In this document: piece by piece, positions 1 through 64,000 of the stretch
How the letters are laid out: each line of letters opens with the position of its first letter
Numbering within the stretch: the first letter of the stretch is position 1
DNA from: Branchiostoma floridae
Lineage: Eukaryota; Chordata; Leptocardii; Amphioxiformes; Branchiostomatidae
Direction: 5' to 3'
Length of the DNA stretch: 64,000 nt
Assembly (NCBI RefSeq): GCF_000003815.2
Contig: NC_049993.1
Location: forward strand, 7,749,762-7,813,761
Made by a program: the position numbers and the translations under genes
Notes under the pieces: model-generated
The model's input: the letters and a program-made list of their open reading frames with translations, nothing else
What the model was told of the DNA's origin: nothing
Databases searched by the model: none

Positions 1-504
1 AATTTACACAGAAGAAGTGGCAAAGGTAAGCTGTAACAGCAACATGTAACTGGAGAAAATGATGCGTTGATCATTTGCCAAATTAGCATTGCTTGAGAAA
101 TTGCAGTAAACCGACCGGTATTATGCCAATGGATGTTAAGAGTTGTAGGAAAAATGCCAGAGTCATCGCTAGTCAGTGCTATTCTAGATCTTCTCTTAAA
201 CTTGTTCTTACAACATCAGTGATGTTACATCACATACTTCCAACATAGGATTTAGTTTTTTGGGCTTCATTCAATGATCGATATATCTGTTAAGAGTAAT
301 GATTTTTTTCCTTTTTTCCCCCTACATATGACTAGTAGAAACACGTTATTGTTTGAAAATAAAAATAAGTGCTGTGGTCATTATGATGTCATTTTGGACT
401 TCGAGTCTTCTCGAATTAAATGACAGACTTCTAAAACCCATCTGAGATAAAGGTCTGTTCCTTTTGCACATTCCTCACAACTGATTGGATTGTACTGACA
501 TGTA

Positions 505-700
505 TTGGAAAGCGGAGCCCAACCCTCTCTTCCTACCACCTTTCACATCCCCGACCCATGTCACAGGTACCCATTTTCACACCTGGGTAAAGTGAGGAAA
601 TTCATGTATAGTGCCTTTCCCAAGGGCACAGGGGCAGTAGCACGACAGGATTCAAACTCAGTACTGGGTCAAATACCCTGCAGTTATGCCACATGATCCC
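505..700 (+). repeat. Dispersed SINE-like repeat fragment
   Basis: The stretch reads like the degenerate core of an interspersed repeat: a segment near 570-600 (ACACCTGGGTAAAGTGAGGA), then a run around CCCAAGGGCACAGG and a B-box-like GGATTCAAACTC. Similar pieces recur near 22010-22060 and near 36150 and 36750. The short open frame across it is not coding. Family assignment is by eye only. Confidence 0.4.
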
Positions 701-752
701 ACAATTTTTGAGGATGAAAATACATACTGATGGCAGATCCCTCCATCCCCAG

Positions 753-1484
753 GTCTAACAGTGACCAGTCAGCCACTCCCCCGACGTTCCCCAGCCTCCG
801 CACGCGGCTCACGTCGCTGCTCTGCCCCGACAACAATGGCAAGCCCAGGAACTGCAGGAGGAGACGCAAGAAGCGCAGGAGGATCCACCGAGAAAACGAG
901 AGGCCTCGACAGTTCAACGACTTGTGGATACGAATTGAGGAAAGGTGAGGAGGTTGTTGCTAAGTTCTGTGGAGTTAGATAGGCAAAGATACCAGGCTAG
1001 TGCCTTTCTTTCCCACGGACTGCAAACTTGATGGAACTCTCTTCCTGACAAATGTTTTCCTCCCAAATATGACCCATACGCCTTCAAGCCTTCACCACTA
1101 TCTGCTAGCATACTCACGTATGTCTCCCACCAACATAGCTTAGTGTCCTGAAGTGGTCTTTTGGCTTTGCAAGAAGGAATCTTGTTCTAACAAATGCTTT
1201 ATTAGAAAGTTAAATGTTATAGGAGTGGAGCTTGGGCCTTATCTCCCATGGTATGTATTTTTTTTAAATTCTAAAGCCATCTATAATCCTTCCTGTTTTT
1301 TTGCAGTGATTCACCATCAACATCGACTGCGAGCCCAACAGAAGTTCCTCCACGCAGCTTGCACTCTCTACATAGGGTTTCCTCGCGGCGGTCGGCCTCA
1401 CCACAGTGCACACAGTCATGGTGGTTACTGATTGTCGTCACATTGGCTGCCATGCCAGGTCCTCTGCTCCTTGTTATGAGATGA
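753..1484 (+). CDS. 3'-terminal exons of a membrane-anchored protein, TIKI/TRABD2-like
   Basis: Two exons join in frame. Exon A is 753-944: the acceptor AG is at 751-752 after a pyrimidine-rich tract, and the donor is GTGAGG at 945. Exon B is 1307-1484, after TTTTTTTGCAG, with the stop TGA at 1482-1484. Exon A encodes a very basic stretch (RRRRKKRRR) followed by RQFNDLWIRIEE. Exon B is Ser/Pro-rich and ends in a hydrophobic tail (WWLLIVVTLAAMPGPLLLVM) that would be a C-terminal membrane anchor. The basic run, the FNDLW motif and the C-terminal anchor recall TIKI (TRABD2) metalloproteases, which cleave Wnt N-termini; this match is from memory. The catalytic domain and the 5' exons lie outside the window. 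The exon structure is fairly secure; the family name is not. Confidence 0.45.
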
Positions 1485-2760
1485 TACCAGGGTCCATTTT
1501 TAAACAAAAAATCCTCTATAGAAAGGGGAATGATGTGCCACTGTCATTATTGTCTTGCCACCAAATTAGGACATTATATGTGTTTTCACAAGCTACGACC
1601 TTTATGTCTAAATTTTCTGTGCAAAATGTGTGTGTGCAAAAAAAAAGTGTCTTTGTGGGTGGGCGACTAGGGTTTTGGATGAATCAAAAGTGTGAGAAAA
1701 AACCTTGCATGCTGTGTCAGAGCACCAAATGGTTTCATAGGCCATCTTTGATGTTACAAAAATGATCAATCAACAGTAATAGAGAAAGAAGAGGACATAT
1801 GATTGTGCTCCTTGTTTTATCCTTGTTTGATCTATGATAGCTGTTAAAAACTAGGCATACCGTCAGTAGAACAGGATAGGAGAGGGAACATAAGCTTCGA
1901 ATGCTAAATGTTAGCCTTGGCAGCCTCTGCTTACATGTTTCTACTGGGTTACATATATGTGTCACTTTGAAGGACAGTGTATTTGAGAGATCTTTATTGC
2001 AATAATTCCAAGGTATGGATGGTTTAGAAATGCAGGAGTGCATTAAACTGGATGACATTGCATTGGGGATCTCTTTAGATGGATTTTTCAGGGTGGCAGA
2101 TATATGTGACTTGGTGAAATTCTGTTAGTAGATGTTACATGGTGGATAAAGAAGCAACAACACTATTTTGAAGCTGGTGTGTTAGTTACACTAGTACTGG
2201 AGCATTGACTACATGAACATTTACCTCAGCTTGGTGCTTTTAGACAGATGTTAGAGTTTTATTAGTGTGGTTAAGTTTGGTACATTTCTAAGCATTGTCA
2301 GTATCTCAGCCAAACCAGTATGTATGGGACCAAACCAACCTTCAGTTACCGTGTAGTTTTGAGTACGTGTTTCTAAACTCAACACAAAAAGTTTGGAAAC
2401 TTGATTTTATCAGTCAATCTTATCTCCATAAATACTTGAATTGACAATTGTAGTGTATTATATATCACTTGAAAGCTAATGTATAGCCCTTTACAATGAT
2501 TGTCTTTCTGTTATGATCATACATTAATGGGCTCAGTACCAGGGCTAATTATTTGGGTAGAAAGGCAAGTGCAGAAATATTTATGGGCTTTTTTTTTTCA
2601 TTGAATAGCAGCATGTGTTATATCATTGGAAAGCTTGTATATATAATGGGTAAATATATAAGCTTTGCAATGATATATTGGTATAATACTGCACAATTGA
2701 TGATATGGAAATGATTGATCAAATTCAAGTTGCAGTATTTTTTGTGTTGAGTCAATAACT
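1485..2760. other. AT-rich non-coding stretch
   Basis: After the stop codon at 1484 I see no exon-like open frame and no tRNA. The first part may be 3' UTR of the gene ending at 1484. The rest is AT-rich with no recognisable element. Confidence 0.5.
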
Positions 2761-2923
2761 TTAGTTGACCTTTTTCCGGGGGTTAACCTATATCCGTCAT
2801 TTTCACCGGATGATTCAATATTCATCAAATAACTAATATTTTGACAATATTGCAATTTGATTAAATATCCTATTTTGAAAAACAACGGATATAGGTTACC
2901 CCACGGAGAAAGGTGACCTAGCA
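2761..2923. repeat. Palindromic MITE, GTTCACC...GGTGAAC family, copy 1
   Basis: The two ends are inverted copies: GGGTTAACCTATATCCG on the left and CGGATATAGGTTACCCC on the right, with an AATATTGCAATTTG core. Other copies lie at 3047-3242, 19957-20164, 20701-20855, 55849-56026 and 58440-58545. No transposase is encoded. Confidence 0.7.
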
Positions 2924-3046
2924 TAGATAAGTTGTCACAACTAGTTCACTTGGCAGCTGCTAAGGACGAATGGTGGCTGAAGTGTGTCCAAATTGTAAAT
3001 AGTTCCATGTAGACTAAGAAAGAATGTACATGTACATACATATAAT

Positions 3047-3242
3047 GCTAGTCCACCTTTATTCGTGGGGTAACCTATATCCGTTGCTTTTAAAAACAGT
3101 ATTTGGGGAGATCAATGGTGGTTTCAAACTGCAGTATTTCAAAAACGTTGCATCTTGAAACTACCGTCCGTCAACTTGACATTTCTAAATACATTATTTT
3201 CAAAAACAACGGAAATAGGTTACCCCACGGATAAAGGGGAAT
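3047..3242. repeat. Palindromic MITE, same family, copy 2
   Basis: The left end reads CTAGTCCACCTTTATTCGTG and the right end is its inverted counterpart, closing with CCCCACGGATAAAGGGG. The inner arms carry TAACCTATATCCGTTG and its inverted partner. The copy is about 195 bp and non-coding. Confidence 0.75.
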
Positions 3243-3824
3243 AACGTTACCAACTTCTAACTGCCAAGAACCAAGTCTTTATCATTATCACTGCCTCTGT
3301 ACTCATATTAAAATATGTATGGTATTGTATTTTTATATACCTGTATATCTAATGAGTAATATGTACTTTTTATACCCGTTTTTGAAACAATGTAATATAA
3401 ATCGTACTTCAGGAAAGTGTATTAGTACATGTAATGTTATCACCATTGCCAAAATTGTATTGAACCATATCTGTTGTTATAGGCCTACTTGTATCGCTGT
3501 CAATTTATGTCAATACAGCACTAGCGATTAGTACCTTATACTACTAGAAAAAGTGATTATATTTCTACACAAATATTCGTATCTTCCGAAACTGTACAGG
3601 TATACATCATGTAGGTTGTAAACTCTGGTAAGAGAGCGTACATGTAGCACACAGTGCCAATTGAAGTTGTATTTCCATTGCCATGTATTTCCAATGCCAC
3701 AATAGGACACTATATTTATGTTAATGTTTACAGGATTAAATTTTCCAAGTATTTACGATTTATCTTGAAAGGAGTGAAAGTTTCATTGACTATTGTCAGA
3801 TCCTGTGAGCAGTTCTGTGCACGA

Positions 3825-4045
3825 ATGGGTGAAATGGGTGAATGGGTACCTGTAAACGTTAATATTATTCGGTTGACCGAAATTCGGCGCCACTCATGTG
3901 ACCTCAATACGTCGGTAATTGCCCCAGGTGCGGCCATGGGAGTAGGATTGAACCACTCTCACATCGGGAAGGACCCCTACTCTTTTTGGTAAGTGTGGTG
4001 GCATCTTTAACGTGCTTGGGGTGTAGCTCTCTTAAAACGTAGGAC
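3825..4045. repeat. Dispersed repeat fragment
   Basis: The segment with GCCCCAGGTGCGGCCATGGG and GGACCCCTACTCTTTTTGGT recurs in degenerate form at about 36563-36690 and partly at 17632-17660. No coding potential is visible. The family is not known to me. Confidence 0.5.
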
Positions 4046-4416
4046 CTTCTGATGGTAAGTAGGGTTAGCTATCATTAATCTGTCTACAACTTGATCACTA
4101 TTTCACTGGGAAATGATCTAAAGCAGTCACAGAGCAGATGTTTTGCCGATTTAACCTGTTTTAACGCTTGCCTTTTACGACGCATTAACTATAGCCACTC
4201 ACGCTCTTCGGCACGGTTCAAAAGAGACATGCTACGGCTGACTGAAGTACTGCATCCAAGGCCCTTTACCAACTTGTTTATTTACACCTGTTTAGCGCCC
4301 TGTATTGACGCCAATATTCACACAACTCATTCATAATCTAAAGACGCAGCATAAGAACGTCTTTTATATGAAAAAAAAAGAGTTTTCGGTCACCAAAAGG
4401 TTTTGTTGCTTGTTTG

Positions 4417-4581
4417 ATCGACAATCGGTTATACTGTGCCGTGTATAGATATTTGGATAATCAGGGCAGAGTAGTGACCTTTGCAGGCGACCAGGGTTAA
4501 TAAGGTCAAGGTTTTAAACTGACCTGACCCTGATTACCCAAATCATCACGACACAGCACAGTATAACCGATTGTCGATCCA
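4417..4581. repeat. Foldback (hairpin) MITE
   Basis: Two arms of roughly 50 bp are inverted copies: GATCGACAATCGGTTATACT on the left and its complement ending in GATTGTCGATC on the right. A loop of about 55 bp separates them. There is no ORF. Confidence 0.75.
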
Positions 4582-4734
4582 AGGAGGTTATATTCTGAAT
4601 ATAACTGTAGTGAGGATAACTAGAGCCCTATACCCTTAATGCTGAATCACCCCTTATTAGAGCCCTTCCCCGTCATTGACTATTGTATCTTCCCTGTGAC
4701 TGCCGCACACTGTTAGGGTGGTAGCGCGTCTCTG

Positions 4735-4783
4735 TGACGTCAAGCTGTCAACAAGCCACGTGGGCGCCGCTCTTCTAACCAAT
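4735..4783. promoter_or_regulatory. Cluster of CRE, E-box and CCAAT-like sites
   Basis: Within 49 bp there is a perfect TGACGTCA (4735-4742), a CACGTG E-box (4757-4762) and a CCAAT (4779-4783), in an island richer in CpG than its surroundings that continues to about 5000. This is typical of an animal housekeeping promoter, but I cannot assign a transcript to it. Confidence 0.3.
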
Positions 4784-5559
4784 CGCTGTCTCCGTTTGGC
4801 ATTATGTAAAATCTCTCTCTGATGGAAAGTTTCTCTTTATGTACCCAAGAAACCCGGGTATCTTGGGCAGTAGGTAGTAGGGAAAAGAGTATCTTTGGGA
4901 ATCGATCTCCGCTTCCTTGAGGGGTGTCCGGTCGGCGGTCGGGTTCTCGGGCTTCCGACGGGTCTATGAACGGCGCGACGACATGACTTGTACCTCAAGC
5001 GACAAATTGTGGTGAGCACTTAGTGTTTTGTTGTGAGCCCTTGGCGGTTCTTAATGATGTGCGGTTAGACAATCCAAATTGAGGTTTTGGGGGGGTCCCT
5101 GGGATACTTAGAAACTATTTACTATTGAGATGCTATGCATTGTATTGTGATGTGATTCTTGTATTGATGTGTACTGTGCATTCTCTTATGTGAGACTACA
5201 TTTTGTATTTGTAACCACCGTACAAGCGTCAGAATAAAAGGAATGTAAACTTGAACCCTCATGTTTGGGCCTTGGTTTATGGTGTGCGTGAGAGAAATAT
5301 ATAAGCCTGAATCCTACCACTAGCTAGATTTGGTCCTTGATTTGAGTGTAGTATAGCTCTGCCCCAGTACAGGGGTTGGTTCTTAGAGTAGTGGTTCCCA
5401 GTAGCTAGGTCAAGACCAATCTATATGCCACATAACCTCCTTGGTCGATCTAAACCGCAACGGACCTTCCTGTAAACAATTACTCCTTTCTTTGTCCCTA
5501 AAAGAGGGCTTTGTAAAGTATATTGGGTTTGTGTGGAGCTGTGTGTCACATGCAGCACT

Positions 5560-5720
5560 TAAAACCAGGTAGATAAACAAGTTTGCTAGAAGCTTAACTT
5601 GCAGTACTTCAGTCAGCCGTAGGATGTCGTTATTCAAAATCGTGTAAACATACCATTCAGCTGGAAACTTTGGTTGCAGTACTTCTGTCAGCCGTAGGGT
5701 ATCGCTATTGCCTTGTTGTA
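5560..5720. repeat. Dispersed repeat, opposite orientation to a copy near 4200-4330
   Basis: GCAGTACTTCAGTCAGCCGT occurs around 5602 and again, slightly changed, around 5674. Its reverse complement (CTACGGCTGACTGAAGTACT) is at about 4231. The shared region extends to the CAAGTTTGC / TTTATTTACACC part. Read in frame, the copies give a repeated LRLTEVLQ peptide, which I take as repeat-derived. Confidence 0.5.
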
Positions 5721-5778
5721 TCGATGCGCGTTTGTAAGGCTGAACGCTAAACAAAGACACGTCTGCCCGTGTTTGCAG

Positions 5779-5871
5779 TGCTGGCAGCAAATCAATGTCC
5801 AGATGAACCCATGGCCAGAGCTGACATCTTCCTCCAGCTGGAGGGACCGGTGCAGGAGGTCAAGAAAAAGA
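5779..5871 (+). CDS. Possible orphan internal exon
   Basis: A 93-bp open stretch follows a good acceptor (GTGTTTGCAG) and ends at a strong donor (AGA|GTAAGA). It would encode a peptide containing PMARADIFLQLEGPVQEVKK, which looks protein-like. I could not find a partner exon or recognise a family. It could belong to a gene driven from the CpG-rich island near 4735-5000, or be chance. Confidence 0.22.
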
Positions 5872-5879
5872 GTAAGAAT

Positions 5880-6810
5880 AACATTTTACACAAGCTGGAA
5901 GTTTATTTCAACATGTCAATTTTCTTTCCCTCCAACCACCACCTGCTTGCTTGTGGTTCATATGGTAATTAATGAGAAATACATTCACTTTTGCAACGGC
6001 TTTTGCCACGAGCTGCACACGTTCGGCTGATGCTAAAATCATGTTTTGATGGATAACTCTAGAATAGGGCAATTTTGGACGAACGCAGAAAAAGGATGGA
6101 GATCATAAGAAGTACGCTGTGACAACAAGGAGTCCATAAATGTTGTCAAATGTCCTTTCTCTAGAATTTCCCCTATCACACCCTCATTTTAACACCCCGT
6201 TCCGAAAAGGCCCGAATCTATCTCATAAAAAAAGCGCAGCTCATTTCCAGAACGAGATGGGCTCTTATGTGGTTTTACGTGCCTTTCATTCCTGCTCTTG
6301 TTCTTGGCCTTGAAGCTTGGTTGGACAACCATAATACCTTGATTCAATCATAGATAAGCTGTTCTAGTTATATTTTTTCTAATTCTAAAACTTGCGTTAT
6401 CAGAGGGACTAGAATGAATTGGTCACTTTTGAATTTTACTAACATTATATACCACGGGTAAACTCACTCCATAGACCCGGTGAGAATTTGGTCATGTGCC
6501 ACCAACTGTACAATACTCTCAGACTTGCCTCAGCTTATCTCCAAATGTTAACATCGTGCGGTTTTCACCAGTATCTTTATGAGAAATTTGCCGATAATTT
6601 GACTTAAATCACTACTTGTTATACGTTTGGAGAACTTTATCTATGTTGGCGTAAATTGCACAAGAGCAAATTCTCACAGTAGTCTGCCCGTGTATACATA
6701 GAACTTTTGAAGATGGAATGTACTTTAAATAGTGGACACGCATACATACAAACAAACACACACTACATTCACTCAATTAAGTACAGACATCAAGTGTGTT
6801 CTTAGAACTC
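5880..6810. other. Non-coding stretch, nothing recognised
   Basis: No exon-like frame, RNA gene or clear repeat is visible. It separates the possible exon at 5779-5871 from the inferred 3' end of the minus-strand phosphatase gene. Confidence 0.5.
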
Positions 6811-6816
6811 TTTATT
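6811..6816 (-). terminator. Candidate polyadenylation signal of the phosphatase gene
   Basis: On the minus strand this is AATAAA, about 1.18 kb downstream of the stop codon at 7994-7996. The DNA between is AT-rich, open and nearly repeat-free, as expected for a 3' UTR. Chance occurrence is possible. Confidence 0.35.
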
Positions 6817-7993
6817 GCATTAAACAATGTCAAGAGGCGACAAATCTATTGAGACGAAATTTAGTTGTTAAATAACTTACAGCTCAGCTGCCAGACAAAA
6901 TATGCTAAATATAGAGTTAATCATAGTCTACTTAATACTGGCCACAATATAGACAATATTTTATCCAGGATTGCAACTTTGTAGCAATTGATAAACTTAT
7001 CAAAATATATATGAACTTGATTGCCTCTAAGCTTTGCACATCACATAGTTGTACACATGTTGTACACTTGGAAGGCTATTAGGCATTTATTTCAGTCTTA
7101 GTCAAAATCTGAGATTAACCACATGGGAACACATAAAAGCTATAATAATTATAATATTTCTTCTTGCCATGTACAATGTAATATATGAACTGAGCAACTT
7201 TTCATAAGTTTAAAATATGCAACAATGACAATTGTAATACACATTTCTCATCGCACATCAATGAACATGTCCTTTAATACAGTGTGTGTTAATCACATAC
7301 CGGTAATTTCAGTATACTTTGAAAAAACCAATCAAAGGTCTTAATTATTCAATGACATGTCCTTAAAGAATGTTGCACCTTAGCTGAAATCATGATGTAG
7401 GAAAATCACATGTAAAAAAACTTAAACTAAGTACATTTACTGATTGGCATTGCAACTTACATTTTGTTACTCTATAAGTTAGTGTCAGCAGCCTTATGGG
7501 AATATGGTTTTGTCATCACAATGCAACATTAAAAAGTGTAAGTATTAAATATTGGTCAGACTACTTTCCACCTACACAAAGAATAAAGATTATAGCAGTT
7601 GATTATCATACACAAAAATTACATTACTCTCTCTATATAATAAGCAACAGACTGGAAGAGGCACTTGGAGAAATACAAAATTTGAGACCTTTGCAACAAT
7701 CCACTGTTTTGTTTAAAAGTTCTGATTTTTTCACAATTCAACATTGCATTATCTGCCACATCAGACGTTTACTAACTTAATCCCCAATCTGAAAACTTTG
7801 CAAAATTTTGAAGTCTTATGAACTTGAATTGTCATAAGTACAGCCAAACCTGTACTAGGAATGTGCATTGGAGTTCTTGTAGAGGTCCAAAAAATATCAT
7901 AGATCGGATCGGAATGATTTTGGACAGAGTGAACTTGATCTGTGCACCCAGCTGGAATGATGAAGATGATGTGGAGGTGGGCAGGGCTTCCCT

Positions 7994-10900
7994 TCACTTG
8001 AAGTTGGCGTACATGTCGAAACTGTCCAGGTACTCGATCACTGCTCGGTAACAGAAGTTGTACTGGTCCTATGGGGAGGGAAAATGGAAGAGTCACTGTA
8101 AATACATTCAAGTTCGCAGGGATTAATTTCGTGGTAGCGGGAAAGAGGACTTTTTGCTGTGGTTTTAAGTTCGCATTAGCACCATGCACTGTTACTGTAG
8201 TCTCTTACTGCCATGGAAAAATGGTCACGTTGGTTTTAAGTTTGCAGTGTAGCGGCCATCGCGAAAACCGCGAACATTACCACCAAGAAAGTTTCTGCAT
8301 TTACAGTAATACGGCTGAAAATAGCTCCAAAATACAGCTGAAAATAGCTCCAATAATACGGCTGAATATCGCTCCTATAATACGGCTGAATATAGCTCCT
8401 ATAATACGGCTGAATATAGCTCCTATAATACGGCTGAATATAGCTCCTATAATACGGCTGAATATAGCTCCTATAATACGGCTGAATATAGCTCCTATAA
8501 TACGGCTGAATATAGCTCCTATAATACGGCTGAATATAGCTCCTATAATACGGCTGAATATAGCTCCTATAATACGGCTGAATATAGCTCCTATAATACG
8601 GCTGAATATAGCTCCTATAATACGGCTGAATATAGCTCCTATAATACGGCTGAATATAGCTCCTATAATACGGCTGAATATAGCTCCTATAATACGGCTG
8701 AATATAGCTCCTACAATACGGCTGAATATAGCTCCTATAATACGGCTGAATATAGCTCCTACAATACGGCTGAATATAGCTCCTATAATACGGCTGAATA
8801 TAGCTCCTATAATACGGCTGAATATAGCTCCTATAATACGGCTGAATATAGCTCCTATAATACGGCTGAATATAGCTCCTATAATACGGCTGAATATAGC
8901 TCCTATAATACGGCTGAATATAGCTCCTATAATACGGCTGAATATAGCTCCTATAATACGGCTGAATATAGCTCCTAATATACGGCTGAATATAGCTCCT
9001 ATAATACGGCTGAATATAGCTCCTATANNNNNNNNNNNNNNNNNNNNNNNNNNNNNNNNNNNNNNNNNNNNNNNNNNNNNNNNNNNNNNNNNNNNNNNNN
9101 NNNNNNNNNNNNNNNNNNNNNNNNNNNACGGCTGAATATAGTCTCTAACTGCCATGAAAAAATGGTCACGTTGGTTTTAAGTTTGCAGTGTAGCGGCCAT
9201 CGCGAAAACCGCGAACATTCCACCAAGAAAGTTTCTGCATTTACAGTAATACGGCTGAAAATAGCTCCAAAATACAGCTGAAAATAGCTCCAATAATACG
9301 GCTGAATATAGCTCCTATAATACGGCTGAATATAGCTCCAGAGTCTCTTCTGTCCTCTTGCGGAGAGACTTAGGAGCTATAATACGGCTGGATACCAGGC
9401 TAATTCAATGACCATTGGTCATTTGCATGAAGAGAATTAAAAGGCCTGTAATGTCCCCATGGATTTGACCAAACACAACAAGTCACTCCAGGACCTACAA
9501 ATGTGTTGGCTTTTTCACATACAGAGGATTGGTACTGACATTATCACCATTCTAAGCTCCCCCATACACAGAACTCAAGGCTTCATGACATTGCAATGTA
9601 AAAGTAATGTAAACTTGCATTCTCCTCAGCAAGGCGAAAACTCATTACTCACCTGAGTCTGCACCATATGGGGCCTTTGTTGTCTGAGAGCCTTGACGGT
9701 CTGGAAGACGTCGCAGATTCCTTCTGTCTTCACCCGCTCCAGGATGGTACACAGGGCAATAAACGTTCCTGTGCGACCGGCACCGGAGCTGAAAAGAAAG
9801 TCACAAAATTAAGATAACTGTTGAAATCTCTTTAAATCTTTATCTCTCTAAAACTACAGACAACCTGAAATAAAAGCTATCTGCCACCAAAAATCAAAAC
9901 TCTGCAGAACTAGAGATACAAAAAAAATAAAGTTCTGCTACAGTATCGGGGGAAGTTGATAGGAAGCTAAAAATCCCCATTGATGTTCATTGTATCAAGG
10001 AGGTTGAAATCAAGACCTACCAAGACTTTTACCAAAGTCATCACAATCCATCCAGACCTTCTTAAGTTATGATGGGCAAAGCAGGTTGGAAGCACAAACA
10101 CACACTTGCACAGATAGGTAGTACAACAAAACAACAACACCTCTCCTGTTCATTGAGATGAATATTTTCTTATTTTTCTTGTACACCTCTTTTTATTTTT
10201 CTAGTCCAACTTTCTTCTTTTCTTAGTTAGATTTTCTACTGTAACAGCTGTACCTGCAGTGCACTGTGATTGGTTAATGAGACGTTTGACTCATACCTGC
10301 AGTGGACTGTGATTGGTCCATTCCCAGACACCTGCTGCTGCCTCTGCACCTGACCAATCAGGTCTAGCATCCCGGCTGCCGTGTTGGGGGCTCCCACGTC
10401 CGGCCAACCGTGGAACTGGAACTGTTGCACAGTCCTGCAGCTCTGGTCCTGCACGGTCGGGAGTGGTAAATGTCTGGTTAGAATTCATCACATAACACTA
10501 ACATGTACTATAACATAGAACACTCAAAAGATGTAATCAAGCAGAGTGCTACCTTTCTAGTGTTGAAAGAACAGTTTGTAAGAAATTTTGATTTTCATCA
10601 ACTTGAAGTAAATAGTTACTGAACCAACTGGCTAGAGCTGTAAATGGTCAGATGTTTCAGAGTCAGCACCTGCTGCATGCTGCTTTTTGTCGATGACTAA
10701 ACCAGAATCTGGAGTTTACTGGTTTGTGAAAACATGCATCAGTTCACCAGTTTGTGAAATTTACTTTAAAACAGCTTGAGATTTAGGCTTCAAGTTCAGG
10801 CTCCAATCAAAAGGAAAGTTTAACCCTCCCTGACCTTAGACTTGCAGTTTGAGATGTGGAATGTCCTGAGTGTGTAGTCCTGGTGCTTCTCTATGCTGTA

Positions 10901-13900
10901 CAGCTCCACTGTCACATCACGGTACGTGCTGGATGTGTCTGGCCAGTACTTGGTACACTGGTCCTGCACAATTAGTCCTTCAGGTTAGGTTTTTCATGTA
11001 TAGGTTTCTGACCTTAAATAATATGGCATAAAGCATCACATTTTTTCAAAACTTGCAACGTACTCGATGACGATGCAACTTTTTGTTTCGTTTCATTAAA
11101 CTTTCCAGAGTTTGGAGTCGAAGGGACATGCAGTAAAAATCTTAATGCGACATCATCTCCGTCTGACAATCCTGCCAACTGCCAAGACTGTCACAAAACA
11201 GCACATTTAAAGATATTGACTAAAACAGCATCTGTAATCTCAGAGGTACTAGGTATGCACACTTTAGATATCCAGGTATTTCAAGCATAATTGAACAGGC
11301 CTCGAAACAATAAAGTTTTTCTACTGATATGTGGCACATCTACTTACCCTTCCCTTCTCCACCAGCTCAGTCAGCATGACTATAGAACATGTCTTCCACT
11401 CCCAGATCATGGACCAGAAGTCAGTAACAGTTTGGGCTAGGGGGCCTTGGGTTGCAATAAATGCATCCTTTTGTCTATAGCCCTATGAAGTGGTAAAGAG
11501 ACGATAATGTTTAGTTCAAAGGTGAAATTGATTCCCTTATAGAAAATAAGGAAAAGCAAAAAAAAGGGTGTAAAAAGGGATAAGGCATACTTTTTGGGGT
11601 CATGATTAATACATCTATAAATTTACCAATAAAGCTGAGGACAAAGTTGAGTGTTTTTGTTTTCTATCAGCCGTTGTGTCTAAATTTTGCATGCCTTTGG
11701 CTGGCTAACAATGTTACAAGCATAATGTGCTATGAACTGTAAACATTGTGGTTTAATTTTGACTTAAGGTTAAGGAGACTTAGCATGTGATATTTTTTTT
11801 GCGATTGAAATAAACAGAAGAACTCACATTCATGAAGGAAGCGTTGATGTAGTCAGAGTTCCTCAGGCCGGGTACAGCTGGGATGTACACTCTGTGGGTG
11901 TCATCTGAAATATCACACAGGTGTAAGCCAGTCTTAAGGTGTCAATCAAAAGTGCAAAAGAAATGTACAGGAAAATCCATGTCTACAGAAATAAGAACAG
12001 AAAAAATGCCAATCATGGGATTGAAAGAAGTATCATTATCTCTGACATCTTTTTCATAAAATCAAGTTAGGTGTTGTCCTTGAGCCCAATTCAAAAAAAA
12101 AAAAATTGAATTAAAGATGGCCCAAAAATCCGCAGAAAACCCCTGAAACATGCACCAACATCAAGAGTCTTTTTTTACTTTATTTTCCTGAATGTAGGAG
12201 CAAAAAGTTACTTACATGGCAGAACTTGCAGCACCCTGTTCTTACTGATGTTGTCCGGCAGGTTGCCTGACCTCATGTGGTGCTTCTCTATGGGAATCTT
12301 GGTCAGGTTCTGTTGGTGAATAGTAGTGTCATTACTTAACAAGAAGATGCGAGATGAGTGATGCAAAGACGCGGATGCAACTTGATTGGAAGAAGCTTTT
12401 ATTCACATAATGCCTACAATGCAGCCATCATGGTAGCATCATGGGATCTCTATCAATACTATGTTACAGCAGAGGTGTCACTACCTCATTGATATACCAT
12501 AGTGGCATAGAAACAAAGTATGGATGTTGTGAACTTCAATGTAGATGGGAATGTTGTGTTCAACATTCACACTCTTCAAGTGCTGAGTGCTAAGCAAAGA
12601 CAGCAGTATGTCCCATTTCAAACGTCTTGATGTCTTACCTTGAACTCTGTCTCCATGCCTGTGAGGTTGGAGCCAGGTTGCTTGGTGTGTAGTTTGTGCA
12701 TGTACCTGTGCATGTTGGCCACCTCCAGTTCAGTGTCTCCGTACAGGTGGTGCTCTAACACAGACTGGTAGATGAAGATGTACTGGGCCTGGGAAACACA
12801 TGTGACAATTGACATTTATTCCCGATTAGCCGGTTTGGGCTTTGCAAATATGGAGTGCTGTATACAATGTCACTATAAATGGGAAACGGTTTTGGATTTC
12901 AGAATTCTTTGCAATTTGCCAGTTTTTGCTACACAGCATATTGCAAATAACTGGTTTCTACTGTACTGAACAAGGAAACCTGCCATGGAGCCTAAATATC
13001 TTAGTTTCTTTCATAATACAAGACCAAACCACTGCAGACAGGTCTGACTGTATAGTCCTTTTGCCTTTCCTTGGTGCTGAAATGTCAGTATTTGTTGTGT
13101 CAGATTTCAAATAGAAAAAAACATACAGATTTGATTTGATTTATTAGGCTGTATATTCAATACATTCAACCTTTGGGAATATATACATTGCAGTACGCAA
13201 TTCAAGTGGCCACAAGGCGAGTATAAAGGTGTTTACGAAGCGCAATACTTATATGTGCTATTATATAAACTAGGTACTATCTGCATCTCTCACCTCAGTC
13301 TGCACCATGTAGCTCCGGTTGTGTCTCATCCTGGCCACACAGCCGAACACGTCCACCTTCTGTTCAGCTGCCATCATGTCAATCAAGGTGTCAATCACAA
13401 TGAAGGTGCCCGTCCTTCCCACACCGGCACTGAAGAGTAAATTTTGAAATATTGAATAAAGCCAGATGAGTTGAACCAAGTGCTTGAGCAGATTTTCCAA
13501 TGAGCAAATATGACAGATCCTGAAGCTGTAGCCAAATCTAAAAGGATAGACGTCAAAAGCAGTAATACATTACAGATAGCTAATGACTAGCCGAGAAAAT
13601 AAACTATTCTTACAAAACAATGCAAACTGTGCTAGAAGCTGAGAAAATCTGGTGAAACAGCAACAATGCCAATGTCCGAATCCAGTATTCAAATTTTCAA
13701 CAGCAGCGCAGTCGACACACTCATTTGAATTATTTGTTTGAAGCCATTGTGATAACAGTTGACCCCTGTCTGATAACGCTACTTATCACCCAGTCCGGAA
13801 TACCTGTATTCAACGTTATCCGAATCGTTTTTCTGAGTGTGAATGGGTTCATAAATATTTGAGTGTACAACATGTCCCCAATACCCACTAAGTAACACAC

Positions 13901-16900
13901 AACAATACAACACTGTAAAACAATGTACCTGCAGTGCACGATGATTGGCCCAGCTCGGTCAGGGTTGGATGCCTTCACTCTCTTCACAAACTTCATCATT
14001 CCCAGGGGACTCTGGGGCACTCCGAAGTCTGGCCAGCTGGTGAAGTGGAACTGGGTGATGGTGCGGCATTCCTGTAGCTGGGTGCAATACAATACAAGTC
14101 AAACGTAACTAAGTAATCTATCACAGTCTATAATACATGATGCTACCAGTAGCACTGAAGACCACCCAATCTTTAAGATCTTGAAAAGCAGACAATATAC
14201 ATATACCTGCAGTGGAACTGGGTGATAGTGTGCCATTCCTGCAGCTAGCTGCAGTACAATAAGTCAGACTAAGGAAGCTACCACAGTCTGTCTATAGTAC
14301 ACAAGACTGCCAGTAGCACTGCAGACTACCCAATCTTTAAGATCCTTTAAAAGCAGACTCCTCAAACTGTCTTCTCAATTGAAGTGACACGATCTTGTCA
14401 AAATGTCTTGCCTTTTTTTGCCATATTCAGACCTTTTTCAGTTTGTTCCACTGCAACTTGCATCTTGTAAGCTCCTTTGCTCTTCTAAGTTTTCTTGCAT
14501 TTCATGTGTGTGTTCTCCTCCATCACCCACCTATTCACAAATGGTTCTAGCTGACCCATTCCTTACCTGTAGATGCTGAACTGTCAGAGTCCTGATGACA
14601 AAGTCCACCAGTCTGACCACATCTGTCACCTCCACACTGATGTCTCCATACTGACCCACACCTTCCTCTGGCCAGTACTGGTGGCACTTTGTCTGTACAG
14701 AAACAGAGAAGAAACTACTTTTACTTTGTGTACATTGCAACAGCATAACTAGCATACAGTAACTTAATGGCTTTTCAATTGCCTAGATACACCTAGATAC
14801 AGTTACACACATACTCTCTCTCTCTGTCTTTTCCTCCCTCTCTCTATCTCTCTATCTCTCTCACACACCACACACACACACACACACATACACACACACA
14901 CCAATGCACATTCACATGCATGTACTTTTGCATTTAATTTTGATGTCATTGTTTACAAGTTACAGAAAGTCATAAAAATGTAGTACCTTGTTTTTCTCGG
15001 CCAAGTTTGTTACCATGACCACAGTGGCAGAGTTCTGCTCCCACACCATTCTCCAAAAGTCACTCACTGTTTCCTTCCTGGGACCTAGGAAAGATAAATT
15101 ATTTTTCATCAGCACTTTTGCTATCCAACTTAGTGTATTAAATGACAAAACAAGGCAGGAAAAATGTTTTAACATTTTCACATGCCATCAATAATAATTC
15201 ATCTCTTGATTGTTTCCTGAAAGCCACTGCAGCATTTGCAGGCACCCAATGGTCCTGTATATGACAACATGCAGGTTACTTATGTACACTTCCAAACCCC
15301 TTACCTTGTGAAGCTATAAACTTGTTAGGGACATCATAACCCTGCCCCAAGAGAAAATGGAAAGAAAAATAGCATAAAATGACAAAATCCAACAATCAAA
15401 ATAGAACATTTTTGAACAGCATATACTTGCATTGTCACTCGAAAAAATATATGAAAATGTAAGGCAAGGTCTTCTTACAAAATATATGTGATACACGGGT
15501 GAATGGTAGATAAAAAGTTAGCATATTCAGTTTTGGCAAATATAGCACAGAATGTCACATAGGATAACAATGACAATGTAATCAAGGTAACACTAGATTT
15601 GATGTACGGAGAGTCTATCAAGAAATAGATCTTTGCAGCCATGTACTGCTGAAGAATTATTAGGACTGAGAGGTCACTAGCTATAATGATGTTTACATGT
15701 ACATTGTAAGGATCCAGCATGGGGCAAAGACTTCACACTCACATCAATGAAGGAAGCATTGATATAATCACTCCCAGGTTGGCCTTCAATGGTGGACAGG
15801 ACAACACGTGCACGGTCATCTGAGCAGAATGAACAGAAACAAAGCAAGCCATCAATATGAGTTTGGCAAATACAAGGAGTCTAAGACTACAGAAAATACT
15901 GCTCTAGCCCCCTCAGTTCCAACCGCTCCAGCCCCCCTCAGCTCCAACCGCTCTAGCTCCCTCAGCTCCAACCGCTCCAGCCCCCTTAAGTTCAAACCGT
16001 CCAAGCCCCCTCAGCTCAGACCGTTCGCTCTAGCCCCCTCAGCTCCAACCGCTCTAGCCCCCTCAGCTCCAGCCACTCTAGCCCCCCTCAGCTCCAACCG
16101 CTCTAGCCCCCTCAGCTCCAACCGCTCTAGCCCCCTCAGCTCCAACCGCTCTAGCCCCCTTCAGCTCAGCTCCAACCGCTCTAGCCCCCCTCAGCTCCAA
16201 CCGCTCTAGCCCCCTCAGCTCAGCTCCAACCGCTCTAGCCCCCCTCAGCTCCAACCGCTCTAGCCCCCTCAGCTCAGCTCCAACCGCTCCAGCCCCCCTC
16301 AGCTCCAACCGCTCTAGCCCCCTCAGCTCAGCTCCAACTGCTCTAGCTCCCTCAGCCCCAGCCGCTCTAGCCCCCTCAGCCCCAGCCGCTCTAGCCCCCT
16401 CAGCTCAGCTCCAACTGCTCTAGCCCCCTCAGCTCCAACTGCTCTAGCCCCCTCAGCTCCAACCGCTCTAGCCCCCTCAGCTCCAACCGCACTAGCCCCC
16501 CTCAGCTCCAACTGCTCTAGCCCCCTCAGCTCCAACCGCTCTAGCCCCCTCAGTTCCAGCCGCTCCAGCCCCCTCAGCTCAGCTCCAACTGCTCTAGCCC
16601 CCTCAGCCCCAGCCGCTCTAGCCCCCTTAGCCCCAGCCGCTCCAGCCTCCTCAGCTCCAAACACTCCAGCCCCTCAGCTCCAGCCGCTCTAGCCCCCTCA
16701 GCTCCAGCCACCTTAGCCCCTTAAGCCCCAGCCGCTCTAGCCCCCTCAGCTCCAACTGCTCTAGCCCCCTCAGCTCAGCTCCAACTGCTCTAGCTCTCTC
16801 AGCCCCAGCCGCTCTAGCCCCCTCAGCTCAGCTCCAACTGCTCTAGCCCCCTCAGCTCCAACCGTTGTAGCCCCTCAGCTCCAACTGCTCTAGCCCTAGG

Positions 16901-19900
16901 GTTAGAGCTAGAAATTTTAAAGTGATACTTAGTTCATAACGCTTAGTTCTCACCATGGTAAAGCACCAAGGAGAGTACTGAAAGTCTGAAGCTGAATGAG
17001 AACTACCAAGGACCTAACATCCTTGGAATTACCTACACACAATCTGTACTGTCCTTGGTGCTGAAGTTTAGTTTAAACTTTTTGATTTGAACCATCACCA
17101 GTGTTTCACTCACATGGCAGGATGTTGGCAAATCTGTTCTTGACCTTGTTCTCAGGAAGTGAAAAGGCATCGTGGGAATGAGGAAGCTTCTGGGGTAGAG
17201 TCTGGAACAAGACATTGTGTACATTGAGTATGAACATTGCTTGACCCATTCACAGTGCTGATTATTGGATGCATGGAAGCAATAAAACATTAAGCTATAC
17301 ATTGGTTTAGCATTAGACATTAAGAATTTGCAATGCTCAATTTAAGCTTACAACTGGCAAAAGATTATCAATGTTTTAATATTTACATGGAAAATATCTT
17401 ATTGACAAAGATCCTAATCTAGCTTGTTTTAAATTTTTTTTTACATCTACAAACAAGTTAGTAAAGTCTGTGTTAGTCTTTGGCAGTATTATATGCATGT
17501 TTTAAGTGATACTTTTGTTTGTTTTGCATGACTGACCAGTAAACTGCCTTTAGGCATAACACACCAGTTCTGTACAGTAAGTGCAAGATGTATAAGACTG
17601 GACTGGTAAAATATGATTCACTCACAACAGGATGGACCCCTACTCTTTTCGATAAGTGTGTCGGGGTATTGTATGAATTTTAGTGCTGATTTTTACATAC
17701 ATGTACCTCGTATTACTCCTTGAAGAGTTGGTCCATGTATCAGATTGGGCTAGTAAAATTTGATCCACTCACAATGGAATAGACCCCTGATCTTCTTAAT
17801 TGGTGTGCTGGGGAAGGTATGAATTATGGTTTGATTTTCACATACCTCGTATTCCTCCTTGAAGAGTTGGTCATCGTTGGCGTGCCGTTTGTTGTATTCC
17901 TCCTCCAGTCTGTCCAGGGGGATGGGGCGGTAGGCCGCTGGCGAGGCGTTATAAGCAGGGGTTAATACTGTTAGTGTGATTAGTACTGTACACAACGGGG
18001 GTTAGTCACACGCTTAGACGCTATGCACCTATTTGTAGACCTAAAACAGTAGGAAACAGATGAATGAATTGCACTTTATTCATTTTCCTGCTTCAACTCA
18101 AGAATGGTTGAAAAGGATCATTAAGGCCCCCTTTCCACAAGAAGGCAATCCCTGAGCAACCGGTGAGCAATATTGAAAATTGGACTTTTGATACCCTTGG
18201 TTTTATGATCGGACTATGATCCATGACATAAAGGTGTGACAAAACAGACAACAAAACACACAAAACTGAAAATAACTTTCCCTTGTGGCATAAACTTACT
18301 GTCAAATTGTGGTTGCAGCCTTAAGTGGAAAGGGGGTGTAAGAAAGAGGCTGTGGAATTGGAAATGCTGCGAAAATTTTCCATCAAATTTGAAAAGAAAG
18401 CTAAGACATGTCAAGCCGTCCACTGTAGAATTAGACATAGACAGAAACAGGTCAGTGCAGTTACTGTTTGCTAAAACCGATAGTTAGGGCCTTGCATAGA
18501 CAGAACACAGCACCGAATGAAATGAAATACAACATTTGTAAGAATTATCAAGAAGCAAGTTGTTTGATATCTTAAAATGATATTCAGTTACAAAGGCTAG
18601 TCAATCAATCAACTAGTATTGTTTGCAGAAGAATTGCCTCCTTTGCAGACTTTGAGTGGGGCTGGCTTTTATTTCAGGGGGGCTGGATCGCGATCTTCAA
18701 TCTTGGCTTGGTTCTGCCCCACCTCGAAGGGGCAAAACTCCCTTCCACAGCAAACTCCCTTCCTTGGCAAACTCCCTTTCCCGGCATAAGAGAACCTAGC
18801 TAACATTGAAAATCGAGAACGAGCACCCCATAAAAGAAAATCCAGACCCACTCGAACTCTACGAAGGAGGCTAGCAGAAAAAAGAGTACCACATTTTTCT
18901 TATACAATGACAGTCATATAAATCAATGTAATAGAAACCTGGAGGGTCCAAGTCTGCCAGTGAAATGTCCCCTGGCCTCTTGCTGTTATAAGTTGACCTC
19001 CTGGAGGAAGGGGCTTCTGATACTGGGGGTGGGGCCTTCTTATGGGAGGACCTTTTTCTGTAGGTAGACATACGTAAGGTCACATAAGTGTAATGTGTTG
19101 TGAGATTTTTAGTAAAAATTCAATAATATGAAAACAGGGCCGGAAGGAAAACCAGGACTGTCTTCAGGACCCATCCCTCTATCTCAAGACAGAAATTTTC
19201 TTGTTGAGACAGACAAAACTTTTACCAGATCCATGAAAACATCTGAACTGCATGACATGAGATTGATGAAAATGTAGTGTAATGATCAAAATGGCAGATT
19301 TTAGACAGCACATTTAAAGCTGGAAACAGTCCTACTTGTAACTGACTGTACTAGTATTTGCTAACTGAAACTGTGTGTTCCAAGGTAAAGACTTTCTACT
19401 CAAACTCTTCTTTTAGATGTTGATCTTTCAGTTTAGTAGTATCTTTTAAAATCTGAGAACAACCAAATTAAATTATTTTCACATAATGTTGTATAATTCT
19501 GTAACGTTAACATAATAGTCCTGAGTTGGATAAAATGCCACATACAATTTGGCAAAACACGTGTTATGAATGTTGATCCAACATTTATCATTTAAAACAA
19601 TTTTAAGGCTTCATTTCTTCCCATCTCACCTCATAAGACATACTGTCAGTATGATACAGATGGCAACCAGTAGAAGCACAGCTATAACAACTCCTACAAT
19701 GGGCCAGATGTTGTCCCATAGAAAATCTGTAAGTAAAGATGAATCATTCTATAAGTAGATGTATGTCTAAATCAAAGTTCAGAATACTGTTTGACAAAAT
19801 TGGACAGAAAGAATATAATTATATTTAGTATCCAGTAGTGACTAAATGTGTACACTGACCTGCTTCATTATTGGTGACCACTGGGTCAATGTAATTGCTG

Positions 19901-22900
19901 GTTGAGAAGTGAGGCTGAAAAAAAAGGACAAACAATGTGATAATCAATTAGTAATACTAATTCACCTTTATTCATTGGGTAACCTATATCCGTTGCTTTT
20001 AAATGCAGGGTACGTGGGCACATCAAGTCGCAAGTGATAGTTTTAAACTGCAATATCCTGAAAATATTGCAATTTGAACTAACGTCCGTCGACGTGATAT
20101 CCCCAAATACCCTGTTTTTAAAAACAACGGATATAGGTAACTCAATGGATAAAGGTGAACTAGCGTTAAAGAGCTTAAAAGGCTTTTTCCAGGATCTTTA
20201 TCATTTGCTATTTTAAAGGTTTCGTTGCTGATGACCATACTTCTAATCCTTGGTACTGAATGACAACTATTACACATCACTCTTAATGTCCTTGGTACTG
20301 AAGGATCAAGTAACACTTAAATACTGTTCAAACTCAGGATACACACATATCTGTAGCATGGTTATTAGCCTAAATGATAACACTATAACTTATAGCATTA
20401 GTATAACACTGTAGAACACAGTAGCCCTTTACTAACGCAAGGTTACCAGTTTACGTGCAGGACCAGTTTACGGTCACTTATGGGCTTGTGCAGACTTCGA
20501 GGTGAATTGTGAAAAAGACAATTCTCTTCAGCAGGAAAGAAGTACGTCTATATGATCTATGTTTATGTGTCTTATTTATGACATATGTTTGCATCCATCA
20601 AAGCATTGTTTGAAGTATTGCAAGCTGTATAACACTAGTTCACACTTGTTTGCTGGTTAACTATAAGTAGTATAACCATTGACATTGCTTTTGCAAAAAC
20701 TGCTAACTTCGTCCCCTCTTTACTTTCAAACTGCAATATTCTGAAAACATTGCAATTTAAAACCACTGTCTGTCGACCTTATCTCCCCCATACTCAGCTT
20801 TTAATAACAACAAATATACATTGTAGGTTACCCCATGTACAAAGGTGAACTGGCATCAACTGTCTTTGAAACCATCTACCTCCCAAAGCTTGCATAGTCT
20901 GCATCATGGCTGCTTCCTTCCGAAACAATACTCCAAGATCTGACTTCTGATAGTAATAGTACCACAATGCAAATACATCTGCAGTTACAGTTACTAAAGA
21001 AATGTTTTCTTGTACCTGGTCATCTCGTTTCCTCCTGCTGACAGAAGCACAGCTGGTCCTGGATCCATCCCCTACATTCACGGACTGTGGAAGGGAGTCC
21101 CTAACAAAAGTACAGGGGAAAGTGGTATCTGTATGATTGTATCCATCAAGTAGTGCAGCTGTTACTCTTCAGTGTGACTTCTGTTATAAGCTTGCAGAAG
21201 CTGCTGAATGTTATCAGTGCCATACCTTGAGATGCATTTTTAGAAATTGGAATCTGCAATGAAATGTTCCTGTCCTTGGTGCTGAAAACAATTTCACCAC
21301 AGTTTAAGTGCTGAAATCAACACTGCCATCCTTGGTGCTGTGTTTGTGAATCCGTAGCAAAGACAAAAGGGGAAGAAGTACAATGTACCTGTACCGCTTT
21401 ACCAATTTACTGGTAGAATTGCTCTTCGGTGTAAAACATCACTTTACAGACACGTAGTAACTGGTTACCATGCATAAAATGACATATCACAATCAAATCC
21501 TACTTGTCTAACATCAAACATTAAAACAATGAGAGCCATACTGAACTTTTATAAGTGCATCTTGAGACTATATATGAACAAGCACCAACAGCACTGGTGT
21601 TGAAGATTGGCTTAAAAATCAGTAAAACTGCCCCTTGGCTCACCTGTCCCATGCTGCTGTGATATAAGCCCTGTAATGAGGCTTCTGATTGGTCTGTGTG
21701 GTCTCCTGGTAACCTCTGACCTCCAGTTGTTCAGCTGAAGGGAGGTCGTCAACCCCAACCCCAGCATCCATCTCTACCACCATGACATGGTAACAGCTGT
21801 GTTTGGAACATTTCAGGGTGACATTTTTTGGTCATATCTGTATTTTGGACAATGTGGCCTTGGCCCTTGCACTCAAGTTAATAGTAACATATTCTAGTAC
21901 CAATTACACAGAACAACAAGCTCGATAAGGGAAGGTAGTTCCATGGCCTTTTTGAGGCTGTAAGTGCAGTGAGTGGGTTGATATCTAGGTTGTATCTAGG
22001 GCACAGTAGAACCCAACCCTCTCCTTCAATTGCCTTTTACCACCCCAACCAGGTACTAGTTTTTTTTTTTTACAGTCCTGTATGAATTGAGGGAAGTTCA
22101 ATTCTTTCAAATGCTAAGCACTGACAATTTCCAGTTTCCAGAAACTTTTACAGAAGAAACTTACTGTACTGGTCCATACTGTTGTGAGGCTGGCTGGAGA
22201 GTGACAGGGAAGGTGATGGAGGTGATGTTCTCCAGGATGGGGACAGGTGACTCAGGCTTGGCTGGTTCTGTAGGAATGAAAAATTGAGTGACTTTATTAC
22301 TAGTTACATTAGCAAAATGAAAGATTTTATTATTTTTCAACTAAAGATCCGTTTTGATATTCAAAACAAATTTGAGAGATTTCACGTGTAGTAGGTTAAG
22401 AATTGAAAGCTGTATTCAATACTTAACACAAAACAAACAGCAATTTGAACCATTATCATTATTATCTTCATCATTAGCTACTGGCTCTGCATCTCCTTCC
22501 ATGGAAATTTCCTTCAGTTGTCATCGTGAGTCTTTTTTCGACTTTTTCCACTGTGGCTTGCATTCCTCAAGCTCCTACATTTACATTATTTGGCTAATAC
22601 TGTTTGCAAGAATAATGCCCTTACTGCCAGGTGGTACAGTGCAGTACACAGGAAGGCTGAGATTGCCCTGCCCAGTGTAGGTTGAGGCAGCCACAGTGAT
22701 GCTGTAGTTAGCATTAGGCTTCAGTTCCTTCTCTATATGGCCGGTCTTCAGCAGGATAACAGAATGGGAGGTTGGGGACACCTCAACTAGATCCAAAAAG
22801 CTGCCGTAGTCAGCGCCATCTAGTGAGTTCCAGGAGTAGTACACCTAGCAGAAAGTATGATACAAATGTACAATGAAACTCTTTTTTTCTCAACATGTTT

Positions 22901-25900
22901 GTCCTCTATGTTCTAATATAAGCATAAAGCATAGATGTTTGGACCTATTCCCAGAAGATGAGGAGATTGTGCTGTCTTAACATTGTAAGATGAACCACGT
23001 AAGCATACAGTACAGTGTACTTAAATAACAACTACATGTAGACCATTCTTACTGTCCTTGGTGCTGAAGGATTGTTAGCTGCTTGCAAAAACATTCACAG
23101 AAAAATATTGATATTAGTACTAAGTACAATTGAAACTTTATCATCATAAGTAGGCTGTATCAATTGTCCCTTACAATCAATGCAACTATTTTGCTTAATG
23201 AATATTAGGTAATAATATCAATAATTGCTATTGTCTTACAGTATATTTGGTGATGGTGCCATGTGTCTTTTCTGGTGGGCTCCACATCACTTGACAGGCT
23301 GTGTCTGTCTCATTTGTCTGTACTTTTTCAGGTGCCGTAGGATCTAGTTAACACGTGCAATAGAAACAGTGTCATACAAGAAACTTTGGAACATCTGCTT
23401 TTCTTTACCCTTTGTTAATGTTGGATGAACCGATCAGTTAGTGTTTGCTTTGGTTCAGGTCCAAAATTGGTCCACTGAGGTTTAGGTTTTTTGTACCTGG
23501 TCCAAAGTACTTTCTGGTACAGTGTATAGGTCCAGTGCTCCCTTCAGTATCACAACGATTATAGTACTGTTCTGCCACCATCTTGTTCTTGAACATGATG
23601 TCAATCCAAATGTCTTTTCGTAAACTATGTCTCACTAGCATGACAATGCGAATGCAAAACTATTCAAAGGAGGCATCAGCAATGGTGCAAGATTTAATGT
23701 AATACAAGTATTTATTCAACCTGAAAATGAAATGTGACATTTGTCATAATTCAAGCATGAAATCAACTTACATTCCAATTTTTGGCATGTTTGGATCTAG
23801 GGTGAGCCCGCTGGGCAGAGTTGCATGGAAGTGCGGTGTGAAGACTAGCCGACTGCTGCCTACCAAGTCAGTGATCCCAGCAGCAGTATAATAAAATATT
23901 AGATACTACTACTACTACATAAAATCTAGTTATAAGGTTGATACATGTACTTAACAGCACTATTTTCAAGGATTAGTTGTCTTACAGAGTAGAACTTTAT
24001 ATCCTATGTATCTAACATAGAGGTAGTAGAAGTAACTACTAAGGCAAATACAAAATTGTATATAGAGTACTTACAGCCATCACTGGTGATAGCCTCCACA
24101 AAAACCTCTTTACTTGGGTATTTCCCATTGTAAGATGTGATCTGGGAAAAGAAAACACAACAGGTAAACCAAAATGAGGTGCGGCAGAGGTGTGGCAGTT
24201 ATCTTCCCTTCTTCTTACTTCTAATCTGTATACTAGCTTGAGCAGGCTCCAAACGGTCTATGATGAATAAGGTTCTACAGTAGTCTCAACGATGATGGTC
24301 CCACACTCCCAGCTTTTTCTTTCAATGCTGACATATTGTAGAAGACAACAGTTATATTCACCCCTTCTTAGAAATCTTATTTTTAGTTATTTTACTTTAT
24401 TCTTAGACTAGTAATCTTACCTCCACCCTGTACTCTGTAGCAGGCTCAAGATGGTCTATGATGAGCGAGGTTTCACGGTAGTTCTGACGACCATGGTCCC
24501 ACACCCAGGTTAGCCCCCCAGGCCTGTACAGGTCCACCCTGTAGTTGATGTAGGGGCCCAACACAACATCGGGTTCACCCCAGGTCAACTCTAACTGGTG
24601 CCAGGAGACGTTCACAAGCCGCACATTCCTTGGCACAGAAGGAACTGAGCGGACAAACAACGTACAAGATTAAAGGAAGGTTTTAAATTCCACATCAGGA
24701 TATCCCATTGAAAGTGTGCAGGGAATGAGATAAAGTTTTAACCCTTTCCCTACTGAGGTGGCCTTCTGGCAACACGTTTGCATTGGTTGTGGTTTTAGGC
24801 AGAGAGGGGTTGTTAAATGGTAGCTGGGCTGACTCTTCCCTAGTGGCCAGATATGGCATAGCGGTTGCAGTTTCAGATGGATGATCTCTTTATCTTAATA
24901 TTTTCCCTTACATTCACTGCAATGCAATTTGAAAAAAAAACCTACTCTGCCTCCTCCCCCATGCATACCATCAAATTTTCAGCTCAGATACGAGATTTAA
25001 GGTCAAGACACCAATAGAATGCGTAAACCTCAGCATAACTATGTAAGACTTCTGGATGCTTCTGGGTGTATTTAAGCATTGGATGTTGGTGAGCAGGGTC
25101 AGTTGTAGGGTAAGTCCAATGTGGTCATAGCTATACAATGTAAGATTGTGCACTCACGTCAGTAGACGAGTGGGTGGAGAAGGAATTGTACACCCCTCTT
25201 TCACCTTAAAAAAATCATGCAGGCCAGGCAAACAGGTCGCCGAACTCATGTCGGCTAGTGACTGTTTGCCTACTCCATTGTCTCTTGAGACAGAAGGATG
25301 CCAACAACAACATGGATAACTGCTTACCTCCAGGTTCAGTCAGTAACACAATAGGCTCACTCCACTCTCCAACAATCTCTTCCAGCACAGCTTGGATGGA
25401 GAATGTGTAGTTTGTGTACACCTATAAATAAAACAACATGCAACATTAAAGGCATTTTCAACATAAAATAATAAACAACACAGGCGTTTGCATGGATGTA
25501 AGTAATACTGAGGACAACTGAACAGTGATATACGACTCTTGAATTACTGACATACAAGCCATCAGTTTTAAAAATATAACTTGAGAAGATGTAAAGTAGA
25601 CTGTTCATTAAAGATAAATTGTGTCAAGAAAACCCACAGTATGGCTGCATGCTGACAGAGAATGGGTTCAGTACTATTAAAATCAAAAAGACGCACACTC
25701 AAGTATATAGTTATTTCATCCAGTCTCATACCTTAATCTACCTGTATGACACTTCCTTTTATTGTGAATTTTTTCAGCATAAATCAGAGGACAGCTAAGC
25801 ACATCACAAGACCACATAGCAAGACGATTTTTTCTTAGCGATCCTGAAATTAGCTTTGTAACCTAACTTAAGTCAGGCGTTGTCAGGCATATTGTTTGCA

Positions 25901-28900
25901 GCCATAGGCTGAGATTGATTAATTTGATTAGAGGGCACTTGGGGAGTTTTGTAGAAGATTGAATGCTTTTTGATGCAAGTGGGGCTAACCGGTACTTTAT
26001 GGTATAATGTTACGCAGCATACATTTCTCAGTTCCTACAATTAATATCTATCGGAAAATAACAGTCCCGTCTGGAGTGGAATGCCCCTTTAAGGTATGCA
26101 GCTCAACCCTACACTGGGAAAGCAGGATATGCATGTCTACCTGTAGACCCCCCACCAATGCAGGTCTGATGTTATCGGATGTTTGACGGATAGTCTGTTG
26201 TTCTGCTGGACCAGAGGTTTGCCTGTACTTGATGAGGTAATACTTGATGTCACCACTGAAGTGTTCCGTGTGTAGAGACCATGTGAGCTCAACACTGTTG
26301 GAGTTAGGTGGATCAGGCAAAGCAGAGATGATTGGTTTGACTTCTGCTGGACCTGTGGAATAAGAGGTGATGACTTTGAGGACTTAAGACTATACTTTTG
26401 TCTGCCAGAAAAATAACATTACATTGTACATTTACAAAGTGTCATTGCTATTGAGCTTTTCATGACAGTTGTACACACTTGTGGGTGAGCTATCCTGAAT
26501 CAAACAATCTTCTAATCAAAAGCAAATATTATTTCATAAAAGGGATGGCCATGTTATGACCAATACCTTCCATACCCCCACACACTTTGGTTCAATCATT
26601 AAAAAAATACAAACCAGAAACACATAGATGCAAAGTTTGAATGTGAAGACACTTTCGTTTTGGTTGAATAGCAACTTTTGATGACCAGCCTCCATTGGTA
26701 CATTTGACAAAGTCAAAAATGCAGTACAAGAGGTGTCAACTTACTGATACAGCTATGGCCATCTCCTGCCAGCTGAGAGCCAACGCTGCAGGTGCAGGTG
26801 TAGCTGCCAGGTGTGTTGACACAGGTGTCCTCACAGATGTGGTCGCCTGCTGCACACTCATCCTTATCTGGAGAAAGGAAAAAAAATGGATGAAATGTCT
26901 TGAGGTTTTGTGACGCTCTGTTTGTTGATATGTGTATAGCAATTCTGTAACTGCTTGGTACAAGTCATATACTATTAGTTAGACAGGAGTCACCAATACA
27001 CAATGACCGTGACAGTGACAGTGATTCAGCGTTACTGACATGATTATTAAAATTTTATTTTTCTATTAGAGAGACACGACTACTAACCTATCTCACACCT
27101 GTCTCCCTCCCAGCCACCTGTGCAGCTGCAGTGCAGTGTGTTGTAGGTGGAGAAACATGTCCCCCCATTCAGACAGAAGGTGCCCGTGTTGCAATCAGCT
27201 GCATTTGTGGGAATAAATTAAAGCTAATAAGAGTCTGTCCTTGAGGCAAAATGACAGCGATTCTATCAGAATTGACTGTAAAATCATCTCTTATTCTAAT
27301 GCTCTTGCTATTCCTGTGACCTTAGATCCTCCCGCAACTTTGTTGCATAGGTAAATAACATGTGGAACAATTTTGGTCCAAAAGTTGTGGTCTTTGTGGC
27401 TACTGCTGCATGGTACCATGCTCTCTAATGTGTTAAACTTTTAAGTCTTTTGCTACTATTAAGTTAACATGAAGTACATGTGCATTGTACATTTGGGATT
27501 TTTGTCTTCATGTAGGCAATGGTAACAATTAATGCAAGTTTTTAGATCCTCAATCTGTGGAATGTTATACATGACTTTGTACAATTAAAGTCTCTGCCCA
27601 CATACCAATCTGACATGACTCTCCAGTCCAGAACTCCTGACACCCCCCAGTACAGGCTCCAGTCCTGATGTTACAGGCAGAAGGTCCGTCAGCACAGTGG
27701 CAGGTCTGAGTACAGCCTGCTCCGTACCAGCCCTCTGGACACACTGGAACAGCAGAAAACATTGCTCACATTTGATCAATTGGCAGTACACAGGATGAAC
27801 ATAATAGTAAGAACTGTGAAGTCTGTGTTTAGCAATGTACTTTGCCTATTGTCTGTACTTCTATATAGATAGCTACCACCAACGTACAAGTAAGGTTGAT
27901 GTTGTATATAGCTGACCTGTATAAAATGCTTTCCATTTTCAATAGAATAGAACATTGGAATAGAATAGAATAAAACAGAATAGAATAGAATAGAATAGAA
28001 TAGAATAGAAATTAGAATAGAAATTAGAATAGAGTGGAATAAAATAGAATAGAATAAAACAAAATAGTATAGAATAGAACAGAATTATAGAATAGAATAG
28101 AGTAGAACAGAATAGAATAGAATAGAATAGAATAGAATAGAATAGAATAGAATAGAAATAGCTAAGAATAGAATAGAACAGAACAAAGTACCTGTAGTGC
28201 ACTCTATGCCCATGAGCCCAGCAGCACATGAGCAGCCGTACGGATCCGTCACACAGAGCAGCTGACCTGTGCAGTCTCCATCGGTGCACTGTCGGGTACA
28301 GGTAGTGCCGATCTTGTTATCAGCACATGCTGTGGGACAAGGAAAACAGTGTATCATGCCAATGTCCCAACACTATTGTATATGTTGACTTTAAAGTTTA
28401 GACACATATACTGGTAGGAACAACCCTAACATCAATTAACTGGGGTTTACTATTTTCTATATAGCTACAGACTCATTGGATTTAATTGTTCTAAAAATCG
28501 GCCCAAGGGACAATTATTTGCTAGAGACATTAATCATCCATATAGTTACAAATAGGCAACCCAGAATGTAAGCAAAAATTTTGGTTTACTGTCCTTAGTA
28601 CTGAAATGACCATCAAAAGTGCTCATTCTTACCACTTTCACAGTAGAAGCCATGGAATCCAGGAGGACAGACACATTCCCCAGTGTTGTCATCACAGACT
28701 CCACCATTGTAGCACACAGGACAGTCCTCAGCACAGGATGGGCCCCACTTATTTTCAGCACAACCTGCGGTGATTATACGACAAAATGTGAACTAATCAT
28801 TGATTTATGTCACGCAGAACCTTGTCCATAGTGACCACCAAATGGACCTGAGGAAAGGCAGATGGTCACTACTTAGTGGATTCTACGAGGAGCGGTCAAT

Positions 28901-31900
28901 AAGTAATGCCCCTGACCCACTTCCAGTCGTCTGATCTAGATGAAATTTTGTCTGTGTAAAAGTAATGCCCCTGACCCACTTCTAGTCGTCTGATCTAGAT
29001 GATTCATATATTTATAGGTTATGTTGCAAAAAACAGCTCTGAACTAATTGTAGTTTTTGATTTACTGGTGTTTGAACTGAATCAGGTGCGAAATGGACCA
29101 GGTGTGAAATGGAACCAGTTGAGTGTCGCGCAGTGATCCGGTTTTTGTATTTGAAAGGACGCACACCAAAGAAGATTTTTGATGAAATGAAAGAAACTTA
29201 TGGTGATGATGCCCCATCATATGACCTTGTAAAACGCTGGCATCCTGAATTCAAACATGGCCCAGACCTGGTCGTCCATCTTCTGCCATTGATGAGGCAT
29301 CTGTTGGAGGACCAACCTGGGGTGTCCTACAAAAACGGTGTCCAGAGCTGCATCAAGCGATGGGAGAAATGCATAACTCCGGGTGGTTCCTATATGAAGA
29401 GAAAGACTGATAACTGTGCCAAGTTTCATTAATCTCCTGCTATGGAAAATGGGTCAGGGGCATTACTTATTGACCGCCCCTCGTAGAATGCTTGGGTGAA
29501 TGGGGAAAATTGTGACCACAATGGCTAGGTGGTCCTTATGCATGTTGTGACTGTACATGTTAATGTTATAATTGACTTTATGATTGAAACTGTTGTTCAG
29601 AAGATGTACATGTACTTCTTTATTGATTACAGAGCCGGAAGCAAGGTAATTAAAATGTCTTGAAAAGCTAAAGCATGCAACTTTACCTCTCACAATGAGC
29701 CTCATGATGCCTTGCTTTCCATCATTAAACCCTTGGTAGTAGCACTCATAAATCCCCTCATCAGAAGACTGGACACTGTCTATGCTCAGGTTGAGTCCAG
29801 TCTGTCCATCCAAGACAGATCCGGCCGTCCCGTCCTTCCTCCACTGCAGAGTACCGGTTCTACTGGACTTCTCCACCATCTGTAGGGTCACGGGGTCTCC
29901 TATGTTGGCTGTCACTGTGAAGGCCACTGGCCAAACATCGGCTGAAACAAGTCAATGCGGAATTTTAAGATTAATCAGGTGCTGTTGCCTTTTCTTTGCA
30001 GTGCCTGAACTTGATTATTTTCATCTATGAATGGTTGATCACTTACACAGTTACAGGGCCCATCCCTCCATCCATCTCAAAATCAAAATTCGCTCGTTAG
30101 AATGGACAAAACATTTCCCCCTGTATGTCCAACAATCTGAACTCCATGACACGAGATTGATGAAAATGTATAATTATATATTATACATTTCGTAAGCTAA
30201 AAATGGTTTTATGGATAAACTAACCAACACCAAAATTGCTTGGTTCTTATCCCTATAAAGGAAAGATTCAAACAAGAGTAGGAGAGAAAAACATCTAAAG
30301 CTGGAGACCTGATATACAAACATTGTATCACAAAATGATAAAAAAATAAAATTGAATTCCGTCAGCATCACAGTACAGTGCTGTTGAAAAAACCTTTAAA
30401 ACATTTGTCCAAGAGACTGTTGGAAGGAATGGACTTACTAATGGGCACATCTGTTTTGGTTTACCCTTTGTTTGTGTTGGATGAACCAATTAGTAGTGTT
30501 TGTTTTGTGTGAGGCCCAGAATCAGTCCACTGAGGTTTGGGCTTTTTGGACTGGTCCAAAGTGATTCTTAGGGGACAAGGAGGGAAAGGTGAACCCAGCA
30601 GCAATTACTACTCTGGCGGTTGATCAAATATTCGCAGTCCCTAATGATGAAAGTGATTTGCCAGATTCGCCCTAGCTTACTCACCTACTGACGGCGGTCT
30701 TTTCTTTATCTTGGTTTAAGATACAGCTTAGATGGGTTGTATTTGCAAAAAGGTTCGCGGGAAAGAGCCTTGACAACTTGCAATTTTGTGGGTATTTAAC
30801 AGAAAAAAGTATTTTGAAGTCTGATCAGAAAAAGGTTTACTCGCCTTTCGATTTCATTTTCTAGAAATCACTTACAGCTTAGGTATATTGTATTTTCTGA
30901 ATATTTTAACAAGTAACAAAATTGCAGGTAAGAGAAATGCATTAAGCCTGATCAGGATTAAGTTGTACTCACCCTCCGACTTCATTTTGAAGGTAATGGC
31001 CTTTTCTATGGTTCCATCAGCGCTCTTCACCTGACAGGAGAAGGCCCCCACCCTGAAGTCTCGCGACTCGTCCCAGATCTTCACGCTCTTGGCTCCGGCA
31101 GAGCCACCGCTGTTCCTCTTCCGTGTGAATAGTCTTCCAGCGCCGGTGTCGACCTCCAGGCCAAATGGGTACCTGACATATCACAATGCATGCATATTAA
31201 TATTTGCATTGGATACATACTTATCAGTCAGAATGGAAGTCAACTTAAGGTACCTTACATGCAGTTACAGCCCTATGTTCTATGTCAGCCTATGCTCTCA
31301 CTATTAAACCCAAAGTCTATTGTTACCCTAACTTAGATATATCATAGAGAACAAAGAGCATGGGGATGTTGAGAAATGTTTAAACTTTGTTCCAACACTA
31401 AAAGAAACTCATCACGGGGAGGTCCCCTTCAAATGGATGGTTTCATAGATATTTCAAGGCATGTAAAAGGTTGGAAACCATTGTGCTTACAAAAATCTCA
31501 ATTGGAGACTAATTTGCCTAGACTGCCAAGTGAAGGAGAGCAAACTTGGAGTTCAGCCTGAGGACAAAATTTGTTCAGACGTCCTCCTTTTGGTGTGGAT
31601 GGAGGTTAAAAACTTTATAAGTATGTGATATCAACTCTCATCATTCCAAAAGGTGCCATAATACTTTCTCAAAATTGTCTTAAACACCTAAATATCTGAA
31701 ATGTGTATACAGATGTTGCATTAGCACATCTCTTTTAATCACTTTGAAGTCATGTATTCATATACTAGTATCTATTTATGTGATGGTATGATGGCATCTG
31801 GAGGAATTATGAGAATTGATGTTACCTGTTCTGGTTGACGACAGTGCCTGTGTAGTAACAGTACAGCCAGGTGTCCGCTAACTCCTCAATGAACTGGAAC

Positions 31901-32510
31901 TTACTGACGACGGTGACATCTACTACACCTGAGGGAGGAACAAAAGAGTCTGTGTTGTTCGGAATTGAGTGGGTGCCATGCTACATCCTTGTTTATGTCA
32001 GGATCGTTGCTAAGCCGGCCGAACTAAGAATATAGTGAGATGGCATGCAGTCTAATTGGAAGTAAGACATTTGCCGTGTCCTGTACAAAATGAGCCATGA
32101 AAATCCAATTTTCTGAGGAAAGGGAAGTACAGGGGAGAGTCATTATGTGTCATTTCAAATTGATTAACTTGCCTGGATGTAGATTTTTGCAACAAAGGTA
32201 AGAGCTGTACAATACACCTTGTGGCATCATGTTTCTTTCCAGATAGAGTAAGTCTTTAATACTACACTACTCCAGGTGTACAAAACTCCAAGGTTTGCCT
32301 ACTTTTTTTTCAGGGATTCAATTATTCATCCAAAAACATCTGCTGATCACTTTTTCAGAGCTCTACTTTCCTTAGAATTTGCAGAGGGCATAACATCATG
32401 CTTAGTATGACCCTGTAGCCTCCTTGATAATGATTTAACGTGAACCTACCTCCTGTAGAGTGTAACACTAGAAGCAACATCCAGGCCAACAGCACTGCTC
32501 TGCCTGCCAT
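7994..32510 (-). CDS. Receptor-type tyrosine phosphatase with Tie/TEK-like ectodomain
   Basis: Membrane receptor that should remove phosphate from phosphotyrosine. 37 exons, all in phase, 4539 nt, 1512 aa. Exons: 32450-32510, 31826-31928, 30973-31172, 29687-29941, 28633-28764, 28192-28329, 27606-27743, 27088-27198, 26745-26867, 26141-26352, 25328-25421, 24421-24644, 24075-24141, 23240-23343, 22625-22844, 22165-22267, 21644-21796, 21016-21100, 19860-19914, 19630-19726, 18939-19057, 17846-17937, 17114-17201, 15743-15819, 15305-15341, 14987-15084, 14567-14692, 13929-14077, 13294-13429, 12639-12788, 12216-12309, 11828-11904, 11348-11482, 10835-10963, 10297-10448, 9653-9788, 7994-8062. Domains: signal peptide 1-20; Ig-like 22-121 and 122-206; five EGF modules 207-420; FN3 421-522, 523-619, 620-727 and a membrane-proximal FN3-like part 728-812; RRKR furin-type site 835-838; membrane helix about 866-890; PTP D1 932-1249 ([17 protein letters not shown], Cys1153); PTP D2 1250-1512 ([17 protein letters not shown], Cys1444). 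Tie signatures are RLIVRG, NKWGPSC and DPYGCSCA. The end YANFK resembles PTPRA/PTPRE. Confidence 0.93.
8093..8308. repeat. MITE with ACTGTAAAT...TTTACAGT ends, copy 1
   Basis: This element of about 216 bp starts ACTGTAAATACATTC and ends CTGCATTTACAGT, with inner GCGAAAACCGCGAACATT and ACCACC motifs. Related copies are at 37703-37876 and 53450-53662. It lies in the last intron of the phosphatase gene. Its right edge touches the 24-bp minisatellite. Non-coding. Confidence 0.75.
9028..9127. other. Assembly gap, 100 N
   Basis: Exactly 100 N inside the 24-bp tandem array, so the array collapsed in assembly and this size is a placeholder. Confidence 0.99.
9148..9249. repeat. Second copy of the right half of the MITE at 8093-8308
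   Basis: Positions 9148-9293 repeat 8199-8344 almost base for base, including the GCGAAAACCGCGAACATT motif and the junction into the 24-bp array. This is either a real duplication or a haplotype artefact around the gap. Confidence 0.8.
9328..9402. repeat. End fragment of a TAGCCTGGTATCC-type foldback element
   Basis: The fragment holds a small hairpin (TATAGCTCC...GGAGCTATA) and ends in GGATACCAGGCTA, the terminus seen in the elements at 43833-43914 and 35785-37146. It contains GGAGCTATAATACGGCTG, so it carries the sequence from which the neighbouring 24-bp unit could have grown. Confidence 0.6.
14813..14902. repeat. CT/CA microsatellite
   Basis: Runs of CT followed by CA within an intron of the phosphatase gene. 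Confidence 0.9.
15902..16893. repeat. GC-rich 24-bp minisatellite (GCTCTAGCCCCCTCAGCTCCAACC)n
   Basis: About 990 bp of a 24-bp unit with variants: an extra AGCTC, CAACC changed to CAGCC, and T/C changes. It fills most of the intron between the exons at 15743-15819 and 17114-17201, inside the coding region of PTP domain 1. All three frames on a strand can stay open, so the apparent Ser/Pro/Leu-rich ORFs are not genes. Confidence 0.95.
19138..19336. repeat. Dispersed intronic repeat, three copies
   Basis: A degenerate unit containing GACCCATCCCTC, TTGTTGAGACAGACAA, ATCTGAACT and ACATGAGATTGATGAAAAT occurs here, at about 30050-30312 and at about 34425-34535. No coding potential and no clear termini. 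Confidence 0.6.
19957..20164. repeat. Palindromic MITE, GTTCACC...GGTGAAC family, best copy
   Basis: It starts CTAATTCACCTTTATTC and ends GGATAAAGGTGAACTAGC. The arms carry TAACCTATATCCGTTG and AACAACGGATATAGGTAA, and the centre holds AATATTGCAATTTGAA. The length is 208 bp. It sits in the intron before the transmembrane-side exons of the phosphatase. Confidence 0.8.
20701..20855. repeat. Truncated copy of the same palindromic MITE
   Basis: The right half is recognisable (AAACTGCAATATTCTGAAAA, GTCTGTCGACC, GGTTACCCCATG, AAAGGTGAACTGGC). The left end is degenerate. Confidence 0.65.
23392..23520. repeat. Dispersed repeat, paired with a copy at 30445-30572
   Basis: The two intronic segments share TTTACCCTTTGTT, GTTGGATGAACC, GTCCACTGAGGTTT and TGGTCCAAAGT in the same order. 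No coding potential. Confidence 0.65.
25160..25320 (-). mobile_element. 3'-end fragment of a non-LTR retrotransposon
   Basis: The block GTACACCCCTCTTTCACCTT, then GCAGGCCAGGCAAACAGGTC and TGAGACAGAAGGATGCCAAC, matches 62090-62205 in the ABCD3 gene. There it lies next to a retrotransposon C-terminal coding piece, so both are read as 3' ends of one LINE family on the minus strand. Confidence 0.5.
27943..28190. repeat. TAGAA pentanucleotide microsatellite
   Basis: A degenerate (AATAG/TAGAA)n run of about 250 bp ends only a few bases from the splice donor of the exon at 28192-28329. Confidence 0.9.
28886..29483 (+). mobile_element. Internally deleted mariner-type transposon
   Basis: Terminal inverted repeats CGAGGAGCGGTCAATAAGTA and its complement ending GACCGCCCCTCG are flanked by TA on both sides (28884-28885, 29484-29485). 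Inside, an open frame at 29109-29432 encodes a mariner helix-turn-helix start ([28 protein letters not shown]). It then jumps to a C-terminal piece ([24 protein letters not shown]), so the catalytic acidic triad is deleted. The left end also carries an internal direct duplication of TAATGCCCCTGACCCACTTC. It lies in the intron between the second Ig-like exon and the first EGF exon. It cannot be autonomous. Confidence 0.85.
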
Positions 32511-32569
32511 GTCTGCCGACAACTTCCTGTGCCACTTGCTTGAACCTCAAGTGGGATTTGGATTCTTTA
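32511..32569 (-). other. 5' UTR part of the phosphatase start exon
   Basis: Upstream of the ATG at 32508-32510 the minus strand shows a strong acceptor (TTCTTCCCTCCAG) ending at 32570, so the coding start exon probably begins at 32569 and an upstream non-coding exon exists. A candidate is minus-strand sequence ending at the donor CCCATCAG|GTAAGT (exon edge 37342). Confidence 0.4.
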
Positions 32570-35500
32570 CTGGAGGGAAGAAAAAACAAACCAACGTCAC
32601 CAGACTCAGTATTTCAAGTAAATCCAGGTCTACCTTCTTTGTTACATCACACAGTGGGGGAAGAACCACTAACGACTGGTGGTAGTCGGAGTTAACTTTT
32701 CTCATGCTTGTAATTATAAGTTGGTTATTGTGATGTGGAAAGATTTTTTTCTTGTTCCAGTGAAGTAGAAGGGTTTCTTTGGTGCAATATATTATGACCG
32801 ACTTTCTCCAGGTCACTGGCTAGACTCTGCTTGCTTACACGGTTCACCCCTATTAGGCCAAACCAATTTAACGTCTTGTTTCTTATATTCACCCCTTCCC
32901 CAAATACTCAAATTTCAGCACCAAAAGCTTGCCTACTAAGTTGCTATTTTTCCCTTTATTGATGCATTAAAAGCTGTAAAATAAATTGTTCTAAACGTTT
33001 ACCAGTCTGTCTCCTCCATTTATGTAACTTTCAAACAAAAATCAGAGAACCAAAATGGATTGAAATTGATTTGGCCCAAGTTTCTTTCCTGCTCTATCTG
33101 CATTATTGCTTGGTCCTCATTATGCCCCAGCACAGCCCAGAATTGAAGTAGTTACACCAGACTGGCTAAGTACACACTCATCATCACCACTGACAAAGCA
33201 ATTAGCAGCTGAGAGCCTTAGACATTCAGCAGATTTCTCAGACTGGGCTGAATTATACCACGAGTATCTCTCCCCATCCCTGTAGTTTTTTTCGAAGAAA
33301 ACCTGTTCTTTTAGCGATATGAACAAAACAATTGTTCCCTACTACTAATTGAAAGCAGATATGGTCATGATCATTACTGGTGGTGAATGCCATGGCATGG
33401 GAAATAGTTACTCTTATCTATGTTTGAATGTCATGTGTCAAAACTTTTTCTACCATATCATACCATAACCTGTTTTATTAGTGATATTGCATCCACAACT
33501 AGATAATCACTAACACAGACAAGGTCATGACTGGTGATGGAGGCTATGGCATGGGAAATTTTTTCTTACCTATGTTTGAATGTCATCTGTCAAAACTGCC
33601 ATAACTCACACGAGAACAAAGTTGAACACAACTGTCACACATTTTAAGGTCACATTCCCTTCATTCTAGTGCTTAACATTCGGTCACAGGGCAAGCTATA
33701 TTGCAAACCGTTTTACTGTTAGAATAATCTCGCAAACTTTGTGTTGTGAGAATTTCTAGATGAGACGAGCATTAAAAAACAGTTGTTTATTTCACCAACA
33801 GCTGTTTATTTCAACTATTTAGCTGGGAATGAAAGGGAGAGAAATTCATGGGAATCATCAGAAATCTTTGGAAAAAGTCTTATATGGTATCGACATCAAA
33901 ATTACGGTTTATTTCTGAATTTTTAGGTACTACCGTAGGACTTGCAAGTCTTCTCTCAGAACATGTACATTAACAACAAAGAAAAACAAAGTCAACCTTG
34001 CACACCTCTTAGCTACAGGGAATTCCTGGTTTTCTAGAAAAAAATCTCTTGGGCCTCTGATCCTCATTCACTAGTTTCAGTCTTTTGTGGTTGGCTGTCC
34101 TGTATATGGGTTGACCTGAACCAATGAGCCGTGTCAGACATGTCTTCCTCTCCATCTCACAGGCATGTCCAATTATTCTGAGCCAGAGCACATGGAATGG
34201 GTGGAGCATAACATGTTGTACTAATCTCTAAGAAGATGCAGAGGGCAGAGAGGGGTTGGGCACGGGGTTGGATGGAGAGTATTCTCCAAGCAGAGGTTGG
34301 ATCATGGAGATAGTACCATGATTTTACTGTATGCCTTCCCTCTGAGGGAAGCAATCCAGTAAAAATCCCAATGACTAATACATGTTCCTCCATGGCCCAA
34401 CCTCTGCTTGGAGAATAGGGGGAGAGGGACTTGTCCATCCATCCCAGGACAGAAAAGTTTCTTGTTGAGACAGACAATGATTTAACCTTGTCCTTTCAAA
34501 CAATCTGAGCTTCATGACATGTAAAATGTACTTTGATATGCTTAAAAAGACATAGTTTGGCAAAAATCAACAACGTGGGCTCTCAAACAATGAGTGGGAT
34601 GGAAGAAAATGTTAAGCCTTATGGTGAGGTCTATTTTTTCCATCTGTGAATATCCATACACAATTGGTATACCAGACATTTTGGGAGCACATGAGAAAAA
34701 TCTGTGGCAGTCAGTGTTTGATTAAAACTTCAACGACCAAAAAGGGAAAAGACTGCCATTGAATGAATCAAAGTCAATTTGTTTCTGTGCCATGTTCTAC
34801 AAGGCCAACCTTACAGACAACTGCGATGACATTTCTCCAGTAACCTTGCCCTGAATCTGCTGAATGTAGTCTATTGTCTGTTTGCACTTTAATCACTGTC
34901 TGAAGGCCAGGGAGTGCTACCCACCCACTTCCCTCTACATTAAACACAGCCATGACCTAATGCCTTAAGACATACCCTTCCACCCCATTCTCAACATTCC
35001 CCATTGAATTCTCCCAAGGTGTCCGCTTTGGGCACACTAACAAGATGCCGTCAGCTCTAAGTGTCTAACCATCTGTTTTCAGCTTTTACTATTCTTCTGT
35101 TTTCAGCTTTTACTATTCTTCAGTCAGTGTCAATGCCGCAAGGAAATATTGCTGATCAAAAGAAAAACTTTTCTACATCTGAAAGCAATTAAGCCTGGTA
35201 CACAAAACAAAACAGAACTAAATTAAAGAAGACTTGTAAATCAAAAAGAAAAATTGTAAAGATGTAAACAATGCCTTTGGGTATTTTCAAACTCATTATT
35301 TAATTTCCAAGCAGATGTTAGGGGTGGACGACTATAAAATCTTGCTGATTCAATATTTCTGGTATTGTCAGAGTCAGCCAGACATCTTTGCAACTATTCG
35401 TGTATTCATCCTAGCATCTGCTTAGAAATGATAGCTAATGGAGTGAATGAAGTATCCAAAGAATATATTAAAAGACATCATGTGCCACTGCTGGCAGTTC

Positions 35501-35776
35501 AAATTTCCAAATTCTAGACTGACTCTTTCAGGAGTGACATGTGTTTCACCAAAAGTAGAAACTATGAAAACTCCATCCTTTTGTGATATTCTGTTATGGT
35601 CAAAATATTTCTGCTTCAATGTATTCAACTTGAATATGTGCCTAATCATACCCCATGCTGAAGTGAATGGCTTTTCACCCTTTCAACTCTAGAGCCCTGA
35701 CTGCTGCCAGGCCAGGCCAGGCCAGGCCATAAGTCTCATCCTTCCTGTCCTCTTCTCTGGTGTCTCTCAACTTCCT
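32570..35776. other. Non-coding stretch (5' intron or intergenic) with degenerate repeats
   Basis: No exon-like frame found. It holds a direct duplication (33362-33450 and 33523-33605, sharing GGCATGGGAAAT and TATGTTTGAATGTCAT). It also holds a hairpin with CTCCAAGCAGAGGTT arms (about 34273-34416; similar arms at 55098-55176 and a single arm at 37944), and a copy of the 19138 repeat at 34425-34535. Confidence 0.5.
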
Positions 35777-35784
35777 CCAGACAG

Positions 35785-37146
35785 CTAGCCTGGATACCGG
35801 ACTCCAACCCGATCATCTCAATAATATCTATCAATCTCAATAATATCTATCAATTTTATCTATTGGTGCAATCAGGGTCTAACTCAGCTGTACAACTTCC
35901 TTGGGAATGTTTGCCCTACTGCCGAGTTGGGCTGTATAGACTGGGTTTACGGAAAAGGCTGGGCTGTCTACCAGGGCTGTCTACCTGGGCTGTCTACCTG
36001 GGCTGGCTATCACGTCAGGCTACTTGTACCTACGAAAGCCCATTGGGACAAAAGCTGTTTATGCAGTAGGTGTTGTTTGTGCTCCATGAAGAAGCTATGT
36101 GTGAAGCTATTGTGTGTGTTACATAACCCAGTCTCAGGTTCTGGGTTCAAATCAGTTGATATGCCACAGATCTTGTGCCCTTGGGAAGGGCTATTAACAC
36201 GACTTATCGGGTTATTATTATTGGATTAGTCTTAAGACTTGTGGCTAGTTGGTCAAAGGCGTCCAGGAGCCGTTCTTCAGTGGCTGTCAGGGCCCAGGCT
36301 TCTGTGCCATACATTAGGATTGACAATTGAATTGTGAGGAGCTTAAAATACGCGTTGCTAAAGTGCAAGGGTCTGGAACTGCTGCCATTCGTTGCTAACT
36401 CAGGAAAAGGATATAAGTGGTTTTGGTTTTTGTAATCATGTAAATATTGTACTGTATGTATGTGTAATTTGTGTATGTATCCAGGGCCTCCCTGAAAAGC
36501 AGTGCTTGTCACTGATGGGAGCCTACCCTGGTTAAAGAAGACAGAAATAAATAAATAGACCTCAATACGACAGCAATCACCCCAGGTGTGGCCATAGCTG
36601 ATAGGATTTAAGGTTTTGAACCACTTACACTGGGAAGGAAGGACCCCTAGTCTTTTCCGTAAGTGTGATGGGTTCTTTGCTCTATCTGAGGAATGGCCCT
36701 CACCGAAGCTAGGTACTCTTTTCTCTACCATAGTGAAGGTAGGAAAGTCGTGTTAAAAGCCCTTCTCAAGTGCACAAGATCGGTGGCATATCAACTAATT
36801 CGAACCCAGAACCTCTGGGATATGTAACATACACAACTCCTTCAAACACTGCTGCTTCACAAACAGCCCCTTCGCAATCAGCTCCTTCACACACTGCCAC
36901 TTCACACAGCTCATTCACATAATAACACACAGATCCTTCAGACACAGCTTCTTTGCCGAGCACAAACAACCCCTACAGCTAAAACAGCTTTTGTCCCAAT
37001 GGGCTTTCGTAGGTCCAAGTAGCCTGACGTGATAGCCAGCCCAGGTAGACAGCCCAGGTAGACAGCCCAGGTAGACAGCCCAGCCTTTTCCGTAAACCCG
37101 TATAGACTCTGGAAAGTCTGCTGTGGAAAGTCTGGTATCCAGGCTA
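35785..37146. mobile_element. 1.36-kb foldback element with 8-bp target duplication
   Basis: The ends TAGCCTGGATACC and GGTATCCAGGCTA are inverted, and CCAGACAG flanks the element directly on both sides (35777-35784 and 37147-37154). The arms are long: 35930-36225 is an inverted copy of 36720-37100, including GTTTACGGAAAAGGCTGGGC, repeated GGGCTGTCTACCT units and AAGCCCATTGGGACAAAAGC. The loop contains a minus-strand retrotransposon remnant (peptide MYGTEAWALTATEERLLDAF) and a LINE 3'-end-like segment near 36420-36560. The 8-bp duplication points to hAT mobilisation. It carries no transposase. Confidence 0.85.
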
Positions 37147-37154
37147 CCAGACAG

Positions 37155-38580
37155 CTTGCGACTAGTAGTGAGAGTCAGCCAGACCATCACCAACATTTGG
37201 CAAATTCAACAGTCCAATGTGGCAGCTACCTATCAGATAGATAAAACTCTAGCTACATGTGTGACAAGGCTTATTTATAATTGTATAAGAAATAGATCTA
37301 GATACTAGGAACATCCACAGCAGACACTTATGATCACTTACCTGATGGGAGAGCTACGCCACTGTCACTGGGGACATCAGACCTTGGTAAAAGGCACAGT
37401 CAGTCTCTGTTCAACTTTGTGACTCAGGATGAGAGATTGACTCATGCTACACATACTGTGACATAGTTACATGTACCTTGGAAACTGAAACCTGACAGAG
37501 TGGACAGAACAGACTTGCACCAGGAAAACACATTTGGCACTGGCCCTCCCATAGGAAATGTGTTATGAATGAGTCATTCTGTCTCTGGGGACCCCATAAG
37601 TCTGTCCCAGCCAACCCACTGCCCAGCTGGAGGAGGAAGTGCTGTCCATCTTTGGGGACATTCCATTTTAGTTTAGGTGGGGGTGGGATGGTTGAAAACT
37701 ACTGTAAATGCAGAAACTTTTGTGGTGGTCTAATGCTTCACTGCAAATTTAAAACCACCACAAACATCTTTCCATGGCAGTGCATGGTGCTAGTGGGAAA
37801 TAAAAATCACCGCGAAAAGTTCATTTTCCGCTAACGCAAAATTAAATCTCCGCGTACTTAAATGAGTTTACAGTATACTCTCCAAATTTCTTACAGCTGC
37901 CCCTGAACCTATAAAATCCTGGCCACTAGTAATATCCCTTAACTGAAACCTCTGCTTGGAGAATAATTTTGCAGATGTCTGAAAACTGAATGATGGATAA
38001 CTATTTTTCAACTATCATTAAAGACACCACAAATCTGTTTCTTCCCTCATCCTTTCTTCACAACCTTTCCTGGCCACCCACATGAACCGGAAAGGCCCCT
38101 ACCACACATCTTTTTATCTTAATTGTTACATCCCCCAAGCATGTTGACAATGGAATGGCCCTATTGAGAAGCATTTGGCCAGTATTGCTGGCACTTTGCC
38201 CATTCCCACAGAAGTTGTGCTGGACAGATGCCACCTGCATACAAACCAGGCCCTCTCTTTGATACATGTGAGTGTGACTTCCTCCCAAGACATGGGCTTC
38301 CTCTGGCAGAAAGGGCAGCAGCACAATCCTACCCACCCAGTGGGTGGATACAGTGTGACAATCATGGCCAATTAGAACTGTGGGCCAGACTAATGGAATT
38401 GTTTGTTACTGATGTCACTTTTGTTTATTTGAATGCATCACAAAGTGATGGGGAGGGCAATTAGTATTACAACTGTGTATAATTTATTGGTAAATCATTT
38501 TGTGGTCTTTATCCTTCAAGTTGAAATTGTCTGTAAAATTTGGTGCAATTCAGTTTTGGCTGCAATGTTGATTTGTACAT
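37155..38580. other. Intergenic stretch between phosphatase and oxidase genes
   Basis: It contains a candidate non-coding first exon of the phosphatase (donor on the minus strand at 37341) and one ACTGTAAAT-type MITE. Otherwise I see no gene. Confidence 0.4.
37703..37876. repeat. MITE with ACTGTAAATGCAGAAAC end, copy 2
   Basis: The element begins ACTGTAAATGCAGAAAC and closes with CTTAAATGAGTTTACAGT. It shares AAAACCACCACAAACAT and CACCGCGAAAAG with the copies at 8093 and 53450. Confidence 0.75.
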
Positions 38581-38586
38581 TTTATT
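38581..38586 (-). terminator. Candidate polyadenylation signal of the oxidase gene
   Basis: AATAAA on the minus strand, 1.13 kb past the stop codon at 39714-39716, at the end of an AT-rich stretch without other features. Confidence 0.3.
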
Positions 38587-39530
38587 TCTCAATAAATCAA
38601 TTACTACTACTACTACTACATTTTCAGTCTCTTTTAATTAGTAAACCCATCCAGGCAGTAATTGGACTACAATTCCACAATTAAAGATCATTACACTTTT
38701 ACTTTAATATTCCTTGAAACAAGGGCTAAGCAGTAAAAGAAGACGAAAAAGATGAAACACACCAATTTTTTTTCTGATAGAAGAACCATAATTTTTGTCT
38801 ATCATAAACTTAGAGTCTAGAGTCTGTCAAATCTGGAGTTGCAATTAGTCTGTTATGCTGCAGCAAAATAAAACTGTTGCAATTTTTTCCCTTGAACACA
38901 GACCTCCCACAGACAATAAAAAATAAAGAACAATTTACTATATTTAGAACTATTGCATTTTAATGACCCTGTTTACAAAGAAATTAACAAATAGCTGCTG
39001 GTGAATGACTTTGTTAGCAGACTATTGTACATTTGTATAATCACAAACTCTGTATAATTGGCACAATTTGGCATTTGCAACAAAGATTAATTTAAGCACC
39101 TTCTTTTAACATAATTGATATACAATTATCTAAAATGTTTGGCACCAAACTAGATGTTACAATATTGCATTATTAACTCCCAAATAAATGACAGACAGTA
39201 CATTCTTTTGAAACAAACACAAAAGGACCCAACAATACAACAAGTTTTCAGTTGAAACATTACATGTACATGAACAAATCATTAAAAAAATCTCTTGATT
39301 ATATAAACCCTTTTAAAATGGCACTAGTTTAGACATCATTTGGTACTTTGAAGTGAACATAAGTCAAAAGGTTTGAATTAATGAATCCAAGAACATTATT
39401 TTTTTGGCACATAAGATTACCTAAACCTCATAAATTCACTATACTGTAAGTATTCTTAATCTGAACTCTTTTGAGAAAGAGAGAGTAGTAGTGATTCTGG
39501 AAAAGTTGACACTGTAATCTAACACAAAAA

Positions 39531-39669
39531 TTGGACTTATCCAATTTTTAACTGAACAGCTCCAGTCTTTGTCAAGGTGACAATGTGACATCACAGAAGC
39601 AGTGGATTGTTCATTCCTTGACAAAGACTGCAGCTGTTCAAGAAGTCAGTTTCAAATGGGTAAGTCCGA
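39531..39669. repeat. Hairpin repeat in the presumed oxidase 3' UTR
   Basis: CAGTCTTTGTCAAGG and CCTTGACAAAGACTG are inverted with a loop of about 40 bp. The arms extend outward through GAACAGCT and GGACTTA. It would fold into a long stem in the transcript. Confidence 0.7.
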
Positions 39670-39713
39670 TTTTCATGTTGGAAATTACAGTTCAACGTTG
39701 TGTTTTGTGCTCT

Positions 39714-42700
39714 TCACAGTTTGGGTTTGAGTTGCTGTAAGCTAAGTGCCTCCTGCACTAGCCTGGCCGCCTGTTGAGCACACCCCCAGTGGAGGGTGAT
39801 CCCCGCCCCACCATGGCCATAGTTGTGCACTACCTGGTAGGAGCACAAACAAACTCACATAATACAAAAACCTGGTCCCTTCAACACCAACTTGTTCAAA
39901 GCTCAAAGGAATACTGTACTCCAGGGGAGAGTGTTCTGGTTCTACTGGTAATATTTTTTGAATCCCAGAACGTAATTTTATTGGCAACTTGACATTGACT
40001 TTGGACATGGCAGAAGTTGCATTAAAGATAAGTAGCTTAATCAATCATCTCACCTCAAGACTGGAGGAACCTTTCCCTACCGACTCTCTCTCCAGTCTGA
40101 CCTTTGGCCTGCTGGGCCGTAACCCCACCCACTCATGGTCCACTTTGCACTTCTGCACAAAGACATGAGAGTATGCACTGTACCAGTTGTTGATTTGGCT
40201 GTCTGATGACATCATAAAATTTCTCATCATAAAAAAAAAAGAAGCAAAACACAAAACAGCGATCTTGAGAGTAGCATCAGAGTGGCACTAAGAAATGTCT
40301 CTCTTTCCAAGTGGAAAAAAAAAGTCAAGCCACTTTGGGGGGTTGGAGAATCGCAGTATACTTAAAAGTTCTTGATTGAATTGCACTTGATCTTAAAAGC
40401 AGGCCCTCTCATCAGTAGGGCCAATGCATATGCCCAGGATGCTGCGTAACTTCTACCCAAACTTAGCAAATACTTCGATGCAGGGCAGGGCAAAAAGAAA
40501 AGTCCTCTAACTTTCCCTTTCATCTTACAATGTAGTTCTCTGACACTGTTTACAGTCAGAAAATAATATTATGAAGTTTCAATTTTTGTCTATAAAGGAG
40601 GAAATAATGGTTGAAATTTTTGTATGTTCAAAGCGACACACTTCCATTCAGGAACAGAAGGGAGGACTGACAATGGGAGGCTCAGGCCAGACAAGTCGTC
40701 TAAATAATTGTTTTCTACAACGTCCCTTGCCTAGACGATCTGTTAAACACGTTGCTCTAAATGCAAAACCCTGACATTTTAAGATCTTTACCCTCAGACT
40801 TGGCACCAGTTGGCAGCAGCCTTCCCAGATGGCTTTGCTGTCAGTGGGGTGTGGGCTGAGGTTCCAGTTCCCCTTCTGTGCTGTTCCACCCAGAACAACA
40901 TTGTTGGAACTGCAAGGACAATACCTCAAGGTCAAGTTTACTTTTGAAGTTTCTCGGGCCACACCATCTTATATCCTTGGTTTCCACACATTTCAAAATG
41001 TAAATACAGCAAGAGGACATCATAAAAGGAGATGGTGGGGTAGGGGGGGGGGGGTGGAAATATGATTGTACTCACTCCATAAAACTAAGCACTAAGGCAC
41101 AGATTATTTTCATTGATTGTTTTCTAGTTACACATATTTTCTTTCTATCTGGGACCAAACATATTAAATCAGCGTGCCATGTTCCCAGAAATATATCAAT
41201 AGCTAAAGTTCACTTGGAAAACAAGTTCTGTTCTACTAGACAGACATTTTCAATGTTCCTTATAATGACAAGACTGCCCTAGCTTAAGTTTTGTTCTTGT
41301 ACCAAACATGACCACAAAAATGCACGCCACAATGAGCATTATGAGTCCAGAAAGACTTTTTAAAAAACAGTTTCCAGATGTTTGTCCTTTTAGACATCTT
41401 GAAAAGAAATGTCAAACTTCAGGAGTGGCATGGGCATTCATATAACATGAGAAATGAAATTCGATTGGAGAGGGGAGAAAAGAAAGGATAATACGGTCAT
41501 GTATAACATATTATGATTGAAATTTAAGTGATAGAACACAAAGAGAAGTGACTCCTTACCAAGGGATGATATAATAACAGTCTTCATGAGCAATCAGATA
41601 GTGTTTCACCCAGGGTGCATTGACCTAGGATTTATAAATGCAGCACAGCTTTGATTAGGTTGGGAGGTACCAATATTAATTTTCATCATCTAAGGACCAT
41701 CCACACATTAATTGGTCAGACTTTGAAGCATGGTTCAAGTTTAGGAACATTCTTTAACAAAATATAATGTTATAACATGTACTATATTATCACAAGTGTA
41801 CCTTGGGCCCGAAAGTTAAAATGGAAATCCAACAGCAGATTAAATCTGTGTATATAGGTATCAATCTTGATGCTGTATTGGATCAGAACATCTGAATTAC
41901 ATCTGTCTTTTATGCCAAACAAGCTTGACATCTAACATTGAGCTGATCTGACCAATCAATATAGAGGCATGGTCCAAGGTGAAGATTAAAATGTCTTAGT
42001 TCCCTCAATGTCTTTAGAATTAAGAATTACGTCTTCTTACCATGGAAATATATAGAAATCATGTCCATCATACTCAGCATCAAAGAAACATTTGATCCAC
42101 GGAGCATGTACCTGGTGATGGAGAAGTTAGAAGAACACTACAACTGTTACAGCAGGTATTGTAAAAATCTTAGTGGAGTAAGCTGTGCCAGAATCTTCAT
42201 ATCTGATTGCACTGATGATTGTACAATCTTGCACTGGCTAGAAATCCATGAAAAAGTATTGCTTAAGGTACCATGTATTAAGTAAAGTGATTTAATAAAA
42301 AATTCAATCTTCATAAAAGATATAAGACTTTGACATTATATCTAGTACATAAAGGTAAGTGTTCTTAAACTAGTAGTGTGTTCCCTGCTTTGGTAAGAAT
42401 CTTTTTAAATCAAACTGCATTTTTCCTAACTAGTTCTGAACAAAATCACATTGCCCTGTGGCCACTGAAACTTATGATGTAAAACAAGGAACACCCAAAT
42501 AACATAAAAGCCAAAATTTTGATGGAACCAATTGGAGCGTATTCTGTATCTGTTTGCCAAGACTAACTTCACAAAGTTCACTCTATCTCTTCTCCAATAA
42601 GGCCTTACCCTGTAGACTTGTCCCCTAACAGGCTGAACTGTGCTGTCTCCCACCAACTCTCCGGCACCGATCCCACAGCAGTTCACTACAACATTGTAGC

Positions 42701-45700
42701 GGTCAGCAAGCTGGAGTCAAGACATTAGTAGATTCACATATTGATAAGAGAACTACACACACCCTTCTTCTAGATGTGCAGTAAGGTGGTTTCAATTAAT
42801 TTATAGATTAGACCAATGCTATCCATCCCTACATTGTGTTTCAGTAATGGGCCATTTTATCCATGGGTATTAGCTCACAGATAATTAAATTTAAAACTGG
42901 CATGAGTACCTAGCCTGAGTACCATCCTCCGTAGTGGCCGCTGGCTCAATACTTACACTTGGTTTGCAAGCAAAAGTATTGAGACAGCGGTCACTACAGA
43001 GGATGGTACTCAAGCTAGTACCACTATCTGTGGTGTGAATCAAGGTGAATGGACAATGAACTCTGAACCTTTTCGTCTGAACATGTTAAATTTTTCTTGA
43101 AATTAAAACTTTTTCTGTTGCACAGTAATAATTGTGACAGCAGCAAAGCAATATGGTTTCATTCGGCATCCCAATCTTACCTCAGTCAGTGATGTAACCT
43201 TCCCCTGTTGCACCTTGCCTCCAGCTTTCTTGAACTTCGTCATCAACCAGGGTAGATATTTCCTACCTTCACACAGCAGGTGGGTAGAGAACCATCCGGA
43301 GCTGAAAGGCAATGAAGTGGTACGACTTACCCCAGATTTTCTAAAAAGGCACATACATCAATATTGTGATATGTCATTGGCTGAGAAAGAATTCAAGTGC
43401 TTTGATAGTACAAAGGTATATGAGACACATAGTCTATTCTTAAAATAAATTGCAACATCAGTGAAGCACATTTGTATACATTACATATGCATTGGTTTAT
43501 ACAAATATATTTTCTTATTTCAAGTTTCAACACTGAGATACAAAAACCTTTTCTATATTCCGTTGCAGTACCTAAACCCCTGCATGTACCTGAAACCAGG
43601 AAACTGTTGCAGGTCTTGTTTGGTCAGGTGACGAAACCCAAATACTGTGGAAGCCCAGTCTGGATCCTAAAAACATAATAACACAGAACAAAGATCATGT
43701 ACATGTACCAGGTTGTCCTTAAGCTTTAAAGTAGACTTCCCATAAAATTTTTTATGTAATTGAAATACAGACAAGCCTGTGCAAGTGACCACCTCTGCAT
43801 TGGGACCATCTGACCATTGTGGCCTCTTTTTTTAGCCTGGTATCCCATTCCAGCCGTATTTGCGGAGAGGACAGAAGAGACTCAGGAGCTATAATACAAG
43901 TGGATACCAGGCTACTCTTTTTGTTGGTCCCATTAGCATCAAGAACCCTATATATGGTGGCCATCTGTCTACTGAGTCTCTCAGGTTATACATAGATTAT
44001 ATGACATGTAATTACCTGTCTCTCAAGTTATACATAGACTATATAAGATGTAATTACCTGTTGAGGCTGTTTATGTAAGTGGTAGCCAGACAGTAAAATC
44101 ACACCAGCATCACAAGCCACAGGACTCAGGTACAGAGTCTTCAGGTGGTCCCAGGTTTCATCCCCCCAACGTCTTGAAGCAAAAATAACATTTCTTAACA
44201 AAACTGAAGAAAAAAATAGAACTTCTTAGAAGACAAACACCTCTAAACAAAAACAATAATAGCTCATAGTCATACATTCAAATTGTAGTACAGGTAGAAA
44301 AATTGTCAATCCCAATTTCAGTATGTATAATGTATACAGCCTTGAAACACATCAATATATGAAGATATATTTTCAATAATTTTCTAACTAATCTAAGATT
44401 CAAATAAAGTCTTTTAGTGAATTTTATGCAAGGAGTCTTTTGAGAAAAAAAAATACATGTGTATGCAACCTGCAGTAATATTCCATTCTTTGAACTCAGT
44501 TATCAAGCTAATTGGATGCAGTCAATTCTCTCTAAAAAAGCCATTTCAAACTTATAGGAAGTCATATAAAGTAATATTGTCGACTTTCCGCCTGCGGCCA
44601 GTTGAAGAAACAGAGGTCCTAAACGAGCTTCTTAGGCTCAAGCCAAAGAAAGCCACAGGAGTTGACAAGATTCCATCAAGGCTCCTTAAGGATTCTGCGC
44701 CTATAATTGTCAAACCGTTAGCACACATCTTTAACCTGTCTATAACATCAGGTGAAGTTCCCGACGACTGGAAACTGGCTAAATTATCGCCCATATACAA
44801 ATCAGGGAACAAAGACAGTGTTTCCAACTACCGTCCTGTCTCGGTCCTAAATGTGGCCTCCAAAGTGATGGAGAAAATGGTTCATAACCAGGTCTCACAC
44901 TTTGTGAACAGTACTGGCCAGCTCACGGCACACCAAAGTGGTTTCAGAAAACACCACAGCACAGGTACAGCAGTGCAAAAGGTGGTGGAGGACATCCAGT
45001 CAGCACAAAACAAGAAGGTAACTGTCGCGCTGTTCCTTGACCTAAGGAAAGCGTTCGACACTGTCAACCACCAAATCCTCCTTGGTAAACTTCAGAAGAT
45101 GGGTTTTGACAACGGGGCGATAAATTGGTTCAGATCTTACCTCACAGACCGTTTCCAGCACGTAGATATTCAGAACCAGCAGTCTACGCAAAAACGTGTC
45201 ACGTGTGGTGTCCCGCAAGGGAGCGTGTTAGGTCCTTTGTTATTCAGCTTATATGTGAATGATCTACCACAGGTTGTGCGTAAGTGTAAAATCCATATGT
45301 ACGCAGACGACACTGTGCTTTATTGCTCGGCTAGCCTGTCTAAGGAATGTGAGGAAACTGTGTCAGAGGACATGAAACTGGTAGCTAACTGGTTTATTGT
45401 AAATAGACTATCACTTCACCCTGACAAAACTAAAGCCATGTTATTTGGATCACCTCAGAAACTGCGTCACGCAGGAAACACTGTCACTGTAACTGATGGG
45501 TTTAACTCATTTGAGCAGGTAAAAGTGTATACTTACCTAGGTGTCACCATGGACTCCTCTCTAAACTGGTCAGCACACACAGAAAGGATGGTAAAGAAGC
45601 TCCTTGCTGGCCTTAGTGCCTTAAGCCGGGCTAAGCCTTATGTTACTAAGGAGATCCTGCTAGTCATGTGTCGAACCTTGTTATATACTCACCTGGATTA

Positions 45701-46552
45701 TTGTGATACTGCATGGTTACTGTCACTTTTTCATTGTAACAAAGTAAGATCACAACAGTTGACTAAACTGCTAAATCGGGCAGCCAGGATTATTACTGGA
45801 CGATCACTCAAAGATCGTGTACCTACAGAAACCCTGCTTACAGAGGCTGGTATGGTACCCCTGGTTGAAAGGGTGAAATTGAACACGTTAGTGACTGTAC
45901 ACAAGGCAGTGCGCCACAAGGCACCTGCCTACATGACACAAATGTTCAAATGGCTGTCGCCCCCAGTGCTTAGAGTTCGTACTCGCACTGCTACGAAACA
46001 GCTCTACAACTTCGACCCTCACATGCTGGACACTCCAAAAGCACATGTGGAAACCTTCAAGGGCAGCCTGCAGTACCTAGGGCCTGTCCTGTGGAATAGT
46101 CTTGCTGCTGATCAGCGGAAACACACGTCAACGTCAGCATTTAAAAACGGACTGTAGATGACTGCCGATGTGCCTATACTGAGACTGTTTTGTACATGTA
46201 AATGTTTGCAACGTTATTTGTATATTGTTGGGTTTAAACTGTGTCATGTAATTTTTAATGTGTGTCCAGGGATACCTGAAAATCAGATCAATGGATCTGA
46301 GGTTTTCCCTGGTAAAATAAATAAACTTGAAACTTGAAACTTGATTGTTTATAGTTCATGCCTGATAAGCTCTTGTGGTGTGTCGTTCAAGATGTGTGGT
46401 TCCCAGAAGCCAGCGGCACCGTCGCTCGTTGTGTGGGGAGAGAACTTCTCGGACAGAACTGTGACTTGGACGCCAGGGACTTTCTCCTGGATACAGACAG
46501 CAGAAGACAAGCCGACCACCCCCGCACCAACCACACACACACGGCGGACCAT
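39714..46552 (-). CDS. D-amino-acid / D-aspartate oxidase
   Basis: FAD enzyme that oxidises D-amino acids to oxo acids, ammonia and H2O2 in peroxisomes. Constitutive exons on the minus strand: 46362-46552, 44058-44172, 43590-43666, 43181-43301, 42609-42710, then one of 42041-42111 or 41560-41624, then 40792-40909, 40054-40152, 39714-39833. All phases fit, giving 337 or 335 aa, close to the 341-347 aa of vertebrate DDO and DAO. Motifs: FAD Rossmann [10 protein letters not shown] at residues 8-17, [45 protein letters not shown] (Arg that binds the substrate carboxylate) and the C-terminal [14 protein letters not shown]. The protein ends in PKL, a plausible PTS1 signal. The start ATG sits in ACCATGG. 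Intron 1 uses a GC donor (ATCAG|GCATG). The sequence mixes DAO-like and DDO-like features, so I leave the substrate class open. Confidence 0.93.
41560..41624 (-). CDS. Oxidase alternative lid exon B (65 bp)
   Basis: Acceptor AATCCTAG, donor CCTTG|GTAAGG. It encodes [10 protein letters not shown], a short acidic stretch (AHEDC) and YYIIP, then splits a codon in phase 2. It matches the same part of DAO/DDO (APW...YIxP) as exon A at 42041-42111, with identical entry and exit phases. The Tyr of YIIP corresponds to the substrate-binding Tyr228 of human DAO. Confidence 0.85.
42041..42111 (-). CDS. Oxidase alternative lid exon A (71 bp)
   Basis: Acceptor CATCACCAG, donor CCATG|GTAAGA. It encodes [10 protein letters not shown], then DAEYDGHD and FYIFP, two residues longer than exon B and clearly different in the lid loop. 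Using both exons would add 136 bp and break the frame, so transcripts should contain one or the other. Confidence 0.85.
42908..43022. repeat. Palindromic MITE of about 115 bp
   Basis: TAGCCTGAGTACCATCCTCC and its inverted copy GAGGATGGTACTCAAGCTA are separated by a short loop; the inner arms GCTCAATACTT / AAGTATTGAG also pair. It is in an oxidase intron and non-coding. Confidence 0.8.
43833..43914. mobile_element. Small hAT-like foldback MITE with target duplication
   Basis: Ends TAGCCTGGTATCC and GGATACCAGGCTA; flanked by CTCTTTTTTT on the left and CTCTTTTT on the right. The length is 82 bp. Same terminal family as 35785-37146 and the fragment at 9328-9402. Confidence 0.7.
44577..46345 (+). 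mobile_element. 5'-truncated non-LTR retrotransposon with intact RT frame
   Basis: A single long frame, stop at 46155-46157, encodes the reverse transcriptase. Visible blocks are [59 protein letters not shown] (motif A), [10 protein letters not shown] (motif B), MYADDTVLY (motif C) and a thumb/C-terminal part with RAARIITG and GPVLWNSLA. The endonuclease half is missing, so it is a dead 5' truncation. The 3' end carries CCAGGGATACCTGAAAATCA and closes in short tandem copies of AACTTGA rather than poly(A), as in CR1/L2-like elements. It lies antisense in oxidase intron 1 and stops just short of the exon-1 donor. The frame is undamaged, so the insertion is probably young. Confidence 0.85.
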
Positions 46553-46749
46553 GGTCGGTACTGCAACTGGAGGTGGTGACTTGGTGATGATGCCACTGGG
46601 TTTTGGTCAGTAGGACTTGAGCTTCTACATCACACCAAGGAGGTTTTCCACAGGGCAATGGAAATGTGTCTGAAAAACCTATTTGTCGATAGTTTCTGGA
46701 ACAAGAAGAGGAAAAATGAGTTTAATTCTCCGTTACTAGTCGTATTATC

Positions 46750-47648
46750 GGTGACCGCTCTATGTTCCGAAATCTCTTTGTTCCGAAATCTCTTTGTTCC
46801 GAAATCTCTATATAAATGGTTCCTGCAGCCTGTAATATATTCCGACATACATGCATGTAGGCGGCGGTCGAAGTAAGCGATCGTTGGGGAAGGAACAAGC
46901 TAGCTCCTGGCGCACGGCGATAACTCGCCGGGAGAAACAGCCTACAAGTATCTAACACGGACCATGGCGGCGTTTCATATTCTTAGATCAAATACAATGT
47001 ATCTTCGCATTTTATTCTCCTTTTCTACCATTTGGGTGAACGAACTGGAATCAGACGAATTTTCGTCAAACTTGGGAAGCGCCATTTAATGACCTGTAAT
47101 GACCTCGCACCAACTTGATAGCAATAATTCATAATGAAAATTTTTGACGAAGAATGAAAAATATACTCTCATTCATCAAAAAGATATATCGATTACAAGT
47201 TACATAAACCAGTAAATAAATATAGTGGTGTATGCATACAAAGTTACATTCTTTTGAAATATACATGCAGTTATCTTTAAAAACATTATACACGCCCAGA
47301 TAAATGGTTTAAATGCGGTTAGAAAATTGTCTGTGTTTTGAAATTTTCCGCTGAAATGTGCGATCGAGTTCAGACTCTGTTTCAGATAAACAGTTCAAAA
47401 CTTCTCCATTTGCACAAGAGGGGAGTATTAGAAGAAGGTACATGATCTAAAACCAGAATTTGAATGTTTTCAACTCGGGGGCCACGCACGTGCACGCTAC
47501 CGTCGGAATCGGGTCGGTGTTCAAGAAGGGAAGCTTAGTTTGTGGGTATGAGTTTAGTACGAGTACTATAGACTTGAATACCATCCACGTTGTATGTACA
47601 TGATTATACATTTCGGAACATAGAGATTTCGGAACATAGACATGTAAC
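46750..47648. mobile_element. 899-bp inverted-repeat element with 9-bp target duplication
   Basis: CGTATTATC flanks it on both sides (46741-46749 and 47649-47657). The ends carry tandem 16-bp units: TTTGTTCCGAAATCTC near 46758-46812 and its complement near 47610-47640. No ORF of note. A 9-bp duplication with long repetitive ends suggests a Mutator-like non-autonomous element. It occupies half of the interval between the divergent oxidase and ABCD3 genes. Confidence 0.7.
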
Positions 47649-47657
47649 CGTATTATC

Positions 47658-48423
47658 CTTTATGATCCTCTGCTAAAGATTCAACAAGATTGCTACGAAA
47701 TGCTTTGACCACTATCAAACCATATGTTGATGATCATCCTACATACCCCAGTAATGCCTATTTATGGTTCATTGATTAATTGGCTGGTTGATTGATTGAT
47801 TGATTAAGCCTGATTAATTCTTCACCTAGGCCTGTTACGATCTCATTCCAGGTTATATGCATTATTGGATACCTGGGCACAGCTCAGGCAGGAGAGGGAG
47901 AACACTAGTACTAAAAGTTACTAGTTATACAATACCTAAAAATTTGTAGCAAAGTTGCCTCTGATCTCCTTGATGAAATAGTCTCCTAGTCAACTTGCAA
48001 AAGATTCCCAACCCTCACAATGTCCAGCTCCTATGATAACCTTTACAACAAAATCAAGAGGCTCTCACGTGAAGAATCCAGCTGGTCCTGTTGATGTTTT
48101 TTTCTTGAACCAGGTGAAGCTGGCTGGAGAAAGTGGCCCCCTGACCTAGCACTGACCCCCTTAGGACTATTCCATCATAAAAATCTATAAAAAGGGCACA
48201 ATAAAATTAAAACAGTGCATCAAACTATTTGTGACACAATGATATAAAAGAATAACATAGGAAACAGAAAGAAATGTCCTCTAAAATAAGCATCAAAGGA
48301 TTATGTCTAATCAAAACTCAACCACTCAAAAAGTTTTAAAATCTCAAATCGTAACTTTTTGAATGGAATGGTCCACGCATTGCGAAATACATAGAAGGCG
48401 TTACCATCATCATCATCATCATC
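47658..48423 (+). promoter_or_regulatory. Presumed ABCD3 upstream region
   Basis: No repeat ends or coding frames recognised. The presumed 5' leader ends in an ATC repeat that runs straight into the start codon (CATCATCATGGCGG). No clear TATA box. Assigned as promoter region by position only. Confidence 0.3.
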
Positions 48424-51400
48424 ATGGCGGCGCTCAGTAAGATTTTCGCCGGCTCGCAGTTCAATAAGACGAACTCTGCGGTTGCAGTGGCTGTTGTGGC
48501 CGCGATCTACTGGGCTTCCACGCGGAAGGGAACAAAGACTCCAGAGAAAGGCAGCAGGTAGGTTTGAGGCCGTAAAATTCGCCACAATTCTGTATAGAAG
48601 TTTGTTCAGATATAGTTGCAGATACAATTCTACAGGTACGGGCATGATGCAGAGCCCCTTTTGCATACTTCCGTAGGGTCTACATGTATAACATCACGCT
48701 GAGAAGTCAACAGTTTACAACAAGAGAATAAGGTGTGAAGTTTTTTATTGCATAATTTTTCCGTTTTAGGTCGATCAGATCTCTCTAACCTTGATCAGAT
48801 GTGAGAATATCACGTGATCGGACGATGACCTTTGTTCAGACACTTCGGTTAAAACTTGCTCCAGTTGCAAACGTTTCGAGTATCGCGGCAAAGAGAAGAA
48901 AGAAGGAGAACCAAATTTTAAATGTAAATGATGTTCTCATTGTTTTTCCTGTACATAGCATAGTTAGCACGGGTACTCACCGCCTCCCAGCTGCAAGGAG
49001 GCGGACAGGGATTAGCGCCCCTGCCCTTGAGGAGCTAGGTTATTCACCCATACACCCATACAAACACAAAGCAAACCGTAAAGTATCAAAAAGCGACCAC
49101 CCAAAGCCAAACGACCCGTAACCACGTCCAGAGCCTTCAACCACTTGAAGTTGGACGTCAATAAGAAGAAGAAGAAGAAGAAGCAACAAGTAGCAATATA
49201 CAAAGGATACTCGTAGCCCACTTGGCAAATGTCTTTCATCATTTTCACCTGGTCATGAGGTGAATGACCCATAGCACATTGACCTTTGTAACACATTGAC
49301 CCAGTTTATACAATGCACGTTCAATATACAACTCAAGGATTGCATATCTTCATGTTACATTACTTTTAGACACACTTTTACTTAAGGTGGCAATAAGGTA
49401 GTACTGAAACGACAGGAGGGGCGAGTAGAACAGAAATAAACAAAATATACAAAAATCCGCTGACTCCCGGGAATCGAACCCGGGCCGTCAGATCACAACA
49501 CTAGCCTCCTAACTGATCGAGCCAAAAGCCTGACAGGCGTTTTGCATGGTCAGTTAGCGCTACTTGAATCCCCACACTGTTACAGTACTACTAGCAGACT
49601 TCACCTCGCTATAACTGCCCTGTGAATGTACAGTCAAACCTGTATTAGCGGCCACCTTTGCATAACGGCCACCTGCCCATAGTGGCCACTTTTTGTCGGT
49701 CCCTTGGATTCGTAATGATTAAGAAATAGGCTTAGCGGCCACCTGTCCAACGCGGCCACAGCCACATGATTTCCGGTCCCGCAGGTACAAAAACACTGCC
49801 GATAACGGCCACGCGGACCACTGATCTATGTTTCGGCACGCGATCGGCTATATACAGCTGCCGTATGGTCACCCTACGCCGGATTTAAAACCTCTTTGAT
49901 TTATTTTCAAAACAAAACTTCGTAAACTGGCGCTACCCATACCCGCCGACAAACGAGGTCATATAAGGTCAATAGACGACACCAATATTACGGAGGTAAA
50001 TTGCGTTAAAGATACGTTCTAATACACTACCGCTTAGGTTAATTTTCATCACAAAAACTTTCTGAATGAATTGTTACAAAGACAAAATAATATGAACTTC
50101 AGGCTATGGTGGATTTTTCTTACATTTATTAAGAGATAAGTCTAAAATGACGAGACTTTTCTTGTGAGTACCACATTAGCATAATGGGCGAACCTGACGT
50201 GTGAACGCGGGAGGGAACACACGGACGGCGAAGTATCAAAGGATACAAGACGAAAGATCAAAGAAATATGACGATACCGGTCTCTTCAGACAATATAAAC
50301 TGTAGAACATTTAAAACTTTTTATAGCTTTTATTTTCTTAATACATATAGTGTAAAAATCATTGCAGTACATGTACAGTACTGTATTATGTGAATAAAGA
50401 TCAGTGGGTACTAAAACCATGTGTAACTTATTGCTTGTGGTCAATTAATTAGCATATTCTCTATAGGGACCACCTCTCTATAGTGGCCAATTTTGACCAG
50501 TCCCTTGAGTGGCCGCTATAGACAGGTTTGACTGTACAATGCAAATACTGCATTGAATTCACAGAAATTTAATCAAACATAAGAAATCTGTAAGTACCCT
50601 ATACTACAGGGAAAAATAGACTGGCTGGTATACAGCCTTTGCCAGGCTTTTCTTTTGAGAGTTGAGCAGATTGAACATGAGAAAATTGACACGCCTCAAA
50701 ATAGTCCCAAGGCCCATGTGCAGCCGGCCCTGTCCTCTGATGGCGAATCACCACTGTCCCATGGGATTACCAATCTAGAGAAAATTGCTGCATTGTGTAT
50801 ATTTGGATTACAGCACTAGTTCCCACACACACTGACACAGAAACATAAACTGCCAGCAACAAGTGAACAAAAGCCACACAAACAAACAAAAAACAGTACT
50901 TCATTCCCTCGGGGTGAACTAGTGATTATGTTAAAACTTAAGCTTTATAGTTGAGAATCGCAGTTGTTGGTGGAATTGTCTGCCTAATGATTTCCATAGA
51001 AAATCTTTTTTTCTGTCAAATGCTATGGGTATGACAAGTGCGTACTGTGTGGTATTAAAGTTTTCCCTTTTTTGACTTTGCAGAAAACTCCCAGATGTCC
51101 CGTTGGTGATCGGAGAGCAAGGAGACAAGAAAGAGAAAGCAGCAGTAGATGGAGTATTTCTTAGGTAAGATTTCTTAATACGTGGTACATTTATATATGG
51201 TTAGGCTACACCAATTTAATTTCTTGATTCACGGATTCGCTCGCTCCTATTTTTTGGCAAAATAAAATAAAAATAAAAATTATCACTCAGCAAATTTTCA
51301 CCATTAATGAAAGTTTGAAACCATTCACCAACTTTCTGGTGTAGCAAATTGGCCTTTATATTATAAGCTCCTTAAAGTGTGGGTACAGGTGCTGTTACTG

Positions 51401-51875
51401 TATAATAATAGTGTTTTTGTACTTTTTTCAAGCTGAAAACTTTTTTTCGTTATGTTTTGGATTAGCCGTTACCTTTACCCCAACCATTTTACAATTTTTA
51501 TTTTTATTTCGCCCTCTCGCTCCATATTTTTTTATGAAAAAATCCGTGAACCAAGAAATTAACTTGGTGTGGCCTTATATATATAAGTACAAGTATATCA
51601 TATGAAAATGTATGTCGTTGGTTGTTATTATTTGTCCATTAGATGTCATATGAAAACTAGTGATAGAAGTCATCAGAACAGACATAAACATATGGTATGG
51701 ATTGTACATTGCTTTGATTAGTTTTCAACCCTGTGTGTAGCTGAGAGATTAGTGCATTGAACTTTTGACTGTCTTACTGCAGTCAGAATTACCTCAGAAT
51801 TCAAGTGGCCACTCACCTACTAGTAGATGTTGTAACCTTACATTTGATAGGCTAGCCTTTAGCAGTCACTTTCCC

Positions 51876-51921
<46 letters not shown>

Positions 51922-54900
51922 ATTGGTTAGTTGGTTGGTTGGTTGGTTGTTTGATTGATTGATTGATCGATCAATTGGTCGATTGATTGGTTGATTGATG
52001 GTGCAAACATTGTCTTTACAGGAGGATATGGCAGATTCTGAAGATCTTGGTACCAAAGTTTTTCTCAGCTGAGGTAAGCTTTCAAAGTTTGAAATGGACA
52101 TTTTAGGTAGATGATAATGTTTATGGACAACAAGTGCATTTATTACTGTGTTGAGAGATTAAAGCTCTTCACATTTTTTAAACATTGGGAGACATGCAGT
52201 ACACAGTTGATGCAAGTAGGATAACATCTATACTTGCATAGATACCAGAATGATCTGTCAACAGATGTGTCAATGTTAGATGATTTCCAAATATGCGGCA
52301 AAACCCGAAGTCCATTGGAATGGGATAGGGGATCAAAAGCATGCTGAATGTAACTGTATACATGTAAATGCTGTTACTAAATTTGTGTTGATGTTATGAT
52401 GATGTATAGATTGGGTACATCGCCCTGGTGGCGTCCATGTTGCTGGCTAGGACCTACTGTGATGTGTGGATGATTCAGAATGGGACTGCCATTGAGAGGT
52501 AACTTTAGAATTCTGTGTTTTAAGAACTTCTGTGATGTGTTTGATGTGTATTGCTGCTTGTTTTAAAGACAAAATGCCTACATTTTTCATAAGACTTGGC
52601 AGAAGATTTTGGCAGAACAGCTATTTTAGTTGTCATCATCTTAGCCTGTATATGTTTAGTTTCATTAATTTACTTTTTTTGTTACTTGACNNNNNNNNNN
52701 NNNNNNNNNNNNNNNNNNNNNNNNNNNNNNNNNNNNNNNNNNNNNNNNNNNNNNNNNNNNNNNNNNNNNNNNNNNNNNNNNNNNNNNNNNTTTTTACTAG
52801 TCCCTGTAGTTTATGATGATAATGATGTTATACAAGTCTTTGCTTCACACTTCTTTTCTTCTTCTTGCAGTGCTATCATTGGAAGGAGTATCCCGCTGTT
52901 CAAGCAGCATCTCTTTAAATTCATCTATGCCATGCCTGCGGTAAGATTCTGTCCCTGTTTTTTTTAACCTGATAGTGTTACAAACAAATCATATTTTGTT
53001 ATACACTTATCACTGTAAATTTAAGAGCCTGTTTAATAGATTTTAAAGATAGGAGGAGGAGGAAAAATATTAGTAGCCCCTCAATTTTAGATAATCATTA
53101 TGTATTCTGCAGTTGTTTTACGCTTTATTTGTGACTAGTTCTGTGATAAGTAGGCTGTTTCAATTACATATGTTTGCATTCATGGTGTTTCATTAAAATA
53201 CGTTTTTAACTTTTCCGTGTACAGATTTCTCTGGTCAACAATGTTCTCAAGGTGAGTAATTAGATTTAACCTTTTTTGTGCATCAAAATTAAATGTTAAA
53301 GCAACAAAACAAAACTGATCAATTTTTTTTTTTTTACATTTCTATTTTGTCGCTGTTTTCTTTATTTCTCCACCTGGACCGAAGTAGGCTTGGCTACAGT
53401 ATCTTCTATCAAATAGTAAATGTCTCTGGACAATAAACATCTTTAGATACTGTAAATGCAGAAATGTTCGTGGTGGATTAATGTTCGCGGTTTTCGCAGT
53501 GACCACTTCACCGCGAACTTAAAACCACCGCAAACATTTTTCTATTATAGTATTAGACTGCAGTCTATGGTGTTACCGCAAACTTGAAACCACCGTGAAA
53601 AAGTCCTTTTTCCCACTACCGCGAAATGAAATCCCCGGGAACTTAAATGTATTTACAGTAGTCCGTCCTTTCACCATCAAAACTACTTTTGATTCTCAAC
53701 CAGAGTGGAAACCTGACAATGTTTTTTTAACATGTTTGTCTGTTACTTTACAGTTTGGCTTGAACGAGTTGAAGCTGAGATTTCGCACCAACCTGACCAA
53801 CCATCTGTATAGCCAATACCTCAGGTAAGTAACCTTGTACTGCTTGTACCTGCCCCAAAAAAAATGACAAAGGCCAAAAATCTCAGTATTTGATCCATTA
53901 AAAGAGGACTACAAAGGATAGTGAAAAGTACCTGTGTGCACATAATGACAAAGGCATTGTGAACAATTACATGTAGTTAAGTGCAACATGTATTACTGAA
54001 TAGATTATAATTTTATCAAAGGTTTATTGAAGTTTGTAAATATAACTAGGAATCAGATGAAAGAATTTAAAGATTTTTTTAGTCATTTCTACACGACTTT
54101 GTGATTATCTAAGTTTAATTTTACTTTAAAGTCCTGCTTACCTTTCTTCAGGGGTTTCACCTGCATTAAGATAATTTTTGAAGTTATGATCTAAAGTTCT
54201 GCTACTTTTCTTCAGGGGATTCACCTACTATAAGATGACAAACCTGGACAACAGGATTGCCAATGCAGACCAGCTGCTGACCCAGGATGTGGAGCGGTTC
54301 TGTAACTCAGTAGTGGACCTGTACTCCAACCTTAGTAAGGTGGGTATGGGCATGAGTGGGGAATTAGTTGTCATGGTGTTGTGTAGTATGTGTGTGCTAT
54401 CAGGGTTGGTTAAGTCCACTGTCCTGATTGCCCGTGCTATTTAGGCCAGTGCATGTCATACCATACTTTCCGGAATGGGGCAGTGCAATTTTTTCATGAA
54501 TGAGGGTATATATTGGTCTACTAGCTTGACTAATAAATCATGCAACTAGCAGCTTACCCAACTAACCAACCCTAGAAGATTGTACAGACAGGCATAAAGC
54601 AAGATTATGCTTCTTGCCATTTCTTATAAAGACATGACATCAGATGATCTACTCAAAGAACATATTTAGCAAGCTGAAAGAGTCTCAACTCCTTGGTCTT
54701 GTAGTTAGAATTGTTACATGCTTAAAGTCCGTGTGTTTGTGTGTATATGTGTGTGTGTGTGTATGTGTTTGTGTGTGTGTAGTTTGTTTGTATGCATGTA
54801 TGAGTGCATTAACATTTTTCTTTCAATTTTTTCCATTTCTGCAGCCGATAGTTGACATAGTGATCTATGTGAAGAAGTTGACCGGCAGTATTGGTGCCCA

Positions 54901-57900
54901 GGGACCAGCTTCCATGTTAGGCTACCTGGTTTTCTCAGGCCTGATTCTCACAAGGTAAGATGTTCTCTATAGTGTAAAAATCTTAGTGGTTTAATACATA
55001 GGTTTTCTAGCCTTTTTTCTTCACCTATGGCTTGTTTAAGAAAGCTCTTGTCTTTACAATTGGTTTAGTGTCCAGGTCACAGAGCAAGTAAATTGCTACT
55101 CTCTAAGCAGAGGTTGATAGGGAAAATCATAAGAAAAAGGTTTCAATTTTTGCCATTAACCTCTGCTTGGAGGTAAATAATATCTGTTTCAATCAGTCAT
55201 CAGCAAGTCTGTATGTGCCATATTTGGCCAGTCTGTGATGTCATTTATATCTAAATAGAAAAAAAGATACATACAAATCAGGGCTTTAGCCAGCTCAAAA
55301 TTTTTTTCCGTCAGCCAATTACAATCGTCGCGAAAACCGCAAAAATTAATTAGAAGGACTGAACTAAGACCTTGAAAAACGGGTTTTAATGAAATTATCG
55401 TATGCGAAAGGGCGCAGACGCACATTGTCAACAATCATAACAATAGCAAAACAAACAGTGTGTGGCTTTTACGGCCGTGGACGGCGTCCCCAAGCCGCCT
55501 GTAGCTTCCACCAAGGATTTTTGTCTGTAAAGGTTGACGGATTGGTTCTAAAATTTTTCCGTCAGACGCAGCAAATTTCCGTCAATTGACGGAAAAACGG
55601 ACGCTGGCTAGAGCCCTGATACAAATAGAAAATAAAGAATTTTCCCGTTGTTGGGGATGGCCATGTATTCATGTTTAAACCATGTTGCAGGTTGCGACGT
55701 CCCATCGGTAAGATGACAGTTCAGGAACAGAGGTACGAGGGAGAATTCCGCTACGTCAACTCCAGGCTCATCACCAACAGGTAAGGAAACACCTTGAAAC
55801 AATTTCTGTTAGTCTGAAAAGTAAAGAATACAAGTGTCGTAGGTAAGGCTAGTTCTCCTTTATCTGTTGGGTAACCTGAAACAGAATATATAGGCCTGGG
55901 ATATCAAGCCAACAGAGGGTGATCTCATCATATAGCAATATCTTCAAAATATTGCAGTTGTTTTCAAAATATTGCACGGTCCATTGACACAGATAAAGGT
56001 TACCTGACGGTCAAAGGTGAACTAGCATTCCAATAAGATCTGTCTGATGCATATTGTTTTGAAAGTTACCTGCACCAGTGCAGGTATGCAGATAGAAGTA
56101 TTTTGAGCTCTGTCACGGAATTGCCTATGTCTGTAGTCAGTTTTACAATACCACTATTATGCAGTACCTCTGTAATGTGCAAGGAGTCCTGCATGGTAAC
56201 ACTGTTGTGGTACTAGCAGGGTTGTAGCCAGCACCTGTCCTTCAGTCCTTTGAGTTTGAAGGAATTTTGCAGCTGGGGACTGAAAAAAGTTTTCCCCATT
56301 CCGTCCCCTGGGACAGACAAAAATTGATATGTAAAGATATAAAAAAACTGAAACCCATGTGTTCTTCTTCACCAAGACAGATGTCATTGAACAGTTAGTC
56401 TACAAGCACAATTTGCACATCAGAATGCAGGAAATAGTGTTTCAGAGGGTCTTTATTTAAAAATTTTCTGGGACCCAGACCCCCTAGAAATGATGCGCAA
56501 CGTCACGCCATGCCTTCGGTGCTCGATTCCCAGTCAAAATCAAGGGGACTGAAAATGATTTCAGGCTGGTTACAACCCTAGGTACTAGCACATTATCTGG
56601 GCACTAAAATTTGGATCAGGTTTAAAAAAAGTTGTACAAGTTTTTGTATCCTATTTTTGTGGATAGATCCTTGACAATCAATCTGTGTTTTGTTGCTATA
56701 GTGAGGAGATTGCATTCTACCAAGGCAACCAGCGGGAGAAGGCCACCATAGAATTGTCATTCCAGAAACTGGTCAGTTGCTTTAATTGGTTTAAACCATT
56801 GTATTTTAGACTTTCAAAGTTTGTTAAAAAAACATGTATGAATGTTCCAGAAGGGTAGAATGACTATCTCTACTTGGTTAAACAGATACTAAAAGTGTTT
56901 GGTATGTGGTCAACTATGAACACAATGTCATAGTATTACAAATTTTTGTGCTAATTTGATGCGTATGTTTAGGTTGAACAATTTTATTTTTGTTTCAGAT
57001 TGAGCACCTGAGAACGTTCATCGTGTTCCGTTTCTCCATGGGATTTGTGGACAACATCATCGCTAAGTGTGAGTATTACTTTCTCAGGCAAATATTTACT
57101 CTATACATGTCTTACAGAAAGTTATGTGTACATGTTTATGAACTTGAAGAACAAGCCATCAAACAAGCATGTATTGCAGTCATTTGGGTGCTTGTATTTG
57201 GACACATCACAGAATACCTTTAATAGCCAAATTAATGGGCCACAAACCAAGAAATTCAATTTGCATGGCGTTTTATCCTAAAAGCCTATTGTTATACTTT
57301 TCCTCAGATGTGGCCACTGTGGTGGGGTACCTTGTTGTGAGTAGGCCATTCCTGGACCTGGCCCACCCCAGACATCGGCACAGCACACACAGTGAACTAC
57401 TGGAGGTCAGCACTTGTGGCTTGTCTTTAGGCTTTAGAGTTTGCATACATGTATCACTAAGATTGATTTATTCATTTATTGGTTTGGCTGTTCAACATTG
57501 GGACCTGCTGTTGAATATGATCATGACCAGAAAATGTTGTACGCTATTTATTTTGTCACAACTACTTCAATGTGAAAACGTTTGGCTCTTGATGATGACT
57601 GTCCTCTACCTGGCTTCTACAAGAATGGTGAAAATTTTTATTTTTTAATTATTTTTTTAAAACACCAAAATCGAATTTTTTAAAATATGAATGTTTAATA
57701 CAATATACAAAACATATTCTACACATATAATACGTTATGATACATCACAATAGATATTTTAGAGATTACTTTATACTGTAGGTAATTGATGATATAATTG
57801 TCTCCTGTACAGGACTACTACAAGAGTGGACGTATGCTGGTGAAGATGGCTCAAGCCATCGGCAGGATTGTCCTGGCTGGGAGGGAGATGACCAGGCTGG

Positions 57901-60900
57901 CTGGGTAACTCACTTTCTCTCAATTAAGCTCTCTCTCCCTTTCTCTCTCTCTCTGTCTCTTGCTCTCTCACTCTGTCATTTGCTCTCTCTCTCACACACA
58001 CACGTACACAGTTAACACACACACACTCTGTCTCTTGCTGTCTCTCTCTCTTTCTCAGACACACACTCACACACACAAACACACACTCTCTGTCTTTTGC
58101 TCACTCTCTCTCACACTCACACACACTCACTCTCTGCCTCTTTCTCTTACAATCTATCTCTCCCTCTCTCTTCTGTAAGCAAAGTGTGAAAGAATTCTCG
58201 TATATCCTTAATTGTCTTTTCTCCAGGTTCACAGCCCGTGTGACTGAACTGATGAAGGTTCTCGGTGACCTGAACAAGGGGAAGTACGAGAGAACGATGG
58301 TGTCAGCGCAGAACAGGGACAGGGTCGAGTCTGAGGTGCCCCTCATCCCGGGCAGCGGGACTTTGGTGGAGCAGGACCACATCATAAAGTACAGCAGTTC
58401 TTGTGGTTATTTTTTAGGCCAATGGCATCTTAATTCGATTAATGCTACTTCACCTTTATCCACTGGGTAACCTTTATCCGTTGTATCTTAAAGTGGGTAT
58501 TTATGGATATCAAGCCAACAGATGGTAGCTTGAAACTGCAATGTTTAGTGGAGCAGGACCACAATCATCATTAAGTACAGCAGTTTTTGTAGTTGTTATT
58601 TGTTATCTTTGAGTTGATTACCCACACAAAGTCCACTCAACTGGATATGCTTTTGGAAACGATCAGACGTTTCAGATGATATCCATTGTCTTTTCGTCGG
58701 TGACATTGAAGAGATCTAGTTGGAGAGCAGGTGTTTATATAGTCCTAACAATGAATTGATATGAAAGAGAAACCTGCTCTCCAACTAGATCTCTTCAGTG
58801 TCATTGAGGAAAGATAACAGATGTTAACTGAAATGTCTGACCACTTATATCCAGTTGTTTGAGTAATTGCTGTTCAGTCCACTCTAGCTCTCCAAGTATT
58901 CCAATCATTCATGATATTTTTAAAGTCCTCTACACGATCCCTGACATCCCTAGCTATTGGGTTGCCCAACTCAGGAATAAGCATGTCTTGGCCTCCAAAG
59001 TAACAGCTTACTTGCCAGCTCTCGCTTGTTCTTGTAACAGTGTCCTACGATTCTCATTCTTCCTCCCTCTTAGTGGTAGATAGGCAGGAGTTTGTCCCTT
59101 CAATTCTTCTTTTGTTGGATGCTGATTTGTAACTGTCAAAACCAGCTGGGAACTTTCCTGACACATTGACACCCATGAACCAAATGCACTAGCGTCGATA
59201 AAGGTTAGACATCCAGGAAGTAACTCTTTGCCGTATCGAACTTTCTTGTCATTTGTGTAGGTTTGAGCATGTTCCACTTGTCACACCAAATGGGGATGTG
59301 CTTGTCAAAGACCTTACGTTTGAGGTAAGTCCAGACTGCATCATAATGTGATAACCTGAAGCCATGAACTTTGTCAACACTTATTGTTTTTGTTGTTGTT
59401 GTCCTCATTTTACGTCTATTATTATGCTAGACATGGCCTCTTGGTACTTACATTTGAAGTGTGGCAGCATAACCATGTTTTTCAGAATTAAGTTTCTTAT
59501 GAGCAAAGTATTCACTTCGTACATTTATTAAGTCTAGACATCCACATAAACAATATTTAAAGACTTGTTAATCTCTACAACTAGATTTAGTGATACTGAA
59601 ATAGAATGATGGATGTCACTTGAAAAGTCTCCATTTCTTATCATTCATAGAGACTGTTGTCTTTCATTGCATATTGTATTTAGTTTTAGGTACCATTGAA
59701 GAATGTTGTGATATCATCTTGCCCCCCTCCCCTGCAGGTGAAGTCAGGATTGAATGTTCTGGTGTGTGGTCCTAACGGATGTGGGAAGAGCTCCCTCTTC
59801 AGAATACTGGGAGAGGTGAGGAACAGATGTGCTGCACGAAATATCGTAAATTTCTAGAACTCCATTTTAGATGATATGTAAGTTGTCCTACACCATGTAC
59901 ATATAAATGTTCTTTTTTAATATGTATTGCTTATGTGTTTGTCAGCAGGGCTAGCCCTTTGTAATAGCCATAGGCTAGTTGGGCAGCCCTGGCTGTGTGT
60001 TCGTTGCAGCCAAACCAATAAATAAAATAAAATAAAGTGTCAGTATTAGCCACTGTAGTGCCAGAACATGTAGAAACCTATTAAACGGGTTGTGTATCCG
60101 TGTGTATAAATCTTGTCTTTAAGTTAATCCTAATTAATGACCTACCAGTCAACACCTACAAACGCATGCACATACACCTTTCCTAATTCATACAATAATC
60201 CTCCTTTTATCATTAGGTACACATTAGGAATAATCATTGATAATGATTGTATACATGTCACTGTTTGCAGAAATAATTGTTTTTTGTTTGTATCTTCAGC
60301 TGTGGCCTTTGTTTGGAGGAACCATGACCAAGCCAAAGAACAAGAAGCTCTTCTACGTGCCTCAGGTATGGGTAACAAAACCTTTGGTATACATCAGGCC
60401 AAAGGTCTGTTTCTTACTAAATGCCATGGGTCAAGATACCTATAGATATGAAGTTGTATTTCAGGTTGAATTACATTCTGGAATGTTAGAGATTAGACTC
60501 TATAAACATCATGATTGCAGTATTATGGTCATATTTTCTGCCTAATCTGCAAGTAGTGCTTGGTACCATTCATTACTCTCAGTTAGTGGTGCGTACCGGT
60601 TCGCCGAACCGGACTTGGACTTGCTATAACTTTCGGTTCAAGTCCGGTTAAAACCGGAACGTCAAAAACCGGTTTTCTGGAAAACCGGAAATCTCTTTCT
60701 TGTTGTATACTAGTAACATCTAAAAACAACGCTAGATGCCTATGTAACTTTTTAATCGCAGCCAACAGGCCAGAAAATAACGTATTTCTGCGTATTGTCC
60801 TACCGCCATAAGCCAAGCACATGGTCGCGCCGCGGCAACCTTCTTTCAAAATCCGGCAACGGGCAAAAATGACAGGTTGACTTTAGCAATATTACCCATG

Positions 60901-63900
60901 AAAATAAAGCATGTGGATTTGTTTATCTCCTGGTATGGGTTTTAAGTCCCATATCTTCTAAAAATGAAGAAAATTTCCAAGATAAACAAGCTAAAACAAA
61001 TCTCCGGCGCGACGACTGTAAATGACATTTGCCGCTTGCCGGGATACTTCACTGAAAGCATGGGTGAGTAGCTTGTTAAAAAGAAACACCGGCACGTTCT
61101 ATTTAAAAAAAAAGTTTTAAGTTCTCAAACTTATGTTATACCTCCTACATTTATCTTTGTAACGAATGAATTTAAAATTAATTTTACGGTTGAATGTAGA
61201 AGATAAAAACACCGCACGCATCATTTCTACCCGCATTACAGTAGGCTATCCCATTGACCCCTATGACCTCGCAAGCGCCATTTTCAAATTTCGGCCGTCA
61301 AAAAAACATGCGGAAAATGTCGAATTTTGCCGTGATTTCCCGATAGTTTTTATTAAAAATCGATGTTTCTACACCTTTGAAAATGATGCAGTCGTCTTTG
61401 GCAATATTTTGATAGCATGCGGCCCAGCGGCGGGCGCCGGATACGCAAATGGGTCGCCGCCGTAGAGCAAGTCGCTTTATGCTTGTGTCTAACGTTAATT
61501 GGGAAACTTTAGCGACCGAAAAAAAACCGGACTTATAAGTCCGGACCTGAACCGGAATCTTTGGACTCGAGTCCGGACCTGAACCGGAATGTGAGCTTCG
61601 GTACGCACCACTACTCTCAGTCTGTAGTATTGGTCTTGTCAGCATGGTGGGATATGGTCTGCACACTGTGCTACTCATTGATAAATCATCAATAAAAAAA
61701 ATCACAGGGAATACTTCACGATTTCCATCCATTCGATAGTCTCATAGCTTTAATTCACTATAGGGGCAGCACAAAATTTACAATGTATACCAAGGGTAAT
61801 AACAAATTTCCAAACTGCCACGTGTTTCAGAGACCATACATGACTCTGGGCACCCTGAGGGACCAGGTCATCTACCCTGACACCCTGCAGGACATGAAGA
61901 AGAAAGGCTTCACTGATGAACAGCTACTGGGTCATCTCAAGGAGGTAGGAGGAGAATGGGAGATTGTTTTATCTGTTTTCATGTTGCTTTCATGTTGTGA
62001 TGTTTTTGTTATTGTTAAATACATGTATTCTGTAATTGTTCCCCAGGCTTACCTGAAAAACAGGTTAATGACCTGAGTTATGGTTAAACAATGAAGGGAT
62101 TTGCACACCCCTCCTTCACCTTAAAAAGTCATGTGCAGGCCAGGCGAACAGGTTGGCAAATGATTCTCGAGACAGAAGCACACCAACAATGATTTTTGTG
62201 GATATGACATTTTGTGTTTCCCCTGGGTTCTGTAGGTACAGCTAGAGAACATCCTAGAGCGTGAGGGGGGCTGGGACGCCGTGCAGGACTGGATGGATGT
62301 GCTGAGTGGAGGGGAGAAGCAGCGCATGGCTGTAAGTTATGTCTGATTGCTGCCCTCCATCCACCTCTGTCAAGGGGGTTGGCTTTTTGCAAGTCCAGTT
62401 TTCTAAGATCTTCATTGACACTGTCTACCCATCTCCTCTTGGGGTGCACACGTGGGTTCTGGCCCACTACAGACAAGTTCATGACCTTTCTTGGCCAGTT
62501 GTCGTGAGTCATTCTTTGCACATGGCCATACCAGCGGAGTCTGTCGTAGCACAAGATATCATGGAGTAAACCTAACCTACGCGTAAGCTGTTCAGATGGC
62601 ACTCTTTCTGCCAGTCTTCTGGAGCATAACCACCTGAATACCAGATGATACTAATAATAAATGTTTTTTCAGATGGCGCGTCTGTTCTACCACAAGCCCC
62701 AGTTTGCTATTCTGGACGAGTGCACGTCGGCTGTGAGTGTGGATGTGGAGGGGTACATCTATAACCACTGTCGGGAGGTGGGCATCACTCTGTTCACCGT
62801 GTCCCACAGGAAGTCACTCTGGACCCACCACGAGGTAATCATGACATTCCTGTCAGCTTTTCAGACTTACACTGTTTGTTTGTTTGTTTTATTTGGATCT
62901 CCATTAGTGATACTAAATATAGTATCACTATTCTTCCTGGAGTCCTACAATACATGAGCGATAAATACAATACTTAAGCAACAAATCTTATACAATAAGT
63001 AAACAGAAAACCAACAAAATCAACTGAGGTAACTCAAAGTGAAGGATGGAGATCAGAGGTCAAATAAAAATGCCATAACTTAGGTTTTGTATGCAGAAGG
63101 TGAATAAAACATGATTAACAAAACATAATTGATTCTAACAAACTGAATATGCATTATGAATATAAGTACGAAGTAAAGTAGTCGTGATGATAATAAATAA
63201 TATAATGTAAACAGCTATACATAACTGAAAATGACATTATCAACAAAATAAACCAAAGTAATGTATTACCAAAACAACAGCAACCGCTGAATGAAATAAA
63301 GGTAATATAAAAGAATTGGGTTGCCTTTGTCTTCGAACATATACAATGTACATGTATATACAACTGTACAACAATAATTATTCTATCATATTACCACCAC
63401 ATACTCAGTGGTGTCTTACTCAGTGGTGACTATACTGTCTTTCTCTACTAAGTTAAAGGGAAGGAATACAATTGTAGATAATCAATTTCTTATGTCAGCT
63501 GCAATCATGTCCAACTCTTTACCAATATAGGTCCAGTACAGTCATAATACACAAACCATTCTTGCTTGATAATGTTATGCCTAAATTATATTCCATGTCA
63601 TAACTACATGGAAAACATTAAAAGTTAGTGTCTAGTGTTTCCACCTTGTTACTCAGTCATTAGTGTTTCTAGATTAGAATTGTTGCTTTTGCCATATCTT
63701 GTGTAATTATTGTTACAAGCTTATCCATTCATTCAAAAATCTTCTGGGCTTTTTTGTGGATCAAGCTTATGAAGCACAGCTTAATATTTAATTATGATGA
63801 TAACATTTCAACAGTCTCAATGATAATTTTAAAATGAAAATTTGTATTAAACTTTCAACCATTGAAAACATTTTTCTTTGCCTCTTTCCAGTACTACCTC

Positions 63901-63969
63901 CACATGGATGGCAGGGGGTCATTTGAGTTCAAGCCTATCTCAGAGGACACTGTGGAGTTTGGGTCTTAA
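48424..63969 (+). CDS. ABCD3: ABCD3 / PMP70 peroxisomal half-transporter
   Basis: Peroxisomal membrane ABC half-transporter, known to import branched and long-chain acyl-CoAs and bile-acid precursors. 22 exons, all phases consistent, 1998 nt, 665 aa (human 659): 48424-48557, 51084-51164, 52022-52073, 52410-52498, 52871-52940, 53225-53251, 53754-53824, 54216-54339, 54845-54954, 55691-55780, 56702-56771, 56999-57068, 57308-57405, 57813-57904, 58227-58388, 59261-59324, 59738-59815, 60300-60365, 61831-61944, 62236-62331, 62673-62834, 63892-63969. Transmembrane part: about residues 1-430, with the family-specific [18 protein letters not shown] and the EAA-like NSEEIAFY. ATPase: Walker [10 protein letters not shown] at 479-487, signature LSGGE at 577-581, Walker B FAILDE at 597-602, H-loop His631. 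Exon 6 is a 27-bp micro-exon. The C-terminus DTVEFGS is conserved. Nothing essential is missing. Confidence 0.97.
48950..49185 (+). mobile_element. Retroposon 3' end with AAG tail
   Basis: A segment with GGACAGGGATTAGCGCCCCT and CCACTTGAAGTTGGACGTCA ends in AATAAGAAGAAGAAGAAG. The open frame before it is repetitive-looking and unlike any host gene I know. Interpreted as the tail of a LINE or SINE in ABCD3 intron 1. Confidence 0.45.
49395..49592 (-). repeat. tRNA-like (SINE-type) element
   Basis: The minus strand shows a good B box inside CCCGGGTTCGATTCCCGGG and an A-box-like TGGCTCGATCAGTTAGGA. The anticodon stem does not pair and no acceptor stem closes, so it is not a working tRNA. Short inverted GTAGTACTG / CAGTACTAC motifs lie on either side. 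Confidence 0.5.
49631..50534. mobile_element. 904-bp pogo/Tigger-like non-autonomous transposon
   Basis: Ends CAGTCAAACCTGTATTAGCG and the inverted TATAGACAGGTTTGACTG, flanked by TA on both sides. The terminal 60 bp are rich in GGCCAC units. There is no transposase frame. The termini fit the pogo/Tigger group of the Tc1/mariner superfamily. Confidence 0.8.
51874..52000. repeat. GATT tetranucleotide microsatellite
   Basis: A (GATT)n run with GGTT and GATC variants, ending some 20 bp before the acceptor of ABCD3 exon 3. Confidence 0.9.
52691..52790. other. Assembly gap, 100 N
   Basis: Exactly 100 N in ABCD3 intron 4; the flanking exons are intact. Confidence 0.99.
53450..53662. repeat. MITE with TACTGTAAATGCAGAAA end, copy 3
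   Basis: Starts TACTGTAAATGCAGAAATG and ends AACTTAAATGTATTTACAGT; inside are GCGGTTTTCGC and several ACCACCG repeats in both orientations. In ABCD3 intron 6. Confidence 0.8.
54725..54790. repeat. GT microsatellite
   Basis: Interrupted GT run in ABCD3 intron 8. Confidence 0.85.
55279..55618. mobile_element. 340-bp hAT MITE with perfect 8-bp duplication
   Basis: Ends CAGGGCTTTAGCCAGC and GCTGGCTAGAGCCCTG, with ATACAAAT directly repeated at 55271-55278 and 55619-55626. Subterminal TTCCGTCAG / CTGACGG motifs occur in both orientations. Non-coding, in ABCD3 intron 9. Confidence 0.92.
55849..56026. repeat. Palindromic MITE, GTTCACC...GGTGAAC family, copy
   Basis: Starts GCTAGTTCTCCTTTATC and ends AAAGGTGAACTAGC; the internal arms have diverged. 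ABCD3 intron 10. Confidence 0.65.
56217..56580. mobile_element. 364-bp hAT MITE with perfect 8-bp duplication
   Basis: Ends CAGGGTTGTAGCCAGC and GGCTGGTTACAACCCTA, with GGTACTAG directly repeated at 56209-56216 and 56581-56588. Non-coding, in ABCD3 intron 10. Confidence 0.9.
57920..58165. repeat. CT/CA microsatellite
   Basis: Alternating CT and CA runs ending about 60 bp before the acceptor of ABCD3 exon 15. Confidence 0.9.
58440..58545. repeat. Left half of the palindromic GTTCACC MITE
   Basis: Starts GCTACTTCACCTTTATCC, carries GGTAACCTTTATCCGTTG and ends in CTTGAAACTGCAATG. It lies between ABCD3 exon 15 and a duplicated piece of that exon. Confidence 0.65.
58636..58858. repeat. Inverted repeat element
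   Basis: GAGATCTAGTTGGAGAGCAG (from about 58711) is repeated inverted at 58773-58793; outer arms CAACTGGATAT and ATATCCAGTTG also pair. Minus-strand sequence beyond it (58870-59280) has a fragmentary coding look (for example [16 protein letters not shown]) and may be retroelement-derived. Confidence 0.55.
60584..61613. mobile_element. 1030-bp hAT element with perfect 8-bp duplication
   Basis: Ends TAGTGGTGCGTACCG and CGGTACGCACCACTA, with CTCTCAGT directly repeated at 60576-60583 and 61614-61621. The ends are full of ACCGGAA / TCCGG repeats in both orientations. Internal frames are short and not transposase-like, so it is non-autonomous. In ABCD3 intron 18. Confidence 0.92.
62090..62205 (-). 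mobile_element. LINE 3'-end fragment
   Basis: CACACCCCTCCTTCACCTT, GCAGGCCAGGCGAACAGG and GAGACAGAAGCACACCAAC match the fragment at 25160-25320. It is directly upstream of ABCD3 exon 20. Confidence 0.55.
62336..62602 (-). mobile_element. C-terminal fragment of a non-LTR retrotransposon ORF
   Basis: The minus strand encodes a typical LINE tail: [29 protein letters not shown] and [10 protein letters not shown]. The open frame continues into the antisense of ABCD3 exon 20, but that part is not retrotransposon. The coding piece abuts the exon-20 donor. Confidence 0.75.
62866..62966 (-). mobile_element. CR1-like LINE 3'-end fragment
   Basis: The minus strand shows a small hairpin (TAGTGATACT...AGTATCACTA) followed by GGAGATCCAAATAAA and an AAACAAAC tail, typical of CR1-type 3' ends. 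In ABCD3 intron 21. Confidence 0.5.
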
Positions 63970-64000
63970 GTTTTCACACTGCAAAGACAAGAGAAAATGT

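Follow-up and report, generated by a model that had tools for sequence, protein, structure and literature searches.

In the lancelet Branchiostoma floridae, one gene of the D-amino-acid oxidase (DAO) and D-aspartate oxidase (DDO) family holds its sixth exon in two tandem copies, and the locus raises the question of what the two copies encode and whether the choice between them could give one gene two different enzymes. The stretch of DNA analysed here, referred to as the window, is 64,000 nucleotides in length (assembly GCF_000003815.2, NC_049993.1 positions 7,749,762 to 7,813,761, forward strand); all coordinates are those of the window. The oxidase gene spans 46552 to 39714 on the minus strand. 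It has nine exon positions, the sixth of which is present twice, as exons 6A and 6B (Table 1).

Layout of the oxidase gene and its exon pair

Table 1. Coding exons of the oxidase gene in the window.
Exon	Position	Strand	Remarks
1	46362..46552	-	start codon at 46552; GC donor; joined isoform B identical to P0002
2	44058..44172	-	
3	43590..43666	-	
4	43181..43301	-	
5	42609..42710	-	ends in ...RGQVYR, phase 0
6A	42041..42111	-	lid A + 2 nt, 71 bp; same lid in P0001
6B	41560..41624	-	lid B + 2 nt, 65 bp; same lid in P0002 and P0004
7	40792..40909	-	gives third base of junction codon (TG/T, Cys)
8	40054..40152	-	GLRPSRP with carboxylate-binding Arg
9	39714..39833	-	end ...LKPKL, stop

When exons 1-5 and 7-9 were joined through 6A or through 6B, the resulting proteins had 337 and 335 residues, respectively; both end in LKPKL. 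The PF01266 domain covers most of the oxidase protein, which is of DAO/DDO fold. Intron 1 apparently has a GC donor (CAG/GCATGA at 46362); this donor is supported by the identity of the joined isoform B to P0002, a predicted B. floridae protein named "D-aspartate oxidase-like isoform X2". The introns between exons 5 and 6A, 6A and 6B, and 6B and 7 are 497, 416 and 650 nt in length, respectively. Among the open fragments of at least 12 residues in the window, neither a third lid copy nor a second DAO-like gene was detected.

The first-pass annotation had described 6A and 6B as homologous neighbours, placed in tandem between constitutive exons 5 and 7; the coordinates, minus strand, lengths and translations all proved correct, and both exons have AG/GT sites, entry phase 0 and exit phase 2, as claimed. 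The coding length through exon 5 is 606 nt (phase 0), it comes to phase 2 after 6A or 6B, and exon 7 is in frame only after exactly one of the two. As also claimed, including both breaks the frame: a stop then falls inside 6B, 263 nt ahead of the last junction. With both skipped, the stop falls in exon 7, 148 nt ahead of the last junction. Nonsense-mediated decay would presumably remove transcripts that carry both lid exons or neither.

The homology of the two copies is clear in the peptides. Lids A and B have 10 of 23 aligned residues in common (V, APW, K, A, D, YI and P), and their alignment score of 46 was reached in none of 20,000 shuffles. We also built a lid profile without lancelet proteins and ran it on the 3,353 open fragments (12 residues or longer, both strands) of the window; 6B (E 8.7e-9) and 6A (E 6.3e-6) ranked first, and the next best fragment had an E value of 0.16. 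In DNA, 44 of 71 aligned columns match, and no significant similarity was found between the copies taken with 200 nt on each side (best E 0.32), which fits an old duplication.

The splice sites of 6A (donor 7/9, 12/16 pyrimidines) score above those of 6B (donor 6/9, 9/16 pyrimidines); the other introns of the gene have donors of 6-8/9 and 10-12/16 pyrimidines. The acceptor of 6B is weaker owing to its pyrimidine tract, and judged from these sites the use of 6B may need help. Tandem homology, identical phases, a frame that admits one copy only and the presence of each exon in an annotated isoform, as seen in annotation only, are all found in this pair. It is highly probable that each transcript carries a single lid exon.

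With 416 nt of intron separating 6A from 6B, there are no grounds for invoking steric exclusion. RNA pairing between the introns was compared to 15 crude block shuffles per pair. The best duplex of intron 5 with intron 6A-6B (-34.0; shuffled minimum -34.3) and that of intron 6A-6B with intron 6B-7 (-32.2; shuffled minimum -41.1) lay within the shuffled range. For intron 5 with intron 6B-7 the value was -39.6 vs a shuffled minimum of -34.2, in one species, but this pairing would loop out both exons.

The window contains several other features. An open frame of 566 aa with a reverse transcriptase domain (RVT_1, E 1.2e-43) lies antisense in oxidase intron 1, at 44457-46157 (+). From 48424 (+) to ~57.6 kb, another frame is placed head to head with the oxidase gene, the start codons being ~1.9 kb apart. 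This frame and that at 57169-57645, for which no Pfam match was found, presumably resemble the peroxisomal transporter ABCD3; if both genes are peroxisomal, a promoter shared by the head-to-head pair is conceivable. The open frame at 8071-9135 (+), beside a run of N, consists largely of short-repeat copies (RLNIAPII). Fragments of protein-tyrosine phosphatase and immunoglobulin domains, at 13730-14092 (-) and 29463-29927 (-), are probably exons of other genes.

Active-site lid and predicted substrate pockets

As described in PMC8260693, human D-aspartate oxidase has Arg216, the loop 217-221, Tyr223 and Tyr225 at its substrate. D-Asp specificity is set by Arg216, which forms a bridge to the side-chain carboxylate of this amino acid; the R216Q variant gains D-Ala activity, and the equivalent pocket of human DAO is formed by Leu51, Gln53, Leu215 and Ile230 (PMC8260693). 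The segment encoded by the exon pair aligns with these residues from Arg216 to Tyr225, in agreement with the earlier proposal that the pair codes for the active-site lid. Isoforms A and B were modelled in the same fold with high confidence, with a lid hairpin in each.

By alignments, the Arg216 position is the sixth residue past the lid Trp, where lid A has Asp and lid B has Ile. At the Tyr225/Ile230 position, lid A has Phe and lid B again Ile. Both lids retain the carboxylate-binding Tyr, and the corresponding Arg is kept in the constant part, where Arg237 is replaced by Ala and His54 is kept as His. Neither lid has a Tyr four places before the kept Tyr, that is, a counterpart of Tyr224. Residues were counted in those lids, 243 out of 258, that have the Trp at its expected place: Arg is found at the Arg216 position in 109 of them and Asp in 3, and lid A is alone in having Cys where 209 lids have His. 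The observation that both lids keep APW and YI-P, with loops differing in length and charge, was borne out; lid A (23 residues, net charge -3) is two residues longer than lid B (21 residues, net charge -1).

Isoform B would combine a neutral, DAO-like pocket with a D-aspartate-oxidase-like frame, and it is predicted to favour neutral D-amino acids because of the Ile residues at both the Leu215 and Ile230 positions of human DAO. Isoform A would have an unusual, longer and acidic lid; owing to Asp at the Arg216 position, Phe at the Tyr225 position, the more acidic lid and its two additional residues, it is predicted to disfavour D-Asp, and small or basic D-amino acids may be favoured. The first-pass annotation had suggested a split of D-Ala and D-Asp preference between the isoforms. 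This is not supported and was rejected, since both lids are without Arg216, Arg237 is Ala and the lancelet has a separate DAO gene (see below). Predictions of this kind can fail: an Octopus D-aspartate oxidase acts on D-Asp and D-Glu, as described in PMC2241627, and the octopus match P0129, if it is the same enzyme, is without Arg at both the Arg216 and Arg237 positions.

Family placement and lids in other animals

To place the gene, we built a lid-free tree from 60 proteins out of the 258. P0001, P0002, P0003 and P0005, the lancelet products of the window gene, form one clade (100/100) on the invertebrate/DDO side of the tree; the invertebrate/DDO fork has a support of 92/94, just below the tree tool's mark for strong support, and the tree does not resolve a placement of the window gene beside vertebrate DDO. 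In this tree the window gene does not branch with vertebrate DAO. P0157, another B. floridae protein, encoded on a contig of different length, groups with vertebrate DAO (100/99) and has a DAO-type lid of 27 residues, which indicates that the lancelet has a separate DAO orthologue. The idea of a single lancelet gene covering the roles that DAO and DDO divide in vertebrates is thus not supported, given this orthologue and the position of the window gene on the invertebrate/DDO side.

Public annotation already lists both isoforms, X1 and X2, as predicted proteins. P0001 (isoform X1, from a B. floridae x B. japonicum assembly) carries lid A unchanged (23/23), and its five differences from the window isoform are all outside the lid. 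P0004, in which lid B is found, is a further B. floridae predicted protein. Lid B is also found in P0003 (B. lanceolatum, isoform X2) and P0005 (B. belcheri, isoform X4), with identities of 0.81 and 0.71, respectively; lid A was not seen among the listed proteins of these two species. The identity of A to B, 0.43, is lower than those of lid B across species, so that, judged from the sequences, the lid duplication looks older than the split of the compared Branchiostoma species.

Outside lancelets, we noted a pair of annotated isoforms of the clam Mya arenaria, X1 and X2: beyond the lid they agree in 318 of 319 alignment columns, whereas their identity within it is 0.38. The difference begins directly after RGQVIR and ends one residue past the lid proline, at a G/S change that occupies the place of the lancelet split junction codon. 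This isoform pair, differing in sequence only at the lid segment and junction codon, is newly reported here.

For a wider survey, 256 of the 258 proteins were compared, giving 1,514 pairs with at least 0.75 identity outside the lid. The median lid identity of these pairs was 0.86, and it was below 0.5 in 12 pairs: three of the sea urchin Diadema, one of the sea stars Acanthaster/Patiria, one of Mya, four of Branchiostoma and three of Salminus P0174 against its relatives. A sliding-window check of 11 chosen pairs found the lid to be the worst 24-column window of the whole protein in nine, among them lancelet, Mya, Diadema and sea-star pairs; P0020/P0131 and P0056/P0042 were the two others. The junction residue changes among pairs (G/S, W/R and G/S) are, by reasoning, compatible with a codon split after its second base.

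From these sequences, Mya and the lancelet are the only plausible cases of a lid swap within one gene. Diadema was downgraded as a second such case: P0040 and P0193, which are 0.88 and 0.92 identical on either side of the lid, are different D. setosum proteins, on contigs of equal length. Two or more genes of this species are involved, and the lid type may follow the gene; the sea-star pair compares two species. Both cases are suggestive only.

Several single proteins also deserve mention. In the P0193 model, the lid is followed directly by ~37 additional residues, as though intron sequence behind the lid exon had been read through, and P0123 (Ruditapes philippinarum) has extra residues just ahead of the lid, as if running into the preceding intron of an alternative lid exon. 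P0018, P0074, P0075, P0087, P0160 and P0210 are echinoderm-type proteins with lids without the otherwise widespread APW. The lid identity of P0174 to P0195, both D-aspartate oxidase-like proteins of the fish Salminus brasiliensis from contigs of equal length, is 0.48 vs 0.81 elsewhere, and P0174 has Gly at the Arg216 position.

We tentatively suggest, at somewhat less than even odds, that the DAO/DDO lid exon is a recurrently or anciently duplicated specificity cassette, of which lancelets, clams and probably echinoderms keep at least two at the same junction in one gene, so that splicing instead of gene duplication would retune D-amino-acid removal. For mrp-1, the coq-2 paper (PMC7434440) cites an example of such exons arising repeatedly.

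Proposed use of the two lids and comparison with known systems

The best explanation of the two-lid-exon gene, with a probability of about 0.6, is that splicing likely picks one copy and thereby yields two enzymes with different substrate pockets. From the tandem copies, splicing would include one or the other, and the same flavin core would be combined with different pockets. That the lid choice changes substrate preference is, from the pocket residues, fairly probable.

A smaller but real chance is given to the explanation that both lids are used and that their exchange adjusts inhibitor binding, stability, turnover or the release of product, leaving the range of D-amino acids as it is. Slow lid movement limits product release in human DAO, and human D-aspartate oxidase is limited by flavin reoxidation, according to the available text of PMC8260693; the carboxylate-binding Tyr and Arg, kept in both isoforms, also fit such tuning. 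However, the swapped segment includes the side-chain pocket position Arg216/Leu215, at which the two lids differ in kind (Asp vs Ile).

It is improbable that automatic annotation picked up a relic or cryptic exon as one of the copies, 6A being the likelier candidate. At two positions that the family keeps well, lid A is atypical, and it was found in one or two closely related genomes and not among the listed proteins of the two sister species. On the other side, 6A keeps VxAPWxK, YI-P, its phase and both splice sites though apparently older than the species split; its splice sites are the better ones of the pair, and lid A is identical in the second assembly despite the five changes in the constant part. 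Least probable is an on/off switch, in which one lid is inactive or dominant-negative, or inclusion of both or neither silences the gene via nonsense-mediated decay: although the wrong combinations give early stops ahead of the last junction, both isoforms are predicted to fold well with a lid hairpin in each, and there is no sign here of wrong combinations being used.

If the pocket is chosen by splicing, D-amino-acid signals could be adjusted directly from tissue to tissue. In the nervous system of B. lanceolatum, D-aspartate occurs along with NMDA derived from it, as stated in PMC2241627; a splice-chosen pocket could act on such signals. Variation of the same segment in annotated clam isoforms opens to test how exon swapping, instead of new genes, retunes specificity within one enzyme family, and two proteins that differ only within a 23-residue stretch are a natural experiment on the role of the lid.

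In the titles and abstract openings that our searches of open-access papers listed, we found no report of a lid-exon swap in DAO or DDO, and the main text of two surveys of human exon substitution names neither enzyme. Like mammalian D-aspartate oxidase (DDO/DASPO), the lancelet gene has the same fold, family, tree side and His54; different from it, Arg216 and Arg237 are both replaced and there are two lid exons. The fold of mammalian DAO is alike as well, and lancelet lid B is also hydrophobic at the Leu215 and Ile230 positions; the DAO lid is longer, as seen in P0157, and includes Tyr224, and the lancelet DAO orthologue is a separate gene.

By analogy, the lancelet lid pair belongs to a known kind, together with ACSL1/ACSL6 and coq-2, the closest systems. 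As described in the available text of PMC1543647, the fatty-acid gate exons of ACSL1/ACSL6 are a mutually exclusive pair in another enzyme with other chemistry; a Phe or a Tyr distinguishes the gate variants, and there is also a form with no gate. In the lancelet gene, by contrast, skipping both exons destroys the frame. Exons 6a/6e of coq-2 are mutually exclusive, and their exchange reshapes the enzyme core and changes which substrate is chosen; according to PMC7434440, such exons are reported from helminths, annelids and molluscs. They are 134 nt in length and encode two helices of a prenyltransferase, and exon deletion was done in C. elegans (PMC7434440), whereas the lancelet pair is known from its sequence.
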